Positions 1 through 64,000 of a stretch of 64,000 bases of DNA are shown piece after piece (the stretch's first letter is position 1; every line of letters starts with the position of its first letter). Location of the stretch: positions 124,001-188,000 of the forward strand of contig DATNQD010000081.1 of the NCBI GenBank assembly GCA_036702865.1, written 5' to 3'. The DNA comes from Trichocoleus sp. Lineage in GTDB: Bacteria > Cyanobacteriota > Cyanobacteriia > Elainellales > Elainellaceae. The notes under the pieces are model-generated. The model worked only from the letters and a program-made list of their open reading frames with translations, was not told the origin of the DNA and ran no database searches. Position numbers and translations under genes: made by a program.

Positions 1-336
1 AAGCATACGATTTTTACGCAAGGGGAAGAAGGACGATCGCTCTATGTTCTGGTATCAGGACGAGTACGAGTGCACATTGGCGATCGAGAAATCGTACAGC
101 TTGAGCAGGGAGCTTGCTTTGGAGAAATGGCAGTATTTGATGCAGAACCTCGATCGGCTTCCGTCACCACAATGGAACTTTGCGAGTGTTTGATGCTAAC
201 GCAGCTGCAGCTCTACGACGCGATCGAGGAGACGCCTGGCATTGCTATTAACATTATTCGCTTACTTTCTCGACGCACCCGCGAACTGAATCAAACAATC
301 AACGCACTCAGTCAACGCATGAGACAGGAAGCCTAA
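1..336 (+). CDS. cyclic nucleotide-binding domain protein, C-terminal part (partial)
   Basis: The frame is open from the first base of the window to the TAA at 334-336, so this is the 3' end of a gene that starts upstream. The visible 111 residues form most of a cNMP-binding (Crp-type) beta-barrel. The phosphate-binding cassette reads FGEMAVFDAEPRSASVTT, with the GE and PRS elements that contact a cyclic nucleotide. It is followed by the hinge helix (LLSRRTRELNQTINALSQ). No DNA-binding domain follows, so this is not a complete Crp regulator. It may be the end of a sensor, transporter or kinase with a C-terminal cNMP domain. Ligand and partner domains cannot be judged from this fragment. Confidence 0.8.
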   Translation, partial: KHTIFTQGEEGRSLYVLVSGRVRVHIGDREIVQLEQGACFGEMAVFDAEPRSASVTTMELCECLMLTQLQLYDAIEETPGIAINIIRLLSRRTRELNQTINALSQRMRQEA

Positions 337-369
337 CATTCTCCCTCCCTTACCCCCTGATCACCCACA

Positions 370-1332
370 TTATCGTCGATCGTTTGCGCGAATTTGCGGC
401 AAGAATTGCCCCGGATCCTGAGCCACCCAACCCAGATTGGAGTTCGATCGCACCTCAAAATGCAAGTAAGTAGAGCCAGCCTGAGAACTACTAGACTGAG
501 CACCACTAGACTGAGCACCAACTGTCCCAATTTGTTGCCCTGCCTGAACCTGCTGCCCCGATCGGACTGCTACCGCACCCAGTTGCGAATAGCGGGTCTG
601 TAGTCCTTGAGCATGATTAATCACAATCAGCTTGCCCTCTCCGGTCTGGTTGCCTACAAAGGCGATCGTCCCTGCCCCCACTGCTAAAACAGGCGTTCCT
701 GAAGTTGCTGATAAGTTCACGCCACTATGGAAAACAACTTGTCCACTAGCAGGATTAAGTTGCCAGCCATAACGAGTGACAACTGGAGCAACAGCATCGA
801 GGGGATAGCGATCGATCGGGCTATTGGCAGTAGTGGGAGTAGGGGTAGGCGACCAATTCACCCCAGGGACAAACACAACGCGAGGCGAATCCTGGCAGCC
901 ATTCACTTCAAATAAAACATCCGCCCGCACGTTATATTTTTTCGCAATCTCCCGCCAGTTGCTACCCGTAGGGACTTCGACGCGAATCCCGTTGTAAGGT
1001 GGAACCAAAATCTCGCTGCCAACTGGAGCCCTCCCCTGACGCAATTGAGGATTCAGCCCAATCAGCGTTGCTGGAATCAGACGGTATTGAGCCGCAATAC
1101 TATTTAGGGTTTCCCCCGATCGCACCCGATGCCGAGTCAGGCGAGACAGAGCAGGTGGCTGACAGGCGGTTGATGAGGAGCTGCTTTGTGCGATTGCTTC
1201 CGAGATTGGCGTCAGGCAGACCCCGATCGGCAAAAGGAGCCACAACACTTGTTTCACTGCTTTCACTACACCTTGAGGCATCTTAAATCGCCTATCTTGA
1301 GATTGCATTCCGTCTGATTCAAATTCTGACAA
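370..1332 (-). CDS. LysM and M23 peptidase domain envelope protein
   Basis: The product is about 320 residues long. An N-terminal hydrophobic segment (VLWLLLPIGVCLTPISEAIAQ) acts as signal peptide or anchor. Two LysM-like peptidoglycan-binding repeats follow (around RVRSGETLNSIAAQYRLIPATL and VEVPTGSNWREIAKKYNV). A C-terminal M23/LytM domain has the HSGVNLSA and YLHFEV motifs. These carry the zinc ligands expected as HxxxD and HxH; here they read HSGVN and LHFE, so metal binding may be incomplete. Proteins of this type cut cell-wall peptides or activate amidases in the periplasm. The ATG at 1332 gives a long basic N-terminus, and internal Met codons at residues 9 and 18 are also possible starts. 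The gene is divergent from the downstream Hho protease. Confidence 0.85.
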   Translation of the reverse strand: MSEFESDGMQSQDRRFKMPQGVVKAVKQVLWLLLPIGVCLTPISEAIAQSSSSSTACQPPALSRLTRHRVRSGETLNSIAAQYRLIPATLIGLNPQLRQGRAPVGSEILVPPYNGIRVEVPTGSNWREIAKKYNVRADVLFEVNGCQDSPRVVFVPGVNWSPTPTPTTANSPIDRYPLDAVAPVVTRYGWQLNPASGQVVFHSGVNLSATSGTPVLAVGAGTIAFVGNQTGEGKLIVINHAQGLQTRYSQLGAVAVRSGQQVQAGQQIGTVGAQSSGAQSSSSQAGSTYLHFEVRSNSNLGWVAQDPGQFLPQIRANDRR

Positions 1333-1496
1333 ATTTTTGGATAAGCAGGCTTAAGGCAACAGGAACTAGATGTTGAGCAGTCGTCAACCCCCAAACCCGG
1401 TTAACTGCAATCTTTGTTCCAATTCCAAGAAGAATTTGGTTAGATTGGGGGTAGGATATCTGCCAGTGATGCAGGTCGCTCTGTCGGGAAGAAACT

Positions 1497-2720
1497 ATGG
1501 GTTTGTCATTCAAGCATTTTGGACTTTATGCACTCCTGCTAGGCATCGGCGGTGGCACAGGTTGGGCGACCAGTCACTATCTCAAAACAGCCGATCGTCA
1601 AACTCAAGCCTCATCAGCGATTCCTGCCCCTTCTTCTTCCGCAAACTCGATCGCTGTCTATCGACAAACACAGCCTGCGACTTCCGTTCCGGCAAATGAG
1701 CGATTGAACCACAACTTTATTGCCGATGCTGTACGGCGGGTTGGTCCTGCGGTTGTACGAATTGACTCTTCCCGCACCGTTTCACCTCAGATCCCCAATG
1801 CGCTGCAAAATCCCTTATTCAAGCGTTTCTTTGGCGATGATTCGCAGATACCACCGCAAGAGCGCATTGAGCAGGGTACAGGTTCTGGGTTTATTGTCAG
1901 CACTGACGGTCATGTGATTACTAATGCCCATGTCGTTGAAGGGGCAGATACAGTTAGTGTCACCCTCAAAGACGGGCGATCGTTCAAAGGAAAAGTGGTG
2001 GGGATTGATCCGGTTACAGATGTTGCCGCCGTTAAAATTGAGGCTTCCAGTTTACCAACCGTAACGCTGGGTCGCTCTGAAAACCTGACGCCAGGAGAAT
2101 GGGCAATTGCGATCGGCAATCCACTGGGGTTAGATAACACGGTGACTGCCGGAATTATCAGCGCAACGGGGCGTTCTAGTTCACAGGTGGGTATTCCTGA
2201 TCGACGAGTTCGCTTTATTCAAACGGATGCTGCCATCAACCCCGGAAATTCGGGTGGTCCTTTGCTGAACGATCGGGGTGAAGTGATTGGAATTAATACG
2301 GCAATTCGGGCAAATGCTCAAGGGCTGGGGTTTGCAATTCCGATTGAAACTGGCTGGCGCATTGCTCAACAGCTCTTTGAGAAGGGGGAAGCTCAGCATC
2401 CCTATTTAGGAATTCAGATGGTAGATTTAACACCTGATTTGAAGGAAAGTATTAACCAGAATTCTGAAATTGGCTTAACAGTGAATGAAGAGAGAGGTGT
2501 TTTGATTATTCAAGTAATGCAAAATGCACCTGCCGCTACTGCTGGACTCCGTCCTGGTGATCTAATTCTCAAAGTAAATAATGCACCTGTTGCAAGTTCT
2601 TCCGATGTGCAGGAGCAGATTGAATCTAGCAAGGTGGGTGGAACTGTTTCAGTCGAGGTGAAGCGAAACAACGAAACAAAGGTTGTTCAAGTAAAACCAA
2701 CTGCATTTCCAGCCGAGTAA
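1497..2720 (+). CDS. HhoA/HhoB/HtrA-type Deg serine protease
   Basis: The product is 407 residues long with an N-terminal membrane/signal segment (residues about 5-25). A trypsin-like domain follows, with catalytic His in ITNAHVVEG, Asp in DPVTDVAAVKI and Ser in NPGNSGGPLLN. There is a single C-terminal PDZ domain (about residues 300-400, YLGIQMVDL through VSVEVKRN). Single-PDZ Deg proteases of cyanobacteria (HhoA, HhoB, HtrA) degrade or refold damaged envelope and lumenal proteins. Sequence alone does not say which paralogue this is. The ATG is preceded by GGGAAGAAACT, a plausible ribosome-binding site. It stands alone, convergent with the DUF760-like gene 5 bases downstream. Confidence 0.93.
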   Translation: MGLSFKHFGLYALLLGIGGGTGWATSHYLKTADRQTQASSAIPAPSSSANSIAVYRQTQPATSVPANERLNHNFIADAVRRVGPAVVRIDSSRTVSPQIPNALQNPLFKRFFGDDSQIPPQERIEQGTGSGFIVSTDGHVITNAHVVEGADTVSVTLKDGRSFKGKVVGIDPVTDVAAVKIEASSLPTVTLGRSENLTPGEWAIAIGNPLGLDNTVTAGIISATGRSSSQVGIPDRRVRFIQTDAAINPGNSGGPLLNDRGEVIGINTAIRANAQGLGFAIPIETGWRIAQQLFEKGEAQHPYLGIQMVDLTPDLKESINQNSEIGLTVNEERGVLIIQVMQNAPAATAGLRPGDLILKVNNAPVASSSDVQEQIESSKVGGTVSVEVKRNNETKVVQVKPTAFPAE

Positions 2721-2725
2721 TTAAT

Positions 2726-3079
2726 CTACTCGTCGTCCGGTTCAATTCCCAGAGAAGAGGAGCCTTTAATGCTCGACTCTAGCTCCATGCGCTGTTCCAT
2801 TCGCCGCAAAAAATACCCCGTCATCATCGCCGATGCAAGCAGGCCTGCCAGATTCTCGCGATCGGTCGTGACTTGAACATTAAAGGCTTCTGCGGGTAAG
2901 ACACCCACTAACCCCTGCACATTTTGAGAAATGATCTGCTTAATCTCAGGGCTAACGGAACGAGCCACTCGCGCCAGAACTTCCGGAGATTGGTGCTGAA
3001 GGTACTTCAACAACTGATTTATCTGACCCTCTCCAGTATCACTACCGAAGAACTCGAAATCGTCAGGGTTAAACACCAT
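2726..3079 (-). CDS. DUF760-like protein
   Basis: This is a 117-residue acidic protein that reads as a DUF760-family member, typical of cyanobacteria and plastids. Visible features are the helical core LLKYLQHQSPEVLARVARSV, the segment EIKQIISQNVQGLVGVLP, and TSTDREN-like text followed by LAGLLASAMMTGYFLRRMEQRMELE. There is no signal peptide or membrane segment. The plant homologues are chloroplast stromal proteins, some of which are Clp protease substrates or regulators. No bacterial function is established that I can rely on. It ends 5 bases from the convergent protease gene. Confidence 0.75.
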   Translation of the reverse strand: MVFNPDDFEFFGSDTGEGQINQLLKYLQHQSPEVLARVARSVSPEIKQIISQNVQGLVGVLPAEAFNVQVTTDRENLAGLLASAMMTGYFLRRMEQRMELESSIKGSSSLGIEPDDE

Positions 3080-3218
3080 AGCAGCCTCAGTTTATTTCAA
3101 CTTTTGAACATTTATTGCGATTGCTTTGATCTATTGTGACACTGATACCTACCACTGTGACTAGTAGTCTTAAGGTAGCACTGTGATCTGCAAAAAGCCT
3201 ACCGCAAGAATGACTGAA

Positions 3219-3698
3219 CTACGGGTCAGAAGGCTGAGGCAGCTTGTCTACCTGAAAGTATTGGTGAAACTTGTCTGTGACTTGAAGCCAGTACGATCGC
3301 CCGTCTGACTGTCTCCGCTTCCGCACAAAACCCTGGCTCACCAACTCCTGAACATGCTGATAAGCACCCGAGCCGCGCAACTCCACGAGATCCGTTTGAG
3401 CGATCGATCCCTTCAGCGCAATTGCCGCTAACGTCCGGAGTGCTCCCACGCCTAAATCAACCGGAATCAGGCTATTCACCAAATACTGATAAGCTTCGCG
3501 CAACTGCAAACAAAACCCATTTGGCGTTTCTACAATTTCCAGCGCACTCTCTCGATCGGCATATTCTGCCATCAGTTCCAGTAGCCCTTGTTCTGCTTCC
3601 TCTCGACCGCAACCAGCATATTCTGCAATTTTGCCGATCGGCAAAGGCTGTGCTTTGAGGTAGAGAATGGCTTCGATTTTGCTAGGAAGGCGAGACAT
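3219..3698 (-). CDS. scpB: segregation and condensation protein ScpB
   Basis: ScpB is the winged-helix partner of the SMC-ScpA condensin that compacts and segregates chromosomes. The product is about 159 residues when started at the ATG at 3698 (MSRLPSKIEAILYLKAQPL), which matches the usual ScpB N-terminus. A longer open frame to 3833 exists, but its extra 45 residues look non-coding. Two winged-helix units are visible: IAEYAGCGREEAEQGLLELM, and LRTLAAIALKGSIAQTDLVELRGSGAYQHVQELVSQGFV. scpA and smc are not in the window. Confidence 0.88.
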   Translation of the reverse strand: MSRLPSKIEAILYLKAQPLPIGKIAEYAGCGREEAEQGLLELMAEYADRESALEIVETPNGFCLQLREAYQYLVNSLIPVDLGVGALRTLAAIALKGSIAQTDLVELRGSGAYQHVQELVSQGFVRKRRQSDGRSYWLQVTDKFHQYFQVDKLPQPSDP

Positions 3699-3891
3699 GG
3701 GGCAAGGAGGAAGGCGAAAGGGAAGGGAGAAAAGATGCAACTTGGTGGAATGAAACTTGAATAAAACTAGATAACAGTTCAGATGATATCGGAACCAGAG
3801 TATAGCGGATTCTGTGGTGCAGCACTCACTCAAACCGAATTCCTACGCTTCAACTCATCCTTCCTCGTTCCGTTTCTGCCTCTATTCCTCC

Positions 3892-4743
3892 CTAGTCCAG
3901 CTGTCGTCCAGTCAACTCCACAAAAATGTCTTCCAAGTTGGAGGGGCGAATCATCATGCCAGTCTTGTCAGGTTGTTGTTCTAGATAAGCCTTGGCTTCA
4001 TCCAACGTGGGGAAAAACTGATAATCCCAGCGATCGCCATTTTGCTTCATCACCAGTCCTTTCCCATGACGCTGCCGGAATTCATCGAGTGTTCCCAGTT
4101 CAATCAGTCTGCCGCTGTCCATAATGCCAATTCGATCGCACAGATATTCGACTTCTTCCATGTAGTGCGTCGTTAACAGCATCGTCATCCCCTGCTGATT
4201 CAGACCTTTGATAATTTCCCAGAGGCGGCGGCGGGTTTGAGGATCGAGTCCAACGGTGGGTTCATCAAGAAAGAGGATTTGCGGGTTGTGTAAGAGGGCC
4301 CTGGCAATTTGCAGCCTGCGCTTCATGCCGCCAGAAAGCGTTTTAACCAAATCAGCGCGGCGATCGGCTAATTCAACATAGTCCAGCCAGCGATCGATTT
4401 CTTGTTGGCGACGGGGATTGGGGATGTGGTGCATTCGGGCATGGAATTCCATGTTTTCCCAAACCGTCAGATCAAGGTCAACGCTAATTTGCTGGAGGAC
4501 GACGCCGATCTGCTTCTTCACGCCAAAAGGTTGCCGCACGACATCATAGCCTGCTACGACAATTTCACCCTGCGTCGGTTGAGTGAGGGTAGTCAGCATG
4601 CGGATGGTGGTTGATTTTCCGGCTCCGTTGGGACCCAGTAAGCCAAAAATTTCACCGGGTTCGATCGTCAGTGACAAACCGTTTACCACCGAGACATTGT
4701 TATAAACCTTGTGAACTTCTTGCAGGGCAACCGCAGCAGTCAT
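3892..4743 (-). CDS. ABC-2 type transporter ATP-binding protein
   Basis: This is a 283-residue ATPase of the DrrA/CcmA (ABCB-like drug or polysaccharide exporter) type. Visible motifs are Walker A GPNGAGKSTT, the signature LSGGMKRRLQIARAL, Walker B ILFLDEPTVGLDP and the switch His in LLTTHYMEEVEYL. A short C-terminal domain (residues about 225-283) ends in LEDIFVELTGRQL, as in many daunorubicin-resistance-like ATPases. The membrane partner (ABC-2 permease) is not adjacent on either side, so it must be encoded elsewhere. The substrate is unknown. Confidence 0.9.
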   Translation of the reverse strand: MTAAVALQEVHKVYNNVSVVNGLSLTIEPGEIFGLLGPNGAGKSTTIRMLTTLTQPTQGEIVVAGYDVVRQPFGVKKQIGVVLQQISVDLDLTVWENMEFHARMHHIPNPRRQQEIDRWLDYVELADRRADLVKTLSGGMKRRLQIARALLHNPQILFLDEPTVGLDPQTRRRLWEIIKGLNQQGMTMLLTTHYMEEVEYLCDRIGIMDSGRLIELGTLDEFRQRHGKGLVMKQNGDRWDYQFFPTLDEAKAYLEQQPDKTGMMIRPSNLEDIFVELTGRQLD

Positions 4744-4866
4744 AACTGTTGAACATGAAACGCTCTCATTCCACGTTACAGCAACTTAACAGTCTTTATC
4801 TGGCTTCAACTGTTATCAAGCTGCAAAGAGAATCCTGATGGTGGCTCAGGTTTTACGAAAACTAGC

Positions 4867-5559
4867 TTATTTCTCTTCTCTAAACTGCACATTTTCTAAA
4901 ACAATTGTCGATCGCGGTGAAAACCGATCGCTGTATTTTTCGGGATAGTGGGTCAGCATATAAAAAGCTTTTCCCTTATACTCCCCGGTATAAATTGCCC
5001 CAACGATCGTCTCTTGTGAAGTGGCTTGCTGGTAGATTAACTTCTCTTTCACCCAGGGATAGCTAACAATATCCGTGCGATCGACAAGTTCCCAGCGATT
5101 CGTGACTAGCAAGCCTCGATCGCCCAAAATCAAATCCTGCATTTCTTCCAGGTTAGAAGCTTGATCCGGAATAAACAGATCAATATAGGCTTTGGCGTTT
5201 TTCTTGCCACCTGGACTGAAATAAAGCCGTACCCCTGAGCCCGCTTGAGTCGTTAACGGTTGGCTCACAAAATCCTGACTCGGAAAGTAGGTCGTAAATG
5301 GCAGCGTAGACTGGTCGAGCAGCTTTAGCTCCACTTCGGTTGCCCGTCCTTCCACATTAATCGGCATGATGCGTGTGTCGGGGCGCTCTTCTGGAGATGG
5401 GCTAGGTACAGTTGCGCTGGCAGCATTCGGAGATTGACCAGAGGCTTGATCAGCAGGGGATGGATTGGAACTAACAGGCGGATTCGTCTTGACGCAAGCA
5501 GACAGGGCAGACAACATTGCCCCTACCAGCAAGAGGGCAACGAAACGAGATAATTTCAT
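4867..5559 (-). CDS. predicted lipoprotein, function unknown
   Basis: The product is 230 residues with a clear type II signal peptide. It has a basic start (MKLSR), a hydrophobic core and a lipobox LSAC, so Cys22 would be lipidated. A Pro/Ser-rich linker (residues about 25-65) leads to a globular domain of about 165 residues with no family I can name. The content (LRLYFSPGGKKNAKAYIDLFIP and LTHYPEKYSDRF segments) suggests a mixed alpha/beta periplasmic domain. It lies 14 bases downstream of leuS on the same strand and may be cotranscribed with it. Confidence 0.75.
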   Translation of the reverse strand: MKLSRFVALLLVGAMLSALSACVKTNPPVSSNPSPADQASGQSPNAASATVPSPSPEERPDTRIMPINVEGRATEVELKLLDQSTLPFTTYFPSQDFVSQPLTTQAGSGVRLYFSPGGKKNAKAYIDLFIPDQASNLEEMQDLILGDRGLLVTNRWELVDRTDIVSYPWVKEKLIYQQATSQETIVGAIYTGEYKGKAFYMLTHYPEKYSDRFSPRSTIVLENVQFREEK

Positions 5560-5573
5560 GTTGCCTCTCCTGC

Positions 5574-8147
5574 CTAATTCACAACGAAGTTGACCAACTT
5601 ACCCGGCACAAGAATTTCTTTTTTGATTTCCTTGCCTGCGATATAGCGCTGTGCCAACTCAGACTCTCTCGCCATTTGCTTTTGTTCCTCCTGGCTGGCT
5701 TGTGCTGGAACCTGAATCGTGCCGCGTGTTTTGCCCATGACTTGAATCACCAGAGCAATTTCATCTACCACCAGGGCAGACAAGTCAGCCTCACACCAAC
5801 TTTGATGATGCACTGAGTCCGAGTAGCCTAGAAGATGCCATAGTTCTTCCGCAATATGAGGTGCTAGAGGGGCAAGTAGCTTGATCAGCGTCTCGATCGC
5901 CTCCTGATACACCCGCGAATCTTTGCAGGATGCGTCTGAAATGGCGTTGCTCAGCTTCATTAATTCTGAAACTGCGGTATTGAACTGATAATCGCCTTCC
6001 AGATCTTCCGTCACCTGCTGAATTGCATAGTGCGTAGCGTAGCGCAGATCCTTCTCTGCCTTCGTCAGTTGCCCATTTCCTGACCCCGCTTTGCGCCCCG
6101 AAGCTTGATACTCCATGACCAGTCGCCACACCCGATTCAGGAAGCGGAACTGCCCTTCTACATCTGCCTCATCCCACTCTAGGTCTTTCTCTGGCGGAGC
6201 TTTAAACAGAATGAACATCCGCGCGGTATCCGCCCCATATTTGCCTAATACTTCTTCAGGAGCAACGCCGTTGTACTTCGACTTCGACATTTTCTCGTAA
6301 ACCACTTCCAACTTATCCCCAGTTTCACGATCTTTGGGGTCGTTCGGGTCTGTGACTTGGGTTGGAATGACGTATTTCCCGGTGCGCGGATTCTTGTAGG
6401 TCTTGCCCTGCACCATTCCCTGTGTCAATAGGCGCGTAAACGGCTCGTCAAAATTCAGCAAGCCTCGATCGCGCAATACCTTGGTGAAGAAGCGGGAATA
6501 GAGCAAGTGCAAAATTGCATGTTCAATGCCGCCTACATATTGATCGACGGGCATCCAATTGTTGGTTTGATTTGGGTCGAAGACCTGACGATCGTTCTGG
6601 GCATCTGGGTAGCGCAAGAAATACCAGGACGAGTCGATGAAAGTATCCATCGTGTCAGTTTCACGACGAGCAGGCGTACCGCAGCTTGGACAGGGTACAT
6701 TCAGCCAATTTTCGGCTGTTGTTAATGGAGAAGCACCTCGACCTGTGAACTCAACGTCTTCAGGCAACTTCACTGGTAAATTGGCATCCGGCACAGCCAC
6801 AGCCCCACATTTCGGGCAATGAATGATAGGAATCGGGCAGCCCCAATAGCGCTGACGCGAAATCAGCCAATCGCGCAGCCGATAGTTCACCATCCGCTTA
6901 CCTTTGCCGTTCGCTTCCAGCCAATCGATCGCCGCTCCGACGCTTTGACCTGAACCCTTACCTGCCGGAACCCCATCCAATGGCCCCGAATGCACCATCA
7001 CACCTTCGCCAGGATAGGCAACTTTCATCTTGTCCGAGTCAATCGTCTGATCCGCAGGCTGCACAACCACTTTGATTGGCAGATTAAATTGCTTAGCAAA
7101 CTCAAAGTCGCGCTGGTCATGCGCTGGGACTGCCATAATTGCCCCTGTGCCATAGCCCATCAGCACATAGTCAGCAATCCAGATCGGGATTTGCTCTCCG
7201 TTCACCGGATTAATGGCATAGCTGCCCGTCCAAACGCCTGTTTTCTGACGGTTTTCGTCAGTGCGATCGATCTCACTCTTGCCTGCAGCTTCCGCTTGAT
7301 ATGCCTGAACGGTTGCTGCCTGTTCTGAAGTGGTTAACTTCGCAGTTAAGGGATGCTCTGGCGACAGCACCATAAAAGTCGCACCCCACAGGGTATCTGG
7401 GCGAGTTGTGAATACGGTTAACTCATCCCCGGTTTCCGTCTTGAAAACGACTTCTGCCCCAGTAGACTTGCCGATCCAGTTTTCCTGCATCAGCTTGACG
7501 CGATCGGGCCAGCCATCCAGCTTGCCTAGATCATTGAGTAATTGCTCGGCATAGTCTGTGATTTTGAAGAACCACTGCTTTAGCAGCCGCCGTTCAACTT
7601 TTGCTCCCGATCGCCAGGAACGTCCTTCGCTATCTACTTGTTCGTTGGCAAGTACGGTTTGATCGATCGGATCCCAGTTCACTGCTGCTTCTTTCTGGTA
7701 TGCCAAACCCGCCTTGAAAAACTCTAAAAAGATCCACTGCGTCCAGCGATAGTAGTCTGGCGAACAAGTTGTGACTTCCCGCTCCCAGTCATAAGACAAA
7801 CCGAGCCGCTTCAGTTCTTCCCGCATTTGAGCGACGTTTTGGTATGTCCACTTTGCTGGATGAATGCCTCGATCGATCGCTGCATTTTCCGCAGGCAGAC
7901 CAAACGCATCCCATCCCATTGGGTGTAGCACCCGATATCCCTGCATTCGATGCACTCTGGCAATCACATCCGTAATCGTGTAGTTGCGGACATGCCCCAT
8001 GTGCAGACTACCAGACGGATAGGGAAACATCGACAGCGCATAAAACTTGGGCTTACTGCGATCTTCCGAGGTGGCATCCATGCCTTCCTCAGCCCAAATC
8101 TTCTGCCATTTTTCCTCAATGGTCGCCGGGTTATAACGGGACTCCAC
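5574..8147 (-). CDS. leuS: leucyl-tRNA synthetase
   Basis: This enzyme charges tRNA-Leu. The product is 857 residues, normal for bacterial LeuRS. Class I signatures are present: [12 protein letters not shown] (HIGH variant) near residue 45 and KMSKSKYNG near residue 620. The CP1 editing domain includes [20 protein letters not shown], with its T-rich peptide and the [16 protein letters not shown] motif. A zinc-type CPKCGA...CPSCG segment sits near residue 445. The start [18 protein letters not shown] is typical. A lipoprotein gene follows closely on the same strand. Confidence 0.98.
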
Positions 8148-8203
8148 GCGCTAGAACTCCTAAATCGATCGTCGTTTCGCTCTACACCATTCTAGAGGGT
8201 ATG

Positions 8204-8224
8204 GGGGATAGGGGATAGGGGATA
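8204..8224 (+). repeat. short heptanucleotide tandem repeat (GGGGATA x3)
   Basis: There are three adjacent copies of GGGGATA in the spacer between the divergent genes leuS and the Sua5-type gene. Degenerate GGGGAT/GGGAAG text continues to about 8260. Heptamer repeats of this kind are common in cyanobacterial spacers. No function is implied. Confidence 0.7.
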
Positions 8225-8426
8225 GGTGAGAAGAGATAAGGGAAGGGAGATGAGGGGATGAAATGAAAAAAGGAACGAGGGATGAGAAGATATTGCGAGG
8301 TCTGTGGGTTCCTGGTCAAAATTTGAGAGGTTGTTGCTTCATCCTGCGTTCTGAGATCCTGATTTGACCTCATAGTGGCACCCACCGACTTACCCCTACC
8401 ACCGAATTTATCTACTCCCTGCTGCC

Positions 8427-9053
8427 ATGCCTCAAGTCCCGCTGAATGAACTTGTTGACATCGCTAAGGCTGGAACCCATTTAGTCAGTTTTCCGACAGA
8501 CACGGTTCCGGCACTGGCGGCTCGTCCTGAGCAAGCTGACTTAATCTATGAGGCAAAGCAGCGAAGCCAAACAAAGCCCCTAATTTTAATGGGCGGAAAC
8601 CTGGATGATTTATGGGCTTATGTGGCAGGCACAGCGGCAGAACGAGAAATTTGGCAGCAGGTTGCTGAGAAATATTTGCCAGGAGCCTTGACTCTGGTTT
8701 TGCCCGCCAGCGATCGGCTCCCACGCGCAATGAACCCTACAGATCCAACCACGATCGGCATTCGTGTCCCCTATCACCCAATTGCCCAGCATATCCTGAC
8801 GCTGACCCGTCCACTCGCCACCACCAGCGTCAATCGATCGGGAGAACCCGCCCTACAAACTCTTGAAGCAATCAACGCGCAGTTCCCCGAAGTCTACACT
8901 CTCTCGCCTGCGGCCTTGAAAGCGATCGAAGCAGAAGTCGGATCGGTCGCCGCTCAAACTCCTCAAAGCTCTGGTTTACCTTCAACGGTTGCCAAATGGA
9001 CAGGGCAGGGATGGGAGATTTTGCGGCAGGGGGAAGTGGTGATTGAAGGATAA
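8427..9053 (+). CDS. Sua5/YciO/YrdC family, L-threonylcarbamoyladenylate synthase-like protein
   Basis: The product is 208 residues with the YrdC fold. FPTDTVPALAARP near residue 23 is the nucleotide/threonine pocket motif. KQRSQTKPLILMGG supplies the KxR..KP signature, and the C-terminal STVAKWTGQGWEILRQGEV is typical of the family. YrdC/Sua5 enzymes make threonylcarbamoyl-AMP for the t6A modification at position 37 of ANN-decoding tRNAs. YciO paralogues have a different or unknown role, and I cannot exclude that here. It is a monocistronic gene, divergent from leuS. Confidence 0.85.
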   Translation: MPQVPLNELVDIAKAGTHLVSFPTDTVPALAARPEQADLIYEAKQRSQTKPLILMGGNLDDLWAYVAGTAAEREIWQQVAEKYLPGALTLVLPASDRLPRAMNPTDPTTIGIRVPYHPIAQHILTLTRPLATTSVNRSGEPALQTLEAINAQFPEVYTLSPAALKAIEAEVGSVAAQTPQSSGLPSTVAKWTGQGWEILRQGEVVIEG

Positions 9054-9109
9054 GGGACAGTTTCATCCCTTAAAACTCTGTATCTTCTATCCCCCTTTCG
9101 CGTCTTCAC

Positions 9110-10363
9110 TTATCGCATGACCAGAGGCGAAGTTAGACGCAAATCTAGATCTGTGTCGGGGCTAATGGAGTAGAGGGTGACTCGATTGCGTCCCAGGAAC
9201 AGCCCTGCTAAGGCTCCGACAGCTCCACCACCCAAAACTTCTTCAGTCGCAACAGCTCGATCGCCTGTTACCGCAGCAACTCCAGCCGCCGCCCCTGCGC
9301 CTAAAGCCGCTCCTGCAAGCAGTTCTATCGCATTTGCACCACGTCTTATGGTTTCAGTGCTGGTTACAACCGCAGAAGAGGCACTGATTGGCAAACGAGA
9401 ACCATCCGTGAGGGTGACTTCTTTGGCATAGAATTGAGCGCCACCTTGCACCACTCGCAGTTCACCCGCGACTTGGCTGCCCGATGGAATCAGAACTCGA
9501 CCATTTTGTGCCACGACATTGCGCTCGACCGTCAGCGTCACAGGAACGGGTTGAGGTTCTTCTGGTGCGATATAAATTTTTTCGGCAGCACTATATCGAA
9601 CTGGAATTGTCGTGCCACTGGGGATCTGGACTGCACTACCACCCGTTGAAGGCGTTTGGGTTGTCTGACCCACGACATAAGGAGACTGAATCGCTGCAGC
9701 TTGACCTGAGCTAACCAGTGCCTGATAGATAAATGCAGCAACTTCTGCACGAGTCGCAGAGCGGTTCGGATTTAGAGTTTGCACCTCTGGATAGTTCACC
9801 ACAATCCGCTTTTCGGTTGCTGCCGCAATGCTGTTCTTTGCCCAATCGGGAACACTGCCAGCATCTCGATAAGTTTGAAGCGTTGAGGCGATCGCGCCAC
9901 TGGGGGTGTAGCCTAATCCGCTGGATAGTGAAACAAGCACTTGAGCACGCGGAATGTTTTCATCAGGACGGAAAACGCCTTCTGGATAACCAGCCAGGAA
10001 CCCAGTGGTATAAGCTTCTCGAATTGCAGCAGCTGCCCAATAATCTGAGGGAACATCCATGAAGCTCACCGCATCACGAACGGGCGATCGACGGAACGCT
10101 TGGCGCACCATTGCCGCAAACTGAGCTCTCGTCACTGGGTCGTTGGGGCGGAACGTGCCGTCCGGAAAACCACTGAGAATACCGCGGTTCGCTAAGTCTT
10201 GAATGAAACTTTTTGCCCAGTAGTCTGATGAAACATCAGAAAAAGAAACTTGAGCTTGAGCTTGAGCAGGAATTTGAACAATAATCGGAGCGGCTGCACC
10301 TGCAACCGAGGCTAATGCTGTAAACAAAGCAGTCCCAGACTGCCATGCGGAGAAACGAGACAT
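9110..10363 (-). CDS. S-layer homology (SLH) domain protein with C-terminal surface domain
   Basis: The product is 417 residues. After a signal peptide (cleavage likely in AQAQAQ near residue 38) come three SLH repeats. Their signatures are FSDVSSDYWAKSFIQDLANRGIL..GFPDGTF, FMDVPSDYWAAAAIREAYTTGFL..YPEGVF, and VPDWAKNSIAAATEKRIV. These bind pyruvylated wall polymers or the cell-surface layer. Residues about 245-417 form a beta-rich domain (IPSGTTIPVRYSAAEKIY, LIPSGSQVAGELRVV) resembling TrbI/VirB10-like beta-barrel segments. A Gly/Ala-rich helix near residue 350 may insert in a membrane. It has no SLH porin barrel, so it is not a SomA-type porin. Confidence 0.88.
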   Translation of the reverse strand: MSRFSAWQSGTALFTALASVAGAAAPIIVQIPAQAQAQVSFSDVSSDYWAKSFIQDLANRGILSGFPDGTFRPNDPVTRAQFAAMVRQAFRRSPVRDAVSFMDVPSDYWAAAAIREAYTTGFLAGYPEGVFRPDENIPRAQVLVSLSSGLGYTPSGAIASTLQTYRDAGSVPDWAKNSIAAATEKRIVVNYPEVQTLNPNRSATRAEVAAFIYQALVSSGQAAAIQSPYVVGQTTQTPSTGGSAVQIPSGTTIPVRYSAAEKIYIAPEEPQPVPVTLTVERNVVAQNGRVLIPSGSQVAGELRVVQGGAQFYAKEVTLTDGSRLPISASSAVVTSTETIRRGANAIELLAGAALGAGAAAGVAAVTGDRAVATEEVLGGGAVGALAGLFLGRNRVTLYSISPDTDLDLRLTSPLVMR

Positions 10364-10861
10364 GGGAACGTCCTCTTTAGATAGGAAAGATTTGCAATAG
10401 GACTTTTACACTTTTAATCGATCGAACACCCACTCATGTGATCTCTATAGTCCTTTCAACATGGGAGGTTCGAGAATTGTGCTGTAAGTCCGGCTCATGC
10501 TTTCAATGACCCGCGAAGCAAACGGAAGTTCCCCAATTGAGGCGATTGAATGTCAAATCTCAATTTGCAATAAGCCTTTGTATCAAAAACTGCAACCCCT
10601 GATCCAGACAATCTAAAAAACTGTAATGTAGCGATATCGCTCCTCATGCGAAGCTAGCAGTCCTCCAAGCAGGGCTGCTCTTTCGTTTTAAAGGTAAATC
10701 CCCTATTTCCCGTCCCTGCCATATCTTGAAAAACAGCGTCCATGGGGGCAGAACAGGACAGGATGAGAGAAGCAATTATCTAGCAAACCCCCTTATCTTC
10801 GATCGATCCTCTGGATGCAGGAGGCAATCTAGCAAGCAAAGCCTCGATCCCCCCATTGTCC
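10364..10861. other. 0.5 kb intergenic region without a protein gene
   Basis: No credible protein-coding frame is seen. The left side holds the leftward promoter region of the SLH gene. A GCGATATCGC palindrome lies at 10631-10640 and a rightward intrinsic terminator at 10656-10689. A terminator here, with no gene ending nearby on the plus strand, implies a short untranslated plus-strand transcript from somewhere in 10440-10650. I could not match it to a known cyanobacterial RNA (6S, Yfr1, Yfr2). Confidence 0.5.
10656..10689 (+). terminator. intrinsic terminator with no upstream protein gene
   Basis: A 9-bp stem (AGCAGTCCT pairing with AGGGCTGCT, one G-T pair) with a 6-base loop is followed by CTTTCGTTTT. 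It has the form of a Rho-independent terminator on the plus strand. The nearest plus-strand gene upstream ends at 9053, beyond an oppositely oriented gene, so it probably ends a non-coding transcript. Confidence 0.5.
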
Positions 10862-12661
10862 TTAGCCGATCGCTTCCAGAGATACGCCTAGCCAGCCCTC
10901 AAAGTTTTGCTTTTGCGTTGCAGAAGGGTTAGCAATCGGCACGATTTGATAGCTAGTAGAACGGGGTTCAGCCAGTTTTGCAACCACAGTCCGGAGTTCA
11001 TCCTGGTGGAATATCGCGATTTCAATTGAGTCTCCGGGTTGATAATCCTTCAGCCGATCGCTCAATTGATCTGCCCGAACTCGCAACCCATCGATCGCTA
11101 AAAGCTCATCATCCGGATCAATGCCTGCCTGCTGTGCCGGAGAACTCGCTTCGACAAATTTGATTGCTTCACGTCCATTCTCGGATTTAACAGTCATACC
11201 CAGGAAAGGGGGGTGATGTTTGGTATCTTCAGGTTGGAGGCGCAGCCCAAAGGGTTCCAGATATTGGTCGAAGGGCAGTTCTTCCGTGGTGTGAAGGTAA
11301 CGATCGAAGAAGTTGGAAAGGTCAGTTGCGGCGATCGATTCAATAATCTGCTGCAGTTCTTCTGGCGTAAAGCCAATTTCGGGCTGTCCAAACTGCTGCC
11401 ACACTTGGCGCATCACATCATCGAGCGATCGTTGGTTAGTATGTTTGGCGCGAATTAACAGATCCAGCAGCAGCGATACCATTTCGCCTTTCAGATAATA
11501 GGAGATCTGGGAGTTGTCGCTGTTGCTATCGCGGCGATAGAGCTTAATCCAGGCATCAAAGCTTGATTCGGCAAGCGGCTGGACTTGGCGTCCAGGGGTC
11601 GTCAAAAAGCGCGTAATCTCCTTGCCCAGGGCACTCAGCAAGGCTTTTGCATCGTAGATTCCAGCTCGAAATGGAAAGTTTAAGTCGTAATAGCTGGTGG
11701 TTCCTTCACTGAACCAGAGCGAGGGCGTGTAGTTTTCCTGGTCATAATTAAAAACTTCTAGTGCTTTCGGACGAATCCGCTTCACGTTCCACAAATGGAA
11801 AAACTCATGTGCCACAAGCTGCATAAAGCGGTGATAGCGTTCCTCTGACCGGAAGCCAAACCGGGAATAGATCAGTGAACAGGAGTTTTTATGTTCCAAA
11901 CCCCCAAAACCCTGATTCGTCAGATGCAGCAAGAAAAGATAGCGATCATAAGGCAACCCTCCGAACAATTTCGCCTCGGTTTCAATCACTTTTTGCGTAT
12001 CGGCAATGATGCGATCGGGGTCAATATTTCCCTGCCCCCAAATCACGAACTCATGCGGTTTGCCCAGCACCTCAAACCCATAGCGAGCCTGCTGACCAAC
12101 CTCAAACGGGCTGTCTACCAGGGTGTCAAAATCAGCGGCTTCAAAGGTATTGGATTGGTCGGGGACAGCAGGGAGGGGAGTCGCAATTTGCCAATCTGCT
12201 TGGGGAGGAACGATCGTCACACGCAGCGGTTGGCGTTCTAGCCCTGGAATATAGAAAAAGAGCGCCGCACCGTTGAAGTAGCCATGCGTTGAGTCGAGGT
12301 GATTGGTGCGAACCGTTAATTCATTGGCAAAGATGCGATATTGAATGGTCAGCTCAGTGATGCCTGGAGTATCGATCTGCCAATGGTTTTTGCTGATTTT
12401 GCGCCAGGAGAGGGGGCGATCGGCAGTTGCCTCAAAGTTTTGCAGATGTCGCGCATATTCCCGCACTAGATAGGAACCGGGAGTCCAGACGGGCATCTTC
12501 AGGTCAAGCACAGGCGATTGCCAGTCCTGCACTTGCAACGTCACTTCAAACAGGTGAGTCTCAGGACGAGACATCTCAACTTGGTAACGCAAATTCAGGC
12601 TGGTTTGAGTCCGAGAAGCAGCACGGGTTTCAGTAACTCCGGTCATCACAGGTACATCCAC
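10862..12661 (-). CDS. M61 family metallopeptidase with C-terminal PDZ domain
   Basis: The product is 599 residues. The N-terminal beta domain (residues about 20-190) is followed by a thermolysin-like catalytic domain. Its zinc motif HEFFH (in VAHEFFHLWNVKRIRP) lies near residue 285, with a downstream acidic ligand region (FSEGTTSYYDL). A PDZ domain spans about residues 500-585 (FLGMTVKSENG, SPAQQAGIDPDDELLAIDG). This matches the family called glycyl aminopeptidase M61, with a broad bacterial distribution and little-known substrates. There is no signal peptide, so a cytoplasmic location is likely. The start may be the second Met at 12646. It stands alone. Confidence 0.92.
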   Translation of the reverse strand: MDVPVMTGVTETRAASRTQTSLNLRYQVEMSRPETHLFEVTLQVQDWQSPVLDLKMPVWTPGSYLVREYARHLQNFEATADRPLSWRKISKNHWQIDTPGITELTIQYRIFANELTVRTNHLDSTHGYFNGAALFFYIPGLERQPLRVTIVPPQADWQIATPLPAVPDQSNTFEAADFDTLVDSPFEVGQQARYGFEVLGKPHEFVIWGQGNIDPDRIIADTQKVIETEAKLFGGLPYDRYLFLLHLTNQGFGGLEHKNSCSLIYSRFGFRSEERYHRFMQLVAHEFFHLWNVKRIRPKALEVFNYDQENYTPSLWFSEGTTSYYDLNFPFRAGIYDAKALLSALGKEITRFLTTPGRQVQPLAESSFDAWIKLYRRDSNSDNSQISYYLKGEMVSLLLDLLIRAKHTNQRSLDDVMRQVWQQFGQPEIGFTPEELQQIIESIAATDLSNFFDRYLHTTEELPFDQYLEPFGLRLQPEDTKHHPPFLGMTVKSENGREAIKFVEASSPAQQAGIDPDDELLAIDGLRVRADQLSDRLKDYQPGDSIEIAIFHQDELRTVVAKLAEPRSTSYQIVPIANPSATQKQNFEGWLGVSLEAIG

Positions 12662-12758
12662 TACACAGGGTTGTGGTTCGAGTGTAGTATGCCGTTGCTC
12701 AGATGACTACCTACTTCCGGCGCAATCACCTCAGGTGCATCACTTGAGCCTTCAGACT

Positions 12759-13445
12759 TTACTGAATTCTGCCTGCTAAATGCCCCAACTGCCGCATGTT
12801 GGTTAAATAGATCGACTGTCTAGACTGTGAGACTTTGATCCAACCTTTTGCATGCAGCTTCTCCATAATCTTCGTGGTCTCTTCGACCTGGATATCGCTC
12901 ACATCTGCCAGATCTTTCAGCGGAATGTTATAAATTTCAACGCCATATTCTGTCGGTGTGCCGTAGTTTTCACCGAGCGACACTAAGGTATTGACCAGCT
13001 TGATTGCCGGAGGCTGGTGCCGTAACTGGAAGCGCATATTCATCTGGCGCAAGCGACGCACCATCAGTTGCAACATCCGGTGGTGGAGCTGGGAATCGCG
13101 GAAAAGCGTTTGAATAAACCGCTGGGCAGAGATACTAAGCAGCTTGACGGAAGAGAGGGCAACAACGTCTGTCGATCGCGGCGACTCATCCAGAATTGCC
13201 ATTTCTCCAAAGAAGTCACCGCGTCCTAAAATCGCCAGCGTTACAAAGTTTTCTCCAACATGGCGACGTACCTTAACCCAGCCCGACTCAACAAAATACA
13301 CTGCATTGCCCCAGGCATCTTCCATCAGCACCGCTCGATCGACCGGATACTCATGCTCAACGGTAATGGACAGCAGCCACTCGATTGTCTCAGGACTGGC
13401 GGCATTAAATAAAGGAAATAGCTCACTAAACGCAGCAGTCTGCAT
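12759..13445 (-). CDS. Crp/Fnr family transcriptional regulator
   Basis: The product is 228 residues. The N-terminal cNMP-binding barrel carries the cassette FFGEMAILDESPRSTDVVA near residue 80; its GE and PRST residues are compatible with cyclic nucleotide binding. A dimerisation helix follows, then a winged helix-turn-helix (LKDLADVSDIQVEETTKIMEKL, near residue 175). It resembles cAMP-type regulators of cyanobacteria, but the recognition helix does not let me name NtcA or SyCRP1. No Cys cluster for an Fe-S centre is present. It is a single gene. Confidence 0.9.
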   Translation of the reverse strand: MQTAAFSELFPLFNAASPETIEWLLSITVEHEYPVDRAVLMEDAWGNAVYFVESGWVKVRRHVGENFVTLAILGRGDFFGEMAILDESPRSTDVVALSSVKLLSISAQRFIQTLFRDSQLHHRMLQLMVRRLRQMNMRFQLRHQPPAIKLVNTLVSLGENYGTPTEYGVEIYNIPLKDLADVSDIQVEETTKIMEKLHAKGWIKVSQSRQSIYLTNMRQLGHLAGRIQ

Positions 13446-13612
13446 GAATGTAGGAGGGTAGAACAGCTAGAAATTCGTCAGCAAGAGATGGGGATTTGCC
13501 GACTGCAAAATTGAAGACGGCGAGCCGCGATCAACCCATCCGTATTGATGCACAAGTCTAACTTATAGTACCCAGAAAACAGGGAATCCCCGCAACCGTC
13601 TTTTACGTCCTG

Positions 13613-14101
13613 TTAAGCATCTGCTTGCGTGACTCGCTGCCATTCTTCTACCAGAAACGGCGGAATCCGCAAAACTTGCACTTCTTTAGATAGAGACAGT
13701 CTTAGCTTCAATGAACTCGTCGTGGGCAATTGTGGGACGATCGCAGTCACATCATACTCACCCACATGAGGACTCAGTCGCGGTGCCACAGGCGACTCAA
13801 ACACCTGCCACTCATCTCGATCGGTATCAATCTGCAACGGTTCTTGATGCAGGAATTCGGCAGCACCAGGAAACCCCACTAATCGCAGCGTGACGGGAGT
13901 CATCCCTTCCAACTTCGCATAGCGAAACACCACCTGCCAAGACTGCCCCGATCGATCGCGCAAGCTCTCCTGTGACCGAAACAAAATTCCCTGTGGTTCT
14001 TCCACTCGGCTATAGATTGCCAGTGCAGGCAGTGGGGCGATCGTTCCCCATACCAGCACCAAACTCACTACCCTCACCACCCACCAACACACATTCCCCA
14101 C
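13613..14101 (-). CDS. DUF3122 domain exported protein
   Basis: The product is 162 residues with an N-terminal signal peptide (VVRVVSLVLVWGTIAPLPALA). The mature domain (YSRVEEPQGILFRSQESLRDRSGQSWQVVFRY) matches the cyanobacterial DUF3122 family, which is found in many genomes without known function. A periplasmic or thylakoid-lumen location is inferred from the signal. It is followed 36 bases away by the upstream-lying exported peroxiredoxin gene on the same strand. The two may form a small envelope/lumen operon. Confidence 0.8.
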   Translation of the reverse strand: MGNVCWWVVRVVSLVLVWGTIAPLPALAIYSRVEEPQGILFRSQESLRDRSGQSWQVVFRYAKLEGMTPVTLRLVGFPGAAEFLHQEPLQIDTDRDEWQVFESPVAPRLSPHVGEYDVTAIVPQLPTTSSLKLRLSLSKEVQVLRIPPFLVEEWQRVTQADA

Positions 14102-14137
14102 CTCACAGATTCCCCCTAACCGTCTCTACCTCATCCC

Positions 14138-14689
14138 TCACTCTGCCCGCAACTCATCCAACCGCGCCAAAACTTCTTTACTATGAGCCGCAGGATTCAC
14201 GCCCAAGAATCGTTCACGCAAAATGCCGTTTGGGTCAATCAAATAGGTGTGGCGGAGAGACATTGCTCCTAACCAGGAACCATATGCTTTACTGACCGAA
14301 CCATCTATATCTGCCAGGAGCGGAAACTTCAGCCCCTCAGAATCACAAAACTCTGCATGAGAATCAACATCATCGACGCTGATGCCTAAAATTTCAGCAT
14401 TGCGCGATCGATACTTTGGTAAATCTTGTTGAAAGCGCCGCGCCTCTAACGTACAGCCAGAGGTGAAGTCTTTGGGATAGAAGTAGACCACAACCCATTT
14501 GCCCCGGTAGTCTGAAAGCGAAATTTCGCCGTCTCCCACGTTCGTTGGCAAGGTGAATTCAGGAGCAGGCTGATCGATCGGCGGCTGTGGACCTCCTAAC
14601 GCCAAAGCAGAGGGAATATGGCTGAAGGTTGCCATCAGTGTTAGACAGCAGACCCAGAGAAGATTGAGTAATGTGCGGCGAGTCATCAT
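14138..14689 (-). CDS. exported PrxQ/BCP-type peroxiredoxin lacking the usual resolving Cys
   Basis: The product is 183 residues. An N-terminal signal (MTRRTLLNLLWVCCLTL, twin-Arg-like start) ends near ALALG, so the enzyme is probably lumenal or periplasmic. The thioredoxin-fold peroxiredoxin core has the peroxidatic Cys79 in TSGCTLEARRF. Typical PrxQ has a second Cys five residues later; here that position (84) is Arg. Another Cys in HAEFCDSEGL could resolve the sulfenate, or the enzyme may work as a 1-Cys form. It reduces peroxides. Compare the cytosolic homologue at 30580. Confidence 0.88.
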   Translation of the reverse strand: MMTRRTLLNLLWVCCLTLMATFSHIPSALALGGPQPPIDQPAPEFTLPTNVGDGEISLSDYRGKWVVVYFYPKDFTSGCTLEARRFQQDLPKYRSRNAEILGISVDDVDSHAEFCDSEGLKFPLLADIDGSVSKAYGSWLGAMSLRHTYLIDPNGILRERFLGVNPAAHSKEVLARLDELRAE

Positions 14690-14718
14690 GAGTTGTGGCG
14701 TCAGAATCCTGAGTATTG

Positions 14719-14750
14719 TTTACCTAAGTTTACATTTACCCAAGTTTACA
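14719..14750. repeat. two adjacent 16-bp direct repeats
   Basis: TTTACCTAAGTTTACA is followed immediately by TTTACCCAAGTTTACA (15 of 16 identical). They lie in the 181-base spacer between the divergent exported-PrxQ gene and the large HTH protein gene. Each unit contains two TTTAC words. This is consistent with a binding site for a dimeric or tandem regulator, possibly the HTH protein itself (inference). Confidence 0.6.
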
Positions 14751-14870
14751 AAATATTGCGTCATCTACCAATCCGCGCTGCCGACTCGTGTTGAGCGTTC
14801 CTGTACCCTCTGATAAACCAAGCTTGCTATAAGCTAGTCAGATGCAACCGTTGGCATCGGTAAAGAGAGC

Positions 14871-16940
14871 ATGGAACAGCAGATGGAAGAGAGCATTTAC
14901 ATTTTTGATCCTGAAATCTCAGTTGCTCTGGACGATCGAACCATTGTGCTGTCGGCTGAGGAAAAGACTGAGGCAATCGTTGGCGAGCTGTCATTGGGGG
15001 AGAACTTTGTTTCAGCAGAGACAGGACAGCCAGATTGGACAAAGCTTGTACCAGAAGTCCTGACGGCAGAGTATTTGGCTCAACTGATCGGGATGCTGCG
15101 CGACAATTCCGCTTTACCCGATTTGGTGACAGAGCAGCTATTTCAGCATTTGTTGAAGGTTTATCGCCACAAGGTCGAAGTCATTATTCAGTCTCAGGGA
15201 ATTGAGGCGATCGATACGAATTTGCCCCATTTTAAGTTTGTCACTAACCGCAAAACAGGCACTAAAAAATTAGATCTGGTCTTCAATGATGAAAAAATCA
15301 AAGCTTACTTAAAAGACTCCCTCGCTGAGTTCTTCGGCTATGCCGGATTTTGGGAAGAATTTGCCAAAGCGATCGGAGCCAATTTAGTAGTTTGGGTGAT
15401 TGAAACGCTCGAAAAAAAGCAGGGAGCAACCACCTTTCAAATTACTTCATCAGAAACATTTATTCAGCAAATTCAGCAATATCTACTTACTGCTACTGAT
15501 CCAAAGCTGCAAGAGAGAATTAGCTTATTAGGACAACTTTATTGCCAGGACATTACTAAAAAAATTATTCAAGGATTTAAGCTGCCCAATCGTTCAATTC
15601 AGGACATGGATAAGCTGTTGGGGCTGCGACAAAAACTACCGACTCTCACAGAAATCAGCAGTCTCAATCTTGACCCGATTAGCGTCATTCCGACTGCCAT
15701 CCCGATCGCCAGCAGCATCCGTGCTCAACTACGCCCAGACTTATGGCAGCAAAACGCCGATCGTCTTGCCGTCTTTCAATATCGCAGCAAAACAAATCCC
15801 AACAACTACATCGAGCATTACATTACCAATCCCGGTGATATTGCCCTTTTACCCTGGGAAGCTGCCGAACAAATTATTAATAAATTTGGCTTTGATACCG
15901 TCAAACTCCAGCTCATTTTTGCAGCTCGCACGATGGAAGAAGACGAGCCCTGGAAAAGCACATTTACGCTAAAAGCCAGCGATATGATTCATCTCTTAGG
16001 CTGGGATCGAAACCATAGTACGAGCTTGCCAGAAAAACGCAATGCGGTTGCCAGCACTGCCTATGCTTTGTCTTGTTTGTTAGTGAAATCAGTCTGGATG
16101 GAAGGACGTGGTAAACGTCAAATTGATGCCAGTACACCGATCGGCAGAATGTGGGATGTATTGATTGATTTACACGGACAATTTGATTGGGTCAGCGGCA
16201 AGATTGAGAAGCCTGATGAGGTCTATATCACCGTGAGCCCCGGACTCTGGACAAAGCATTTTTTGAATCGGGCTGGCAGCAAAGCAAAAGAGGCACTGCA
16301 TCAGTTTGGTTATCTAGCCAAAGACATTCTCAAAATTGATCCTTACCACCATGAAATGGCATTGCGTTTAGCAATTCAACTCACGCTAGATGCTCGAATT
16401 CGCGTTCATAATCAAAACCCCTACGACTATCGCGTTGCCAGCCTCTTGGAAGAAGTTTTGCCGCGCACTGAAATTGACAAAGCCTTACAAGATAAACACC
16501 GAGCGAGAGACTTAAAGAATCGCTGGAATCGTGCCTTAAAGCTGCTGATTAGTCTGGGTTGGCAAATTGAGTATGACCCACAGACCTATCCTGAGTGGCT
16601 ACAGCCGGGCAGTAATGCCCCCAAACCAGATGACTGGCGTAAAGTCAAAGTAATTGAGCGGCTGCTGCAAGCCAAACTCACAATCAAGCCACCCCATCCA
16701 ATTCCGGGGCTCCTCGCCACCATGAAGGAACCCAAGAAACCCAAACCACTACAGCCTTCTCCTTCAGAAGAATTGACGGGTGATCAAGTCCGGGAAGCCA
16801 GAGTCGCATTAGGCTGGAGCCGCAAAGAGCTAGGGGGATTTTTAGACCTGAGTGCTGACTATGTAGGCAAGCTAGAGCGAGGCGATCGAATCATCACCCC
16901 TGAACTGGAAACAAGACTTCGGAAACTGCTACATCTATAG
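14871..16940 (+). CDS. large protein of unknown function with C-terminal XRE-type HTH
   Basis: I do not recognise a named family for this 689-residue protein. Residues 1-290 are mainly helical and acidic. Residues about 300-600 (LPWEAAEQIINKFGFDTV, LKASDMIHLLGW, YITVSPGLWTKHFL, NRWNRALKLLISLGWQIEYD) read like successive winged-helix modules of the kind seen in plasmid replication initiators. From about residue 633, EELTGDQVREARVALGWSRK onward is a canonical XRE/Cro helix-turn-helix (LSADYVGKLERGDR recognition region). There is no signal peptide. The start ATG at 14871 is preceded by GTAAAGAGAGC. A tandem 16-bp repeat lies 120 bases upstream. A DNA-binding regulator or an initiator-like protein is likely; the exact role is unknown. 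Confidence 0.8.
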   Translation: MEQQMEESIYIFDPEISVALDDRTIVLSAEEKTEAIVGELSLGENFVSAETGQPDWTKLVPEVLTAEYLAQLIGMLRDNSALPDLVTEQLFQHLLKVYRHKVEVIIQSQGIEAIDTNLPHFKFVTNRKTGTKKLDLVFNDEKIKAYLKDSLAEFFGYAGFWEEFAKAIGANLVVWVIETLEKKQGATTFQITSSETFIQQIQQYLLTATDPKLQERISLLGQLYCQDITKKIIQGFKLPNRSIQDMDKLLGLRQKLPTLTEISSLNLDPISVIPTAIPIASSIRAQLRPDLWQQNADRLAVFQYRSKTNPNNYIEHYITNPGDIALLPWEAAEQIINKFGFDTVKLQLIFAARTMEEDEPWKSTFTLKASDMIHLLGWDRNHSTSLPEKRNAVASTAYALSCLLVKSVWMEGRGKRQIDASTPIGRMWDVLIDLHGQFDWVSGKIEKPDEVYITVSPGLWTKHFLNRAGSKAKEALHQFGYLAKDILKIDPYHHEMALRLAIQLTLDARIRVHNQNPYDYRVASLLEEVLPRTEIDKALQDKHRARDLKNRWNRALKLLISLGWQIEYDPQTYPEWLQPGSNAPKPDDWRKVKVIERLLQAKLTIKPPHPIPGLLATMKEPKKPKPLQPSPSEELTGDQVREARVALGWSRKELGGFLDLSADYVGKLERGDRIITPELETRLRKLLHL

Positions 16941-16959
16941 CAGAAGCTAGAGCTAAGAG

Positions 16960-18135
16960 TCAGGAATCCTCTGCCATTAAGCCCTCAATGTCTTGCACCA
17001 CATCTCGTAAAAGCTGCTTTTCCGTGCGGCGAGAAGGACGACGATATTTCTTGGTCTGGAGTTTGGGTTCTTCAATCTGACCCTCACCCTTTGTCATCCG
17101 TTTCGTGGTTGATTCGGGGTCACTGGTGCGCTCGATCGCCTCCTGGTAGTGAACCACCTCATCCAGAAAAGTCAGGTAATGCTCATACCGCTCCCAATCT
17201 CCACGCACTGCACAGTTTGGCTCATCGCGATGAAGGCAATCACTAAACTGACAGTCTGCTTCTGCCAAACGATGACGGGCTTCCGGGAAATATTGATCAA
17301 GGTCAGTTGGGGCACAGTCTAAGTCAGGCTGGTTAAATCCAGGTGTATCTGCAAGTAGTCCCCCATGGGGAAGCTGAAATAGCTCGATGTGACGAGTTGT
17401 ATGACGACCGCGCCCCAGTTTGCCCGAAACTTTGCCAACCCGCAGATCCACATCTGGAATCAAAGCATTGATCAAGCTGGACTTTCCCACTCCAGAAGGA
17501 CCTGAAACTACCGTAATTCGCTGATTCAGCCTGGTTTGTAGCTCCGCCAAACCTAAATCCTGCTGCACACTCAGCAACACTGGGTCATATCCCCAGCCGC
17601 GCAACCGATCGCGCCATTCTGCCTGTTCTTCTAGGCTCACCAAATCCTGCTTATTCAGACAAAGACAAACCGCAAGCCCGGTAGACTCTGCCTTCACCAG
17701 GAAACGGCTTAGCTGCATCGGATCAAGGGCCGGTTCGGCAATTGCAAACACTAGCAAAATCTGATTCGCATTGGCGATCGGCGGTCGATCTAGCTCAGTC
17801 TGCCGGGGAAATACCTGAGCAATTGCACCCCGTCCCCCTTCAAAATCTGGCTCTTCAATCTGAACCCGATCGCCCACAATCACCTGCTGCCCAATTTTCT
17901 TGAGGCGAGTCCGACGCGTACAAAGCAAGCTCTCTGGAATGGAGACGCTTTGCTCCGTTGCTCCGTTTCCCTGTCTCCCTGCCCCTGCCTTTCCTATCTG
18001 ATCCCGGTCAAGCTGCACCCAATAAAAGTTAGCCTGAACTGCGATAACGGTTCCAGTCAGAGGGGAGGGAGTTAGGTCTTGAGAAGCCGAATCGCTGTCC
18101 ATGAGGTTTGGCTGATTACGTCGCTCAGCACTCAT
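16960..18135 (-). CDS. rsgA: small-subunit ribosome biogenesis GTPase RsgA
   Basis: The product is 391 residues. An OB-fold N-terminus (residues about 25-110) precedes a circularly permuted GTPase: G4 LNKQDL, then G1 GPSGVGKSSLIN, then G3 DTPGF. A C-terminal zinc knuckle CQFSDCLHRDEPNCAV is followed by a basic tail. RsgA checks late 30S assembly and releases maturation factors. The N-terminal 20 residues and the ~45-residue charged tail are longer than in E. coli. It is the last gene of the leftward dnaK-dnaJ-tusA-rsgA run, 3 bases from tusA. Start may be Met12. Confidence 0.95.
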   Translation of the reverse strand: MSAERRNQPNLMDSDSASQDLTPSPLTGTVIAVQANFYWVQLDRDQIGKAGAGRQGNGATEQSVSIPESLLCTRRTRLKKIGQQVIVGDRVQIEEPDFEGGRGAIAQVFPRQTELDRPPIANANQILLVFAIAEPALDPMQLSRFLVKAESTGLAVCLCLNKQDLVSLEEQAEWRDRLRGWGYDPVLLSVQQDLGLAELQTRLNQRITVVSGPSGVGKSSLINALIPDVDLRVGKVSGKLGRGRHTTRHIELFQLPHGGLLADTPGFNQPDLDCAPTDLDQYFPEARHRLAEADCQFSDCLHRDEPNCAVRGDWERYEHYLTFLDEVVHYQEAIERTSDPESTTKRMTKGEGQIEEPKLQTKKYRRPSRRTEKQLLRDVVQDIEGLMAEDS

Positions 18136-18138
18136 AAC

Positions 18139-18399
18139 TTAGCACTTAACACTGTCCTCAGTGGGGCGGCGTACCTTCAGGGCAAAGAAATCAGTACGGT
18201 CTTCAATCTGCTCAATCCCGTAGCCTTCCATCCTTAAACTATCTGGCACTTGTTCGATCGGTTCACCCGCATCCAGCCAGACCTCAAGTAAAGATCCTGG
18301 CGGCATCTTCTCAAGACGAAGTTTGGTTCGCACGAAATTGAGGGGGCAGGGTGTGCCCCGTAAATCAAGCTGGGCATCAGGCGTTGCTGTCTGGCTCAT
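18139..18399 (-). CDS. TusA-family sulfurtransferase
   Basis: The product is 86 residues with the SirA/TusA fold. The motif [21 protein letters not shown] has the conserved sulfur-carrying Cys, although the usual CPxP reads CPLN. Such proteins relay persulfide sulfur for tRNA thiolation or cofactor assembly. The ATG overlaps the dnaJ stop by four bases (18396-18399), indicating translational coupling. The placement between dnaJ and rsgA is a common cyanobacterial arrangement. Confidence 0.88.
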
Positions 18400-19529
18400 C
18401 CGCGAAACAGTCCCCCTAGAAACCCCTCAATGCCACCACCCTTACTCAGCCGATCGCCCCGGAGCTTTACCAGCTTATCAAGCAGTTCCCGCTCCTCATT
18501 AGTGACTTTGGTTGGAATATCTACCTTAATGGTCAACAGATGATCCCCACGGCTGGTTGGGTTGCCCAATCGAGGCACGCCTTGCTTCTCCAGCGTCACG
18601 ACTGTATTTGGTTGCGTTCCAGGTGCGATCGGCACTTCTGTCTTGCCATCTACCGTCTCAACTTCGATGCGATCACCCAAAATCGCTTGTAGGTAGCTAA
18701 TCTTTATCTCAGAGAGAATATTGATTCCATCTCTCTGGAAGTGGGCATCTTCATTGACAAACAGATAGACATAGAGATCGCCCGCAGGACCACCTCGCTG
18801 TCCGGAATCCCCTTCACTCGACACGCGCAAACGAGTCCCGTTATCTACCCCTGGAGGAATAGTGATCTTCAGCTTTTTCGCTTCTTGCTTCTGACCACTG
18901 CCGCCACAGTTATCACACTTGTCTTCAATAACCTGACCATTGCCATTACAGGTCGGACAAACTGAAACCTGAGTGAAGCTGCCAAACGGAGTCCGGGTTG
19001 CCCGACGCACTTGCCCTGCCCCATTACAGGTCGAACACATCCGAGCTTGCGTTCCCGGCTTTGCGCCTGCTCCACTACAAACCGCGCAAGTTTCCAGATG
19101 GCTAATGCGGATTTCTTTTTCGCCGCCAAACACGGCTTCACGGAAATCAAGCTTCAGATCCAGGCGTAGATCGTCACCCCGAACTGGGCCTGCTCTGCGG
19201 CGAGTTTGTTGCCCGCCCATGCCGCTGGAAAAACCGCTAAAGAAGCTTTCAAAAATATCGGCAAAGCCACCAAAATCACCAAAGTCTTGGTAGCCAGCAG
19301 CACCTGCCGCAGAACTGACGCCAGCTTCACCAAAGCGATCGTATCTTGCCCTGGTTTCTGGTTCCGACAGGACTTCGTATGCCCGGTTAATCTCTTTAAA
19401 CTTGTCTTCGGCTCCGGGGTCTTTATTGACATCCGGATGAAATTTACGAGCCAGCCGTCGATAAGCGCGTTTGATTTCCTCCTTGTCTGCGCTACGAGAG
19501 ACACCAAGGATTTCGTAATAGTCTGCCAT
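18396..19529 (-). CDS. dnaJ: chaperone DnaJ
   Basis: The product is 377 residues and a full-length type I J-protein. The J domain includes HPD ([20 protein letters not shown]). A Gly/Phe-rich linker spans residues about 75-125. Four CxxCxGxG zinc repeats follow ([32 protein letters not shown]). The C-terminal substrate-binding and dimerisation domains end in [13 protein letters not shown]. It delivers clients to DnaK and stimulates its ATPase. It is downstream of dnaK on the same strand (114-base gap) and overlaps tusA. Confidence 0.97.
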
Positions 19530-19643
19530 AGGGCGTTACTTCAGGAATATGCGAGGTGATAGAAGTAGACAAGGGATCAGGGTAATAATACCTGAGTATC
19601 AGACATTTTTCTGCGAATCCCTCCTCCATCCTAAATCAAGCCG

Positions 19644-21602
19644 CTAGTCAACGGCTTCATAATCTGCGGCGATCGTATCATCATTGACGAAATCACCGCT
19701 GTACTCGTCATCCATCATGGCAGTTTCCGTTTCATGTTCATCCGTCCAGGGAGCTGCGCTGTCGTAGGAGGAGCGGGTTGTGTCTGCTTCGCCTGCCTGC
19801 TTATAAACCGATTCGCCAACCGTGAGAAGGGCATGCTGTAAGGCATCTAATCGATCGCGCATTGCCTCAACCGTGATAGTCCGGTCGCCAATAGCAGCCC
19901 TGAGTTCCGCCATCTTTTGCGCCGCAAACTGCTTAAGGTCATCGGTGACAAACTCAGCATTATCGCGCATGGTCGTTTCATAGCTGTAGAGGAGCGAATC
20001 TGCCTGATTTCGCAGAACCACCATCTCCTGACGACGGGCATCGTCTTCGGCATAAACTTCAGCTTCCTGACGCATCCGTTCGACTTCTGCCTCGCTCAAT
20101 CCGCCCGTATTGCTGATGCGGATACTCTGAGCGCGTCCAGTGCCTTTGTCCCTTGCTGCAACCTGCAAAATTCCATTCGCATCAATTTCAAATGACACCT
20201 CAATTTGAGGCACACCTCTGGGTGCAGGCGGAATTCCGGCTAGCTGAAACTTACCCAAACTCTTGTTGTCTTTCGCCATCGCCCGTTCACCCTGAAGAGC
20301 GTGGATTTCAACCGAAGTTTGTCCGTCGGTTGCCGTTGAAAAGACCTGAGTTTTACTCGTGGGGATCGTTGTATTGCGATCGATGATCTTGGTGAAGACT
20401 TCGCCCAGGGTTTCAATTCCCAGCGAGAGCGGTGTCACATCCAGCAGCAGCAGATCCTTAACTTCGCCGCCCAAAACACCTGCTTGAATTGCTGCACCCA
20501 GCGCTACCGCTTCATCAGGGTTGACCGATCGATCAGGGGTTTTGCCCCCAAAGTGATTGCGAATTGCTTCCTGCACTGCCGGAATTCGGGTTGAGCCACC
20601 GACCAGCAAAATGCGATCGATCCGATCAGGCGTGAGGTCACAATCTTTTAATGCTTGCGTTACAGGCTCGATCGTCTGCTGTACTAAATGCCCCACCAGT
20701 TCTTCAAACTTCGAGCGGGTCAGCTCAGTTTCTAGATGCTTAGGACCCGTTTCATCTGCCGTAATAAAGGGCAGGTTAATTGTGGTTGTGAGCATATTGG
20801 AAAGCTCGATTTTGGCTTTCTCCGCAGCTTCACGGAGGCGTTGCAGCGCCATTTTGTCGGCTGAGAGGTCAATCCCTTCCTGCTCTCTGAAATTATCACT
20901 CATCCAGCGAACCAGGACATTATCAAAGTCATCGCCGCCCAGGTGGTTATTTCCAGAAGTGGCTTTGACTTCAAATACGCCATCTCCCAGTTGCAGAATG
21001 GAAACATCAAACGTGCCGCCGCCTAAGTCATAAACCAGAATGCTTTGATCCTGATCTTGCTTTTCCAAGCCATAGGAAAGTGCAGCAGCAGTCGGCTCGT
21101 TGATAATCCGTAGAACTTCTAGTCCGGCGATCGTCCCTGCATCTTTCGTTGCTTGCCTTTGAGCATCGGTAAAGTAGGCAGGAACCGTAATCACAACCTG
21201 GGTAACGGGCTCTCCCAAATAGCTTTCTGCATCCTGCTTCAGTTTTTGCAGAATCATGGCAGAAATTTCTTGGGCAGTGTAGCTGCGACCACGAATTTGG
21301 ACATCAACCGTATCATCCTTGCCCCTAGCACAACCATAGGGGACACGGCGACGCTCTTCCTCAGTATCATTCCAGCGACGACCGATAAATCGCTTGATAC
21401 TAAAGACCGTATTTTCAGCGTTTGTTACTGCCTGTCGTTTTGCGAGTTGTCCGACAAGCCGTTCCCCCGATTTGCCAAATCCGACGATACTGGGAGTCGT
21501 TCTGCCCCCCTCGGAGTTTGCAATCACAACGGGTTTTCCACCCTCTAGGACTGCAACACAGCTGTTGGTTGTGCCCAAGTCGATGCCGATGACTTTTCCC
21601 AT
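19644..21602 (-). CDS. dnaK: chaperone DnaK (Hsp70)
   Basis: The product is 652 residues. The nucleotide-binding domain opens with [21 protein letters not shown] and carries the Hsp70 signatures [14 protein letters not shown] and [17 protein letters not shown]. The substrate-binding domain ([14 protein letters not shown]) is followed by a helical lid and an acidic, Asp/Glu/Thr-rich tail. The tail does not end in the usual EEVD-like or EVKDKK motif. This is the grpE-dnaK-dnaJ copy, as with the essential DnaK2 of cyanobacteria. I found no CIRCE element upstream (21603-21850), so control differs from groEL in this window. Confidence 0.97.
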
Positions 21603-21850
21603 AATGCGTGGCTACGTACTTATCATTGCAAGTGAATGAGCGCACATTTGCGGATGCATGAACCCATTTCTCATTTCTAGCTCAGTATTCCGCAATTTTC
21701 CGGTAATACGATCAACCCCTTTAAATGTTTATGGGGTTTATGGAACCGTAGAACCATAACAAGCGTGATGCAGCCCAGCAATGACTCGTTTTAGAGGTTC
21801 AGCAGAATTTCTAGAATCAAGCTGAATTCATACCAGCATCATGAAGAAAT

Positions 21851-22513
21851 TTAACTGGCGGAGTCTTCACTCGCAGACTCAGTTTCTGGGGCAGCTGCAA
21901 CCTTAACCATGGCATGACGCAGCACTAAATCACCCAGCATGTAACCCCGACGCAGTTCTTCAACCACCGTCCCTTCAGGATACTCATTGGTTGTTTCGCG
22001 CATAACCGCTTCATGTAGAGCTGGGTCAAATGGCTCTCCTTCTGCTCGCATCGCCGCCACCCCGATTTTTTTCAGGCGATCGACAAGGTCTTTGTAAACC
22101 CCCTGATAGCTCTTATGAATCGTCATTTCTGACTCTGTTTGAGGCTTTAGCTGCGATCGAGCGCGCTCAAAGTTGTCAACAACTGGCAGCAGCTCCTTAA
22201 CTGTTGAGCTTTTTGCCGTCTGCTCCATGTCTTCTTTTTCTTTTTGCGTCCGCTTGCGGTAGTTCTCGAAATCCGCCGCGAGCCGCATATACTGCCCGGT
22301 GCGATCGTCGAGCTGAGCTTTCAGGGCTTCTAGCCTTTGCGTCAACTCCTGGACGGTTTCCTGAAGTTCTGCTTGTTCTGCCGCAACAGGAGCTTCAGCA
22401 GTCGCCGTTTCTGGCTCTGGCTCGAGCGTAAATACTTCTTCGCTCACTGCAGTTTGGTCTAGATCTTCGGATTGCGTTTGGGGATCGATCGGTAAATTCG
22501 TTTCAGCAGACAT
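21851..22513 (-). CDS. grpE: nucleotide exchange factor GrpE
   Basis: The product is 220 residues. An acidic, disordered N-terminus (residues 1-50) precedes the long coiled coil ([20 protein letters not shown]). The core follows ([20 protein letters not shown]), then the beta-wing ([10 protein letters not shown]...[25 protein letters not shown]). GrpE releases ADP from DnaK. It is first of the chaperone genes, 248 bases upstream of dnaK. That gap probably contains a separate dnaK promoter. Confidence 0.96.
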
Positions 22514-22856
22514 TGGCTCAGTTTCTCACTTCCTCTAAGGTTTCCGAGAGTTCAGCCAACCCTTGCGGCGAGTTTCGCTGGTTCTCTTCATCCATCGCTT
22601 ACTATTGTGTCTTAATTGTGTCTCAACAGATGCTCTCTATCAGCGATCTCTATCGATCGAAGGGGTTGGAGCTGTTGGATCAATCGAAAAACGGGTTCAG
22701 GCTGTTCTTGCTTTGTAGAACAATCTAGAACAACTAGAACAAACAGTTTTGATTGTAGCTCTCAAAGAATCGATTGGAGACGGGCAGAAGCAGAATCAAG
22801 GGCATTTACAATCGAGCAAGTGTTTGTTTCGGTCGAATGGAAGCTGGGAGAGTGGA
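22514..22856. other. spacer between divergent grpE and glycosyltransferase genes
   Basis: No convincing gene is present. The spacer holds both divergent promoters and a TAGAACAA triple repeat at 22716-22742. An upstream in-frame ATG-like start at 22749 would lengthen the glycosyltransferase by 36 unconvincing residues. Confidence 0.5.
22716..22742. repeat. three direct copies of TAGAACAA at ~10-bp spacing
   Basis: Copies of TAGAACAA start at 22716, 22726 and 22735. Spacing of 10 and 9 bases places them on one face of the helix. It lies about 115 bases before the glycosyltransferase start and 200 bases before grpE on the other strand. It could be a regulator binding array; no factor is known to me. 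Confidence 0.5.
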
Positions 22857-23939
22857 ATGAAGGATCATCTAAGGCTGTTACTCGTTTCAACCTCAGTTGG
22901 GGCACTCGGATCGGGATTGGGGGGTGGCGTTGAACTCACCCTGCGAAATATTGGGCTGGAATTGATGCGGCGAGGGCATCAGGTCAAGGTTGTGGCTCCT
23001 ACAGAATCAGTCTCAGCAGGATTGGCGATCGTTCCCGTTGCTGGCAACTTACAGATCACTGCCCAGACTCAAGGACGCGATGCGTTGGTCACCCTTCCGG
23101 CAAACTCAGTGCTGGCAAATATGTGGGATTACGCCCATCGAGTACAGAGCGAGATCGATGTGATCTTAAACTTTGCTTATGACTGGCTACCCTTTTACCT
23201 GACGCCCTTTTTTCATCATCCGATCGCCCACTTGGTCAGCATGGGATCGCTAACCGAGGCGATGGATCAAATCATTGAGCAAACGCTCGATCGGTTTCCT
23301 GGCACAATCGGTGTCCACAGTAAGGCACAGGCAGCTACCTTTCCCTTTGGCGATCGCTGTCGTAGTTTAGGCAATGGCTTCGAGATGTCTTTATACCGGT
23401 TTCAGCCTCAACCAGAGAATTATCTTGCCTGGGTTGGCAGAATCGCTCCAGAAAAAGGCATCGAAGACGCGATCGAGGTCGCTCAGCAAACAGGTATTCC
23501 CCTTAAGGTTTGGGGTGCGATGCCTGACTCAGATTATTGGCAAGAAATTTGTCAGCGTTATCCCAATACCCCATTCGCCTATGAAGGATTTTTGTCTACT
23601 CAGGAGCTTCAACAGGGATTGGGGCTGTGTCGTGGGCTGCTGCTGACTCCGAAATGGGTTGAAGCATTTGGCAATGTGGCGATCGAAGCTTTAGCCTGCG
23701 GTGTGCCTGTCATTGCTTATCAGAGAGGAGGTCCAGCGGAGATTGTGCAGGACGGTAAAACAGGCTGGCTGGTTGAACCTGACAATGTGAAGGGATTGAT
23801 CGAGGCTGTTCAAAAGCTAGATTTGATCGATCGGCAAATCTGTCGGCAAGCAGCAGAAAGTGAGTATTCGATGCAGGCAATGGGCGATCGGGTGGAGGCG
23901 TGGTTGGAAGACGTGTTGGCAAGACAGCCCCAAGTTTGA
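22857..23939 (+). CDS. GT4-type glycosyltransferase
   Basis: The product is 360 residues from the ATG at 22857, chosen because GGGAGAGTGGA directly precedes it and the protein starts with a typical MKDHLRLLLVSTS strand. The GT-B fold is visible. The N-terminal Gly-rich loop is GSGLGGGVELTLRNIGLEL. The C-terminal nucleotide-sugar site contains WVGRIAPEKGIEDAIE and the EAFGNVAIEALACGVPVIAY segment (EX7E motif). It retains the sugar with inverted or retained stereochemistry unknown; GT4 enzymes are usually retaining. The acceptor is not predictable, and surface polysaccharide or glycolipid synthesis is plausible. Confidence 0.88.
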   Translation: MKDHLRLLLVSTSVGALGSGLGGGVELTLRNIGLELMRRGHQVKVVAPTESVSAGLAIVPVAGNLQITAQTQGRDALVTLPANSVLANMWDYAHRVQSEIDVILNFAYDWLPFYLTPFFHHPIAHLVSMGSLTEAMDQIIEQTLDRFPGTIGVHSKAQAATFPFGDRCRSLGNGFEMSLYRFQPQPENYLAWVGRIAPEKGIEDAIEVAQQTGIPLKVWGAMPDSDYWQEICQRYPNTPFAYEGFLSTQELQQGLGLCRGLLLTPKWVEAFGNVAIEALACGVPVIAYQRGGPAEIVQDGKTGWLVEPDNVKGLIEAVQKLDLIDRQICRQAAESEYSMQAMGDRVEAWLEDVLARQPQV

Positions 23940-24053
23940 CCCTGAATTTGATGAGTTTGATGAGTTTGAGAGTTGTGCGTTAATCTGCTAAATCTCTGCT
24001 GAATCACAATGGCGATTCGAGGTTCAGTTCTCCTGTCTTCTTCTACTTCACCC

Positions 24054-24998
24054 ATGGATAAACTACCCCCCATAAGCTCATCCTCTACAAATCCAATTTC
24101 ATCCCTTTCTCCCTGCCGTTTACCCCAACCGCTCCGACCCGGTGATCTGCTGCGGGTGATTGCGCCTAGTGGAGCTTTGCGGGAGTTTGAAGGATTTCGA
24201 CGGGGAGTCGAGATTTGGCAAGCGCGAGGGTATCGAGTGGAACTGAGTGTGGGATATGACGATCGCTGGGGCTATTTGGCGGGAAGGGATGAGCAGCGCC
24301 GATCGCAGCTTTTGGATGCTTTGAAAGATCCCGAGTGCCGGGGTATCCTCTGTGCCAGAGGGGGATATGGTGGGGCAAGAGTAATGGAAGACTGGGCTTG
24401 GTTTGAGTGTGAACCCAAATGGTTGATTGGTTTCTCAGATATCACCAGTCTCCTCTGGAGCTTTTGCCGTCAGGGAATTTCTGGTGTTCATGCACCCCTC
24501 TTAACGACGATCGCTGCTGAGCCAGATTGGTCAATTCAACGATTATTTGACTGGGTGGAAGGACGATCGATCCCACGGTTGCAGGGTAAAGGATGGGTTG
24601 GAGGTCAGGCGTGCGGTTTATTGCTTCCGGCAAATCTTACAGTGGCAACACATTTACTTGGAACTCCAGTACAACCTGCCCTAGATGGAGTCATTCTGGC
24701 ATTCGAGGATGTGACAGAAGCTCCTTACCGTATCGATCGCATGTTGACTCAGTGGCGCCTGAGTGGGATGTTTCAACGGGTAAAAGGGATTGCGGTTGGT
24801 CGGTTTAGCCAATGCGACCCGCCTGCCAATGTCCCCAGTTTCAGCGTCGAGGAGGTGTTGCGCGATCGACTCTGTGATTTGGGAATCCCCATTGTGGCAG
24901 AGCTACCCTTTGGACATGATGGCGTCAATGCTGCTCTCCCAGTCAGCGTTTGGGCAAGACTGGATGGTGATCAGGGGATTTTGGCGATCGGGGATTAA
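24054..24998 (+). CDS. LD-carboxypeptidase (S66 family)
   Basis: This murein-recycling enzyme cuts the L,D bond of muramoyl tetrapeptides. The product is 314 residues from the ATG at 24054; an upstream ATG at 24009 would add 15 residues. The S66 nucleophile Ser lies in LIGFSDITSLLW. The catalytic Glu is probably in LAFEDVTEAPYRIDRM and the His in FGHDGVNAALPV, giving the Ser-Glu-His triad. RGGYGGARVMED is the conserved Gly-rich loop. There is no signal peptide, in agreement with cytoplasmic recycling. It starts 114 bases after the glycosyltransferase. Confidence 0.92.
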   Translation: MDKLPPISSSSTNPISSLSPCRLPQPLRPGDLLRVIAPSGALREFEGFRRGVEIWQARGYRVELSVGYDDRWGYLAGRDEQRRSQLLDALKDPECRGILCARGGYGGARVMEDWAWFECEPKWLIGFSDITSLLWSFCRQGISGVHAPLLTTIAAEPDWSIQRLFDWVEGRSIPRLQGKGWVGGQACGLLLPANLTVATHLLGTPVQPALDGVILAFEDVTEAPYRIDRMLTQWRLSGMFQRVKGIAVGRFSQCDPPANVPSFSVEEVLRDRLCDLGIPIVAELPFGHDGVNAALPVSVWARLDGDQGILAIGD

Positions 24999-25072
24999 AA
25001 AAACTGGGGCAGACCAGATGCCTGCCCAACAAAATGCCCAACAAAACAAGCACTGCTTTGATCCAACTCGGA

Positions 25073-25750
25073 CTACTCGTTCTCTTGTTCTGCGAGTCGC
25101 AGTAAGGAAACTCTTGATGCCATTGCCACATTTGGGTGGCTATCTTTTTCGAGATATTTCAACGCAGAGACGCTCTTGGGGCTGGGCAAATGACCTAATG
25201 CTTCCGCTAGACGTTGCCGGACTAACCAATCAGAGGATTGGGCAAAGCGAAGAAGGGAGTCAACTGCCTCTACAGCTTTGATTTCACCTAACGCGGCGAT
25301 CGCGGCTTGATGCAGCACAACTTCATCACTATCTAGGGCTTCGATCAGCACGTCATAGGCACGCAGGTCTTTGAGATTTCCTAACGACACAGCCGCACTA
25401 AAACGCACTAACCAATCTGTATCTTCGTAAAAAGCACGCACAAGTGGTTCAAAGGCTCTGAGATCTTCCAGATAACCCAACGCGCCAGCCGCATCTGCCC
25501 GAATGCCATAGTCAGGGTCACTTTCGAGCAGGCGAGTCAGAATGGGATAACACTCATCTGTTTGCTTTATGCCTAATGCAAAGACCGCCATCGATCGAAT
25601 TTGCAGCAGGTCATCATTTAATACTTTCTTGATCAGCGGCACCGCATCTTCAGCCGGGATATTTCGCAGCGATGCCAATGCCAGCATCCGGTCTTTTGAA
25701 TTCTCGCTTTCCAACTGTGTTGCAATCTGCTCCAGTTTAAGCTGAGTCAT
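25073..25750 (-). CDS. HEAT-repeat (PBS lyase-like) protein
   Basis: The product is 225 residues made almost wholly of about six HEAT/PBS-lyase-type helical repeats, for example DYGIRADAAGALGYLEDLRA, WLVRFSAAVSLGNLKDLRAY and VVLHQAAIAALGEIKAVEA. In cyanobacteria such repeats occur in phycobilin lyases (CpcE/F) and in NblB, the phycobilisome-degradation factor. Length and continuous repeats resemble NblB-like proteins more than CpcE/F subunits. The identity is not certain, and there is no phycobiliprotein gene nearby. It is transcribed alone. Confidence 0.8.
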   Translation of the reverse strand: MTQLKLEQIATQLESENSKDRMLALASLRNIPAEDAVPLIKKVLNDDLLQIRSMAVFALGIKQTDECYPILTRLLESDPDYGIRADAAGALGYLEDLRAFEPLVRAFYEDTDWLVRFSAAVSLGNLKDLRAYDVLIEALDSDEVVLHQAAIAALGEIKAVEAVDSLLRFAQSSDWLVRQRLAEALGHLPSPKSVSALKYLEKDSHPNVAMASRVSLLRLAEQENE

Positions 25751-25912
25751 GAATATTCCCTTATTACAAATCTTTACATACGTCTCATTTAATTATACGA
25801 AATCCTTCTAATTGCTGCCGCAGGAACCGCAGAATTAGCAAGTTCCGCAAATCTTAATATCATTTGTTCAAATAAAGGTAATGCTCCGTAGTTGCCCCGA
25901 TCTCGCAGTTAG

Positions 25913-27196
25913 TTGGTTTCTCCTTTGATCGACTTATGCCCCTCAACAGTATCTCTGTACAGGCTTACAGTCGCTCCCAACGCATCTAACTACTCTGTGA
26001 AAAAACAGCACTTGACCTGGCTCTCCTGCCTGTTCCTCTCCTGTCTAGCAACCATTCTGCTCTCCTCAGAGTTTGCCCCCCAAGCAGTTCCCCAGACTCG
26101 ATCGCCCCTCGCAACCCACCCTACTGAAGTCCGAGGCGTTTGGTTAACCAATGTAGCAAGCTCCGTATTTTACGAGCCTTGGGGAATCGATCGCGTTTTT
26201 GCCCAACTGTCACAGATGCACTTTAATACCGTTTATCCTGTGGTTTGGAATCGAGGACAAACCTTCTATCCGAGTGCTGTCGGTAAGACTGCAACCGGTT
26301 GGACACAGGAGCCCTGGCTCAGTGTGCTGCATCCGGGACAAGATGTTTTAGCGCAGATGGTGCAATTGGGTAAAGAGCAGCACCTCCGAGTCATTCCCTG
26401 GTTTGAATATGGTTTCATGGCTCCAATTGACTCGACACTTGTGCAGCAGCATCCTAGTTGGTTGACCCTACGAAAAGGTGGACTCAGGACGATCGACGCT
26501 GATCCGCAGGAAGACTTACCCGAAACGATCGTCTGGCTCAACCCACTCCACCCACAGGTACAGGACTTTATTCTGGCGCTCATTCGAGAAGTCGTTAGCC
26601 ACTACGACGTTGCTGGAATTCAGCTCGATGATCACTTTAGCCTGCCTGTGAAGTTTGGCTATGATCCTTACACTGTCTCGCTTTACCAGAAAGAGCATCA
26701 CGGCAAAAAACCACCTGATAATTCAAAGGATGCCGAATGGATGCGCTGGCGAGCCAACAAGCTTTCGGCTTTTATGGGGCGCGTCTTCAAAACAGTCAAA
26801 ACCGCAAATCCTCACTGTCAGATCAGCCTGTCGCCCAATCCGCAAGGCTTTGCCTATCAAGCCTATCTGCAAGACTGGCAAACCTGGGTCGATCGCGGTT
26901 GGATCGAAGAACTGGTTTTACAAGCATATCGGCAGGACTTAAAGCGGTTTCAGGCAGAACTGATTCAACCCGCAGTGCAAGCCGCCAAGCGCCATATTCC
27001 TGTGACGATCGGCATTCATACTGGAAGCTGGCAGAATCCCGTTTCATTTAGGCAGATTCAAAAGCAGGTGCAGGCAGTGCGATCGGGGAAATTTGCCGGG
27101 GTATCGTTTTTCTATTGGGAGAGCCTCAAGACGAATCTCGCCTCTGATACCCCAGAAGCCCATGATGGATTTAAGAAGCTGTTTACCGCCTCTTAG
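25913..27196 (+). CDS. family 10-like glycosyl hydrolase (GHL10/DUF187)
   Basis: The product is 427 residues. The N-terminal membrane/signal segment (LTWLSCLFLSCLATILLSSEFA) indicates an exported or anchored protein. The TIM-barrel domain starts VRGVWLTNVASSVFYEPWGI. It continues with the family motifs FNTVYPVVWNRGQTFYPS, VAGIQLDDHFSLP (catalytic acid region) and ISLSPNPQGFAYQAYLQDW. GHL10 proteins act on polysaccharide, some on peptidoglycan-derived glycan; the substrate here is unknown. The start may be an internal residue closer to the signal; the ATG-like start at 25913 precedes 30 residues of low-quality sequence. Confidence 0.85.
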   Translation: MVSPLIDLCPSTVSLYRLTVAPNASNYSVKKQHLTWLSCLFLSCLATILLSSEFAPQAVPQTRSPLATHPTEVRGVWLTNVASSVFYEPWGIDRVFAQLSQMHFNTVYPVVWNRGQTFYPSAVGKTATGWTQEPWLSVLHPGQDVLAQMVQLGKEQHLRVIPWFEYGFMAPIDSTLVQQHPSWLTLRKGGLRTIDADPQEDLPETIVWLNPLHPQVQDFILALIREVVSHYDVAGIQLDDHFSLPVKFGYDPYTVSLYQKEHHGKKPPDNSKDAEWMRWRANKLSAFMGRVFKTVKTANPHCQISLSPNPQGFAYQAYLQDWQTWVDRGWIEELVLQAYRQDLKRFQAELIQPAVQAAKRHIPVTIGIHTGSWQNPVSFRQIQKQVQAVRSGKFAGVSFFYWESLKTNLASDTPEAHDGFKKLFTAS

Positions 27197-27214
27197 ATTG
27201 AACGAGAATCAGCC

Positions 27215-29848
27215 TCAGCGCACATATGCCACCGTGACCCCGGTTCCTCCATCTGCCTGATCCGCAAATTCAAAATGCGAAATATGAGGATGGCGCTTAA
27301 GGAATTCCTGAATGCCGTGCTTCAGTTTACCTGTGCCATGTCCGTGAATAATCCAGAGTGGTCCGGGTTCTGCTTTGCCGATCGAACCTTCCAGATCCAT
27401 TTCCGCATCCGCAACTCGTTTGCCCCGCAGATCGATCGTATTGCGCGATGTCCGGACGGCAGGGGTTGGCGGAGCGGGGGTTGGCGGGGGAGCAGGCGCA
27501 GGCTTTGGCTTTTCGGGAAGTTCTGCTTTTTCACCCTGAAGCGACTCTACATCTGCTAAAGAGACGGTCATTTTCATCAGACCAAATCTGACAGTCAGTT
27601 CGCCATCACTATCCGGATTGCTCAACACCTCAGCCGTTTGACCTAAGCGCGGAATCTTGATTCGATCGCCCACCTGGGGACGGAATCCCGGTTTTGGCTT
27701 CACGGGTTTTTGCTGAGAAGGAAGACGCTGCGCCGCAATTTGACCCAGTGCCTCGGTTGCCTGCTGAGCATCTTGAGCCGTTGGCGTGCCTTTTTGCAAG
27801 CGACGAATCACCTGAGCAATTTCTGCTTTTGCCTGAACAATGGCTTGCTGCACGGTCTGTTCTTGCTGCTGCTGCAACTCTCGCTCTCGCTGTTGGAGCA
27901 TTTCCGCCTTGCGCGACACCTCGCGATGCAACCGTTCTGCTTGATTGACCAATTGCTGTGCTGCCTCGGCTCTTTCTTCCTGCTGCCGTCGCTGTGCCTC
28001 TAGTCCGGCGATCACCTCATTCACTTCCGCTGCTGCACCCATGCCGACATAATGCTGCGCCTCATCTACCACTTCTGATTTAAGCCCTAAGCGTCGGGCA
28101 ATCGTCAGCGCATTCGATCGCCCCGGAATCCCCCAGAGCAGCCGATAAGTAGGCGACAGCGACACATCATCAAATTCCACCGAAGCATTCTCAAACCGAT
28201 CGTCTTGATACTTGAGTGCCTTCAGTTCGCCAAAGTGAGTTGTGGCAATTGTCAACACCGCATGATCTGCCAAATGTTTGAGCAGCGCGATCGCCAGGGC
28301 ACTTCCCTCAGAAGGATCGGTTCCGGCTCCCACTTCATCTAACAGAATCAGGGTGTTGGAGAGGGGTGAGGGGTGAGGGGTGAGGGGTGAGGGAGATTGA
28401 TCTATCTCTGCATTTTCCTCTGCCTGTTCGCTCTCCGCGTCTTCCCTTTCTTGCGTCTCTGTGTCTTTCTGATCTGCCTCGACTTGATCTGCCCCAGCTT
28501 GATCTGTCTCAATTTGATCTGCCCCGATAGCCGTTAAGATCCGACCAATTCGGCGGATATGCCCTGAGAAGGTCGAGAGGCTTTGCTGGAGAGATTGTTC
28601 ATCCCCAATGTCTGCAAGGATCTGATCGAACCAGGGAATTTCGACGGGTTCTTTTGCCGGGACGAATAGCCCAACTTTTGCCATCAGTGCAGCAAGCGCC
28701 AATGTCTTGAGCGTGACGGTTTTGCCACCTGTGTTAGGTCCCGTGATTGCCACAACCCGAATTCGTGGATGAATGACGAGATCGATCGGCACCACTGCCC
28801 GACCCTGCTCATGCTGCTGCTGCCAGATCAATAGCGGGTGACGCAGTTGCCGTAATACGATCAGTTCAGGTTGCAGGTTCTCCGCGTTTTCTGAGCCAAA
28901 TGGCACAAACCTGGGCGGATTTGCCCCTAGCCAGTAGGAGTAACGAGCGCGAGCAGTAGCTAAATCAAGCGTAGTGACGATCGCCAAAAGTCGCTCTAGA
29001 TCCGCTTGCACTTCGGCAATTTTCTCAGTCAAAACCCGCCGGACTTCTTCTTCTTCGCGTTGCTCCTGGCGGATTAGTTGCCGTAACTGGTTTCCTGAAT
29101 TAACGATCGCATGAGGCTCAACGTATAGCGTGACCCCACTGGTCGAAGTATCGTGAACAATGCCCGGAATTGCGTCTCTGTGCGAAGCTTTCACCGGAAT
29201 CACAAACCGATCGCCCCGTTGCGTAATCAGGGGTTCTTGCACTGCATTCGAGTGTCGCTGAAGCAGGCGCTGTAGCCCTTCATAAATTCGATCTCTAACC
29301 TGCCGGATCTGCTGCCGAATGCCTTCAAGTTTGGGGTTAGCGCGATCGGTAACTCTGCCGCGATCATCAATGCAGCGATGAATCTCCTGCTCAATTTCTG
29401 GATAGGTTCGCAAATCCGCAACGAGGTCATTAAGAACCGTGAGATCAGGTTGGTTGTCGATTATGCGCCGCAGTTGTCTTGCCCCGTAAAGAGTCGTGGC
29501 GATATCTAGCAATTCAGTCCCCGAGAGAATGCCACGCAGTTCGGCTCGTTCGAGCGATTCGCCAATATCATGAACACCATCAAACGACAGACCTCCCGCC
29601 AGCTTGTTCTCTAGCTGATAAGCCTCTTTCGTTTGGGCAAGCAAAGCCTCACTTTCAGCGATCGAAGTGGGAATTTTCAGGTGAGTGGCGGCGGTTGTTC
29701 CTAGCTTAGTCGCCGCAAAAGTAGCGAGGTGTTGACAGAGCCTCGACCATTCGAGCAGTTCTAGCGTCTCAGTTTGAATCAATTTGGTTAACAGGGATGG
29801 GAATCGGGAAAGCGTTGCCGTGGTTGAGGCTGAACATTTTTTGCTCAT
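27215..29848 (-). CDS. mutS2: MutS2 ATPase/endonuclease with repeat-derived insertion
   Basis: The product is 877 residues from the ATG at 29848, which has GGGAGA six bases before it (a longer frame reaches 29905). It has the MutS2 core, Walker A GPNTGGKTVTLKT, Walker B LILLDEVGAGTDP, a long coiled coil (about residues 590-680) and a C-terminal Smr nuclease domain (IDLRGKRVADAE...IIHGHGTGKL). MutS2 acts on branched DNA or collided ribosomes, depending on the organism. Between IRRIGRILTAIGAD and NTLILLDEVG lies an extra ~60-residue acidic and Ser/Pro-rich stretch absent from ordinary MutS2. Part of it is encoded by a heptanucleotide repeat at 28361-28394. Confidence 0.93.
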   Translation of the reverse strand: MSKKCSASTTATLSRFPSLLTKLIQTETLELLEWSRLCQHLATFAATKLGTTAATHLKIPTSIAESEALLAQTKEAYQLENKLAGGLSFDGVHDIGESLERAELRGILSGTELLDIATTLYGARQLRRIIDNQPDLTVLNDLVADLRTYPEIEQEIHRCIDDRGRVTDRANPKLEGIRQQIRQVRDRIYEGLQRLLQRHSNAVQEPLITQRGDRFVIPVKASHRDAIPGIVHDTSTSGVTLYVEPHAIVNSGNQLRQLIRQEQREEEEVRRVLTEKIAEVQADLERLLAIVTTLDLATARARYSYWLGANPPRFVPFGSENAENLQPELIVLRQLRHPLLIWQQQHEQGRAVVPIDLVIHPRIRVVAITGPNTGGKTVTLKTLALAALMAKVGLFVPAKEPVEIPWFDQILADIGDEQSLQQSLSTFSGHIRRIGRILTAIGADQIETDQAGADQVEADQKDTETQEREDAESEQAEENAEIDQSPSPLTPHPSPLSNTLILLDEVGAGTDPSEGSALAIALLKHLADHAVLTIATTHFGELKALKYQDDRFENASVEFDDVSLSPTYRLLWGIPGRSNALTIARRLGLKSEVVDEAQHYVGMGAAAEVNEVIAGLEAQRRQQEERAEAAQQLVNQAERLHREVSRKAEMLQQRERELQQQQEQTVQQAIVQAKAEIAQVIRRLQKGTPTAQDAQQATEALGQIAAQRLPSQQKPVKPKPGFRPQVGDRIKIPRLGQTAEVLSNPDSDGELTVRFGLMKMTVSLADVESLQGEKAELPEKPKPAPAPPPTPAPPTPAVRTSRNTIDLRGKRVADAEMDLEGSIGKAEPGPLWIIHGHGTGKLKHGIQEFLKRHPHISHFEFADQADGGTGVTVAYVR
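28361..28394. repeat. heptanucleotide repeat (GAGGGGT x4) inside mutS2
   Basis: Four exact GAGGGGT units are followed by a partial GAGGGA. Read on the coding (minus) strand it gives SPSPLTPHPSPL. Seven is not a multiple of three, so losing or gaining one or two units would shift the mutS2 frame. Three units would keep it. Confidence 0.9.
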
Positions 29849-29905
29849 CAAATCTCCCAACACTGGGAAACTTTGAAGATTCATCTCTCCAGCGAATGGA
29901 GACAA

Positions 29906-30579
29906 TCGAGCAAAAGCTCAGCCTTTGTGAATTTAATTAAACTACCTTGATCCTATTTTAGCTGAACCCCTCGCCTCGTATTGGGGAATGTATTGGGGAA
30001 TCCGCCCTGCGACAGACCGAAAATTGTCATGGCACCCTTTGAAGCGATCGTCCTCTACATAATTCCGACTGAAACTAACTTAATCCAGGCATGAACAGGC
30101 ATGAAATAGTCTTAACGGCTCTGTGGGATGTTATCGAGTTGGAAACAACCTTCGTACAGTCCATCCCCGATCACAAGAAACGATGACAACACTGCAAATC
30201 TGTGGGGAAGATAAAAGGTGTTCTGAATCCCGGACAGCGAGTTCGCCATATTGCGCTGCTGAATGCTCAGGGAGAAGGCTCACCCCAAAATTAAAATTTG
30301 AGAGCAATCATCAACTACTTAAAAAAAGATGCGAATAAACTCGTTGTTCAAAGGTCAAATCTTTAATTTAATTTGTAGTTCGTTGAAGCGTAAACTGAAT
30401 CGATCGATTCCATGATTTAGAAAAGATTTTGAGTCAGCATTACTTCTAATCTCTTGTTTTTAGAACCCCATCGATCGTAATTCAATTAGCTGGCTCTCGC
30501 AGCAGACCTCACCTTGCACTAGAAATAAAGATACAATTTTTAACTGGACACCTCCAAAAATCAGAAGGACATAGAACCG
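29906..30579. other. 0.67 kb region without an intact gene
   Basis: The left part contains the mutS2 upstream region, with a tandem GTATTGGGGAAT word (two copies near 29977-30001). The right part (30300-30579) is AT-rich promoter DNA for the peroxiredoxin gene. A possible small broken reading frame lies at 30183-30294. No RNA gene or terminator is recognised. Confidence 0.5.
30183..30294 (+). pseudogene. possible remnant of a small protein gene
   Basis: The ATG at 30183 opens MTTLQICGED. After a one-base shift near 30207 the next frame reads KIKGVLNPGQRVRHIALL followed by NAQGEGSPQN and a TAA at 30292-30294. The second part looks protein-like (balanced composition, no rare stretches), whereas the in-phase continuation does not. 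No family is recognised, and the evidence is compositional only. Confidence 0.2.
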
Positions 30580-31017
30580 ATGCCTTTATCTGTTGGCGCA
30601 GACGCCCCAAATTTCACTGTTAAAGACACCAATGGCAATACGGTCACTCTGTCTGATTACGCAGGCAAAACCGTTGTGCTGTACTTCTATCCCAAAGATG
30701 ATACTCCCGGTTGCACCAAAGAGGCTTGCAGTTTCCGCGACTACTATGCTGATTATCAGGGCAAAGACATCACTGTATTTGGTGTCAGCATGGACGACGA
30801 AGCTTCTCACCAGGCATTTACTGATAAATTCAGTCTGCCTTTTCCCCTGCTGGCTGATGTGGATGGCGCAATTACCAAAGCCTATGATGTGGATGGCGGC
30901 GGCTACTCCAAGCGTGTTACCTATGTGATCGACGGCACAGGCAAAATCAGCAAAGTTTATGCCACCGTCAACACTGCAACTCACGCCACCGATATTCTGG
31001 CAGAACTGGGCGTATAA
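30580..31017 (+). CDS. PrxQ/BCP-type peroxiredoxin (cytosolic)
   Basis: The product is 145 residues with no signal peptide. The peroxidatic Cys45 and resolving Cys50 are in PGCTKEACSFRD, the classical PrxQ five-residue spacing. The conserved DVDGAITKAYDV and VTYVIDGTGKI segments complete the fold. It reduces hydrogen and alkyl peroxides using thioredoxin; trxA is 1.1 kb away. The leader GAAGGACATAGAACCG contains an AGAAGGA ribosome-binding site. A strong terminator follows at 31097. Confidence 0.95.
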   Translation: MPLSVGADAPNFTVKDTNGNTVTLSDYAGKTVVLYFYPKDDTPGCTKEACSFRDYYADYQGKDITVFGVSMDDEASHQAFTDKFSLPFPLLADVDGAITKAYDVDGGGYSKRVTYVIDGTGKISKVYATVNTATHATDILAELGV

Positions 31018-31096
31018 GCATCTTTGACTAAATTGCCTGAAGAAATTGCAATCGATTCACCGATCGATTCGACAATCCAAAATTAAGGAATACTGG

Positions 31097-31130
31097 GGGT
31101 GGAATAAATTGTCCACCCTTTTTGTTTTTT
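31097..31130 (+). terminator. intrinsic terminator of the peroxiredoxin gene
   Basis: GGGTGGA pairs with TCCACCC across an 8-base loop, followed by TTTTTGTTTTTT. It lies 80 bases after the plus-strand peroxiredoxin stop codon. The T-tract is on the plus strand only. Confidence 0.9.
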
Positions 31131-31197
31131 GATGACCTGAGTCAACCACAACCAAGTCACATCGGCATTAGCACCTGTTTTCGGGTCAGGCTACCCC

Positions 31198-32013
<816 letters not shown>

Positions 32014-32092
32014 TCATCTTAAGGCATTTTGTGACCTCCACGATTGAGAGAAAATTCACTAGGATCGAGAGACAACAACTCCTCAAAACCCT

Positions 32093-32410
32093 ATGGCTAC
32101 TAAACAAGAATTCGGCAGCTTTCAGGAGTTGATCGCAAACTCTGAGTTGCCTGTCTTAGTCGATTTTTATGCAACCTGGTGCGGGCCCTGCCAGATGATG
32201 GCAAAGATTCTGGAACAGGTAAACAGCCAGATGAATCAGCGACTCCGCATCGTCAAAATTGACACGGATAAATATCCTGCGCTGGCATCGAGATATCAGG
32301 TTTCCGCTCTACCAACGCTCATGCTGTTTAAGCAGGGTCAACCGATCGATCGCATCGAAGGCGTACTCACTGCCGACAAACTCATTGCCAGACTCGGAAC
32401 TAAAGCCTGA
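32093..32410 (+). CDS. thioredoxin
   Basis: The product is 105 residues, normal for thioredoxin. The active site WCGPC (Cys30, Cys33) sits in FYATWCGPCQMM, and the cis-Pro is in VSALPTLMLF. It is a general disulfide reductant for enzymes such as the adjacent PrxQ. Cyanobacteria have several classes (m, x, y); this one keeps WCGPC but I cannot place its class securely. Confidence 0.93.
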   Translation: MATKQEFGSFQELIANSELPVLVDFYATWCGPCQMMAKILEQVNSQMNQRLRIVKIDTDKYPALASRYQVSALPTLMLFKQGQPIDRIEGVLTADKLIARLGTKA

Positions 32411-32829
32411 CCGCCCCCAATACTTCCCCAAGAATCAAAGTCCCCCTTAATTGGGGGATTGGGAGGCAAGATAACGTGCATCTGTAACTCAAGAGACAGT
32501 GCGTACAATGAGGAATTGAGGGAAAAACCAACCTGGCGCTCTTAAGCAATCTGTAAAGAACTTCAGTATCAGAAAGTGTTAAGCTTTGTGTCATAAAAGG
32601 GTAGAATATCCTAGTTTCAACCTGCATTTCTCACTTTCGCTGGCAGCCCACAAGAGGCGATCGAGAGCGAAGCGACTATCCCAACAGATGCGCTCAACCC
32701 GTCAGTTTTGTTGAGAATGGCAGAGGGGTTTTAATGCAAGCTAAATCACCTGAATATCCTTGTCACATTTGGGACAGGGCTGAAAATTGCTGCGTGCGAA
32801 AAGGGTGGAGTGCAGGTGTATAGTTCACT
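32411..32829. other. 0.42 kb spacer before desB
   Basis: It carries a short palindromic repeat at 32441-32458 near the trxA end and presumably the desB promoter and 5' leader. I looked for a Yfr1-type RNA (conserved ACTCCTCAC core), since it adjoins trxA in some cyanobacteria, and found none. Confidence 0.5.
32441..32458. repeat. CCCCC/GGGGG palindromic repeat
   Basis: TCCCCC and GGGGGA flank TTAATT, forming a 6-bp stem 30 bases after the trxA stop. This resembles the widespread cyanobacterial 'AAGTCCCCCTTAATTGGGGG' interspersed element. It has no U-tract, so it is not a standard terminator. Confidence 0.6.
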
Positions 32830-33918
32830 GTGGAACCTTTCGTGCAATCTAATTCTGTTCTCGATCCGTTACCAACGCAAAGCCACGCGACTCGAACTGC
32901 TGATCTTCCCTTTACACTCCAGGACGTGAGAGCTGCGATTCCGGCTTGTTGCTTTGAGTCATCTATCTGGAAATCACTGAGTTACTTATTTCTGGATATT
33001 GCTATCATTGCGGCTCTTTATGCAATCGCCTATTCGCTCAATTCCTGGTTTTTCTTCCCCATTTTCTGGCTGATGCAGGGAACCATGTTCTGGGCGCTGT
33101 TTGTCGTTGGGCATGATTGCGGTCACGGTTCGTTCTCCAAGCTGAAATGGCTAAATAGCTTTATCGGGCATCTCTCCCACACCCCAATTCTGGTTCCCTA
33201 TCACGGCTGGCGCATTAGCCATCGCACTCACCATGCCAACACAGGCAACATTGAAACCGATGAAAGCTGGTATCCGATCGTTGAGTCAAAGTACAACCAG
33301 ATGCCGTGGTACGAAAAGCTGGTGCGCTTCTACCTGCACATGTTTGCCTACCCGATTTATTTGTTCCGTCGATCGACTGGCAAAAAAGGCTCTCACTTCC
33401 TGCCCACTAGCCCTCTGTTCCGTCCCTCTGAGAAATGGGATGTGCTGACCAGTTCTGGGCTGTGGGTGCTGATGGTAGGCTTCCTGGGTTGGATCACTTA
33501 TCAGTTTGGCTGGGTCTTTCTGGTGCAGTATTACGTCATGCCTTATCTAGTTTTCGTCGTCTGGCTTGATCTCGTCACCTTCCTGCATCACACAGAGTCA
33601 GATATTCCCTGGTATCGCGGCAAAGACTGGTATTTCTTGAAGGGCGCACTCTCCACGATCGATCGAGACTATGGCTTCATCAACGCGATTCACCACAATA
33701 TCGGTACACACGTCGCCCATCATATTTTCCTGACCATTCCCCACTACCATCTGAAAACAGCAACCGAAGCAATCAAGCCTGTCCTGGGAGACTACTACCG
33801 CTCCTCCAATGAGCCAATCTGGAAAAGTTTCTTTCGCTCCTACTGGTCGTGCCATTTCATCGCCGATCATGGCTCCGGCATCTACTACCAGTCCCCTAGC
33901 AACAAGCGATCGAATTAG
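32830..33918 (+). CDS. desB: omega-3 (delta-15) fatty acid desaturase
   Basis: The product is 362 residues. It has the three His boxes of membrane desaturases: HDCGH, HRTHH and HVAHH. Hydrophobic segments lie around residues 45-85 and 200-245. The wording FLHHTESDIPWYRGKDWYFLKGALSTIDRDYG is typical of cyanobacterial DesB rather than DesA. It adds the omega-3 double bond to membrane lipid acyl chains, a cold response. Translation must begin at the GTG at 32830, since an in-frame TAG lies nine bases earlier and the next Met is within the membrane core. Confidence 0.93.
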   Translation: MEPFVQSNSVLDPLPTQSHATRTADLPFTLQDVRAAIPACCFESSIWKSLSYLFLDIAIIAALYAIAYSLNSWFFFPIFWLMQGTMFWALFVVGHDCGHGSFSKLKWLNSFIGHLSHTPILVPYHGWRISHRTHHANTGNIETDESWYPIVESKYNQMPWYEKLVRFYLHMFAYPIYLFRRSTGKKGSHFLPTSPLFRPSEKWDVLTSSGLWVLMVGFLGWITYQFGWVFLVQYYVMPYLVFVVWLDLVTFLHHTESDIPWYRGKDWYFLKGALSTIDRDYGFINAIHHNIGTHVAHHIFLTIPHYHLKTATEAIKPVLGDYYRSSNEPIWKSFFRSYWSCHFIADHGSGIYYQSPSNKRSN

Positions 33919-33977
33919 TTGATCGAGTTCGTTCTCAATCAATCGACGATTTGAATTAAATTCCTAAATCTCTTATC

Positions 33978-34007
33978 GGGTAGGCTTTCTCGCCTGCCCT
34001 TTTTGTT
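33978..34007 (+). terminator. intrinsic terminator of desB
   Basis: GGGTAGGC pairs with GCCTGCCC (8 bp, one G-T) around TTTCTC, followed by TTTTTGTT. It lies 60 bases after the desB stop codon. Confidence 0.9.
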
Positions 34008-34243
34008 TACGCTTGTCCCGGTTGCCACTGCATCCCAAAAATGCTCCAATTGACCTGAGCCGATCGACTTGAGAGCCAGAATGGAGAAAAACCGAAAAAA
34101 GGCGACCAGGTTGATCGCCCGTGCCAGATCCATATTTAGCGTTTAACATCGCAATCATATCGCTAATTTCCACAGATATAGCAAAAGCTTCGCTTAGAAA
34201 TGCATCTATAATGGGGTACTCAACCACGCAGATGGAAAAACTC

Positions 34244-34843
34244 ATGCTGAAAAACGATCGCTGGATTCTGGAGCAAGCACAGCAAGGGATGATCGAACCT
34301 TTCGAGCCACATTTGATTCGATCGGTTTCGGTGGATGGCAACGGTTTGACGCGCAAAGTCCTCAGTTATGGACTTTCTTCTTATGGCTACGATCTGCGCC
34401 TCTCGCCCGCAGAATTTCTTGTCTTCCGCCACATCCCCGGTACGGTCGTCAATCCCAAACGCTTCAACCGCAACAACCTTGAACCTGTGCCGCTACAGCG
34501 TGATGAAGACGGCGAATACTTTGTGATTCCGGCTCATTCGTATGGGTTAGGCGTGGCACTAGAGCGACTAGAAATTCCTGCGAATATTACCGTAATTTGT
34601 ATCGGCAAAAGCTCTTACGCCAGAGTCGGTTTGATTGCCAACCTGACCCCCGTTGAAGCTTCCTGGCGTGGACATTTGACGCTAGAATTCAGCAACTCCT
34701 CCAGCGCAGATTGCCGGATTTACGCTAACGAAGGAATTGTGCAACTGCTGTTCCTTGAAGGCGAACCCTGCGAAACAACTTATGACGATCGATCGGGCAA
34801 ATATCAAGACCAGCCCCAGCAAGTCACCCTGGCAAAAGTGTAG
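34244..34843 (+). CDS. dcd: dCTP deaminase
   Basis: The product is 199 residues from the ATG at 34244 (MLKNDRWILEQAQQ), close to the usual ~190-200. Earlier in-frame ATGs at 34211 and 34232 are possible but less typical. Catalytic and binding motifs are visible: GKSSYARVGL, VEASWRGHLTLEFSNSS (catalytic Glu region) and the C-terminal LFLEGEPCETTYDDRSGKYQ. It deaminates dCTP to dUTP for dTTP supply. The 3' end is 8 bases from the next gene. Confidence 0.92.
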   Translation: MLKNDRWILEQAQQGMIEPFEPHLIRSVSVDGNGLTRKVLSYGLSSYGYDLRLSPAEFLVFRHIPGTVVNPKRFNRNNLEPVPLQRDEDGEYFVIPAHSYGLGVALERLEIPANITVICIGKSSYARVGLIANLTPVEASWRGHLTLEFSNSSSADCRIYANEGIVQLLFLEGEPCETTYDDRSGKYQDQPQQVTLAKV

Positions 34844-34851
34844 AAATCCGC

Positions 34852-35649
34852 ATGACTGCCGCCGCTGATGCAAATCTGCCGCCCCTCCATGTCCAGAATC
34901 CCTTGGGGCGGTTTTCCGATCGCGCCGCCGACTACGCCAAATATCGACCCACCTATCCCCCAGAGGCCATCGAGCAGATCCTTCAGGGATTGGAACCACC
35001 CAGCCTGCAAGCTGCTGATATTGGTGCTGGAACAGGCATTTCTGCCCGATTGTTAGCAGATCGGGGCATCGGTGTATGGGCAATTGAACCCAACGATGCG
35101 ATGCGATCGAGTGCAGCACCCCACCCCCAAGTCAACTGGATTACAGGCACTGCCGAACAAACCAACCTTGCTGAGGACTTCGTGGAAATTGTCCTCTGTG
35201 CCCAGTCCTTTCACTGGTTTGATAAACAAGCTGCCCTGATTGAGTTTCACCGCATCCTCAAACCAAACGGACGAGTTGCCCTGATGTGGAACGATCGCAA
35301 CCTGGATGACTCTTTCACGCAGGAATATAGCGAAGTGATTGGCAAAGTTGCAGACCGTCAGATTTTTGAGCGGGGCGATCGAAAGTCTCCCGATCGGCTG
35401 GCAGAAAGCCCGCTATTTACCAACTTTCAGCATCATGAGTTCGTCCATGCTTACTCGCTCGATCAAGACAGTTTGATTGGGCTAGTTTTGAGTGCGTCCT
35501 ATATTCCCAAAGCAGGCGCAGCAGCCGAGCAACTCATCATCAATTTGCAAGAACTCTACAACCGATGGGTCGATCGATCAACAGGCTTTGTCTCGCTGTC
35601 CTATCGCACCAGTCTGTACATTGCAGAGCCTGTGAAACAACGCCTTTAG
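34852..35649 (+). CDS. class I SAM-dependent methyltransferase
   Basis: The product is 265 residues. Motif I is ADIGAGTGISARLLADRG near residue 50, and a later motif is RVALMWNDRNLDDSF. The N-terminus FSDRAADYAKYRPTYP is typical of the small UbiE/COQ5-like methyltransferase group. The substrate is not predictable. It follows dcd by 8 bases and may be cotranscribed with it. Confidence 0.9.
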   Translation: MTAAADANLPPLHVQNPLGRFSDRAADYAKYRPTYPPEAIEQILQGLEPPSLQAADIGAGTGISARLLADRGIGVWAIEPNDAMRSSAAPHPQVNWITGTAEQTNLAEDFVEIVLCAQSFHWFDKQAALIEFHRILKPNGRVALMWNDRNLDDSFTQEYSEVIGKVADRQIFERGDRKSPDRLAESPLFTNFQHHEFVHAYSLDQDSLIGLVLSASYIPKAGAAAEQLIINLQELYNRWVDRSTGFVSLSYRTSLYIAEPVKQRL

Positions 35650-35750
35650 CCTCTAGCAGGGTTAGTCCAGTCGGATGAGGGCAACAAAAAAGAGGGACGT
35701 TAGACTGAACAGGTGGGTGAGGAACACTTTTGTGACCTTTTCATTCAATT

Positions 35751-35770
35751 TGTTCAGTCTTTACTGAACA
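35751..35770. promoter_or_regulatory. palindromic operator upstream of the MarR-type gene
   Basis: TGTTCAGT-CTTT-ACTGAACA is a perfect 8-bp inverted repeat, followed by TTTAAAAA and the regulator ATG 8 bases later. A near-identical site precedes the efflux operon at 36478. A half-site ACTGAACA lies at 35704-35711. It is probably the regulator's own operator; if so, transcription of the regulator is autorepressed and its mRNA is nearly leaderless. Confidence 0.7.
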
Positions 35771-35778
35771 TTTAAAAA

Positions 35779-36321
35779 ATGGTATCCTTGGAGTCCAGTA
35801 GTATTCATGATTCACCTGAAGCGTTGACTAAGAATCAGCCTTTTGAACAGACTCGGTTTGTCGAAGAAGTCGGTTTGATGTTCGAGTTGGTTGGAATGCC
35901 TCGAATGTCAGGGCGAATTTTTGGTTGGCTGCTGATTTCTGACCCGCCGCAACAGTCTCACACCGAACTTGCCGAAATATTACAAGCCAGCAAAGGCTCT
36001 ATCAGCACGATGACCCGACTGCTCATCCAGATTGGCTTGATTGAGCGGATTAGTTTACCGGGCGATCGCCGCGACTATTTTCAGATCAAACCCAATGCCT
36101 GGGGGCAGTTGAGTAAACAGCGCATGCAACAAATCACTGCCTTTCGAGAACTGGCAGAACGCGGCATGGAACTGATGGGCAATACACCGCCTCGCCTCAA
36201 GCAACGCTTGAAAGAGATGCATGATATGCATGCATTTTGGGAGCGAGAATTGCCAATTTTGAACGATCGATGGGAAGTAGAACAGCAGCGGCTTCAGCAT
36301 CCTGAAAAAGGAGACAAATAA
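35779..36321 (+). CDS. MarR/GbsR-type transcriptional regulator
   Basis: The product is 180 residues. The winged helix-turn-helix spans about residues 50-105 (HTELAEILQASKGSISTMTR, then wing LPGDRRDYFQIKPNAWG). A C-terminal helical dimerisation region follows. The wording matches the GbsR-like MarR branch. It is likely to control the efflux genes starting at 36598, because both genes carry the same operator. The ATG at 35779 leaves only eight bases after the operator; a TTG at 35824 (before TKNQPFEQTRF) is an alternative start. Confidence 0.88.
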   Translation: MVSLESSSIHDSPEALTKNQPFEQTRFVEEVGLMFELVGMPRMSGRIFGWLLISDPPQQSHTELAEILQASKGSISTMTRLLIQIGLIERISLPGDRRDYFQIKPNAWGQLSKQRMQQITAFRELAERGMELMGNTPPRLKQRLKEMHDMHAFWERELPILNDRWEVEQQRLQHPEKGDK

Positions 36322-36477
36322 TTGACAACAGCTCAAGCTGAGCCAGTTCATCCACCATTACTAGCCGAAAGGGGTAACCCAGTTGGATGAGGTAAGTTAA
36401 TTGTTCATCAGTTAAGTTAGATGCAGCCTAGATAACTCTTTCGTTTCCTAACTTTCTCGTAACTTCTTGCTTCAATC

Positions 36478-36497
36478 CGTTCAGTATTTATTGAACG
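36478..36497. promoter_or_regulatory. second copy of the operator, upstream of the efflux operon
   Basis: CGTTCAGT-ATTT-ATTGAACG has the same layout as the site at 35751, with one mismatch in the arms. It is also preceded by TTCAAT and followed by TTTAAAAA. It lies 100 bases before the adaptor gene, in the position expected for a repressor site. Confidence 0.7.
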
Positions 36498-36597
36498 TTT
36501 AAAAAGTGCTATTGTTAAGTAGTGTTAACTTTTCCTAAAAGACTCGCTGATCAGGTTGCTGTTTTCCCTCCAGGCTCTCTCATTCCCCCAACCCACC

Positions 36598-37932
36598 ATG
36601 ACTATGCAACTCCCTTTGATTGGTAAAGTACGCCAACCTGCTCCCTGGGCGATCGGCTTGCTAGCTGCTGGATTGTTGGGTACGGGAGCCGTCACCTATA
36701 CTCTGCATCAGCGACAGGCTACCGCTCCAGATGTTGCTGCCATGACCGTTCCAGTGCAGTCTCAGCCCCTCCGAGTGCGGATTACGGCAAGTGGAACCGT
36801 TCAGCCCATTCAAACCGTTAACCTCAGCCCGAAATCAGCCGGAATTGTTGCAGCATTGCTGGTAGAACAGGGCGATCGGGTCAGCCAGGGGCAGATTGTG
36901 GCACGCATGGAAAACACTGACATTGAAGCGCAATTGACCCAAGCCAGAGCCAGAGTTGCTCAGGCAGAAGCCCGTTTAGCTGGATTGAGATCCGGAAACC
37001 GTCCGCAGGAAATTGCTCAGGCAGAGGCAAGAGTGCGTCAGGCAGAAGCTCAAATTAGCGAAACGCAAGCAAGGCTGGAACTAGCACAGCAGCGGCTAGA
37101 GCGAAATCAGCAGCTTGCCGACGAAGGAGCCATTTCTCGTGACCAGCTCGATGAGTTTGTCAGCAACGTTGAAAATGTTCGCGCCACCGTCGCCCGCAAC
37201 CAAGCCAGCCTCCAAGAAGCCCGTCGCAGTTTGGATTTAGAGCAGAGCGGTAGCCGCGTTGAAGATATTGCCGAAGCAGAAGCGCAACTCCAAGAAGCAC
37301 AAGGCAACTTACAGGGCATTGAAGTGAAGCAGCAAGATACGCTGATCCGTGCTCCCTTTAGCGGCATCATCACTCAAAAGTTTGCCACCGAAGGTGCGTT
37401 TGTGACTCCCACAACCTCCGCCTCTGAAGCGACCTCTGCCACCTCGACTGCGATCGTTGCGGTTGCCGAAGGTTTAGAAGTTTTGGCAGAAGTTCCCGAA
37501 GTTGATGTGCGTCAGTTGCGCGTTGGGCAGTCAGTTGAAGTTGTCGCTGATGCCTACTCTGATCAGGTATTTCAGGGAAAAGTTCGTTTGATTGCCCCCG
37601 AAGCAGTCGTGAAGCAAAACGTTACCTCCTTCCAGGTGCGGATTGAACTGACCAGCGGACTCGATAAACTGCGTTCCGGGATGAACGTCGATACGACCTT
37701 CCTGGGTGACCAAGTTGACAACGCGCTGGTTGTGCCAACGGTGGCGATCGTTAGTAAGGATGGTGATCCGGGTGTTTTAATTCCCGATGACAAAAACCGC
37801 CCCCAGTTCCGCTCCGTCGTTCTAGGTTCAACGGTTGGCAACCAGACTCAGATTTTAGAGGGCTTAAAGACTGGAGAACGAGTCTTTACAGATATCCCTG
37901 CCGACTCCGAGTGGAACAAACCGAAAGAGTAA
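36598..37932 (+). CDS. periplasmic adaptor (HlyD/MacA/DevB-like) of an ABC efflux system
   Basis: The product is 444 residues from the ATG at 36598 (an in-frame TTG at 36556 would add 14). There is one N-terminal transmembrane helix (WAIGLLAAGLLGTGAVTYTL). A lipoyl half-motif (GTVQPIQTVNLSPKSAG) and a long coiled-coil hairpin (about residues 95-225, rich in QAEA repeats) follow. Then come the second lipoyl half and the beta-barrel (LIRAPFSGIITQKF...LEVLAEVPEVDVRQLRVG). It bridges the inner-membrane ABC pump to an outer-membrane tunnel. The permease and ATPase genes follow on the same strand. Confidence 0.92.
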   Translation: MTMQLPLIGKVRQPAPWAIGLLAAGLLGTGAVTYTLHQRQATAPDVAAMTVPVQSQPLRVRITASGTVQPIQTVNLSPKSAGIVAALLVEQGDRVSQGQIVARMENTDIEAQLTQARARVAQAEARLAGLRSGNRPQEIAQAEARVRQAEAQISETQARLELAQQRLERNQQLADEGAISRDQLDEFVSNVENVRATVARNQASLQEARRSLDLEQSGSRVEDIAEAEAQLQEAQGNLQGIEVKQQDTLIRAPFSGIITQKFATEGAFVTPTTSASEATSATSTAIVAVAEGLEVLAEVPEVDVRQLRVGQSVEVVADAYSDQVFQGKVRLIAPEAVVKQNVTSFQVRIELTSGLDKLRSGMNVDTTFLGDQVDNALVVPTVAIVSKDGDPGVLIPDDKNRPQFRSVVLGSTVGNQTQILEGLKTGERVFTDIPADSEWNKPKE

Positions 37933-38038
37933 ACCAGGAATCAGGAGGGCGATCGAGTGAAGGCATGATCCTCTCCTGAACGCTCTCCAGATCCTGATCG
38001 ACAGAAATAAGCACAGACCCAATTACCGATTACCCAAC

Positions 38039-39256
38039 ATGGACATGTTCGAAAGCGTCAACATGGCAGTTAAGACGCTCACTGCAAATAAGCTACGAAG
38101 TGCCCTGACCATGCTGGGCATTATCATCGGCAATGCTTCCGTGATTGCAATGGTTGGTGTGGGACAGGGAGCACAGCGATATGCCTCTGAGCAGTTTGAA
38201 TCTCTGGGACCCAATGTGCTGTTTATTATTCCAGGGAGTGACCAGGCAAGACGCAATACTTTGGACTTGCCACGTAGCCTGACTTTAGAAGATGCCGAAG
38301 CGATCGAGACTCAGGTTCCGACGATTAGTGCTGTTGCGCCCCAGCTTCAAAGCCAGCAACCCATCACGGCAGGCAATAAACGGGCTTCTTCGACGATTTT
38401 AGGAACCACGCCAGCCTTTATGACGGTGCGAGATTATAAGGTCGATCGGGGCAGGTTTTTTAGCGAAATTGATGTGCAGCGCAGCAATCGAGTCGTTGCG
38501 CTTGGCTCAGATGTTGCAAAAAAACTGTTCGCAGATCAAAACCCAGTTGGACAAACGATTCGCATCAAGAACATTAGCTTTGAAGTGATTGGGGTGATGG
38601 TCGCAAAGGGGGCATTTCTGGGCAGTAACCAGGATGATACGGTGTTCCTGCCAATCACGACGATGTCCAGTCGGCTCACGGGAAACACCTCTCCTTACGG
38701 AACGCAGGTCACGTTTATCTCCGTCAATGCCAAGAGCGAAGATACGATTAACGCTGCTCAGTTCCAGATTGCGAACCTGCTGCGACTGCGGCACAAAGTC
38801 ACAACTGAAGATGATTTTACGATTCGCAACCAGAAGGATGCGCTGCAAGTGGTGGGTAATGTTACTAGCGCCCTAACCCTGATGCTGGCAGCGATCGCCG
38901 GAATCTCTCTCTTTGTCGGCGGCATCGGCATTATGAACATCATGCTCGTCTCTGTTCGGGAACGAACCCAGGAAATCGGACTACGAAAAGCGATCGGCGC
39001 ATCTCAGCAAGATATCCTGACTCAGTTCATGATTGAAGCCATTATTCTGGCGGCGATCGGTGGTGCAATTGGTACGGCGATTGGCGTAGGTGGCATTACA
39101 TTGATTTCGGCAGTGACTCCACTCAAGGCAGGCGTTTCACCCGTTGCGATCGTGATGGCAGTCGGTGTTTCTGGCGGTATTGGCTTATTCTTTGGGGTCT
39201 TCCCAGCACGGCAAGCGGCGAAGCTTGACCCGATCGTGGCATTACGGAGCGCATAA
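38039..39256 (+). CDS. MacB/DevC-like ABC transporter permease
   Basis: The product is 405 residues. A single N-terminal TM (LRSALTMLGIIIGNASVIAMVGVG) is followed by a large periplasmic MacB-PCD domain (about residues 50-270). Three C-terminal TMs come last (ALTLMLAAIAGISLFVGGIGIMN..., and the final two around residues 325-390). The FtsX-type motif IGLRKAIGASQQDIL is visible. Together with the adaptor and the ATPase gene one base downstream it forms a tripartite efflux pump or exporter. The substrate is unknown: macrolide, peptide, lipid or glycolipid are all reported for relatives. Confidence 0.93.
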   Translation: MDMFESVNMAVKTLTANKLRSALTMLGIIIGNASVIAMVGVGQGAQRYASEQFESLGPNVLFIIPGSDQARRNTLDLPRSLTLEDAEAIETQVPTISAVAPQLQSQQPITAGNKRASSTILGTTPAFMTVRDYKVDRGRFFSEIDVQRSNRVVALGSDVAKKLFADQNPVGQTIRIKNISFEVIGVMVAKGAFLGSNQDDTVFLPITTMSSRLTGNTSPYGTQVTFISVNAKSEDTINAAQFQIANLLRLRHKVTTEDDFTIRNQKDALQVVGNVTSALTLMLAAIAGISLFVGGIGIMNIMLVSVRERTQEIGLRKAIGASQQDILTQFMIEAIILAAIGGAIGTAIGVGGITLISAVTPLKAGVSPVAIVMAVGVSGGIGLFFGVFPARQAAKLDPIVALRSA

Positions 39257-39257
39257 C

Positions 39258-39977
39258 ATGAAAACAATTATTCGGCTCGAACATGTCTCCAAAACTTATG
39301 GCTCCGGCGATACCGAAGTTCATGCTTTAAGTGATGTGAATCTGACGATCGATGAAGGCGAATATTGCGCGATCATGGGTCCCTCTGGTTCAGGCAAGTC
39401 AACTGCCATGAATGTGATTGGCTGTCTCGATCGCCCCACTGACGGCAGCTATTACTTAGATGGATTGGATGTGGCTCATGTCCCCGATTCAGAGTTAGCG
39501 CAGATTCGCAATCGCAAATTAGGCTTTGTGTTTCAGCAGTTTCACCTGTTGCCGCAGCTAACCGCAATGGAAAATGTGATGCTGCCAATGGTTTATGCAG
39601 GTGTGCCTGCCAAGGAACGACAAGAACGCGCCGCCGAAGCTCTAACTCGCGTTGGACTCGCCAACCGTTTGAACAACAAACCAACTCAGCTTTCTGGTGG
39701 ACAACAGCAGCGGGTCGCAATTGCCAGAGCGATCGTCAATCGTCCCGTTTTGCTCCTGGCAGATGAACCAACCGGAGCATTAGATTCACACACAACTCAG
39801 GAAGTGCTGAATATTTTCGCGGAACTCAACAACAGCGGCATTACTGTCGTGATGGTGACGCACGAACCGGAAGTTGCTCGCCAAACGAAGCGCATTGTTT
39901 GGTTCCGCGATGGGCAGGTGTTACACGATCGAATGGCTCCAGCGGATCTAAATCAGATGACGGCAGTGGTTTCTTAG
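39258..39977 (+). CDS. MacB/LolD-type ABC transporter ATP-binding protein
   Basis: The product is 239 residues from the ATG at 39258, directly after the permease stop at 39256. Walker A is [15 protein letters not shown], the Q-loop is FVFQQFHLL, the signature is [14 protein letters not shown], Walker B is [12 protein letters not shown] and the switch is MVTHE. It powers the permease of the same operon. Confidence 0.95.
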
Positions 39978-40128
39978 GGCAGAAACTTTTCGCAACTGGC
40001 TCCTCGCGCGACTTGCGTTATTGGTCTAGTGCTAATCAGACGAATTGCTTGCCTCAGTAGCAAAAAGGGACGTAGAAATTACGCCCCAAAGTTAATTTAT
40101 TGATGGTTTGGTGATAGCAAAGATGGGA

Positions 40129-41817
<1,689 letters not shown>

Positions 41818-41843
41818 TCACTACCATTGCTCCATTGTAGAAT

Positions 41844-41870
41844 TTAGCACTCCAAACGATAGAGTGCTAA
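41844..41870. promoter_or_regulatory. CIRCE element (HrcA operator)
   Basis: TTAGCACTC-N9-GAGTGCTAA is an exact CIRCE consensus, 30 bases before the groL ATG on the minus strand. A TACAAT-type -10 box sits between it and the start (in ATTCTACAATGG). HrcA binding here would repress groL at normal temperature. It lies 87 bases before the divergent methyltransferase and may affect it too (inference). Confidence 0.97.
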
Positions 41871-41956
41871 TTGTGGATGGAGGGAATCCCGTACCAGGGG
41901 AGGAGAGAACACAAAAAGCTACTGATAATGAAGGGGTTTGTGAGAGGAAGACGAAG

Positions 41957-42574
41957 ATGGGTTTTTACTCGCGGCGAATTCTGCCTTATCTGTTGGATTG
42001 GTCGATGGGTGGCGCAATGTTGGAGCCTTATCGGCGATCGGTTTTAGCAACGGTGGAAGGTGAGGTTTTGGAAATTGGGTTTGGGACAGGGCTGAACCTT
42101 TCTTACTATCCAGAGGCGATCGAGAAAATTGTGGCGATCGATGCAAATCCAGGCGTGCATGAGTTAGCACAGAAGCGAATTGAGAAAACTTCTAGAACCG
42201 TGGATCATCGCATTCTAAACGGTGAAAGTTTGCCGATGGCAGATTGCAGCTTTGATAGTGTGGTGAGTACCTGGACACTTTGCAGTATCGCCGATGTTGA
42301 ACAGGCAATTAGCGAAATTTATCGCGTTTTGAAGCCAGGAGGAAAGTTCTTTTTTGTTGAGCATGGATTGAGCCGGGAACCGCAAATGCAGACATGGCAA
42401 AATCGCTTAACGCCTGTGCAAAAGATCATTGCCGATGGCTGCCACTTAAATCGTAATATTCGCCGATTGGTTGGGGCACAATTTGATGCGGTTGCGATCG
42501 AAGAGTTTTATGCAGATAATCTACCTAAACTTGCAGGCTATTTCTATCAAGGAATCGCAACAAAATCAATCTGA
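41957..42574 (+). CDS. class I SAM-dependent methyltransferase
   Basis: The product is 205 residues from the ATG at 41957, preceded by GGAAGACGAAG. Motif I is VLEIGFGTGLNLSYYP, motif II is SFDSVVSTWTLCS and motif III is KPGGKFFFVEHG. The N-terminus MGFYSRRILPYLLDWSM is typical of small phospholipid- or PMT-like methyltransferases. The substrate is not known. It ends two bases before the transglutaminase-like gene. Confidence 0.9.
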   Translation: MGFYSRRILPYLLDWSMGGAMLEPYRRSVLATVEGEVLEIGFGTGLNLSYYPEAIEKIVAIDANPGVHELAQKRIEKTSRTVDHRILNGESLPMADCSFDSVVSTWTLCSIADVEQAISEIYRVLKPGGKFFFVEHGLSREPQMQTWQNRLTPVQKIIADGCHLNRNIRRLVGAQFDAVAIEEFYADNLPKLAGYFYQGIATKSI

Positions 42575-42576
42575 AA

Positions 42577-43203
42577 ATGATGGAACAGTATCTCCAGCCC
42601 ACTGAGATCATCGATTGGCAGCATCCCAACATTTTGCAGCTTGCCCAAACGCTTGCCGCCGAGCAAGAAAGCCCGGAATCCATTACTAAGGCTTGTTTTG
42701 AGTGGGTACGCGATCGAATTCATCACAGCGTTGATTATCAAATGAATCCTGTGACCTGTCGCGCTTCTGAGGTGTTGGAATACAAAACGGGCTATTGTTA
42801 TGCCAAAAGTCATTTACTGGCGGCACTGCTTCGCGCCAACGGCATTCCGGCAGGCTTTTGCTACCAGCGATTAAGCATTAATGACAAAGGCGAACCTTAT
42901 AGCCTACATGGCCTGAATGCGGTTTATTTGCCACCAATCGGTTGGTATCGACTCGACCCCAGAGGCAACCGGGAAGGAGTGAACGCTCAATTTACGCCGC
43001 CGATCGAACAACTTGCCTTCCAGCCTCAGTTACCCGGCGAGGTAGACTTTCCAGCCATTTTTCCTGAACCGCTTCCAGTCGTCATCAACGCCCTTCAAAC
43101 AAATCAAACTTGGGATGAAGTGCTGCGTCATCTACCGGATATCACGATCGATGAATTAACAACTGCTCCAGGTTTTGCAGAATCAGCAATTTCGCTACAC
43201 TAG
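42577..43203 (+). CDS. transglutaminase-like protease-fold protein
   Basis: The product is 208 residues. The papain-like transglutaminase core has catalytic Cys74 (GYCYAKSHLL), His111 (YSLHGLNAVY) and Asp127 (RLDPRGN), so the triad is complete. Members range from peptide hydrolases to amide-bond formers; none can be chosen here. It follows the methyltransferase by two bases and is probably cotranscribed with it. Confidence 0.88.
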   Translation: MMEQYLQPTEIIDWQHPNILQLAQTLAAEQESPESITKACFEWVRDRIHHSVDYQMNPVTCRASEVLEYKTGYCYAKSHLLAALLRANGIPAGFCYQRLSINDKGEPYSLHGLNAVYLPPIGWYRLDPRGNREGVNAQFTPPIEQLAFQPQLPGEVDFPAIFPEPLPVVINALQTNQTWDEVLRHLPDITIDELTTAPGFAESAISLH

Positions 43204-43232
43204 TCGCAATCTTTTTGTCGCGATCGATATGT

Positions 43233-43337
43233 TTGTTACGAAAACTATTGCAAAGAACCAGATTCAATCCAGAAGAGCAAGCTAGACTCGCAGAAAAACA
43301 GACAGAAGCAGAACGACTTCAAGAACTGTTGACGTAA
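43233..43337 (+). pseudogene. C-terminal remnant of an Uma2-type nuclease-like gene
   Basis: The frame reads LLRKLLQRTRFNPEEQARLA then EKQTEAERLQELLT and a TAA at 43335-43337. It has no ATG. The charged E/Q/A/R helix with the pattern EEQARLAEKQTEAERLQELL resembles the coiled-coil tail common on cyanobacterial Uma2-family proteins. No N-terminal domain is visible upstream. The similarity is from composition and memory of the family only. Confidence 0.3.
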
Positions 43338-43453
43338 CTCAAGACAGCCCAGGATAAAACCTCGTAATCCTGCGAATTCTAAGAGACTTTGAGCATCATC
43401 CTTCCCCGACATCCAGTAAGATTGACTCTGGATTAAACGTTCAGCAGTTGCTC

Positions 43454-44563
43454 ATGACAGACGATCGAATTGGTGTGGCAGTAGTGGGTACGGGCTTTGG
43501 GCAAAAAATTCATTTGCCTGGGTTGCAGATTCATCATCGAACGAAGGTGACAGCCGTTTACCATCGAGATTTGGAGAAAGCCAGATCGATCGCACAGGCA
43601 CATCAAATTCCTCATGCTTGCAGCAGCTTAGAAGACCTTTTGGCACTGCCGGATGTGCAGGCAGTCAGCATTTCAACACCGCCGTTTTTGCACTATGAGA
43701 TGGGCAAACAGACGCTACAGGCAGGGAAGCATCTGCTGTTGGAAAAGCCCACCACATTGAATCTTGGGGAAGCGGTTGAACTTTACCAGCTGGCACGATC
43801 GCAAAACCTGAGTGCAGCAATGGATTTTGAGTTTCGCTTTATTCCGGCATGGCAAAGGTTTGCGGAACTTTTAGCAGAAGGGTTTGTGGGTCAGAAGCGG
43901 CTGATTAAGATTGACTGGTTGGCTTCAAGTCGGGCGGATGCGTCGCGTCCCTGGAACTGGTATGCCCTGAAAGCGCAGGGTGGGGGTGCATTAGGGGCGA
44001 TCGGCTCTCACCTATTCGACTATATTCCCTGGCTGTTTGCTCCGGTGAAGCGGCTTTGTGGTCGGCTCAGCACCTCCATTTCGACCCGTCCTGATCCCGT
44101 CAGCGGCACGTTGAAGACGGTGGATGCAGATGACACTTGTTCTCTCATGTTGGAACTGGCTGACGGTACGCTTTGTCAGGCGGCCCTGAGTGCAGTCACG
44201 TATCAGGGTAGGGGACATTTTGTTGAGGTTTATGGCGATCGTGGCACGCTAGTTTTGGGCAACGATAACCAGAAAGACTATGTGCATGGCTTCCGTTTGT
44301 GGGGCAGTCAGAATGGTGAGCCGCTACAGGAACTCGAAATTCCAGATCAGCTAAGCTTTCCTAAAATCTATCCTGATGGGCGATTGGCTCCCTTTATTCG
44401 CGTTGTCGATCGCTGGGCACAAAGTATTGATTCTGGTGAAGAGCTAGCTCCATCTTTGCGAGAAGGCGTTTACTCACAGCTACTAATGGATTTAACGCAT
44501 CAATCAAACGAAACGAACGTCTGGGTTAATGTGCCCGATCTGGAAACTGTGCTGACCCGGTAG
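43454..44563 (+). CDS. Gfo/Idh/MocA family NAD(P)-dependent oxidoreductase
   Basis: The product is 369 residues from the ATG at 43454. The Rossmann loop is GVAVVGTGFGQKIHLPG, followed by ISTPPFLHYEMGKQTLQAGK and the signature LLLEKPTT (catalytic Lys). C-terminal barrel residues include GGGALGAIGSHLFDY (His). These enzymes act on sugars, inositols or related secondary alcohols; the substrate is unknown. It stands alone. Confidence 0.92.
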   Translation: MTDDRIGVAVVGTGFGQKIHLPGLQIHHRTKVTAVYHRDLEKARSIAQAHQIPHACSSLEDLLALPDVQAVSISTPPFLHYEMGKQTLQAGKHLLLEKPTTLNLGEAVELYQLARSQNLSAAMDFEFRFIPAWQRFAELLAEGFVGQKRLIKIDWLASSRADASRPWNWYALKAQGGGALGAIGSHLFDYIPWLFAPVKRLCGRLSTSISTRPDPVSGTLKTVDADDTCSLMLELADGTLCQAALSAVTYQGRGHFVEVYGDRGTLVLGNDNQKDYVHGFRLWGSQNGEPLQELEIPDQLSFPKIYPDGRLAPFIRVVDRWAQSIDSGEELAPSLREGVYSQLLMDLTHQSNETNVWVNVPDLETVLTR

Positions 44564-44750
44564 CAGGAAATTTCATCAGGGCAAAAGCGATACAATCCTG
44601 AATACTGACCCTGCTCAAGTTCGTTTAGGGCGACTCTAATCTCGCAATGGTTCGGACAAATTGATGGATTGACGAATCGATCGACTGGGTAAAACTCAGA
44701 TCTGCAATCTGCTTCTTCACGCCTGTCACCTGAAACCTACCCCCTGCTAT

Positions 44751-45470
44751 ATGGCACTCAAAGCAGTTCTATTTGACTTTAACGGTGTCATCATCAACGA
44801 TGAGCCATTGCATGATCAGCTTCTAGAACAGATTTTGATTCAGGAGAACCTGCGTCCGAAGCGGGGAGAGTTTCGTGAACTGTGTTTGGGGCGGAGCGAT
44901 CGAGCCTGTTTGACCGATCTGCTGGCGCGTCGGGGTCGTGTGGTAACAGATGAATATTTAGATGACCTTATCGCCCAGAAATCTCGCAGCTATCAGCTTC
45001 AGCTAGAAGCCATTGAAAAACTGCCGATCTATCCAGGATTAGCCGATCTGATTTTTCAAATCCGAGCTGCTCAGGTGACAATGGCGATCGTTAGTGGTGC
45101 AGTTCGAGCCGAGATCGATCTGGTTTTGCAGCGGACAAATTTAGCGCAGCACTTTTCGGTGATTGTCTCAGGGGATGACATCAAGACCAGTAAACCTGAT
45201 CCAGAGGGCTATTTACTCGCTGTAGAACGCCTTAATCAGCAGCAGCCCCAACTGAACCTGAAGCCGCAGGAATGTTTAGTCATTGAAGATACATTTGCTG
45301 GAATTGAGGCAGGAAAGCGAGCTGGGATGCAGGTTGTGGGTGTGGCAAATAGTTACCCTTTTCATATGATGCAGCGTTGCTCAAATTGGGCAGTGGATTA
45401 TCTGTCGGAACTGGAGTTCGATCGAGTTCGGCGGGTTTACGAGAAGCTGAATCAGCAGCCTGTTTCCTGA
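44751..45470 (+). CDS. HAD-superfamily hydrolase-like protein (motif I Asp+2 is Asn)
   Basis: The product is 239 residues. It is a subfamily I HAD with a helical cap, like beta-phosphoglucomutase/phosphatases. The nucleophile is Asp9 in FDFNGVIINDE. The usual second Asp (acid/base, +2) is Asn11. Motif II is IVSGAVRAEI and motif III with IV is DDIKTSKPDP...VIEDTFAGIEAGKRAGM. The substitution suggests altered or reduced phosphatase activity. The 0.8-kb repeat region begins directly downstream. Confidence 0.88.
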   Translation: MALKAVLFDFNGVIINDEPLHDQLLEQILIQENLRPKRGEFRELCLGRSDRACLTDLLARRGRVVTDEYLDDLIAQKSRSYQLQLEAIEKLPIYPGLADLIFQIRAAQVTMAIVSGAVRAEIDLVLQRTNLAQHFSVIVSGDDIKTSKPDPEGYLLAVERLNQQQPQLNLKPQECLVIEDTFAGIEAGKRAGMQVVGVANSYPFHMMQRCSNWAVDYLSELEFDRVRRVYEKLNQQPVS

Positions 45471-45482
45471 ATTTCTAGAGAT

Positions 45483-46283
45483 TGAGACAAGCAAATCCGG
45501 ATCGTCTCACCAGTTTGTAGCCAGCCTGACTTTGCCTGAATTATGCAAACTCTTTCTAGGTCTTGATCTTAGGCGATGAAGTTGGTGCATTTGTACGAGC
45601 GAGCGCTTGTATTGAAGCTTGTCTCTTGTCTCAGATGTCAATATTTTTAGTATTGAGACAAGCAAATCCAGATCGCCTCACCGTTCGATCGGCTGTTTTT
45701 TGCCCCTAGCTTGTCTGATTTGAGACAATTTTTTCCGGGTTAACTCACTCAGTCCAGTCAAATTTCCCCTGCTATTTTTTGTTAAAAGCATTGTCAGCTA
45801 AAGATTCTATCCCTAATCGAGCACTGTAGATTTGTTTGTATCAGTTGCGCGAAATCCTGAGACAAGTTCTTCCAGATCTCGTCACTTTAATTTAGTGAAT
45901 ATTCCAGTTTTGAGAAGTATAATTCGATCGCTCAACCCTAGCTACAGCGTTTTAGTTGCTGTTAGTTCAGGAGGATAGCTCTATATGTTGAGTAGAGTAA
46001 GTGAAAATCTACTTGTCTTGTCTCAGATCACATTTTGCCCAAAAATCGCCTGAGATGCTTATGTTCTAAAGACTTTAGCATGAGACAAACCTTTCCAGAT
46101 CGCAGCACGATCGTCCCTTGATCCCATCACTTTTTCTCCTGATCTCATCACGTTCAAGTTTTAAAGCCTTTACCCTGTAAGCGTTTGAGCCACGTGAGAC
46201 AAGCCTAATCAGTCTGATCAGACTGATCCTTCTACCAATGCAATAAAGACGAACCTGACACAATAAACGCGATCTGATCTCAC
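45483..46283. repeat. irregular iteron-like array of a bipartite 29-base element
   Basis: Plus-orientation copies start with TGAGACAA at 45483, 45654, 45721, 45858, 46081 and 46195. In the best copies this is followed by about 6 bases, TCC(A/G)GATC and (G/T)CTCAC. Inverted box A copies (TTGTCTCA) lie at 45626-45633 and 46018-46025, with a partial one at 45618. Extra box B copies (TGATC.C.TCAC) lie at 46118-46130, 46139-46151 and 46274-46283. In the first copy TGAGAC and GTCTCA form an imperfect inverted repeat. Spacing is irregular (67 to 223 bases), unlike a CRISPR. Box A would occur by chance about 0.02 times in this length. Confidence 0.85.
46208..46227. promoter_or_regulatory. perfect 20-bp palindrome
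   Basis: ATCAGTCTGATCAGACTGAT reads the same on both strands. It lies 71 bases before the first possible codon of the AEP-like gene and just after the last box A element. A regulator operator or cruciform-forming site is likely; the binding partner is unknown. Confidence 0.75.
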
Positions 46284-46298
46284 GAGAAGAGGTGCAAT

Positions 46299-48200
46299 AT
46301 CGTTACCCTTGCCGCTGTCCATGAGTTTCGCTACGTTGCCGAGCAAGACCCGTTTCTTGCCCTCTTTCCGCATCGATTTGATTTTATTTATGCAACGTAT
46401 CCAGAGCCGGGACAATCGCCTTCCTGGGAGACAGAGCGACGCTATCCGTTGCCCGATCGAATGGTGCAGCAGGGCAGCGAATTATATGGAGTAAGGTTTG
46501 GGACTCGGACACAATACTGTTTACTTGATATTGATACAGGCAGTTTTTATCATCCTCAGCGTGATCCTTTGGCGATCGGTCGAATTCTTGCGGCATTAGA
46601 GCCAATTGGGTTCGTCTCATTCCTTGCCTGTACATCAAGCTATAGCGGCGGGATTCATCTCTATTTGCCGTTTACGCAATCCCAAAGTTCATGGGAACTG
46701 GCGATCGGGGTCGCAACGCTGCTCGAAAATGCAGGCTTCAAGCTTAAACCAGGGCAGCTTGAGGTTTTCCCAAATCCAAAGCCCTACAGCATTCAGGGAA
46801 AGCCAACTTTATTTAATGCCCATCGCTTACCGTTGCAGGTTGGGTCGTATCTTCTTGATTCAGACTTTCAACCAATTTGGAGCGATCACCATCGGTTTGT
46901 TGAGCAGTGGCAGCTCGTTCAATCTCAGAATGATCTGGAGACTAAAGCGCTAAAGCAAATTCTCAAACAGGCAAAGCGTAAACAGTATCGTGTCTCTGGT
47001 CGAGCAGATAAGTTTTTGCAAGATCTCAATATTGAAATTGAGCAAGGCTGGACGGACTATGGACAAACAAACCGTCTCTTGGGACGCATCACCATGCGAG
47101 CCTATATTTTTCACCATATCCTTCACGGAGGTGAACCTTTGACCGGGCAGGCTTTAGTGAATGAAATTGTGGTAACGGCGCGATCGCTTCCTGGCTATAA
47201 AGATTGGTGCAGACACCAGCATGAAATTGAGCAACGGGCGATCGATTGGGCAAGATGCATTGAAAGCAGCCATTATTTTCATTACACCAATCGCAGTACA
47301 AACCAGCTAAAAACTTTAACGCTTGATGTTGAAGCTGCTGTTGCTGATCTCCCTTCCTGGAACCAACAGCAATCTGAATCTGCTAGAGAACGCATTAAAG
47401 GCGCGATCGTTGATTTGTTAGAGAAAGATAGTTTACCTGCAACAGCAACCGCCAGATTTCATGCGCTGACCCAGTACGGTATTGGTGGAGGGTCATTGTA
47501 TCGCCATCGAGATTTATGGCATCCACAGCACCTTGTCGAAAACCATATCCCTGTGGAAAACCCCCCGCACCCCCTAACATCATTTACATCTAGACCGTCT
47601 GATTGCTTATCAGAGGCATCAAACGGTCTTAGCTGTACAAGCTTATTCCCTGGTGCAGACAGTAATGCCTTGTGTGATGAGGCTTTGAACGATCGCCCTT
47701 CTCCAACAAAGCAAACGACAGGCAGTAATTCCCAATTGACAGCCCAAATCGAGGCAAGCAAAGCTGCTTTAAGAGCTGCCAAGCTAGAAATTGACCTCCT
47801 GAAACAGCAAGCTTACGAACAGACCTATCAGCAGCAAATCCAGCACTATCTCACTTCTAGCGACCCTATTTTGATTGCTGAAGCACAATCCCGTTTGCAA
47901 TCCCAAACCCCTCACGGTTTCCCTCGCCCAGCCCAACGCTCCATCGATCGCACCGCTACCCTCGACCAGGACTATTCAAAGCCCCATCACGTTGGAGAAT
48001 TGCAAAAGCGAGAAGCCGCTCAGCTACCACTTGATTGCTCAGACCTGATTGCCGCCATTTCCGTCCAGATCAAACGCCTCCAGTGGTCAGGTACAGAAAT
48101 CCGCGATCGATTGCAGGTGCGATACCAGAAATCCAATCGAGCGATGCTGAGCGAAACGGAGCTACGGGACTGGTTGATCCATCTCCAAAACCGCGACTAA
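46299..48200 (+). CDS. archaeo-eukaryotic primase (AEP/PrimPol)-like protein
   Basis: The open frame runs from 46278 to the TAA at 48198-48200. The core has the three AEP motifs: I, LLDIDTG (Asp-x-Asp, catalytic metal); II, SGGIHLYLPF (SGxxH); III, LEVFPN (Glu). Further on, a helical domain leads to a winged-helix-like segment (TARFHALTQYGIGGGSLYRHRD) and a coiled coil (IEASKAALRAAKLEIDLL). The first ordinary start codon is TTG at 46449, only 26 residues before motif I. The upstream residues HEFRYVAEQDPFLALF still look coding. GAGAAGAGG sits just before an AUC at 46299, taken here as the start. Primer synthesis or DNA-end polymerisation is expected of the fold. Confidence 0.75.
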   Translation: MVTLAAVHEFRYVAEQDPFLALFPHRFDFIYATYPEPGQSPSWETERRYPLPDRMVQQGSELYGVRFGTRTQYCLLDIDTGSFYHPQRDPLAIGRILAALEPIGFVSFLACTSSYSGGIHLYLPFTQSQSSWELAIGVATLLENAGFKLKPGQLEVFPNPKPYSIQGKPTLFNAHRLPLQVGSYLLDSDFQPIWSDHHRFVEQWQLVQSQNDLETKALKQILKQAKRKQYRVSGRADKFLQDLNIEIEQGWTDYGQTNRLLGRITMRAYIFHHILHGGEPLTGQALVNEIVVTARSLPGYKDWCRHQHEIEQRAIDWARCIESSHYFHYTNRSTNQLKTLTLDVEAAVADLPSWNQQQSESARERIKGAIVDLLEKDSLPATATARFHALTQYGIGGGSLYRHRDLWHPQHLVENHIPVENPPHPLTSFTSRPSDCLSEASNGLSCTSLFPGADSNALCDEALNDRPSPTKQTTGSNSQLTAQIEASKAALRAAKLEIDLLKQQAYEQTYQQQIQHYLTSSDPILIAEAQSRLQSQTPHGFPRPAQRSIDRTATLDQDYSKPHHVGELQKREAAQLPLDCSDLIAAISVQIKRLQWSGTEIRDRLQVRYQKSNRAMLSETELRDWLIHLQNRD

Positions 48201-49390
48201 TACTTCATTGCTGAGGACGAAAATGCCCGCCCCATCTCTCGCACAAGTTTACTTTCTGAAGGTGCCACATCGCTCCATCGATAGCCCATATAACTCGCAA
48301 TACCCATAGCATAGGGTTCCCAGCAACGACGAACTGCAATGTAGTGATCTGCACCCGCTTCGATGTCTGTGACGGTTTCAATGTTTTCCTGGCGCAACCG
48401 TTCGATCGCCTGATAATATCGCTGACGCAAAGTCTCTTCTGGCTGCCTGCATTTACTAAGGCTTCTTCTGGGCAGGAAAGATAAAGAAAGTTCCGTTAGA
48501 AGATGTTGTCCTCCGTCTGCCAGTTCCGCGACAACGGTTGAATTGATCAGCGCTCGATACTTTTGTGGATGCAGTGCAGTTTCAATCAGCGTTACCGTAT
48601 CCATCGACAACCAGATAATTCTTGCCAGGGAATAGGAGCTTGCTTGGAAATGAAAATAGTGGACGATCGGATAAGCATGATGTGATTCCAGCAAAGTCAG
48701 TAGGTTTCGGGCAATATCGCCGATGTCTGTCCTGGCATCTGAAAAGTCGTTGCCTGCCCCCATTCGCGCAATCAATTCTGCTGCATCGCCTTTGCTGAGG
48801 GTTCGGTGATGTAAGCTGAGGGCAAACACGTTGCGTTGATTTAAGGCACTATAAACTGCCAGCAAGTAGGTAATCGTGAGCGTAAAAATGGAGAAGCCCA
48901 GGCTCGCCTCAACGATCGTCAATAGCCGCAAGTACGAGGTTTGAGGAATCAGATCACCGACGCCCAGTGTTGTGTAGACATAGCCACTGTAGTAAAGTGC
49001 TGTGACAAAATTAAACGGCGTACCCCCATCACTGGATTGCAGTTCAGACCCCAATTCTGTCCAGTAGATGCAGGCAAACCCCACAATTTGCAGCACGATC
49101 CAGGTAAATACAATTACAACCAGCAATACTGGACCACAGTAAGACAGAATCGGCGCATTAGAACCCGAAGCCCGTCCAAAAAAACGCCAGAACGGAAGAT
49201 TGGCAATTAGCCGAAACAACCGCCATATCCATTTACTGATCACCATACTTAGCCGCCCTTTACCACTACGGGGATAAAGTACCGTCAAAAAAATGTCGGC
49301 TAGCGGCAGCAAAATTAGCCCAATTCCCAATAAACGGACAATTCCTCCCCTTATCACCTTGCTTTTATCCTCTGGCGATCGATCCTTCAC
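48197..49390 (-). CDS. two-TM potassium-channel-type membrane protein
   Basis: The product is 397 residues. The N-terminal helix (GIGLILLPLADIFLTVLY) is followed by a second membrane pair around residues 75-165. The pore helix and filter read YTTLGVGDLIPQTS (TxGxGD), then the outer helix LRLLTIVEASLGFSIFTLTITYLLAVY. A ~230-residue cytosolic C-terminal region follows, with no RCK domain I recognise. A K+ or non-selective channel is likely. Its stop overlaps the end of the convergent AEP-like gene by four bases. Confidence 0.85.
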   Translation of the reverse strand: MKDRSPEDKSKVIRGGIVRLLGIGLILLPLADIFLTVLYPRSGKGRLSMVISKWIWRLFRLIANLPFWRFFGRASGSNAPILSYCGPVLLVVIVFTWIVLQIVGFACIYWTELGSELQSSDGGTPFNFVTALYYSGYVYTTLGVGDLIPQTSYLRLLTIVEASLGFSIFTLTITYLLAVYSALNQRNVFALSLHHRTLSKGDAAELIARMGAGNDFSDARTDIGDIARNLLTLLESHHAYPIVHYFHFQASSYSLARIIWLSMDTVTLIETALHPQKYRALINSTVVAELADGGQHLLTELSLSFLPRRSLSKCRQPEETLRQRYYQAIERLRQENIETVTDIEAGADHYIAVRRCWEPYAMGIASYMGYRWSDVAPSESKLVREMGRAFSSSAMKY

Positions 49391-49523
49391 AGCCTAAGCT
49401 GATCCTTGCTCAGAGAGTCCTATCGGAAGAGCGAAATTGAAGGTGGCGCATGGGTTGATGAGTCTTCAGCGATGGACGGCTTTTTTAATGCCTCATCCCT
49501 GCTGCATTCCTTTCATCTCTCCC

Positions 49524-50846
49524 TCATTTCTGCTCTACGTCCTCGATCGCCTTAGGTACACCTGCCGTCAAAACTTCATGCCCTGTTGCAGTAACAAGTA
49601 CATCGTCTTCGATCCGAATACCAATGCCGTGCCAGCGTGGATCGACTGCGGGTTGTCCTTCGGCAGGCTTGATAGAGGGAGAAATGTAAATGCCAGGTTC
49701 GATCGTCAAAACTTGTCCCGGCTCCAGATTATGCGGGGTTTCGCCATGTTGATAAACGCCAACATCATGCACATCCAGACCCAGCCAGTGCCCGGTGCGG
49801 TGCATATAGAAGGGCTTATATTTTTCTTCTTTGATGATTTCCTCAACATCACCCTGGAGCAGCCCCAGATTCATTAGCCCTTCAACAATGACGCGAACGG
49901 CAATATTATGAGTCTGGTTGTAAGGGTTGCCGGGATGCACCTGGGCGATCGATTGTCGCTGTGCTTCTAGCACAATTTCGTACAAAGCTTTTTGCTCGGC
50001 GGTGAATTTGCCATTAACAGGGAAAGTGCGTGTGATATCTGAGTTGTAGTACTCATAGGCGCATCCAGCATCAATCAGCAACAAATCACCGGATTGCATC
50101 TGGCGGGTGTTTTCGGTGTAGTGCAAAATGCAGGCATTCTCCCCAGAAGCGACGATCGAAGGATATGCAACCCCCATTGCGCCCCGCAAGCGAAATAGAT
50201 GCTCAATCTCTGCCTGTACTTCATACTCATAGCATCCCGGTCGCGCAAACTCCCTTGCCCGATTATGTGCCTCCACGGCAATCTCAGCCGCTTTTCGCAT
50301 CCGGTCTAGCTCTGCCGCGCTTTTGATCTGCCGCATTGGGTGTAAAAGTGGAGCCGGGTCTTCCAGCGCCATTGGACCCAATCCCTTACGCGGATAGAGA
50401 GCAAGGCAGCGTTGCCAGTGTTTTAAAACGGTGTCATTAAAGGCTCGATCGCGTCCCAGATGATAAACAATCCGATCGGCTTTTTCCAAATATTGCGGTA
50501 GCTTTTCGTCGAGTTCGGCGATCGGGTAAACAATATCTGCCCCATACTGCTCTTTCGCTGCCTCAACCCCAACGCGATAGCCCGTCCAGGTTTCCTTTTC
50601 GAGATCCTTGGGTCGCACAAACAGCACAAACTGATGCTCTTCATGGTGTGGGGCGAGAACAGCAACGGCTTCGGGTTCGTTGAATCCGGTCAGATAGAAA
50701 AAATCGCTGTCTTGCCGGAAGTTATACTCCACGTCATGATGCATCACTGCCATCGGTGCACTGCGAAAGATAGCGGTTCCTTTACCAAGTTTCGCCATCA
50801 GGTGATCACGACGTTGGGCGTATTCGGTTTGCATGACAGATTGCAA
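49524..50846 (-). CDS. pepP: Xaa-Pro aminopeptidase (aminopeptidase P, M24)
   Basis: The product is 440 residues. The N-terminal domain (to about residue 170) is creatinase-like. Metal ligands of the pita-bread fold are in LLIDAGCAYEYYNSDITR (two Asp), HRTGHWLGLDVHD (His), LTIEPGIYI (Glu) and IRIEDDVLV (Glu). It removes N-terminal residues preceding proline. Start MQSVMQTEYAQRRDHLM is normal; the second Met is an alternative. Confidence 0.94.
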   Translation of the reverse strand: MQSVMQTEYAQRRDHLMAKLGKGTAIFRSAPMAVMHHDVEYNFRQDSDFFYLTGFNEPEAVAVLAPHHEEHQFVLFVRPKDLEKETWTGYRVGVEAAKEQYGADIVYPIAELDEKLPQYLEKADRIVYHLGRDRAFNDTVLKHWQRCLALYPRKGLGPMALEDPAPLLHPMRQIKSAAELDRMRKAAEIAVEAHNRAREFARPGCYEYEVQAEIEHLFRLRGAMGVAYPSIVASGENACILHYTENTRQMQSGDLLLIDAGCAYEYYNSDITRTFPVNGKFTAEQKALYEIVLEAQRQSIAQVHPGNPYNQTHNIAVRVIVEGLMNLGLLQGDVEEIIKEEKYKPFYMHRTGHWLGLDVHDVGVYQHGETPHNLEPGQVLTIEPGIYISPSIKPAEGQPAVDPRWHGIGIRIEDDVLVTATGHEVLTAGVPKAIEDVEQK

Positions 50847-50932
50847 GAGGTAGAGGGTTCGTTTTTATGCAGTCTAACGACTTTCAGGTTCAGTTGACGA
50901 GATAGATACACCCTGATTCGGTGGAATGAGAT

Positions 50933-51397
50933 TTAGGCAGTTGTTGCCGGAACAGAACTAAATACAATTCTGTAGTCTGCCTTAGCACGAACTAACGACA
51001 CTCTGAGATAGAAGGTTACCGGTTGAGTGGTGAAATTAAAGTCTCTGCCGTTACTGACGACAAAAGGAGAAGTGGGCGTAACCTGAACCTGAGCGTCTCT
51101 GGTAATGCTACCCTTGCCGAGTTGGCTAAAGTTTTGGACTTGAACGCCCTTACCCTTGGCAGTGATTTGGAAGAAGCTCGTGCCATTCACGCCAGGGTTT
51201 AGCTGATATTTATAGACATTGATTCGATCGCTTGGGTTCACCGAACTTCTCACTCGAAATGAAAAAGGACGACCCGGACGATAAGTTCCTAAATTTGTAG
51301 CATTTCGCAAGGAATTATTCTTGCTGTTGTCGATCGCGCGCGACTGTAAGCTAGATTCTCGGGAGGAAGGTGAGCCAAGAAGGGCGTTGAGTGACAT
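50933..51397 (-). CDS. small beta-rich protein, PPC-like, function unknown
   Basis: The product is 154 residues. The N-terminus is Ser-rich without a clear signal peptide. From about residue 45, PFSFRVRSSVNPSDRINVYK, followed by FFQITAKGKGV and FYLRVSLVRAKADYRIVFSS, reads as a beta sandwich like pre-peptidase C-terminal (PPC) domains of exported proteins. No catalytic residues are evident. Such proteins sometimes bind surfaces or glycans. It is transcribed toward the aminopeptidase gene. Confidence 0.6.
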   Translation of the reverse strand: MSLNALLGSPSSRESSLQSRAIDNSKNNSLRNATNLGTYRPGRPFSFRVRSSVNPSDRINVYKYQLNPGVNGTSFFQITAKGKGVQVQNFSQLGKGSITRDAQVQVTPTSPFVVSNGRDFNFTTQPVTFYLRVSLVRAKADYRIVFSSVPATTA

Positions 51398-51452
51398 AGA
51401 TGAAAGTGAAATCGATAATTCTTCATCACTTTAGCAAAAGTCAAAAACGGTT

Positions 51453-52223
51453 CTAGAAGGAATAACTTAAGACCGTAATCTCTGATCCACTCGCTGGCAA
51501 ACCTCCTGAAGAGAGCGCGATCGAATCGCTATTGGGACGACGAACTGGTGTGCCTTGCATCAAAGCCAGGAAATCATCCAGCGGCGAAAGCTCACAGGTT
51601 GCAGCATCAGCAGCTTGAGTCCGATATTGAGTTGGGATGATAATTTTAGGGTTAAGGACCTGAGTTGCAGTTCGAGCTTCCTCTGCTGTAAAGGTTTTCG
51701 GTCCATTGCCAACGGGCAGCAGAGCCAGATCAGGGCGACCCATCAAAATTTGCTGTTCTACCGTAATTGGCGCAGCGATTCCACCCAGGTGCAGGATATT
51801 AATGTCCCCCTGTTTCCATCGCCAAACCACATTGACGCCAAAACGCCTGCCGCCTAAATCATCGTGATCGGTGCGAATTCCTTGAAGCTGGATGCCTTGA
51901 AAATCAAATGCGCCTGGTTCAAGTAAAACCCTTGGATTGCCCGGCAGCCCATCAACCACCCCTTCATCCAGTAACCGGCTGCTAATGAGTACCAGATCTG
52001 CCTCCACTTTGGGTGCTCGATACCCAGCTGTACAGCCGATCGGACGAAACGGATTGACCAAAATCCGCAGTCCATTACCTGTAAATAGAAAGCAGCTATG
52101 CCCTAACCATTTCACCGTCACACCCGCCGATTGCGCCTGCACTGCCTCAGAGCCAGCAATGCCCATTCCCACACTCGTTAGAACACCCGCTCCTGCATAC
52201 TGAATGAACTGTCGTCGTTTCAT
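51453..52223 (-). CDS. exported metallo-beta-lactamase-fold protein lacking the HxHxDH motif
   Basis: The product is 256 residues from the ATG at 52223, which begins a Tat-like signal (MKRRQFIQYAGAGVLTSVG). The mature part has the UlaG-like layout VKWLGHSCFLF...ILVNPF...ADLVLIS. After that, where the family has SHxHxDH, the sequence is SSRLLDEGVVDGLPG: both His pairs are missing. The later strand has ILHLGG. It therefore keeps the fold but probably not the di-metal site. An enzymatic role is unlikely; a binding role is inferred. Confidence 0.8.
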   Translation of the reverse strand: MKRRQFIQYAGAGVLTSVGMGIAGSEAVQAQSAGVTVKWLGHSCFLFTGNGLRILVNPFRPIGCTAGYRAPKVEADLVLISSRLLDEGVVDGLPGNPRVLLEPGAFDFQGIQLQGIRTDHDDLGGRRFGVNVVWRWKQGDINILHLGGIAAPITVEQQILMGRPDLALLPVGNGPKTFTAEEARTATQVLNPKIIIPTQYRTQAADAATCELSPLDDFLALMQGTPVRRPNSDSIALSSGGLPASGSEITVLSYSF

Positions 52224-52425
52224 AGTCTCCTCACCTGAATTCAATTCATTGCCAACAGGCATAACAAAGCTTAGATGCCCGTGCTGAAAAAGTAGCAACT
52301 CTAAGCTTACAGGGTTCACTGACGTGAACGGATCAAGAATGTGGCAGGTGGGTTGGTGGCAAAAGCCAGAGGTCAGGAGGTGGGGCGGAAGTTTGCTTTA
52401 CGGATTGCCAATGATTGGCTTCCAG

Positions 52426-53016
52426 TTACCCGATCGATCGCAAAAAATTGCCCAGCAATTCTTTCCCAGATTTTGTCAGAACGCTTTCAGGATGGAACTG
52501 AACCCCTTGAAGCGCAGGATAGGTTTTGTGACGAATGCCCATAATCGTCCCGTCTGCCACCCAGGCAGTAACTTCCAGATCATCAGGACAGGAGGCGCGA
52601 TCGATCACGAGGCTGTGATAGCGAGTTGCGATAAACGGGTTGTCTAAGCCTTCAAATACACCAACGCCCGTGTGATAAACCTCTGAGGTTTTGCCATGCA
52701 TCAGTTCTGCTGCAGAGGTGACGGTTCCCCCAAACACATGACCAATCCCTTGATGCCCCAGACAAACTCCCAACACAGGAAGGCGTTGACCCAGCGTTTT
52801 TATCACCTCCAGCGAAATTCCTGATTCAGTGGGATGCCCTGGACCAGGAGAAATGACGATGCCATCCGGCTGGAGCTGTTCGATTTGTTCTAGCGAAATC
52901 TTATCGTTCCGGTAAACCTGAATCTCGGCAGCAACGGGGTATTCTGCTCCAAGCTCGCCCAGATATTGCACAAGGTTATAGGTGAAGCTGTCGTAGTTGT
53001 CGATAACAAGAAGCAT
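52426..53016 (-). CDS. anthranilate/aminodeoxychorismate synthase glutaminase subunit
   Basis: The product is 196 residues and a class I glutamine amidotransferase. It has [13 protein letters not shown], the nucleophile Cys in [15 protein letters not shown], and His/Glu in [10 protein letters not shown]. It supplies ammonia for anthranilate (TrpG) or 4-amino-4-deoxychorismate (PabA) synthesis; one protein often serves both in bacteria. It lies in the conserved group with dgkA, ybeY and prfB, all leftward. Confidence 0.93.
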
Positions 53017-53105
53017 GAATCAAGCGAGGAATGAAAGGGGAGAGGAGATGGGGCAGCAATCAGGAATGAAAGAAGGGTTTCGGTACTGAAGCTGAAACGA
53101 AGAGA

Positions 53106-53585
53106 CTAAATAAAGCCCTGCGCGACCAGATACGATCGCACTATTTCTAATAATGGTGGCAATAGTAGCGAGCCTGCAACCAGGATGGCGGCAAAGGAGG
53201 AAATAAGAACGGCTCCTGCAGCACAGTCTTTGGCAATTTTAGCGAGTTCGTGATAGGTCTGCCGCACCGTCAAGTCAACGACAGATTCGATCGCCGTATT
53301 CAGCAACTCCATTGTTAGGACTGCGCCGATCGTCAAGCCGATGATTGCAATCTCAACTGAACTTAGTTGAAGCAAAATGCTGAGCGTGATTGCCAGCGTT
53401 CCTACAACCAGGTGAATCCGAAAATTTCGTTGAGTCTGGAAAGCGTAGGATAAGCCTGCCCATGCATATTTAAAGCTTACAAACAAGTTAGAAGCAACAC
53501 GCCAGGAGAGCGAACGGTTCGGTGTAGCGTTTGGGCGCGGTGGAGCTTCCGGTAAGTCTTTGGTCATAGACATAGGCTGGGGCAT
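53106..53585 (-). CDS. dgkA: diacylglycerol kinase family membrane protein
   Basis: The product is 159 residues (start at Met1, or Met5/7, giving 153-155). Three TM helices: residues about 48-70, 75-105, 125-158. The catalytic motif ELLNTAIESVVDL and the later HELAKIAKDCAAGAVLISS identify the DgkA/undecaprenol kinase family. It phosphorylates diacylglycerol or undecaprenol. It precedes pabA and follows ybeY on the same strand. Confidence 0.92.
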   Translation of the reverse strand: MPQPMSMTKDLPEAPPRPNATPNRSLSWRVASNLFVSFKYAWAGLSYAFQTQRNFRIHLVVGTLAITLSILLQLSSVEIAIIGLTIGAVLTMELLNTAIESVVDLTVRQTYHELAKIAKDCAAGAVLISSFAAILVAGSLLLPPLLEIVRSYLVAQGFI

Positions 53586-53748
53586 AAGCTGGCAGGGGTA
53601 GGCACGGTTTTAAGATAATCCGGGCTAGTGAGAGAGAAGAAACTCAACATCTGCAAAATTTTGAGGCAGGGTGAGCAGTAAATTGATTGTTACGATAGTC
53701 GATCGAGTGCCCCTATGGTAGCCCGTTGTCGTGGAGCGATCGAAATCT

Positions 53749-54339
53749 TTATGATTTTAAGGACTTTCTGCCTCCTTCTCCGGTCCAATCAGGTGTTAGC
53801 TTTACTAAACTCAGCATTGCTTCCTGCTGCTGTAGCATTTGTATCAAACTCTCATCATCGGGATGATCCCAACCTAGTAAATGAAGCAAGCCATGCGCTG
53901 CGAGCCAGCCCAATTCATACGGTAAGGAGTGTTCTTGCTGGGATGCCTGCCTTTGAGCAGTTTCGACCGAAATGACAATATCCCCCAAGTAGAGAGGCAT
54001 GGCTGCGATCATCTCCTCGGACTGGGGATAGTCTACCTCTAGGGCAGCAAAAGACAATACATCGGTAGGCTGGTCTTTCTGGCGATATTGAGCATTCAGT
54101 GCCTGCACCTCGGCGTCGTCAGTTAAGCGTAAGCTGAGTTCGTATGCGCTACGGGGCGGGAGATCGGCTTCCAGTAATGCGACCCAAAGCTGAAACCAGT
54201 TTTCCCATGTTTCTGTAGCGATCGGTGCTTGCAGGTCTATCTCTGTCGCCAAATCATTTGCTAGATCATCGGGGTGCTCATCAAAAAAAGCATCCTGAAC
54301 ACTCACTTCTAATTGAAGCGATCGATCTTCTGTCATCAC
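53749..54339 (-). CDS. ybeY: endoribonuclease YbeY
   Basis: The product is 196 residues, longer than the usual ~155 because of a 50-residue N-terminal part. The zinc motif HGxLHLxGxDH is exact (HGLLHLLGWDHPDDE). YbeY processes 16S rRNA ends and controls ribosome quality. The C-terminus extends beyond the motif with a basic end. It lies 10 bases downstream of the DUF3285 gene on the same strand. Confidence 0.95.
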   Translation of the reverse strand: MMTEDRSLQLEVSVQDAFFDEHPDDLANDLATEIDLQAPIATETWENWFQLWVALLEADLPPRSAYELSLRLTDDAEVQALNAQYRQKDQPTDVLSFAALEVDYPQSEEMIAAMPLYLGDIVISVETAQRQASQQEHSLPYELGWLAAHGLLHLLGWDHPDDESLIQMLQQQEAMLSLVKLTPDWTGEGGRKSLKS

Positions 54340-54348
54340 TTCCTCCTT

Positions 54349-54621
54349 TTAGCGGGTCAGGTAGGCAAGTGTGATCAGGGCAGTCAGTAAGCCGATCGTG
54401 GTTAGGGCAAAATGATAGAGTGACGTACCCCGTTTCCGCACCATGTTTCGCATCGCCAGCTTGACATAGCTGGGTTTTGGTTTGGTGGCAGGGGCAGGAG
54501 TCACGTCAACAGTCGCTTCAGTAATCGCATCAGTAGCCGCATCAACAGTCGCTTCAGAATTTACGGATGCATCGGCTTCAGGAGTCGGAGAAGGCTGATT
54601 CATACTTACTAAGCCATTCAA
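54349..54621 (-). CDS. DUF3285 small membrane protein
   Basis: The product is 90 residues. A Thr/Ala/Pro-rich disordered N-terminus (residues 1-45, with VDAATDAITEATVDVTPAPA-type repeats) precedes the conserved DUF3285 part: PSYVKLAMRNMVRKRGTSLYHF and a single TM, LTTIGLLTALITLAYLTR. It is specific to cyanobacteria and of unknown function. It is encoded just before ybeY. Confidence 0.85.
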   Translation of the reverse strand: MNGLVSMNQPSPTPEADASVNSEATVDAATDAITEATVDVTPAPATKPKPSYVKLAMRNMVRKRGTSLYHFALTTIGLLTALITLAYLTR

Positions 54622-54803
54622 CAGGCTTAATCTGGGGTACCGATTCTATGGTAGCCCTAATGTAACAGCTTGGTAACAATTGTTTGGAGCAGCTGTTTGG
54701 AGCAGCAACCCGGAATCAGGGATCAATCAGGGATCAGATGGTAGGAAATCAGGTTTGAGGAACGTTGATCGATCGCCTGATCCAGTTGTGCTTGGTTTTT
54801 AAT

Positions 54804-55929
54804 TTAGACGATCGCCCCTTCAGCCATTTGGTTTTCCTGACGGAGGCAACTTTCGATGAACAGATCGAGTTCGCCGTTCATCACATCATTAATCGCTGTG
54901 GTTTCTACCCCGGTTCGCAGGTCTTTTACCAGTTGATAAGGGTGGAAAACATAGTTGCGGATCTGGTTGCCCCAGGCAGCCTCTACCATGTCACCGCGAA
55001 TATCCGCGATTTCTTTAGCGCGTTGCTCTTGAGCAATGACAAGCAGCTTTGCTTTGAGACGTGCCATTGCCTTCTCTTTGTTTTGCAGTTGCGATCGTTC
55101 TTCCGTACAGCGCACCATTAGCCCTGTGGGGATATGTTTGATCTGGACTGCTGTTTCTACTTTGTTGACGTTTTGTCCACCTTTACCGCCCGATCGAGAT
55201 GTGGAGATTTCAAGGTCTTTGTCTGGAATTTCCAGATTCACCGACTCATCCAGAATTGGCATGATCTCCACTCCAGCAAAACTTGTCTGCCGTTTGCCGT
55301 TGGCGTTGAAGGGTGAGATCCGCACCAGACGATGGGTTCCTTTCTCGGCTTTGAGATAGCCATAGGCGTAGCGACCATCAATTTCGAGCGAGGCGGATTT
55401 GAGCCCGGCTTCGTCGCCTTCTGAGATCTCAGTCAGGTGGACTTTGTAGCCGTGAGATTCACCCCATCGCGTATACATACGTAACAGCATTTCCGCCCAA
55501 TCCTGAGCATCTGTGCCCCCAGCTCCAGCGTTGATCGTCAGGACTGCGCCCCCTTCATCATAGGGACCCGACAACAATTGTTGCAATTCCCATAGATCGA
55601 GTTCGCGGCTAAGTTGGGTAAGGTTAGATTGAGCCTCTTGGAGTAATGCTGCATCCACTTCTAACTCCAGCAACTCCAAGATGGCTTTTGAGTCATCCAG
55701 GCTGGTTTGCCAGCGTGCCAACTGCTCGACGTGGGATTTGAGATCATTCAGGGTTTGAAGTGTGCGCTGAGCCTTCGCTTGATCTTCCCAAAACTCTGGT
55801 TGCGCGGCGACTTGCTCTAAATCAGAAATTTTTGCAGTGAGGGCAGGAACGTCAAAGATAGTCCTGGGTTTTTCCCAGGCGATCGGACAACAATTCAACT
55901 TCGCGCTTGATATCAGAAACTTCCATCAT
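54804..55929 (-). CDS. prfB: peptide chain release factor 2 (programmed +1 frameshift)
   Basis: RF2 reads UGA and UAA. The main frame (54804-55853) encodes the SPF motif ([14 protein letters not shown]) and GGQ ([11 protein letters not shown]). The first 24-25 codons lie in another frame from the ATG at 55929 or 55926 ([13 protein letters not shown]...) and end in CTT TGA C at 55852-55857. Ribosomes must slip +1 at CUU to enter the main frame. This is the classical RF2 autoregulatory site. The protein is about 374 residues. It heads the leftward prfB-DUF3285-ybeY group. Confidence 0.95.
55851..55869 (-). promoter_or_regulatory. prfB programmed frameshift site
   Basis: On the coding strand the text is CAGGACTATCTTTGAC: CUU-UGA-C slippery stop with a weak SD-like AGGA upstream, near the standard 3-base spacing. 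When RF2 is scarce, UGA is read slowly and ribosomes slip to give full-length RF2. Only sequence evidence is available here. Confidence 0.9.
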
Positions 55930-56132
55930 CGAATTACTTAAATGAGAACTTAATTCTAATTTACCCTATCCGTCTGGCTGCAAACCTGTCTGCAAAACTC
56001 AGGCAAAAGGGTCTGCTCTCAAACGAGTAACTGTTCATCGCCAATTACCCCTGTTCCACAACCGAACTTTCCAAATTCCCATCCCCTCCAACATTTCGCC
56101 AAAATAGAGAGACCTATCGCAACAAACTTGCT

Positions 56133-57698
56133 ATGCCAGGTGATCAGGCAGACGGATTTAAAAACAATTGGGCGTATCTTCGATCGGAATTTCAATGGCT
56201 AGAGCGATTGCTGATGGTGGCTGTGGCGCGGCAGCGAAAAGAAGGCAAGGAAGTTGATCGCATTGCTCAAACCAGAGCCGATCGGGCAACGAGTCACTGG
56301 TGGAAAGGGGTCATTTCACTAGAGGGAAACATTGCCTATGACGAGAATCGGCAGCCTGCTCAGGTTAGTAATACGCTGAAGGGAAATTATCAGCAGCAGC
56401 TTGAAGTGCAGATCCAGGCAAGCCAGCGGCGAGGGGTGATCTTGGCGCTACCGACACTGCGCGATCGATTGCAGTTATCGGTCTTTGAGAAAAATTTGGT
56501 GTTGATGAGTTTGGCTGCGGAAGTGAACCGTCGCTATGCTCGGCTTTATCGCTATTTGCAAGGGGAAGATGCAGCAGTAAAAACTGATCTACCAACGCTA
56601 GATCTTGTCCTACGGTTGCTCTGCCGGGATGATGCCGAGTGGTATACGGCACGCAATCATTTGCTGTCTGCTTCGCCGCTCTTGCGAATGAACCTTTTGC
56701 AATTCTTTCCTGATGAGGAAACAACGCTGAATCGATCGCTGAAGCTATCAGATGCGTTGATCAATTATTTGCTTGCAGCTCAACCAACTCAGTCTGACCT
56801 GGATGCATTGCTCGATCCACAACCTGATACTCAATGTGCTTCCCTGACTCGCGTTCGTTATCCTGCTTCTTTACAGCGATCGATCGTTCCCGTTGATTGG
56901 TCTGATTTGGTATTGCCGGATGCGCTACTCACACGATTGCAATATTTGAAGCAGCAAATTTCTGGGCAGATCAAAGCCGCAGAAGATTGGGGGTTGGAAC
57001 TTGAAAATGCTGCGCCGCGAGGGTCAATCGTTCTTCTAACCGGGCAAGCGGGGACAGGTAAAACCATGGCAGCAGCGGCAGTGGCGCATAGCCTGGAGAC
57101 GCCATTATTGATGGTTGATCTTGCAGTCATTCCGGCAGCAGACTATCCAGAGCTATTGCAAGAAATTATTGCTCATGTCCCGACTGTGCTACTGCTTAAA
57201 TCAGCGCAACTGTGGCTCAATCGATCGTCTCCCTTGAGTGCAGCGCAGTTGAATCAACTTTGGGTTGAGAGACAGAGCATTCCAGGAGTCACTTTCTGGA
57301 GCACTGCCCAAGAAGCATCGGTTCAATTGGGCTGGCGGCGACGGATGGATCACCGTTTGGCTTTTTTGATGCCTGATCAAACCGATCGCTTGCGCCTCTG
57401 GAAAAATGCCTTTCCGTCTCAGGTGCCGCTTGATGCTGAAATTGCTTGGGAACAGTTGGCACAGATCAGAATTAGCGGCGGTGAAATTCGGAAGATTGCT
57501 GAAGAAGCAACGTTCTACGCGGCAGCAATGGCATCTGCAAAGGTTAACCATAGCCATTTGCTTGCAGTATTGAGACAGCGAGAAATGGTGCCGCAGAGTC
57601 GCTCAGGTAAGGTTTGGTTGGAGCGATCGAGCCAAAAAGTGACTCGTCAGAAAAGTGCAAAGCTGGATCAACAAGCTGCTCAGAACCGCGAAGCTTGA
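56133..57698 (+). CDS. AAA ATPase of the contractile-injection-system-associated type
   Basis: The product is 521 residues. The N-terminal domain (residues 1-250; NNWAYLRSEFQWLERLLMVA and LSVFEKNLVLMSLAAEVNRR) is helical. The AAA module has Walker A GQAGTGKTMAA near residue 304. Where Walker B should be, VLLLKSAQLWL lacks the Asp-Glu pair. The arginine-finger region is GWRRRMDHR. This organisation matches the ATPase (Afp15/Pvc15-like) that accompanies extracellular contractile injection systems, but no sheath, tube or baseplate gene is in the window. Function as an orphan is unknown. Confidence 0.7.
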   Translation: MPGDQADGFKNNWAYLRSEFQWLERLLMVAVARQRKEGKEVDRIAQTRADRATSHWWKGVISLEGNIAYDENRQPAQVSNTLKGNYQQQLEVQIQASQRRGVILALPTLRDRLQLSVFEKNLVLMSLAAEVNRRYARLYRYLQGEDAAVKTDLPTLDLVLRLLCRDDAEWYTARNHLLSASPLLRMNLLQFFPDEETTLNRSLKLSDALINYLLAAQPTQSDLDALLDPQPDTQCASLTRVRYPASLQRSIVPVDWSDLVLPDALLTRLQYLKQQISGQIKAAEDWGLELENAAPRGSIVLLTGQAGTGKTMAAAAVAHSLETPLLMVDLAVIPAADYPELLQEIIAHVPTVLLLKSAQLWLNRSSPLSAAQLNQLWVERQSIPGVTFWSTAQEASVQLGWRRRMDHRLAFLMPDQTDRLRLWKNAFPSQVPLDAEIAWEQLAQIRISGGEIRKIAEEATFYAAAMASAKVNHSHLLAVLRQREMVPQSRSGKVWLERSSQKVTRQKSAKLDQQAAQNREA

Positions 57699-57949
57699 AT
57701 AAAGCGTGAATTGCTGGCAAAGATTGACAACAGGGCTAAACCAGGAAGAGCAATCAGCGGGTTAATGAACTGAATTGATGAGAAGTTTGCACGATCAATG
57801 ATGCAGCTTTAACCAATTGATGAGTATTTCATGAACGAAGTGATGTAAATAATTGATTCATGGGAAACATAAATTGATAATGTAGAGCTACATTGCACCT
57901 CTACGATTAGAATTCAAACAATCAAACTTCTCTTCTAGGAAACTCAGAC

Positions 57950-58471
57950 ATGGCTAGAACTAAAAAGCGTTCTTCTGGAACAAATGTTGCTCAGGTTGCG
58001 CTGCATCAGGTTGGTTTGAGTCTGCAAGACCTGCCTGAAAAACCGAAAGAAACATGGTCGCTGCGGGAAGCAGTGGAGCTATTGCAAGAACCGATTAGCA
58101 CAGCGCTCAGTCGGGGGTATACCTATGAAGAGATTGTTGTTATTCTGGGCAAGCATGACATTCGCATTACTGCCTCCTCGCTCAAGCGCTATTTAGCCGT
58201 AGCAAAACGGGCAAAAGAAGATGCTACGACGCCGAAGACTCAGCGACAGCCTCGGCGCAAAGCAGCATCCACTCCGATTCAAACTGATTCTGTGAAGCAA
58301 GCAGAAACTCTATCTGTCGCAGAAGCAACCCCAACTCGCAAACGCCGCCGATCGACTGCATCGATATCAGAACCGAAAGCTCAGACCAAAACCGCAGCGA
58401 AAGCCAAATCGACAACCCGTACCCGTACAGCCTCACGCGCTGCTGCCCCTCGAACCCGGAAGAAAGGCTAG
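57950..58471 (+). CDS. small basic protein with possible DNA-binding N-domain
   Basis: The product is 173 residues, preceded by TTCTAGGAAACTCAGAC (GGAA). Residues about 35-95 (SLREAVELLQEPISTALSRG...ILGKHDIRITASSLKRYLAV) read as a helix-turn-helix with the pattern of plasmid KfrA/TraC- or MobC-like helices. The remaining ~75 residues are a disordered Lys/Arg/Thr/Ala tail (RKAASTPIQ, KRRRSTASISEPKAQ), similar to histone H1. A nucleoid or mobilisation role is possible; none is proved. Confidence 0.7.
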   Translation: MARTKKRSSGTNVAQVALHQVGLSLQDLPEKPKETWSLREAVELLQEPISTALSRGYTYEEIVVILGKHDIRITASSLKRYLAVAKRAKEDATTPKTQRQPRRKAASTPIQTDSVKQAETLSVAEATPTRKRRRSTASISEPKAQTKTAAKAKSTTRTRTASRAAAPRTRKKG

Positions 58472-58605
58472 GTATCCTCAATCGTTCTCATGAAATGTTG
58501 TAGCCGATCGCTTGTTCTTCGCGAATGGCATTCATGAAATTGTTGGCTGCGAAAGACAAGAGGGATATTCCAGGTCATCTTTCGCATCACCTTCTTAATC
58601 TTTGC

Positions 58606-58962
58606 TTAGTCTTCTAAAACCTGACGAATCCGACGTTCGAGTTGATCTAAGTCAAGCCCTCCTTCATCACGGTTGATGCGACGTACCGTGGAGTTTACTT
58701 TGTCGAGGTCTTGCAGCAGGTCTTTGAGAATTTCTTGCTGCTGACGTGACTGAATCACTTCGCGAGGTTCTTGGACTAAATCTCGAATGATGGTGTCTTC
58801 GGCGCGGGAAGCAACGATCGGATCTGCCTGCCCTTCAACAAAGACGAATGTCCGCCGTCCGGGTCCACGCTCTTCCTCAACGGGAAGTAGGGTTGTCACC
58901 TGATCAGAACGAACATATTTGCCAAACCCTAAATGCACTAATACCGATGATTGAATCTTCAT
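58606..58962 (-). CDS. RemA (DUF370)-like protein with helical extension
   Basis: The product is 118 residues. Residues 1-60 (VLVHLGFGKYVRSDQVTTLLP, then TFVFVEGQADPIVASRAEDTI) match the RemA layout NIGFGNxVxxxRIxxxxxP...R...VxxS, an Alba-like DNA-binding fold that in Bacillus regulates matrix genes. RemA is about 85 residues; here an extra ~50-residue helix (QQQEILKDLLQDLDKVNST) follows. It is annotated from motif reading and could be a paralogous cyanobacterial family. Confidence 0.6.
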   Translation of the reverse strand: MKIQSSVLVHLGFGKYVRSDQVTTLLPVEEERGPGRRTFVFVEGQADPIVASRAEDTIIRDLVQEPREVIQSRQQQEILKDLLQDLDKVNSTVRRINRDEGGLDLDQLERRIRQVLED

Positions 58963-59071
58963 TCAGCTTGATACTCACTATCTCCCTATCTTTCTATGAT
59001 AAGGCTTTCTCAAGGAGCTAAAATTCAAACCCGGTACGGCTTTCAGGCTATTTTGAGTAGTGGTTTACGCT

Positions 59072-60538
59072 CTATAAAGCACGAATCCGATCGAGTAATT
59101 CATAAAAAGGTTGCCAGTCATCTAATTGGGTAATGGGTTCCCAAACCGCTTCAATTTCGGGACGCACAATTACTGTGGTTGGATTATGCTGAACGAGGCG
59201 TTGTGCGATCGAGGCTATCTCAGTTTCGGGAAGACTCTGCAAAACCTGATGATAGAACTGTCGCCACTGGTTCAGAAGCGTCTCAACAGTGTCAGCGGCT
59301 TCCGGAGCCTCAGTCACGGCTTGCTGAAAGATTTGTTGAGCGTCCTCGCGCCAAGTGCGATCGAACTGTTGCCGCAGTGCAATGAAGAAATCGTGATATC
59401 CCACTTTGCTTTCCCAGAGCAGTTGTAGGGTCAGGCGGAGAAGTTCAGTGGCAGTTGCTTCAGGAACTTGATCAAAGCCAATCTCAAAGCCGAGCTTTTG
59501 CAGCATTCGCTGGCGATAGACCGTCTGATAGTGCAAATCAAACTGATCTAGCGCCGTTTCCATCGCGATCGGATCGAGCAGCCCTTTTAAGGGAGCTTGT
59601 AGCATTTGCAGATTCCAGAGGCAGGCGTCCGGTTGGTTGGCGTAGCAGTAGCGTCCGTAGTAGTCAAAATAGGCGGCGGTGAATTTTGGGTCGTATTGGG
59701 TGATAAAAGCGTAAGGGCCGTAATCAAAGCTTTCCCCAACGATCGACATATTATCGGTGTTCAAAACGGCATGGCAGAACCCAGCAGACATCCACTGAGC
59801 CGTTAAGGTTGCGACTCCCCGCACCAGCTCTGCATAAAAGCGCAGATAGCGATCGTCTCCCTGCAAGTGGGGATAGTAAACGGCGATCACATGATCGAGC
59901 AGCTTTTGGATCAAGTCTTTCCGTCCCAGGTAGTGCAGTCGCTCAAATGTGCCAAATCGAATGTGAGTTCGAGAAAACCGCACCATCACAGACGATCGAG
60001 TTGGAGAAGGTTCGTCACCGCGCCAGAGCGGTTCCCCCGTTTCAACGAGGCTGAGGCAACGAGAGGTTTTAACTCCCATGCGCTGTAACATCTCTGCTGC
60101 CAAAACCTCACGGACACCCCCCTTTAAGGTGAGTCGCCCATCTCCGCCTCTTGAATAGGGGGTTCTGCCAGAGCCTTTTGTACCAAAGTCGTACAGCTCA
60201 CCCTCTTTGCCTCGCACCTGTCCGTATAGGAAACCTCTGCCATCCCCCAACGCGGAGTTATATTCGCCAAATTGATAGCCGTGGTAGCGCATTGCCAGCA
60301 GTGGCTGTCGGTTCGCAAAGTAGCCAAAAGCAGTGACAAAGTCAGCATCAGTGACCGTTTGCGGGTCAAGCCCGATCGCAGGTAGCAATTCGTTATTACG
60401 GAACCGGAGAATATGCTGTGGAAATTCTTCTGCTGCTACGACATCGTAATAGTCATCCCCTAATTGCTCGAAAGCAGGTTCATAGGGCAGTGATAGAAAG
60501 GGATTGGGCTGGGTCAAGTCAGAGATTTCGGGAGACAT
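59072..60538 (-). CDS. selO: protein adenylyltransferase SelO (YdiU/UPF0061)
   Basis: The product is 488 residues. SelO is a pseudokinase that transfers AMP to Ser/Thr/Tyr of target proteins in redox stress. Motifs visible: [19 protein letters not shown] (ATP-binding), [46 protein letters not shown] (metal site DxxN and DFG-like). The C-terminal Sec/Cys position of eukaryotic SelO is absent in prokaryotes as here. It stands alone; the upstream-lying methyltransferase is divergent in distance. Confidence 0.94.
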
Positions 60539-60871
60539 GAGGAAAAGTGAGTAGTAGGAGGTAGGCGGAGGCAGATGTCAGAGAACTGAACGTCTAGACT
60601 CCGATCGTAACAAACCTCTTCCTGGTCGAATTCCTGATCTAATCTCTAGCCTTTCCAGTACGTCCGATCGCGTGATCAGAGGGCAGAAATGCTCAATGGT
60701 TCTATGAAGAGACGAAAAGGCATGAAAAAAGGGAGAGCCATTTGGAAAACTCTCCCAACCATCAGGGTGCATCTACATAACATAGTATGCCATTAAAAGG
60801 GTGAGGGGTGAAACCCCCTATCCAAATTTTTTAGAAAAAGTGGGCATTTGGCTTGGCAATTTCGCCCATCC
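60539..60871. other. spacer between methyltransferase and SelO genes
   Basis: No gene is credible. It contains a leftward terminator at 60725-60756, the SelO upstream region, and a GGGG-TGAAA-CCCC hairpin near 60793-60805 followed after a few bases by TTTTTT on the plus strand; the latter has no gene to terminate. Confidence 0.5.
60725..60756 (-). terminator. intrinsic terminator of the methyltransferase gene
   Basis: On the minus strand GGGAGAG pairs with CTCTCCC around a 12-base loop, followed by TTTTTT. It lies about 115 bases after the methyltransferase stop at 60872. Confidence 0.8.
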
Positions 60872-61528
60872 TCAAGGGTTTGATGCCGTACGCTGTCCAA
60901 TTACGGCATAGAATGGGTCGGCTCCACCCATGCCCAACATTTGCAGGAAAGAGGGAACAGAGCTAACGCGAGCAATGACTTCAGGTTCGGCGAAGCCCGG
61001 AATCGATCGAAAGTAACCTTTCACCAGTTCAATGCGATCGGCTTCAGAGCTGTCGCGCCATGCCTGGATTGCTTTCTGGTAGAACATCCGGTTAGAAAAG
61101 CTGAAAATGGCGATGCCGCCCGGTTTGAGAATGCGGTAGATCTCGGCAAAGATAGCTTCGGGGAACTGAAGATACTGCACAGAGACCGTATTCAGAACGG
61201 CATCAAAGGATTGGTCGGGCAGCGGCAGGAGTTGCGTTTCGTTGAGGTTTTGTAAGAAGTAATGATCCAATCGAGGATTGCGGGCGAGTTCATCTTCATT
61301 CATGCCATGCCCTTCAACATGAGCAAACTGCATCTCATCCGGTAAGTGCGAGACCCAACTGCTCATCATGTCAAAAATGCTTGTATTCGGCTTGAGTCGT
61401 TCTTGATAAAGGTCAGTGAGTTGCTGAATGAAATGTTCGTCTACATGCGTAACAAAGCGGGGAGCATCATAAAACAGAGCATCATCAGTCTGGTCAAGCT
61501 TTGTCCGATCGGTTGGTTGAAGCAACAT
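60872..61528 (-). CDS. class I SAM-dependent methyltransferase-like protein
   Basis: The product is 218 residues. Motif IV-type SFDAVLNTVSVQYLQFPEAI and KPGGIAIFSFSNRMF are clear. The usual glycine motif I (GxGxG) is replaced by HVEGHGMNEDELARN, a recognised feature of this small methyltransferase subgroup. C-terminal segment IPGFAEPEVIARVSSVP ends the domain. The substrate is unknown. An upstream minus-strand frame, 61545-61745 (66 residues), looks weakly protein-like but has no support. Confidence 0.82.
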   Translation of the reverse strand: MLLQPTDRTKLDQTDDALFYDAPRFVTHVDEHFIQQLTDLYQERLKPNTSIFDMMSSWVSHLPDEMQFAHVEGHGMNEDELARNPRLDHYFLQNLNETQLLPLPDQSFDAVLNTVSVQYLQFPEAIFAEIYRILKPGGIAIFSFSNRMFYQKAIQAWRDSSEADRIELVKGYFRSIPGFAEPEVIARVSSVPSFLQMLGMGGADPFYAVIGQRTASNP

Positions 61529-61870
61529 TGATAGTTCTGACTCACTACAGCCTACAGTGTAAAAAAAATTGCGAAATGTTAAGACAATCCCAGGGATGAA
61601 TCTGCAACAACGATCCCAAATGATTACTAGAGGCTTTATCGCGTATTTTAGCGATCAAAATCTGCAAGTTGAGCTTAAGCCAATTAACCTGCTTCAACAA
61701 ATGGTTGAGACGATCGATCACAGGGAATACTTTTCTTAAATTCATGTGCTTCTTTTCAGGATCGCCTTATCATAAGTTAGGGCTTTCTCATCAAGATTAA
61801 TGCAGGCTATTTTTCCTGCCAATTATGAGTGTCGAGAGTTCAATCTTTTTCCTAAATCAATTGTGTGAGG
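61529..61870. other. spacer upstream of the secreted protein gene
   Basis: It holds the divergent promoters. A 66-residue minus-strand frame (61545-61745, MNLRKVFPVIDRLNHLLKQV...) starts after AGAAGCAC but has no recognised family and low confidence (0.2) as a gene. Confidence 0.4.
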
Positions 61871-62368
61871 ATGAAAACGATGGGCGCGATCGGTATGCAA
61901 AGAATGAGTCGAGTTGCGATGTTGGTCGCTATTGGAGCAATTGCGATTCCTGCCGTCACCAATCCAGTTGTGGCACAGGAGGTCGAGCGACCTACCGTTT
62001 CCGAAGCTTTCAATAATACGCTCTATTCAAACGAGCCAGACTCCCTCAACAGATCAGGCTTCTTAAGTTCAGTCTCATCGTTTTTAGGTCTTCCGGGCTT
62101 TCCTGAGAACCAAATCCGACGAGACGCTCGAGCTATTAATGCACTCTATGAGGATGTCCTTGAGCAGCAGGTTGCAAGTGATCCAACGATTCGTACCCCT
62201 GACTTACCCAACCCGTTTGTCGGCTCTTATCTAACAACAGGGCTATCGATTTCTGAAGAACCTATCCCTCCGGCACCCCCATCTGTAATTTTGCAGCAGC
62301 CTAACGTCGTTGCCCCTGTCCCCACTGCACCCACTGCGCCTGCAAGACCTGTTCCGGCTCTGTGGTAG
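61871..62368 (+). CDS. small secreted protein, function unknown
   Basis: The product is 165 residues from the ATG at 61871 (a GTG at 61865 would add two). The signal peptide is VAMLVAIGAIAIPAVTNPVVAQE, with cleavage probably after VAQ. The mature part has no recognisable domain. It contains helical FPENQIRRDARAINALYEDVLE and ends in a Pro/Ala-rich tail (PTAPTAPARPVPALW). A periplasmic or surface role is inferred from the signal. Confidence 0.7.
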   Translation: MKTMGAIGMQRMSRVAMLVAIGAIAIPAVTNPVVAQEVERPTVSEAFNNTLYSNEPDSLNRSGFLSSVSSFLGLPGFPENQIRRDARAINALYEDVLEQQVASDPTIRTPDLPNPFVGSYLTTGLSISEEPIPPAPPSVILQQPNVVAPVPTAPTAPARPVPALW

Positions 62369-62397
62369 AAACGGAGACAAGCAGAATCCCTGACGGT

Positions 62398-64000
62398 TTA
62401 ACTTGCTTGGGCTGAACCCTTAACCCCTGCTCCCCAGCCTCTCCTCAGCAACAGCGAATTTGTGACAACGCTGACTGAGCTAAATGCCATAAACGCTCCG
62501 GCGGCAGCAGGACTGAGGGCAATTCCCATACTGGGGAGGAGGAATCCGGCAGCAACCGGAATACCAAAGGCATTGTAGATGAACGCCCAAAAGAGATTTT
62601 GGCGGATTTTGTTGAAGGTAGCGCGGCTGAGGCGGATCGCTTCTACGACATCACCAAGCCGATCGCGCATCAAAACAATGCCTGCCGTTTCCATTGCCAC
62701 ATCAGTTCCCGAATAAAGGGCAATGCCGACATCCGCTTGAGCCAGCGCAGGCGCATCATTAATGCCGTCACCAATCATCGCGACCTGCTTTCCTTGCTGC
62801 TGGAGTTGGGCGATCGTGCTGGCTTTTTCGTCTGGACGGACATTTGCGAGAACGTTCTGTGCAGCTAAGCCGAGGGTCTGGGCGATCGATTGGGCAGCGG
62901 CAGGCTGATCTCCAGTTAACAGCATCACCCGTAATCCCATTTGCTGGAGGCGATCGACGGTGGTTTTGGCATCAGAACGGAGCGTATCTTGAGCCGCAAT
63001 GAGTCCAGCGAGTTGCCCGTTTTGCCCTACATAAACGATTGATTTTCCTGCCGCTGCCAGGCTCTGTGCTTGGGTTTGAACTACTTCCTCGATCGCAATG
63101 CCAAATCGATCGAGCCAGCTTTGACTACCAACAACGACCTGCTGACCAGCAATTTGTGCTCTAGCGCCTAATCCTGATTCAGTGTAGAAATCCTTTGCTG
63201 CCAGGATCGGTAATTCCTGCTGTTGTGCTTGCTGTTGGATTGCTGTCGCTAAGGGATGTTGTGTACCACTCTCAACTGTTGCTGCAAGCTGAAGCAGTTC
63301 AGCGGATGAAAGGGCTGACAGGAAAGATAGACAGTCTGTGATGGTGGGATGCCCGATCGTCAGCGTTCCTGTTTTATCAAAGACGATCGTTTGCAGTTGA
63401 TGCACTTTCTCTAAGATATCGCCGCCACGAATTAGCAAACCCCGCTCTGCCCCAATTCCTGAACCCACCAGAATGGCAGTCGGCGTTGCCAAGCCCAGTG
63501 CACAAGGACAAGCAATCACCAGGACAGCAATTGCCAGCTTGAGGCTGAGGAGGAGAGGGGAGGGCTGCGGGAGAACAGATGAATGATTGTGCATCAGGGC
63601 ATGTTCTGCGCCGATCGCCCAGTGCCCCATGTGAGCCAGCTGATCTGCCCAGAGATTTGTCCCAATGAAGTACCAGAACAAGAAAGTGAGCGTGGCGATC
63701 GTCATGACGCCATAAGTAAAGTATCCAGCAACGGTGTCTGCGAGCCCTTGAATGGGAGCTTTGCGGGTTTGGGCAGTTTCGACGAGCTGAATGATCTGCG
63801 CTAGGGTCGTGTCTTTTCCAGTACGAGTCGCTTTAAGGGCAATCACTCCAGAGAGGTTCAGAGTTCCGGCAGCAACCAGATCACCGGGCTGTTTTTCAAC
63901 AGGAATGGCTTCTCCGGTTAACATTGCTTCGTTAATGGTGGTCTGTCCGGCAACCACTTCGCCATCCACCGGGATCTTCTCGCCGGGGAGGACTTGCAGC
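62398..64000 (-). CDS. copper-translocating P-type ATPase, C-terminal part (partial)
   Basis: The frame runs off the right end of the window, so the N-terminal metal-binding domain is missing. The visible ~534 residues contain the actuator TGEAIPVEK, the membrane metal site CPCALGLATP, the phosphorylated Asp in VFDKTGTLT, and GDGINDAPALAQADVG. TM residues NAFGIPVAAG and SSVSVVTNSLLL are typical of Cu(I) pumps (CtaA/PacS/CopA group). It moves copper across the plasma or thylakoid membrane. The next gene on the right is outside the window. Confidence 0.93.
   Translation of the reverse strand, partial: LQVLPGEKIPVDGEVVAGQTTINEAMLTGEAIPVEKQPGDLVAAGTLNLSGVIALKATRTGKDTTLAQIIQLVETAQTRKAPIQGLADTVAGYFTYGVMTIATLTFLFWYFIGTNLWADQLAHMGHWAIGAEHALMHNHSSVLPQPSPLLLSLKLAIAVLVIACPCALGLATPTAILVGSGIGAERGLLIRGGDILEKVHQLQTIVFDKTGTLTIGHPTITDCLSFLSALSSAELLQLAATVESGTQHPLATAIQQQAQQQELPILAAKDFYTESGLGARAQIAGQQVVVGSQSWLDRFGIAIEEVVQTQAQSLAAAGKSIVYVGQNGQLAGLIAAQDTLRSDAKTTVDRLQQMGLRVMLLTGDQPAAAQSIAQTLGLAAQNVLANVRPDEKASTIAQLQQQGKQVAMIGDGINDAPALAQADVGIALYSGTDVAMETAGIVLMRDRLGDVVEAIRLSRATFNKIRQNLFWAFIYNAFGIPVAAGFLLPSMGIALSPAAAGAFMAFSSVSVVTNSLLLRRGWGAGVKGSAQAS

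Follow-up and report, generated by a model that had tools for sequence, protein, structure and literature searches.

What might an array of short repeats be doing in front of a primase gene when both lie among the housekeeping genes of a cyanobacterial chromosome? The locus sits in a stretch of 64,000 nucleotides from Trichocoleus sp. (G000:C81:124001-188000; hereafter, the window), part of a genome of 5.93 Mb assembled in 90 contigs. Reading the ORFs by eye, one finds leuS, dnaJ, dnaK, grpE, groEL, and prfB, and because these are core chromosomal genes, the locus is taken as chromosomal. Our preferred reading, to which we give a probability of about 0.6, is that it represents an iteron-type replication module of the cyanobacterial plasmid kind that now lies in the chromosome as two separate pieces.

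The array is preceded by a HAD-type gene ending at 45470, and the local gene order is HAD, AEP (the primase), and ion channel. Conserved synteny was considered and rejected, as this order was not found in relatives: the search of 40 genomes returned 30 HAD loci, one of them the window's own, and the other 29 had no AEP or ion channel within 1.5 kb. G005 retains the gene upstream of HAD; matches to the ion-channel protein occur in 11 of the 40 genomes, and one was seen near an AEP only in G023, approximately 9.4 kb apart. Among the window ORFs, no plasmid backbone genes were recognised beside the array, and the neighbours resemble ordinary chromosomal genes.

Within the 828 non-coding bases that separate the HAD-type gene from the inferred AEP start, box A (TGAGACAA) is present in eight copies, six on the plus strand (45483, 45654, 45721, 45858, 46081, and 46195) and two on the minus strand (45626 and 46018), the same counts that an earlier note on this DNA had given for an irregular array. 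It is the most frequent 8-mer in 45471-46298, and eight of its ten copies in the whole window fall inside the array. In 5000 dinucleotide-preserving shuffles of the array, the word averaged 0.07 copies with a maximum of 3, and any 8-mer reached at most six copies, which occurred in 2 of the 5000. The chance expectation for box A, earlier put at about 0.02, is recomputed as roughly 0.03-0.07 per 800 bases, which leaves the conclusion unaltered.

Most plus copies had been said to continue into a second half-site, box B, and this is true of five, which take the bipartite form TGAGACAA-N5-TCC-NN-ATC-NNN-TCAC at 0-2 mismatches, all in the array; the sixth (46195) carries a palindrome instead. Three full bipartite elements on the plus strand have no mismatch (45483-45510, 45654-45681, and 45858-45885), and a fourth has two (45721-45748). 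The inverted boxes are exact words on the minus strand at 45626-45633 and 46018-46025, the latter approximately 280 bases before the inferred start codon, where most of the aligned class-A (TGAGACAA-class) loci retain it. At 46081-46151 (plus strand), a box A element with one mismatch is followed by two further GATC..TCAC half-sites, conserved in alignment A7. These two, near 46120 and 46141, had been listed among isolated box B copies; they are present, but instead of standing alone they follow the 46081 element at regular steps, the GATC words at about 46098, 46120, and 46141 being 22 and 21 bases apart, as in short-period iterons. Nearest to the gene, at 46195-46227 (plus strand), the sequence and the alignment reveal box A and then a perfect 20-bp palindrome, ATCAGTCTGATCAGACTGAT (46208-46227).

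The proximal part of roughly 340 bases has a common layout, with some variation, in 14 class-A loci, both chromosomal and partner-linked: an inverted box at about -280; a box A element at about -217, then two TCAC half-sites at steps of 21-22 bases; and box A with the palindrome at about -104, then the ribosome-binding stretch. No DnaA box of the form TT(A/T)TNCACA is present in 45471-46298, and the array has no marked AT-rich stretch (AT 0.50-0.72 per 46-base bin). Such features are common, though not universal, among the origins of iteron Rep initiators.

Box A on its own is not confined to the array, with 252 copies genome-wide versus 162 for the reversed word. The full element, in contrast, is not scattered, an outcome that the earlier note would have counted against its reading if it came without linkage to the gene: elsewhere in the genome there is none at two or fewer mismatches and five at three, while the reversed-element control gave 0 forward and 1 reverse match at three or fewer. 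When a near-identical pattern was searched in 12 genomes at two or fewer mismatches, every match in seven of them stood upstream of a class-A AEP (G000 5, G005 2, G023 2, G002 1, G012 1, G006 2, and G017 8). In G026, five of six matches did so and one lay away from any known class-A AEP, as did the single match of G007; G001, G003, and G013 had no match at this threshold.

The gene behind the array (46299..48200, plus strand, 633 aa) was assigned from its ORF, alignment, and predicted fold as an AEP (PrimPol-type) primase, and the earlier description of a primase-like product holds up well. No Pfam AEP or PrimPol model matched the product at E up to 1; the fold matches, by comparison, are clear. 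The PrimPol domain spans residues ~14-230, and the C-terminus is remotely like the slr1353 family, below the model cut-off. Against CAPP PrimPol, the predicted model, which is of moderate confidence (pTM 0.47), gave Z 15.9 over 190 aligned residues (rmsd 3.6; Foldseek E 1.3e-6), with LigD, PriS, and the RepB' primase matching lower. Residues D77, D79, H120, and E155 are invariant in alignment A6, which holds 45 sequences (the window plus 44 of 80 loci; L204 was left out, having a stop codon in the stretch); alignment A5 holds the window plus 29 loci. As given in an excerpt of PMC5862659, AEP motifs I, II, and III read hhhDhD/E, sxH, and hD/E, and these four residues agree with them, E155 presumably being the motif III residue.

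A Shine-Dalgarno-like AAGAGGTG (46287-46294) precedes an ATC (46299-46301), and the two together (46287..46301, plus strand) suggest, in sequence and alignment, a non-AUG start. The reading frame has no ATG, GTG, or TTG until 46449; a start there would come after residues 22-48, among which several are invariant in A6, so that a start at the ATC of 46299 appears the probable one. The arrangement AGGTG-N4-ATC recurs in 9 of 24 start rows (the window, L160, L162, L177, L184, L206, L220, L226, and L054), although in L160 an ATG also lies in frame, 12 bases upstream of the ATC. In three further loci (L042, L047, and L185), ATT or ATC occupies the start position with no ATG, GTG, or TTG ahead of it; an in-frame TTG is found in another three (L214, L215, and L217), and an ATG or GTG in L170, L183, L187, L201, L238, L198, L200, and L063. 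A non-AUG start thus seems to be a recurrent trait of class-A primase genes, not a universal one.

AEP relatives are widespread, occurring in 34 of the 40 genomes searched (its own included), several by the slr1353-like tail alone, and on 66 PLSDB plasmids, which are cyanobacterial in the 60 rows listed; phage records gave no AEP match. On a 13-kb plasmid of L. boryana with seven listed genes, the AEP is near ParA and ParB genes. The genome of the window has six AEP matches, two of them C-terminal pieces. Three other long copies (G000:C67:42079-44025, C18:19020-20612, and C31:24153-25331; L031-L033) are 46-65% identical to the window AEP and have other arrays or none, none of them typed. The C67 copy is accompanied by a c9-type partner at C67:44648-46585.

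The earlier note had raised the prospect of homologous genes without the repeats, and the outcome is divided. The AEP genes often lack TGAGACAA, while many carry other arrays, paired with other partner types, and some loci have no clear repeat. The words found upstream are TGAGACAA; TTCTAGAA with TTGACAA; CCGGAGTTACAG; CCGGAGTGATAG; and TGAGTACAA with AAGCTATT. No clear array was seen upstream of the AEP in four relatives carried on plasmids (pSYSG, T. variabilis plasmid D, L. boryana plasmid3, and Kovacikia pB); with these and the loci below whose array could not be typed, an array is documented for only part of the family.

In related loci, including those on plasmids, an initiator-like gene, the array, and the primase adjoin. 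The partners upstream fall into family I (open frames of ~470-740 aa; types c3, c5, and c9) and family II (~360-430 aa; type c1). We examined 80 named loci, the best 80 of 240 relatives, and found a partner in 64, some as fragments only; of the 16 without one, seven have less than 1.5 kb upstream. The array could be typed in 37 of the 64 and not in the other 27. Five repeat classes stand against four partner types, and the pairing was as expected in 36 of 37 loci (seven join class A to c5, ten class B to c3, 17 class C or D to c1, and two class E to c9), a count that is not independent, as the motif classes were picked by eye from the genome-search arrays and several of the 80 loci are the same places. 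The sole exception is L193, where B stands with c9.

Similar AEPs can carry different cassettes on the AEP tree (L171 c1 versus L190 c3; L163 c1 versus L176 c3; and L054 c5, L055 c9, and L197 c3), which suggests that array and partner move together while the AEP is shared. On this tree, whose resolution is weak (32 of its 86 inner branches are open), the partner type changes 28 times over 67 labelled rows as against 29-38 (mean 33.9) in 300 shuffles; cassette exchange would therefore be frequent and not random. Two partners within one genome are of the same type in 4 of 32 pairs (shuffled mean 8.3; p 0.04, a weak effect).

The partner type that goes with TGAGACAA has a distinctive recognition helix, S(A/S/Q)DYxGKxER(G/V)DR, present in all 16 rows with an TGAGACAA-type array and an intact C-terminus (L183, truncated there, was left out of the count). 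The relatives L198, L200, L056, L041, and L152 do not have this helix, and the first three have neither an TGAGACAA-type box nor a relaxed element. L214, L217, L226, and L238 keep the helix and have few exact boxes; their elements are relaxed, T(G/A)AGACA with CTCC. This covariation lends indirect support to binding of the array by the partner.

The window AEP has no adjoining partner. The family-I profile instead matched (E 3.3e-244) an ORF 30 kb upstream of the array, at 14871..16940 on the plus strand (profile match at G000:C81:139051-140937), which encodes an initiator-like protein of 689 aa; no array of its own was found at this gene. Its predicted Pi/RctB-type core covers residues ~267-613, and an XRE helix-turn-helix covers 633-689. 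The model is of moderate confidence (mean pLDDT 79, pTM 0.53), and its best PDB match is RctB domains 2-3, with a Foldseek E of only 4e-3. In VIA-align, the core of the predicted structure gave Z 11.8 against RctB (250 aligned, rmsd 4.9) and Z 11.7 against Pi bound to iteron DNA (231 aligned, rmsd 4.8). Residues 633-689 have many XRE domain matches (Z ~10), with HTH_3 and HTH_31 above cut-offs. The earlier note had cast the AEP as the initiator; the likely array-binding protein is rather this separate gene. The iteron-type reading of the repeats in that note fits and is well supported.

An unlinked c5-type partner is found in 6 of 40 genomes (G000, G005, G023, G002, G012, and G026), and each of these also has a partnerless class-A AEP locus among the loci fetched; matches such as G006:C204, G026:C280, G004:C35, G010:C1, and G001:C38 lie outside this count. 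This co-occurrence indicates that the unlinked partner probably acts in trans on the array and AEP. In the other five genomes, the unlinked proteins are 67-78% identical to the window partner. In G002, a single contig of 5.8 Mb, partner and AEP are ~3.15 Mb apart. The window, G005, and G023 group as a clade in both trees, with support of 100/100 in that of the partner and an SH-aLRT of 95 in that of the AEP.

The closest parallels are Pi of R6K, RepE, and RctB, which resemble the present system in the predicted winged-helix core of the partner (~230-250 residues) and in an array that combines direct elements with inverted copies close to where the gene begins. The partner differs in its additional C-terminal XRE domain and its N-terminus of ~260 residues; moreover, a dedicated AEP primase stands behind an array in which no DnaA box was found, and the initiator-like gene is unlinked, 30 kb away. 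RctB, which serves chromosome 2 of Vibrio cholerae, is a precedent for a plasmid-type initiator in charge of a chromosome (PMC6090056, excerpt). The AEP shares the PrimPol fold and D77, D79, H120, and E155 with CAPP PrimPol, the RepB' plasmid primase, and the PrimPol of cyanophage S-2L, but unlike these it is paired with a class-specific initiator-like gene and an array. From an excerpt of PMC10899382, CyRepA1 and CyRepX1/2 of Synechocystis plasmids are helicase-like replication proteins with homologues on chromosomes. They are thus comparable as cyanobacterial plasmid replication proteins with chromosomal counterparts. Our AEP and partner profiles matched neither CyRepA1 nor the two long pSYSX proteins, which by place and length we take to be CyRepX1 and X2. 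In the literature, we found no open-licence title on such an iteron-primase or XRE module of cyanobacterial plasmids.

Binding, DNA opening, priming, and origin activity are what we infer from the computed anatomy, predicted folds, class pairing, element uniqueness, and co-occurrence among fetched loci. The partner would use its winged-helix core and XRE domain to bind the TGAGACAA/TCC..ATC..TCAC elements; one form of it would repress the AEP gene and another would open the DNA, as in Pi, RepE, and RctB. The AEP would then make primers at the opened site, with no call for DnaA boxes, its output being held low by the non-AUG start codon and the adjoining elements. In plasmids, the module would be a unit of replication and compatibility in which the array and initiator cassette sets specificity and the AEP is interchangeable. 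In the chromosome of the window, the split module may perhaps be an origin, usable as a secondary or DnaA-independent one, or else a site kept for controlled priming. As dnaA is present in this genome and in the other five with a split pair, the module does not substitute for a lost dnaA. In elongatus, initiation has reportedly shifted to the origin of an integrated plasmid. In the single-contig G002, cumulative GC skew over 58 sampled stretches, each 20 kb long, was not significant, as 1126 of 2000 permutations reached the observed range.

The partner also has relatives of another kind. Family-I homologues of ~540 aa occur on other cyanobacterial contigs (23 genes in 20 stretches, L304-L323) with no AEP beside them, and 17 of the 20 stretches lack an 8-mer repeated four times within 1.2 kb; some repeated words occur in L314, L322, and L321, most in L321. 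With no AEP and mostly no arrays, they were dropped as candidate chromosomal initiators. N-terminal Fe-S-type cysteines were present in all 11 sequences inspected, with weak Fe-S matches in L304, L313, L316, and L306. From their architecture, their neighbours, and the description in an excerpt of PMC8510180, these proteins look like CnfR/PatB. In that account, CnfR activates transcription and has conserved sites that lie 300-600 bp upstream of nifB. In hhalign, the window partner and the CnfR-like proteins align at E 3e-33 over ~400 columns that take in the Rep-like core and the XRE domain; L304:6047-7645 and L316:6651-8417 are examples that share both. The CnfR/PatB-like proteins of L304-L316 thus have the homologous core and XRE domain, with N-terminal Fe-S motifs and no adjoining AEP, whereas the window partner has a long helical N-terminus and no Fer4-type match at E up to 0.1.

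The nitrogenase activator CnfR therefore seems, from sequence comparison, to be related to plasmid initiators, and the core homology suggests a possible source of this nitrogenase regulator; we found no open-licence paper joining CnfR with plasmid replication initiation. For the partner itself, homology to an activator makes DNA binding likely and need not mean initiation. One should accordingly weigh the possibility that the array is a transcription control region only, through which a CnfR-like partner controls the AEP for repriming or repair, with no origin at all. An array that abuts the AEP start and a partner that is unlinked, as an ordinary regulator may be, would suit this well. Eight boxes over 800 bases are, in our judgement, much for one promoter, though, and the same layout recurs between partner and AEP in plasmid-type loci, with array and partner type pairing and being exchanged together; we consider simple regulation of the AEP, the main competing explanation, possible but rather unlikely.

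Two further explanations were weighed. If an integrated plasmid had been mostly lost, leaving the array and AEP without function, one would expect what is seen around them, namely ordinary chromosomal neighbours, no recognised backbone genes, and a gene order not found in relatives. Such decay is hard to reconcile with two intact ORFs, the retained catalytic residues, recognition helix, and array layout, the co-occurrence of the two unlinked parts in six genomes, and the clade common to both genes, and we regard it as improbable. That a transposase binds the repeats, as part of a small mobile element whose cargo is the AEP, strikes us as very improbable indeed: the AEP is multi-copy and its neighbours differ between genomes, but no transposase or integrase was recognised by eye in the ORFs beside it, and the divergence of the other long copies, with their other or absent arrays, argues that they are not products of recent transposition. 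A phage or defence origin was set aside, with no phage record match and with weak PADLOC and PHROGs matches, the partner's only at its XRE domain.

The split plasmid-type module is thus preferred. A stronger form of it, which we advance tentatively and consider doubtful, is that the array is a working DnaA-independent origin, at which the TGAGACAA iterons would be opened in trans by a domesticated plasmid initiator encoded 30 kb away and a dedicated AEP would prime, CnfR descending from such initiators or sharing an ancestor with them. If true, captured modules would be one answer to DnaA-independent replication in some cyanobacteria. Swapping of array-plus-initiator cassettes ahead of a common primase could account for the coexistence of several such plasmids in one cell, and the cassettes might be used as a set of mutually compatible origins. 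The parts that the module offers for testing are a primase, a family of initiator-like proteins whose recognition helix can be read, and the elements matched to them.

Some minor observations should also be recorded. The partner gene of the window is close to dnaJ and dnaK (14871-21602), and activation of RctB in Vibrio requires DnaK/DnaJ (PMC6090056, excerpt). Since none of rsgA, dnaJ, and dnaK turned up beside the unlinked partners fetched from other genomes, this proximity is probably chance. The family-II partner (e.g., L163:4109-5278; alignment A2) is a protein of ~390 aa, 73-80% identical to the first A2 sequence, and is a candidate second, unrelated initiator. It had no match in Pfam, PHROGs, or PADLOC, is divergent from the AEP in 26 of 26 cases counted, and has class C or D arrays in 17 of 28 loci. 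The plasmid pSYSG of Synechocystis 6803 (L051), whose replication protein is called unknown in an excerpt of PMC10899382, carries two AEP relatives side by side (3953-5680 and 6169-7578), with no clear array upstream. Finally, a small gene lies downstream of several AEP genes (L039:9798-10223, L070:6584-7063, and L071:10508-10864), with homologues in eight loci, and is DUF6788-like in the one scanned (L071).
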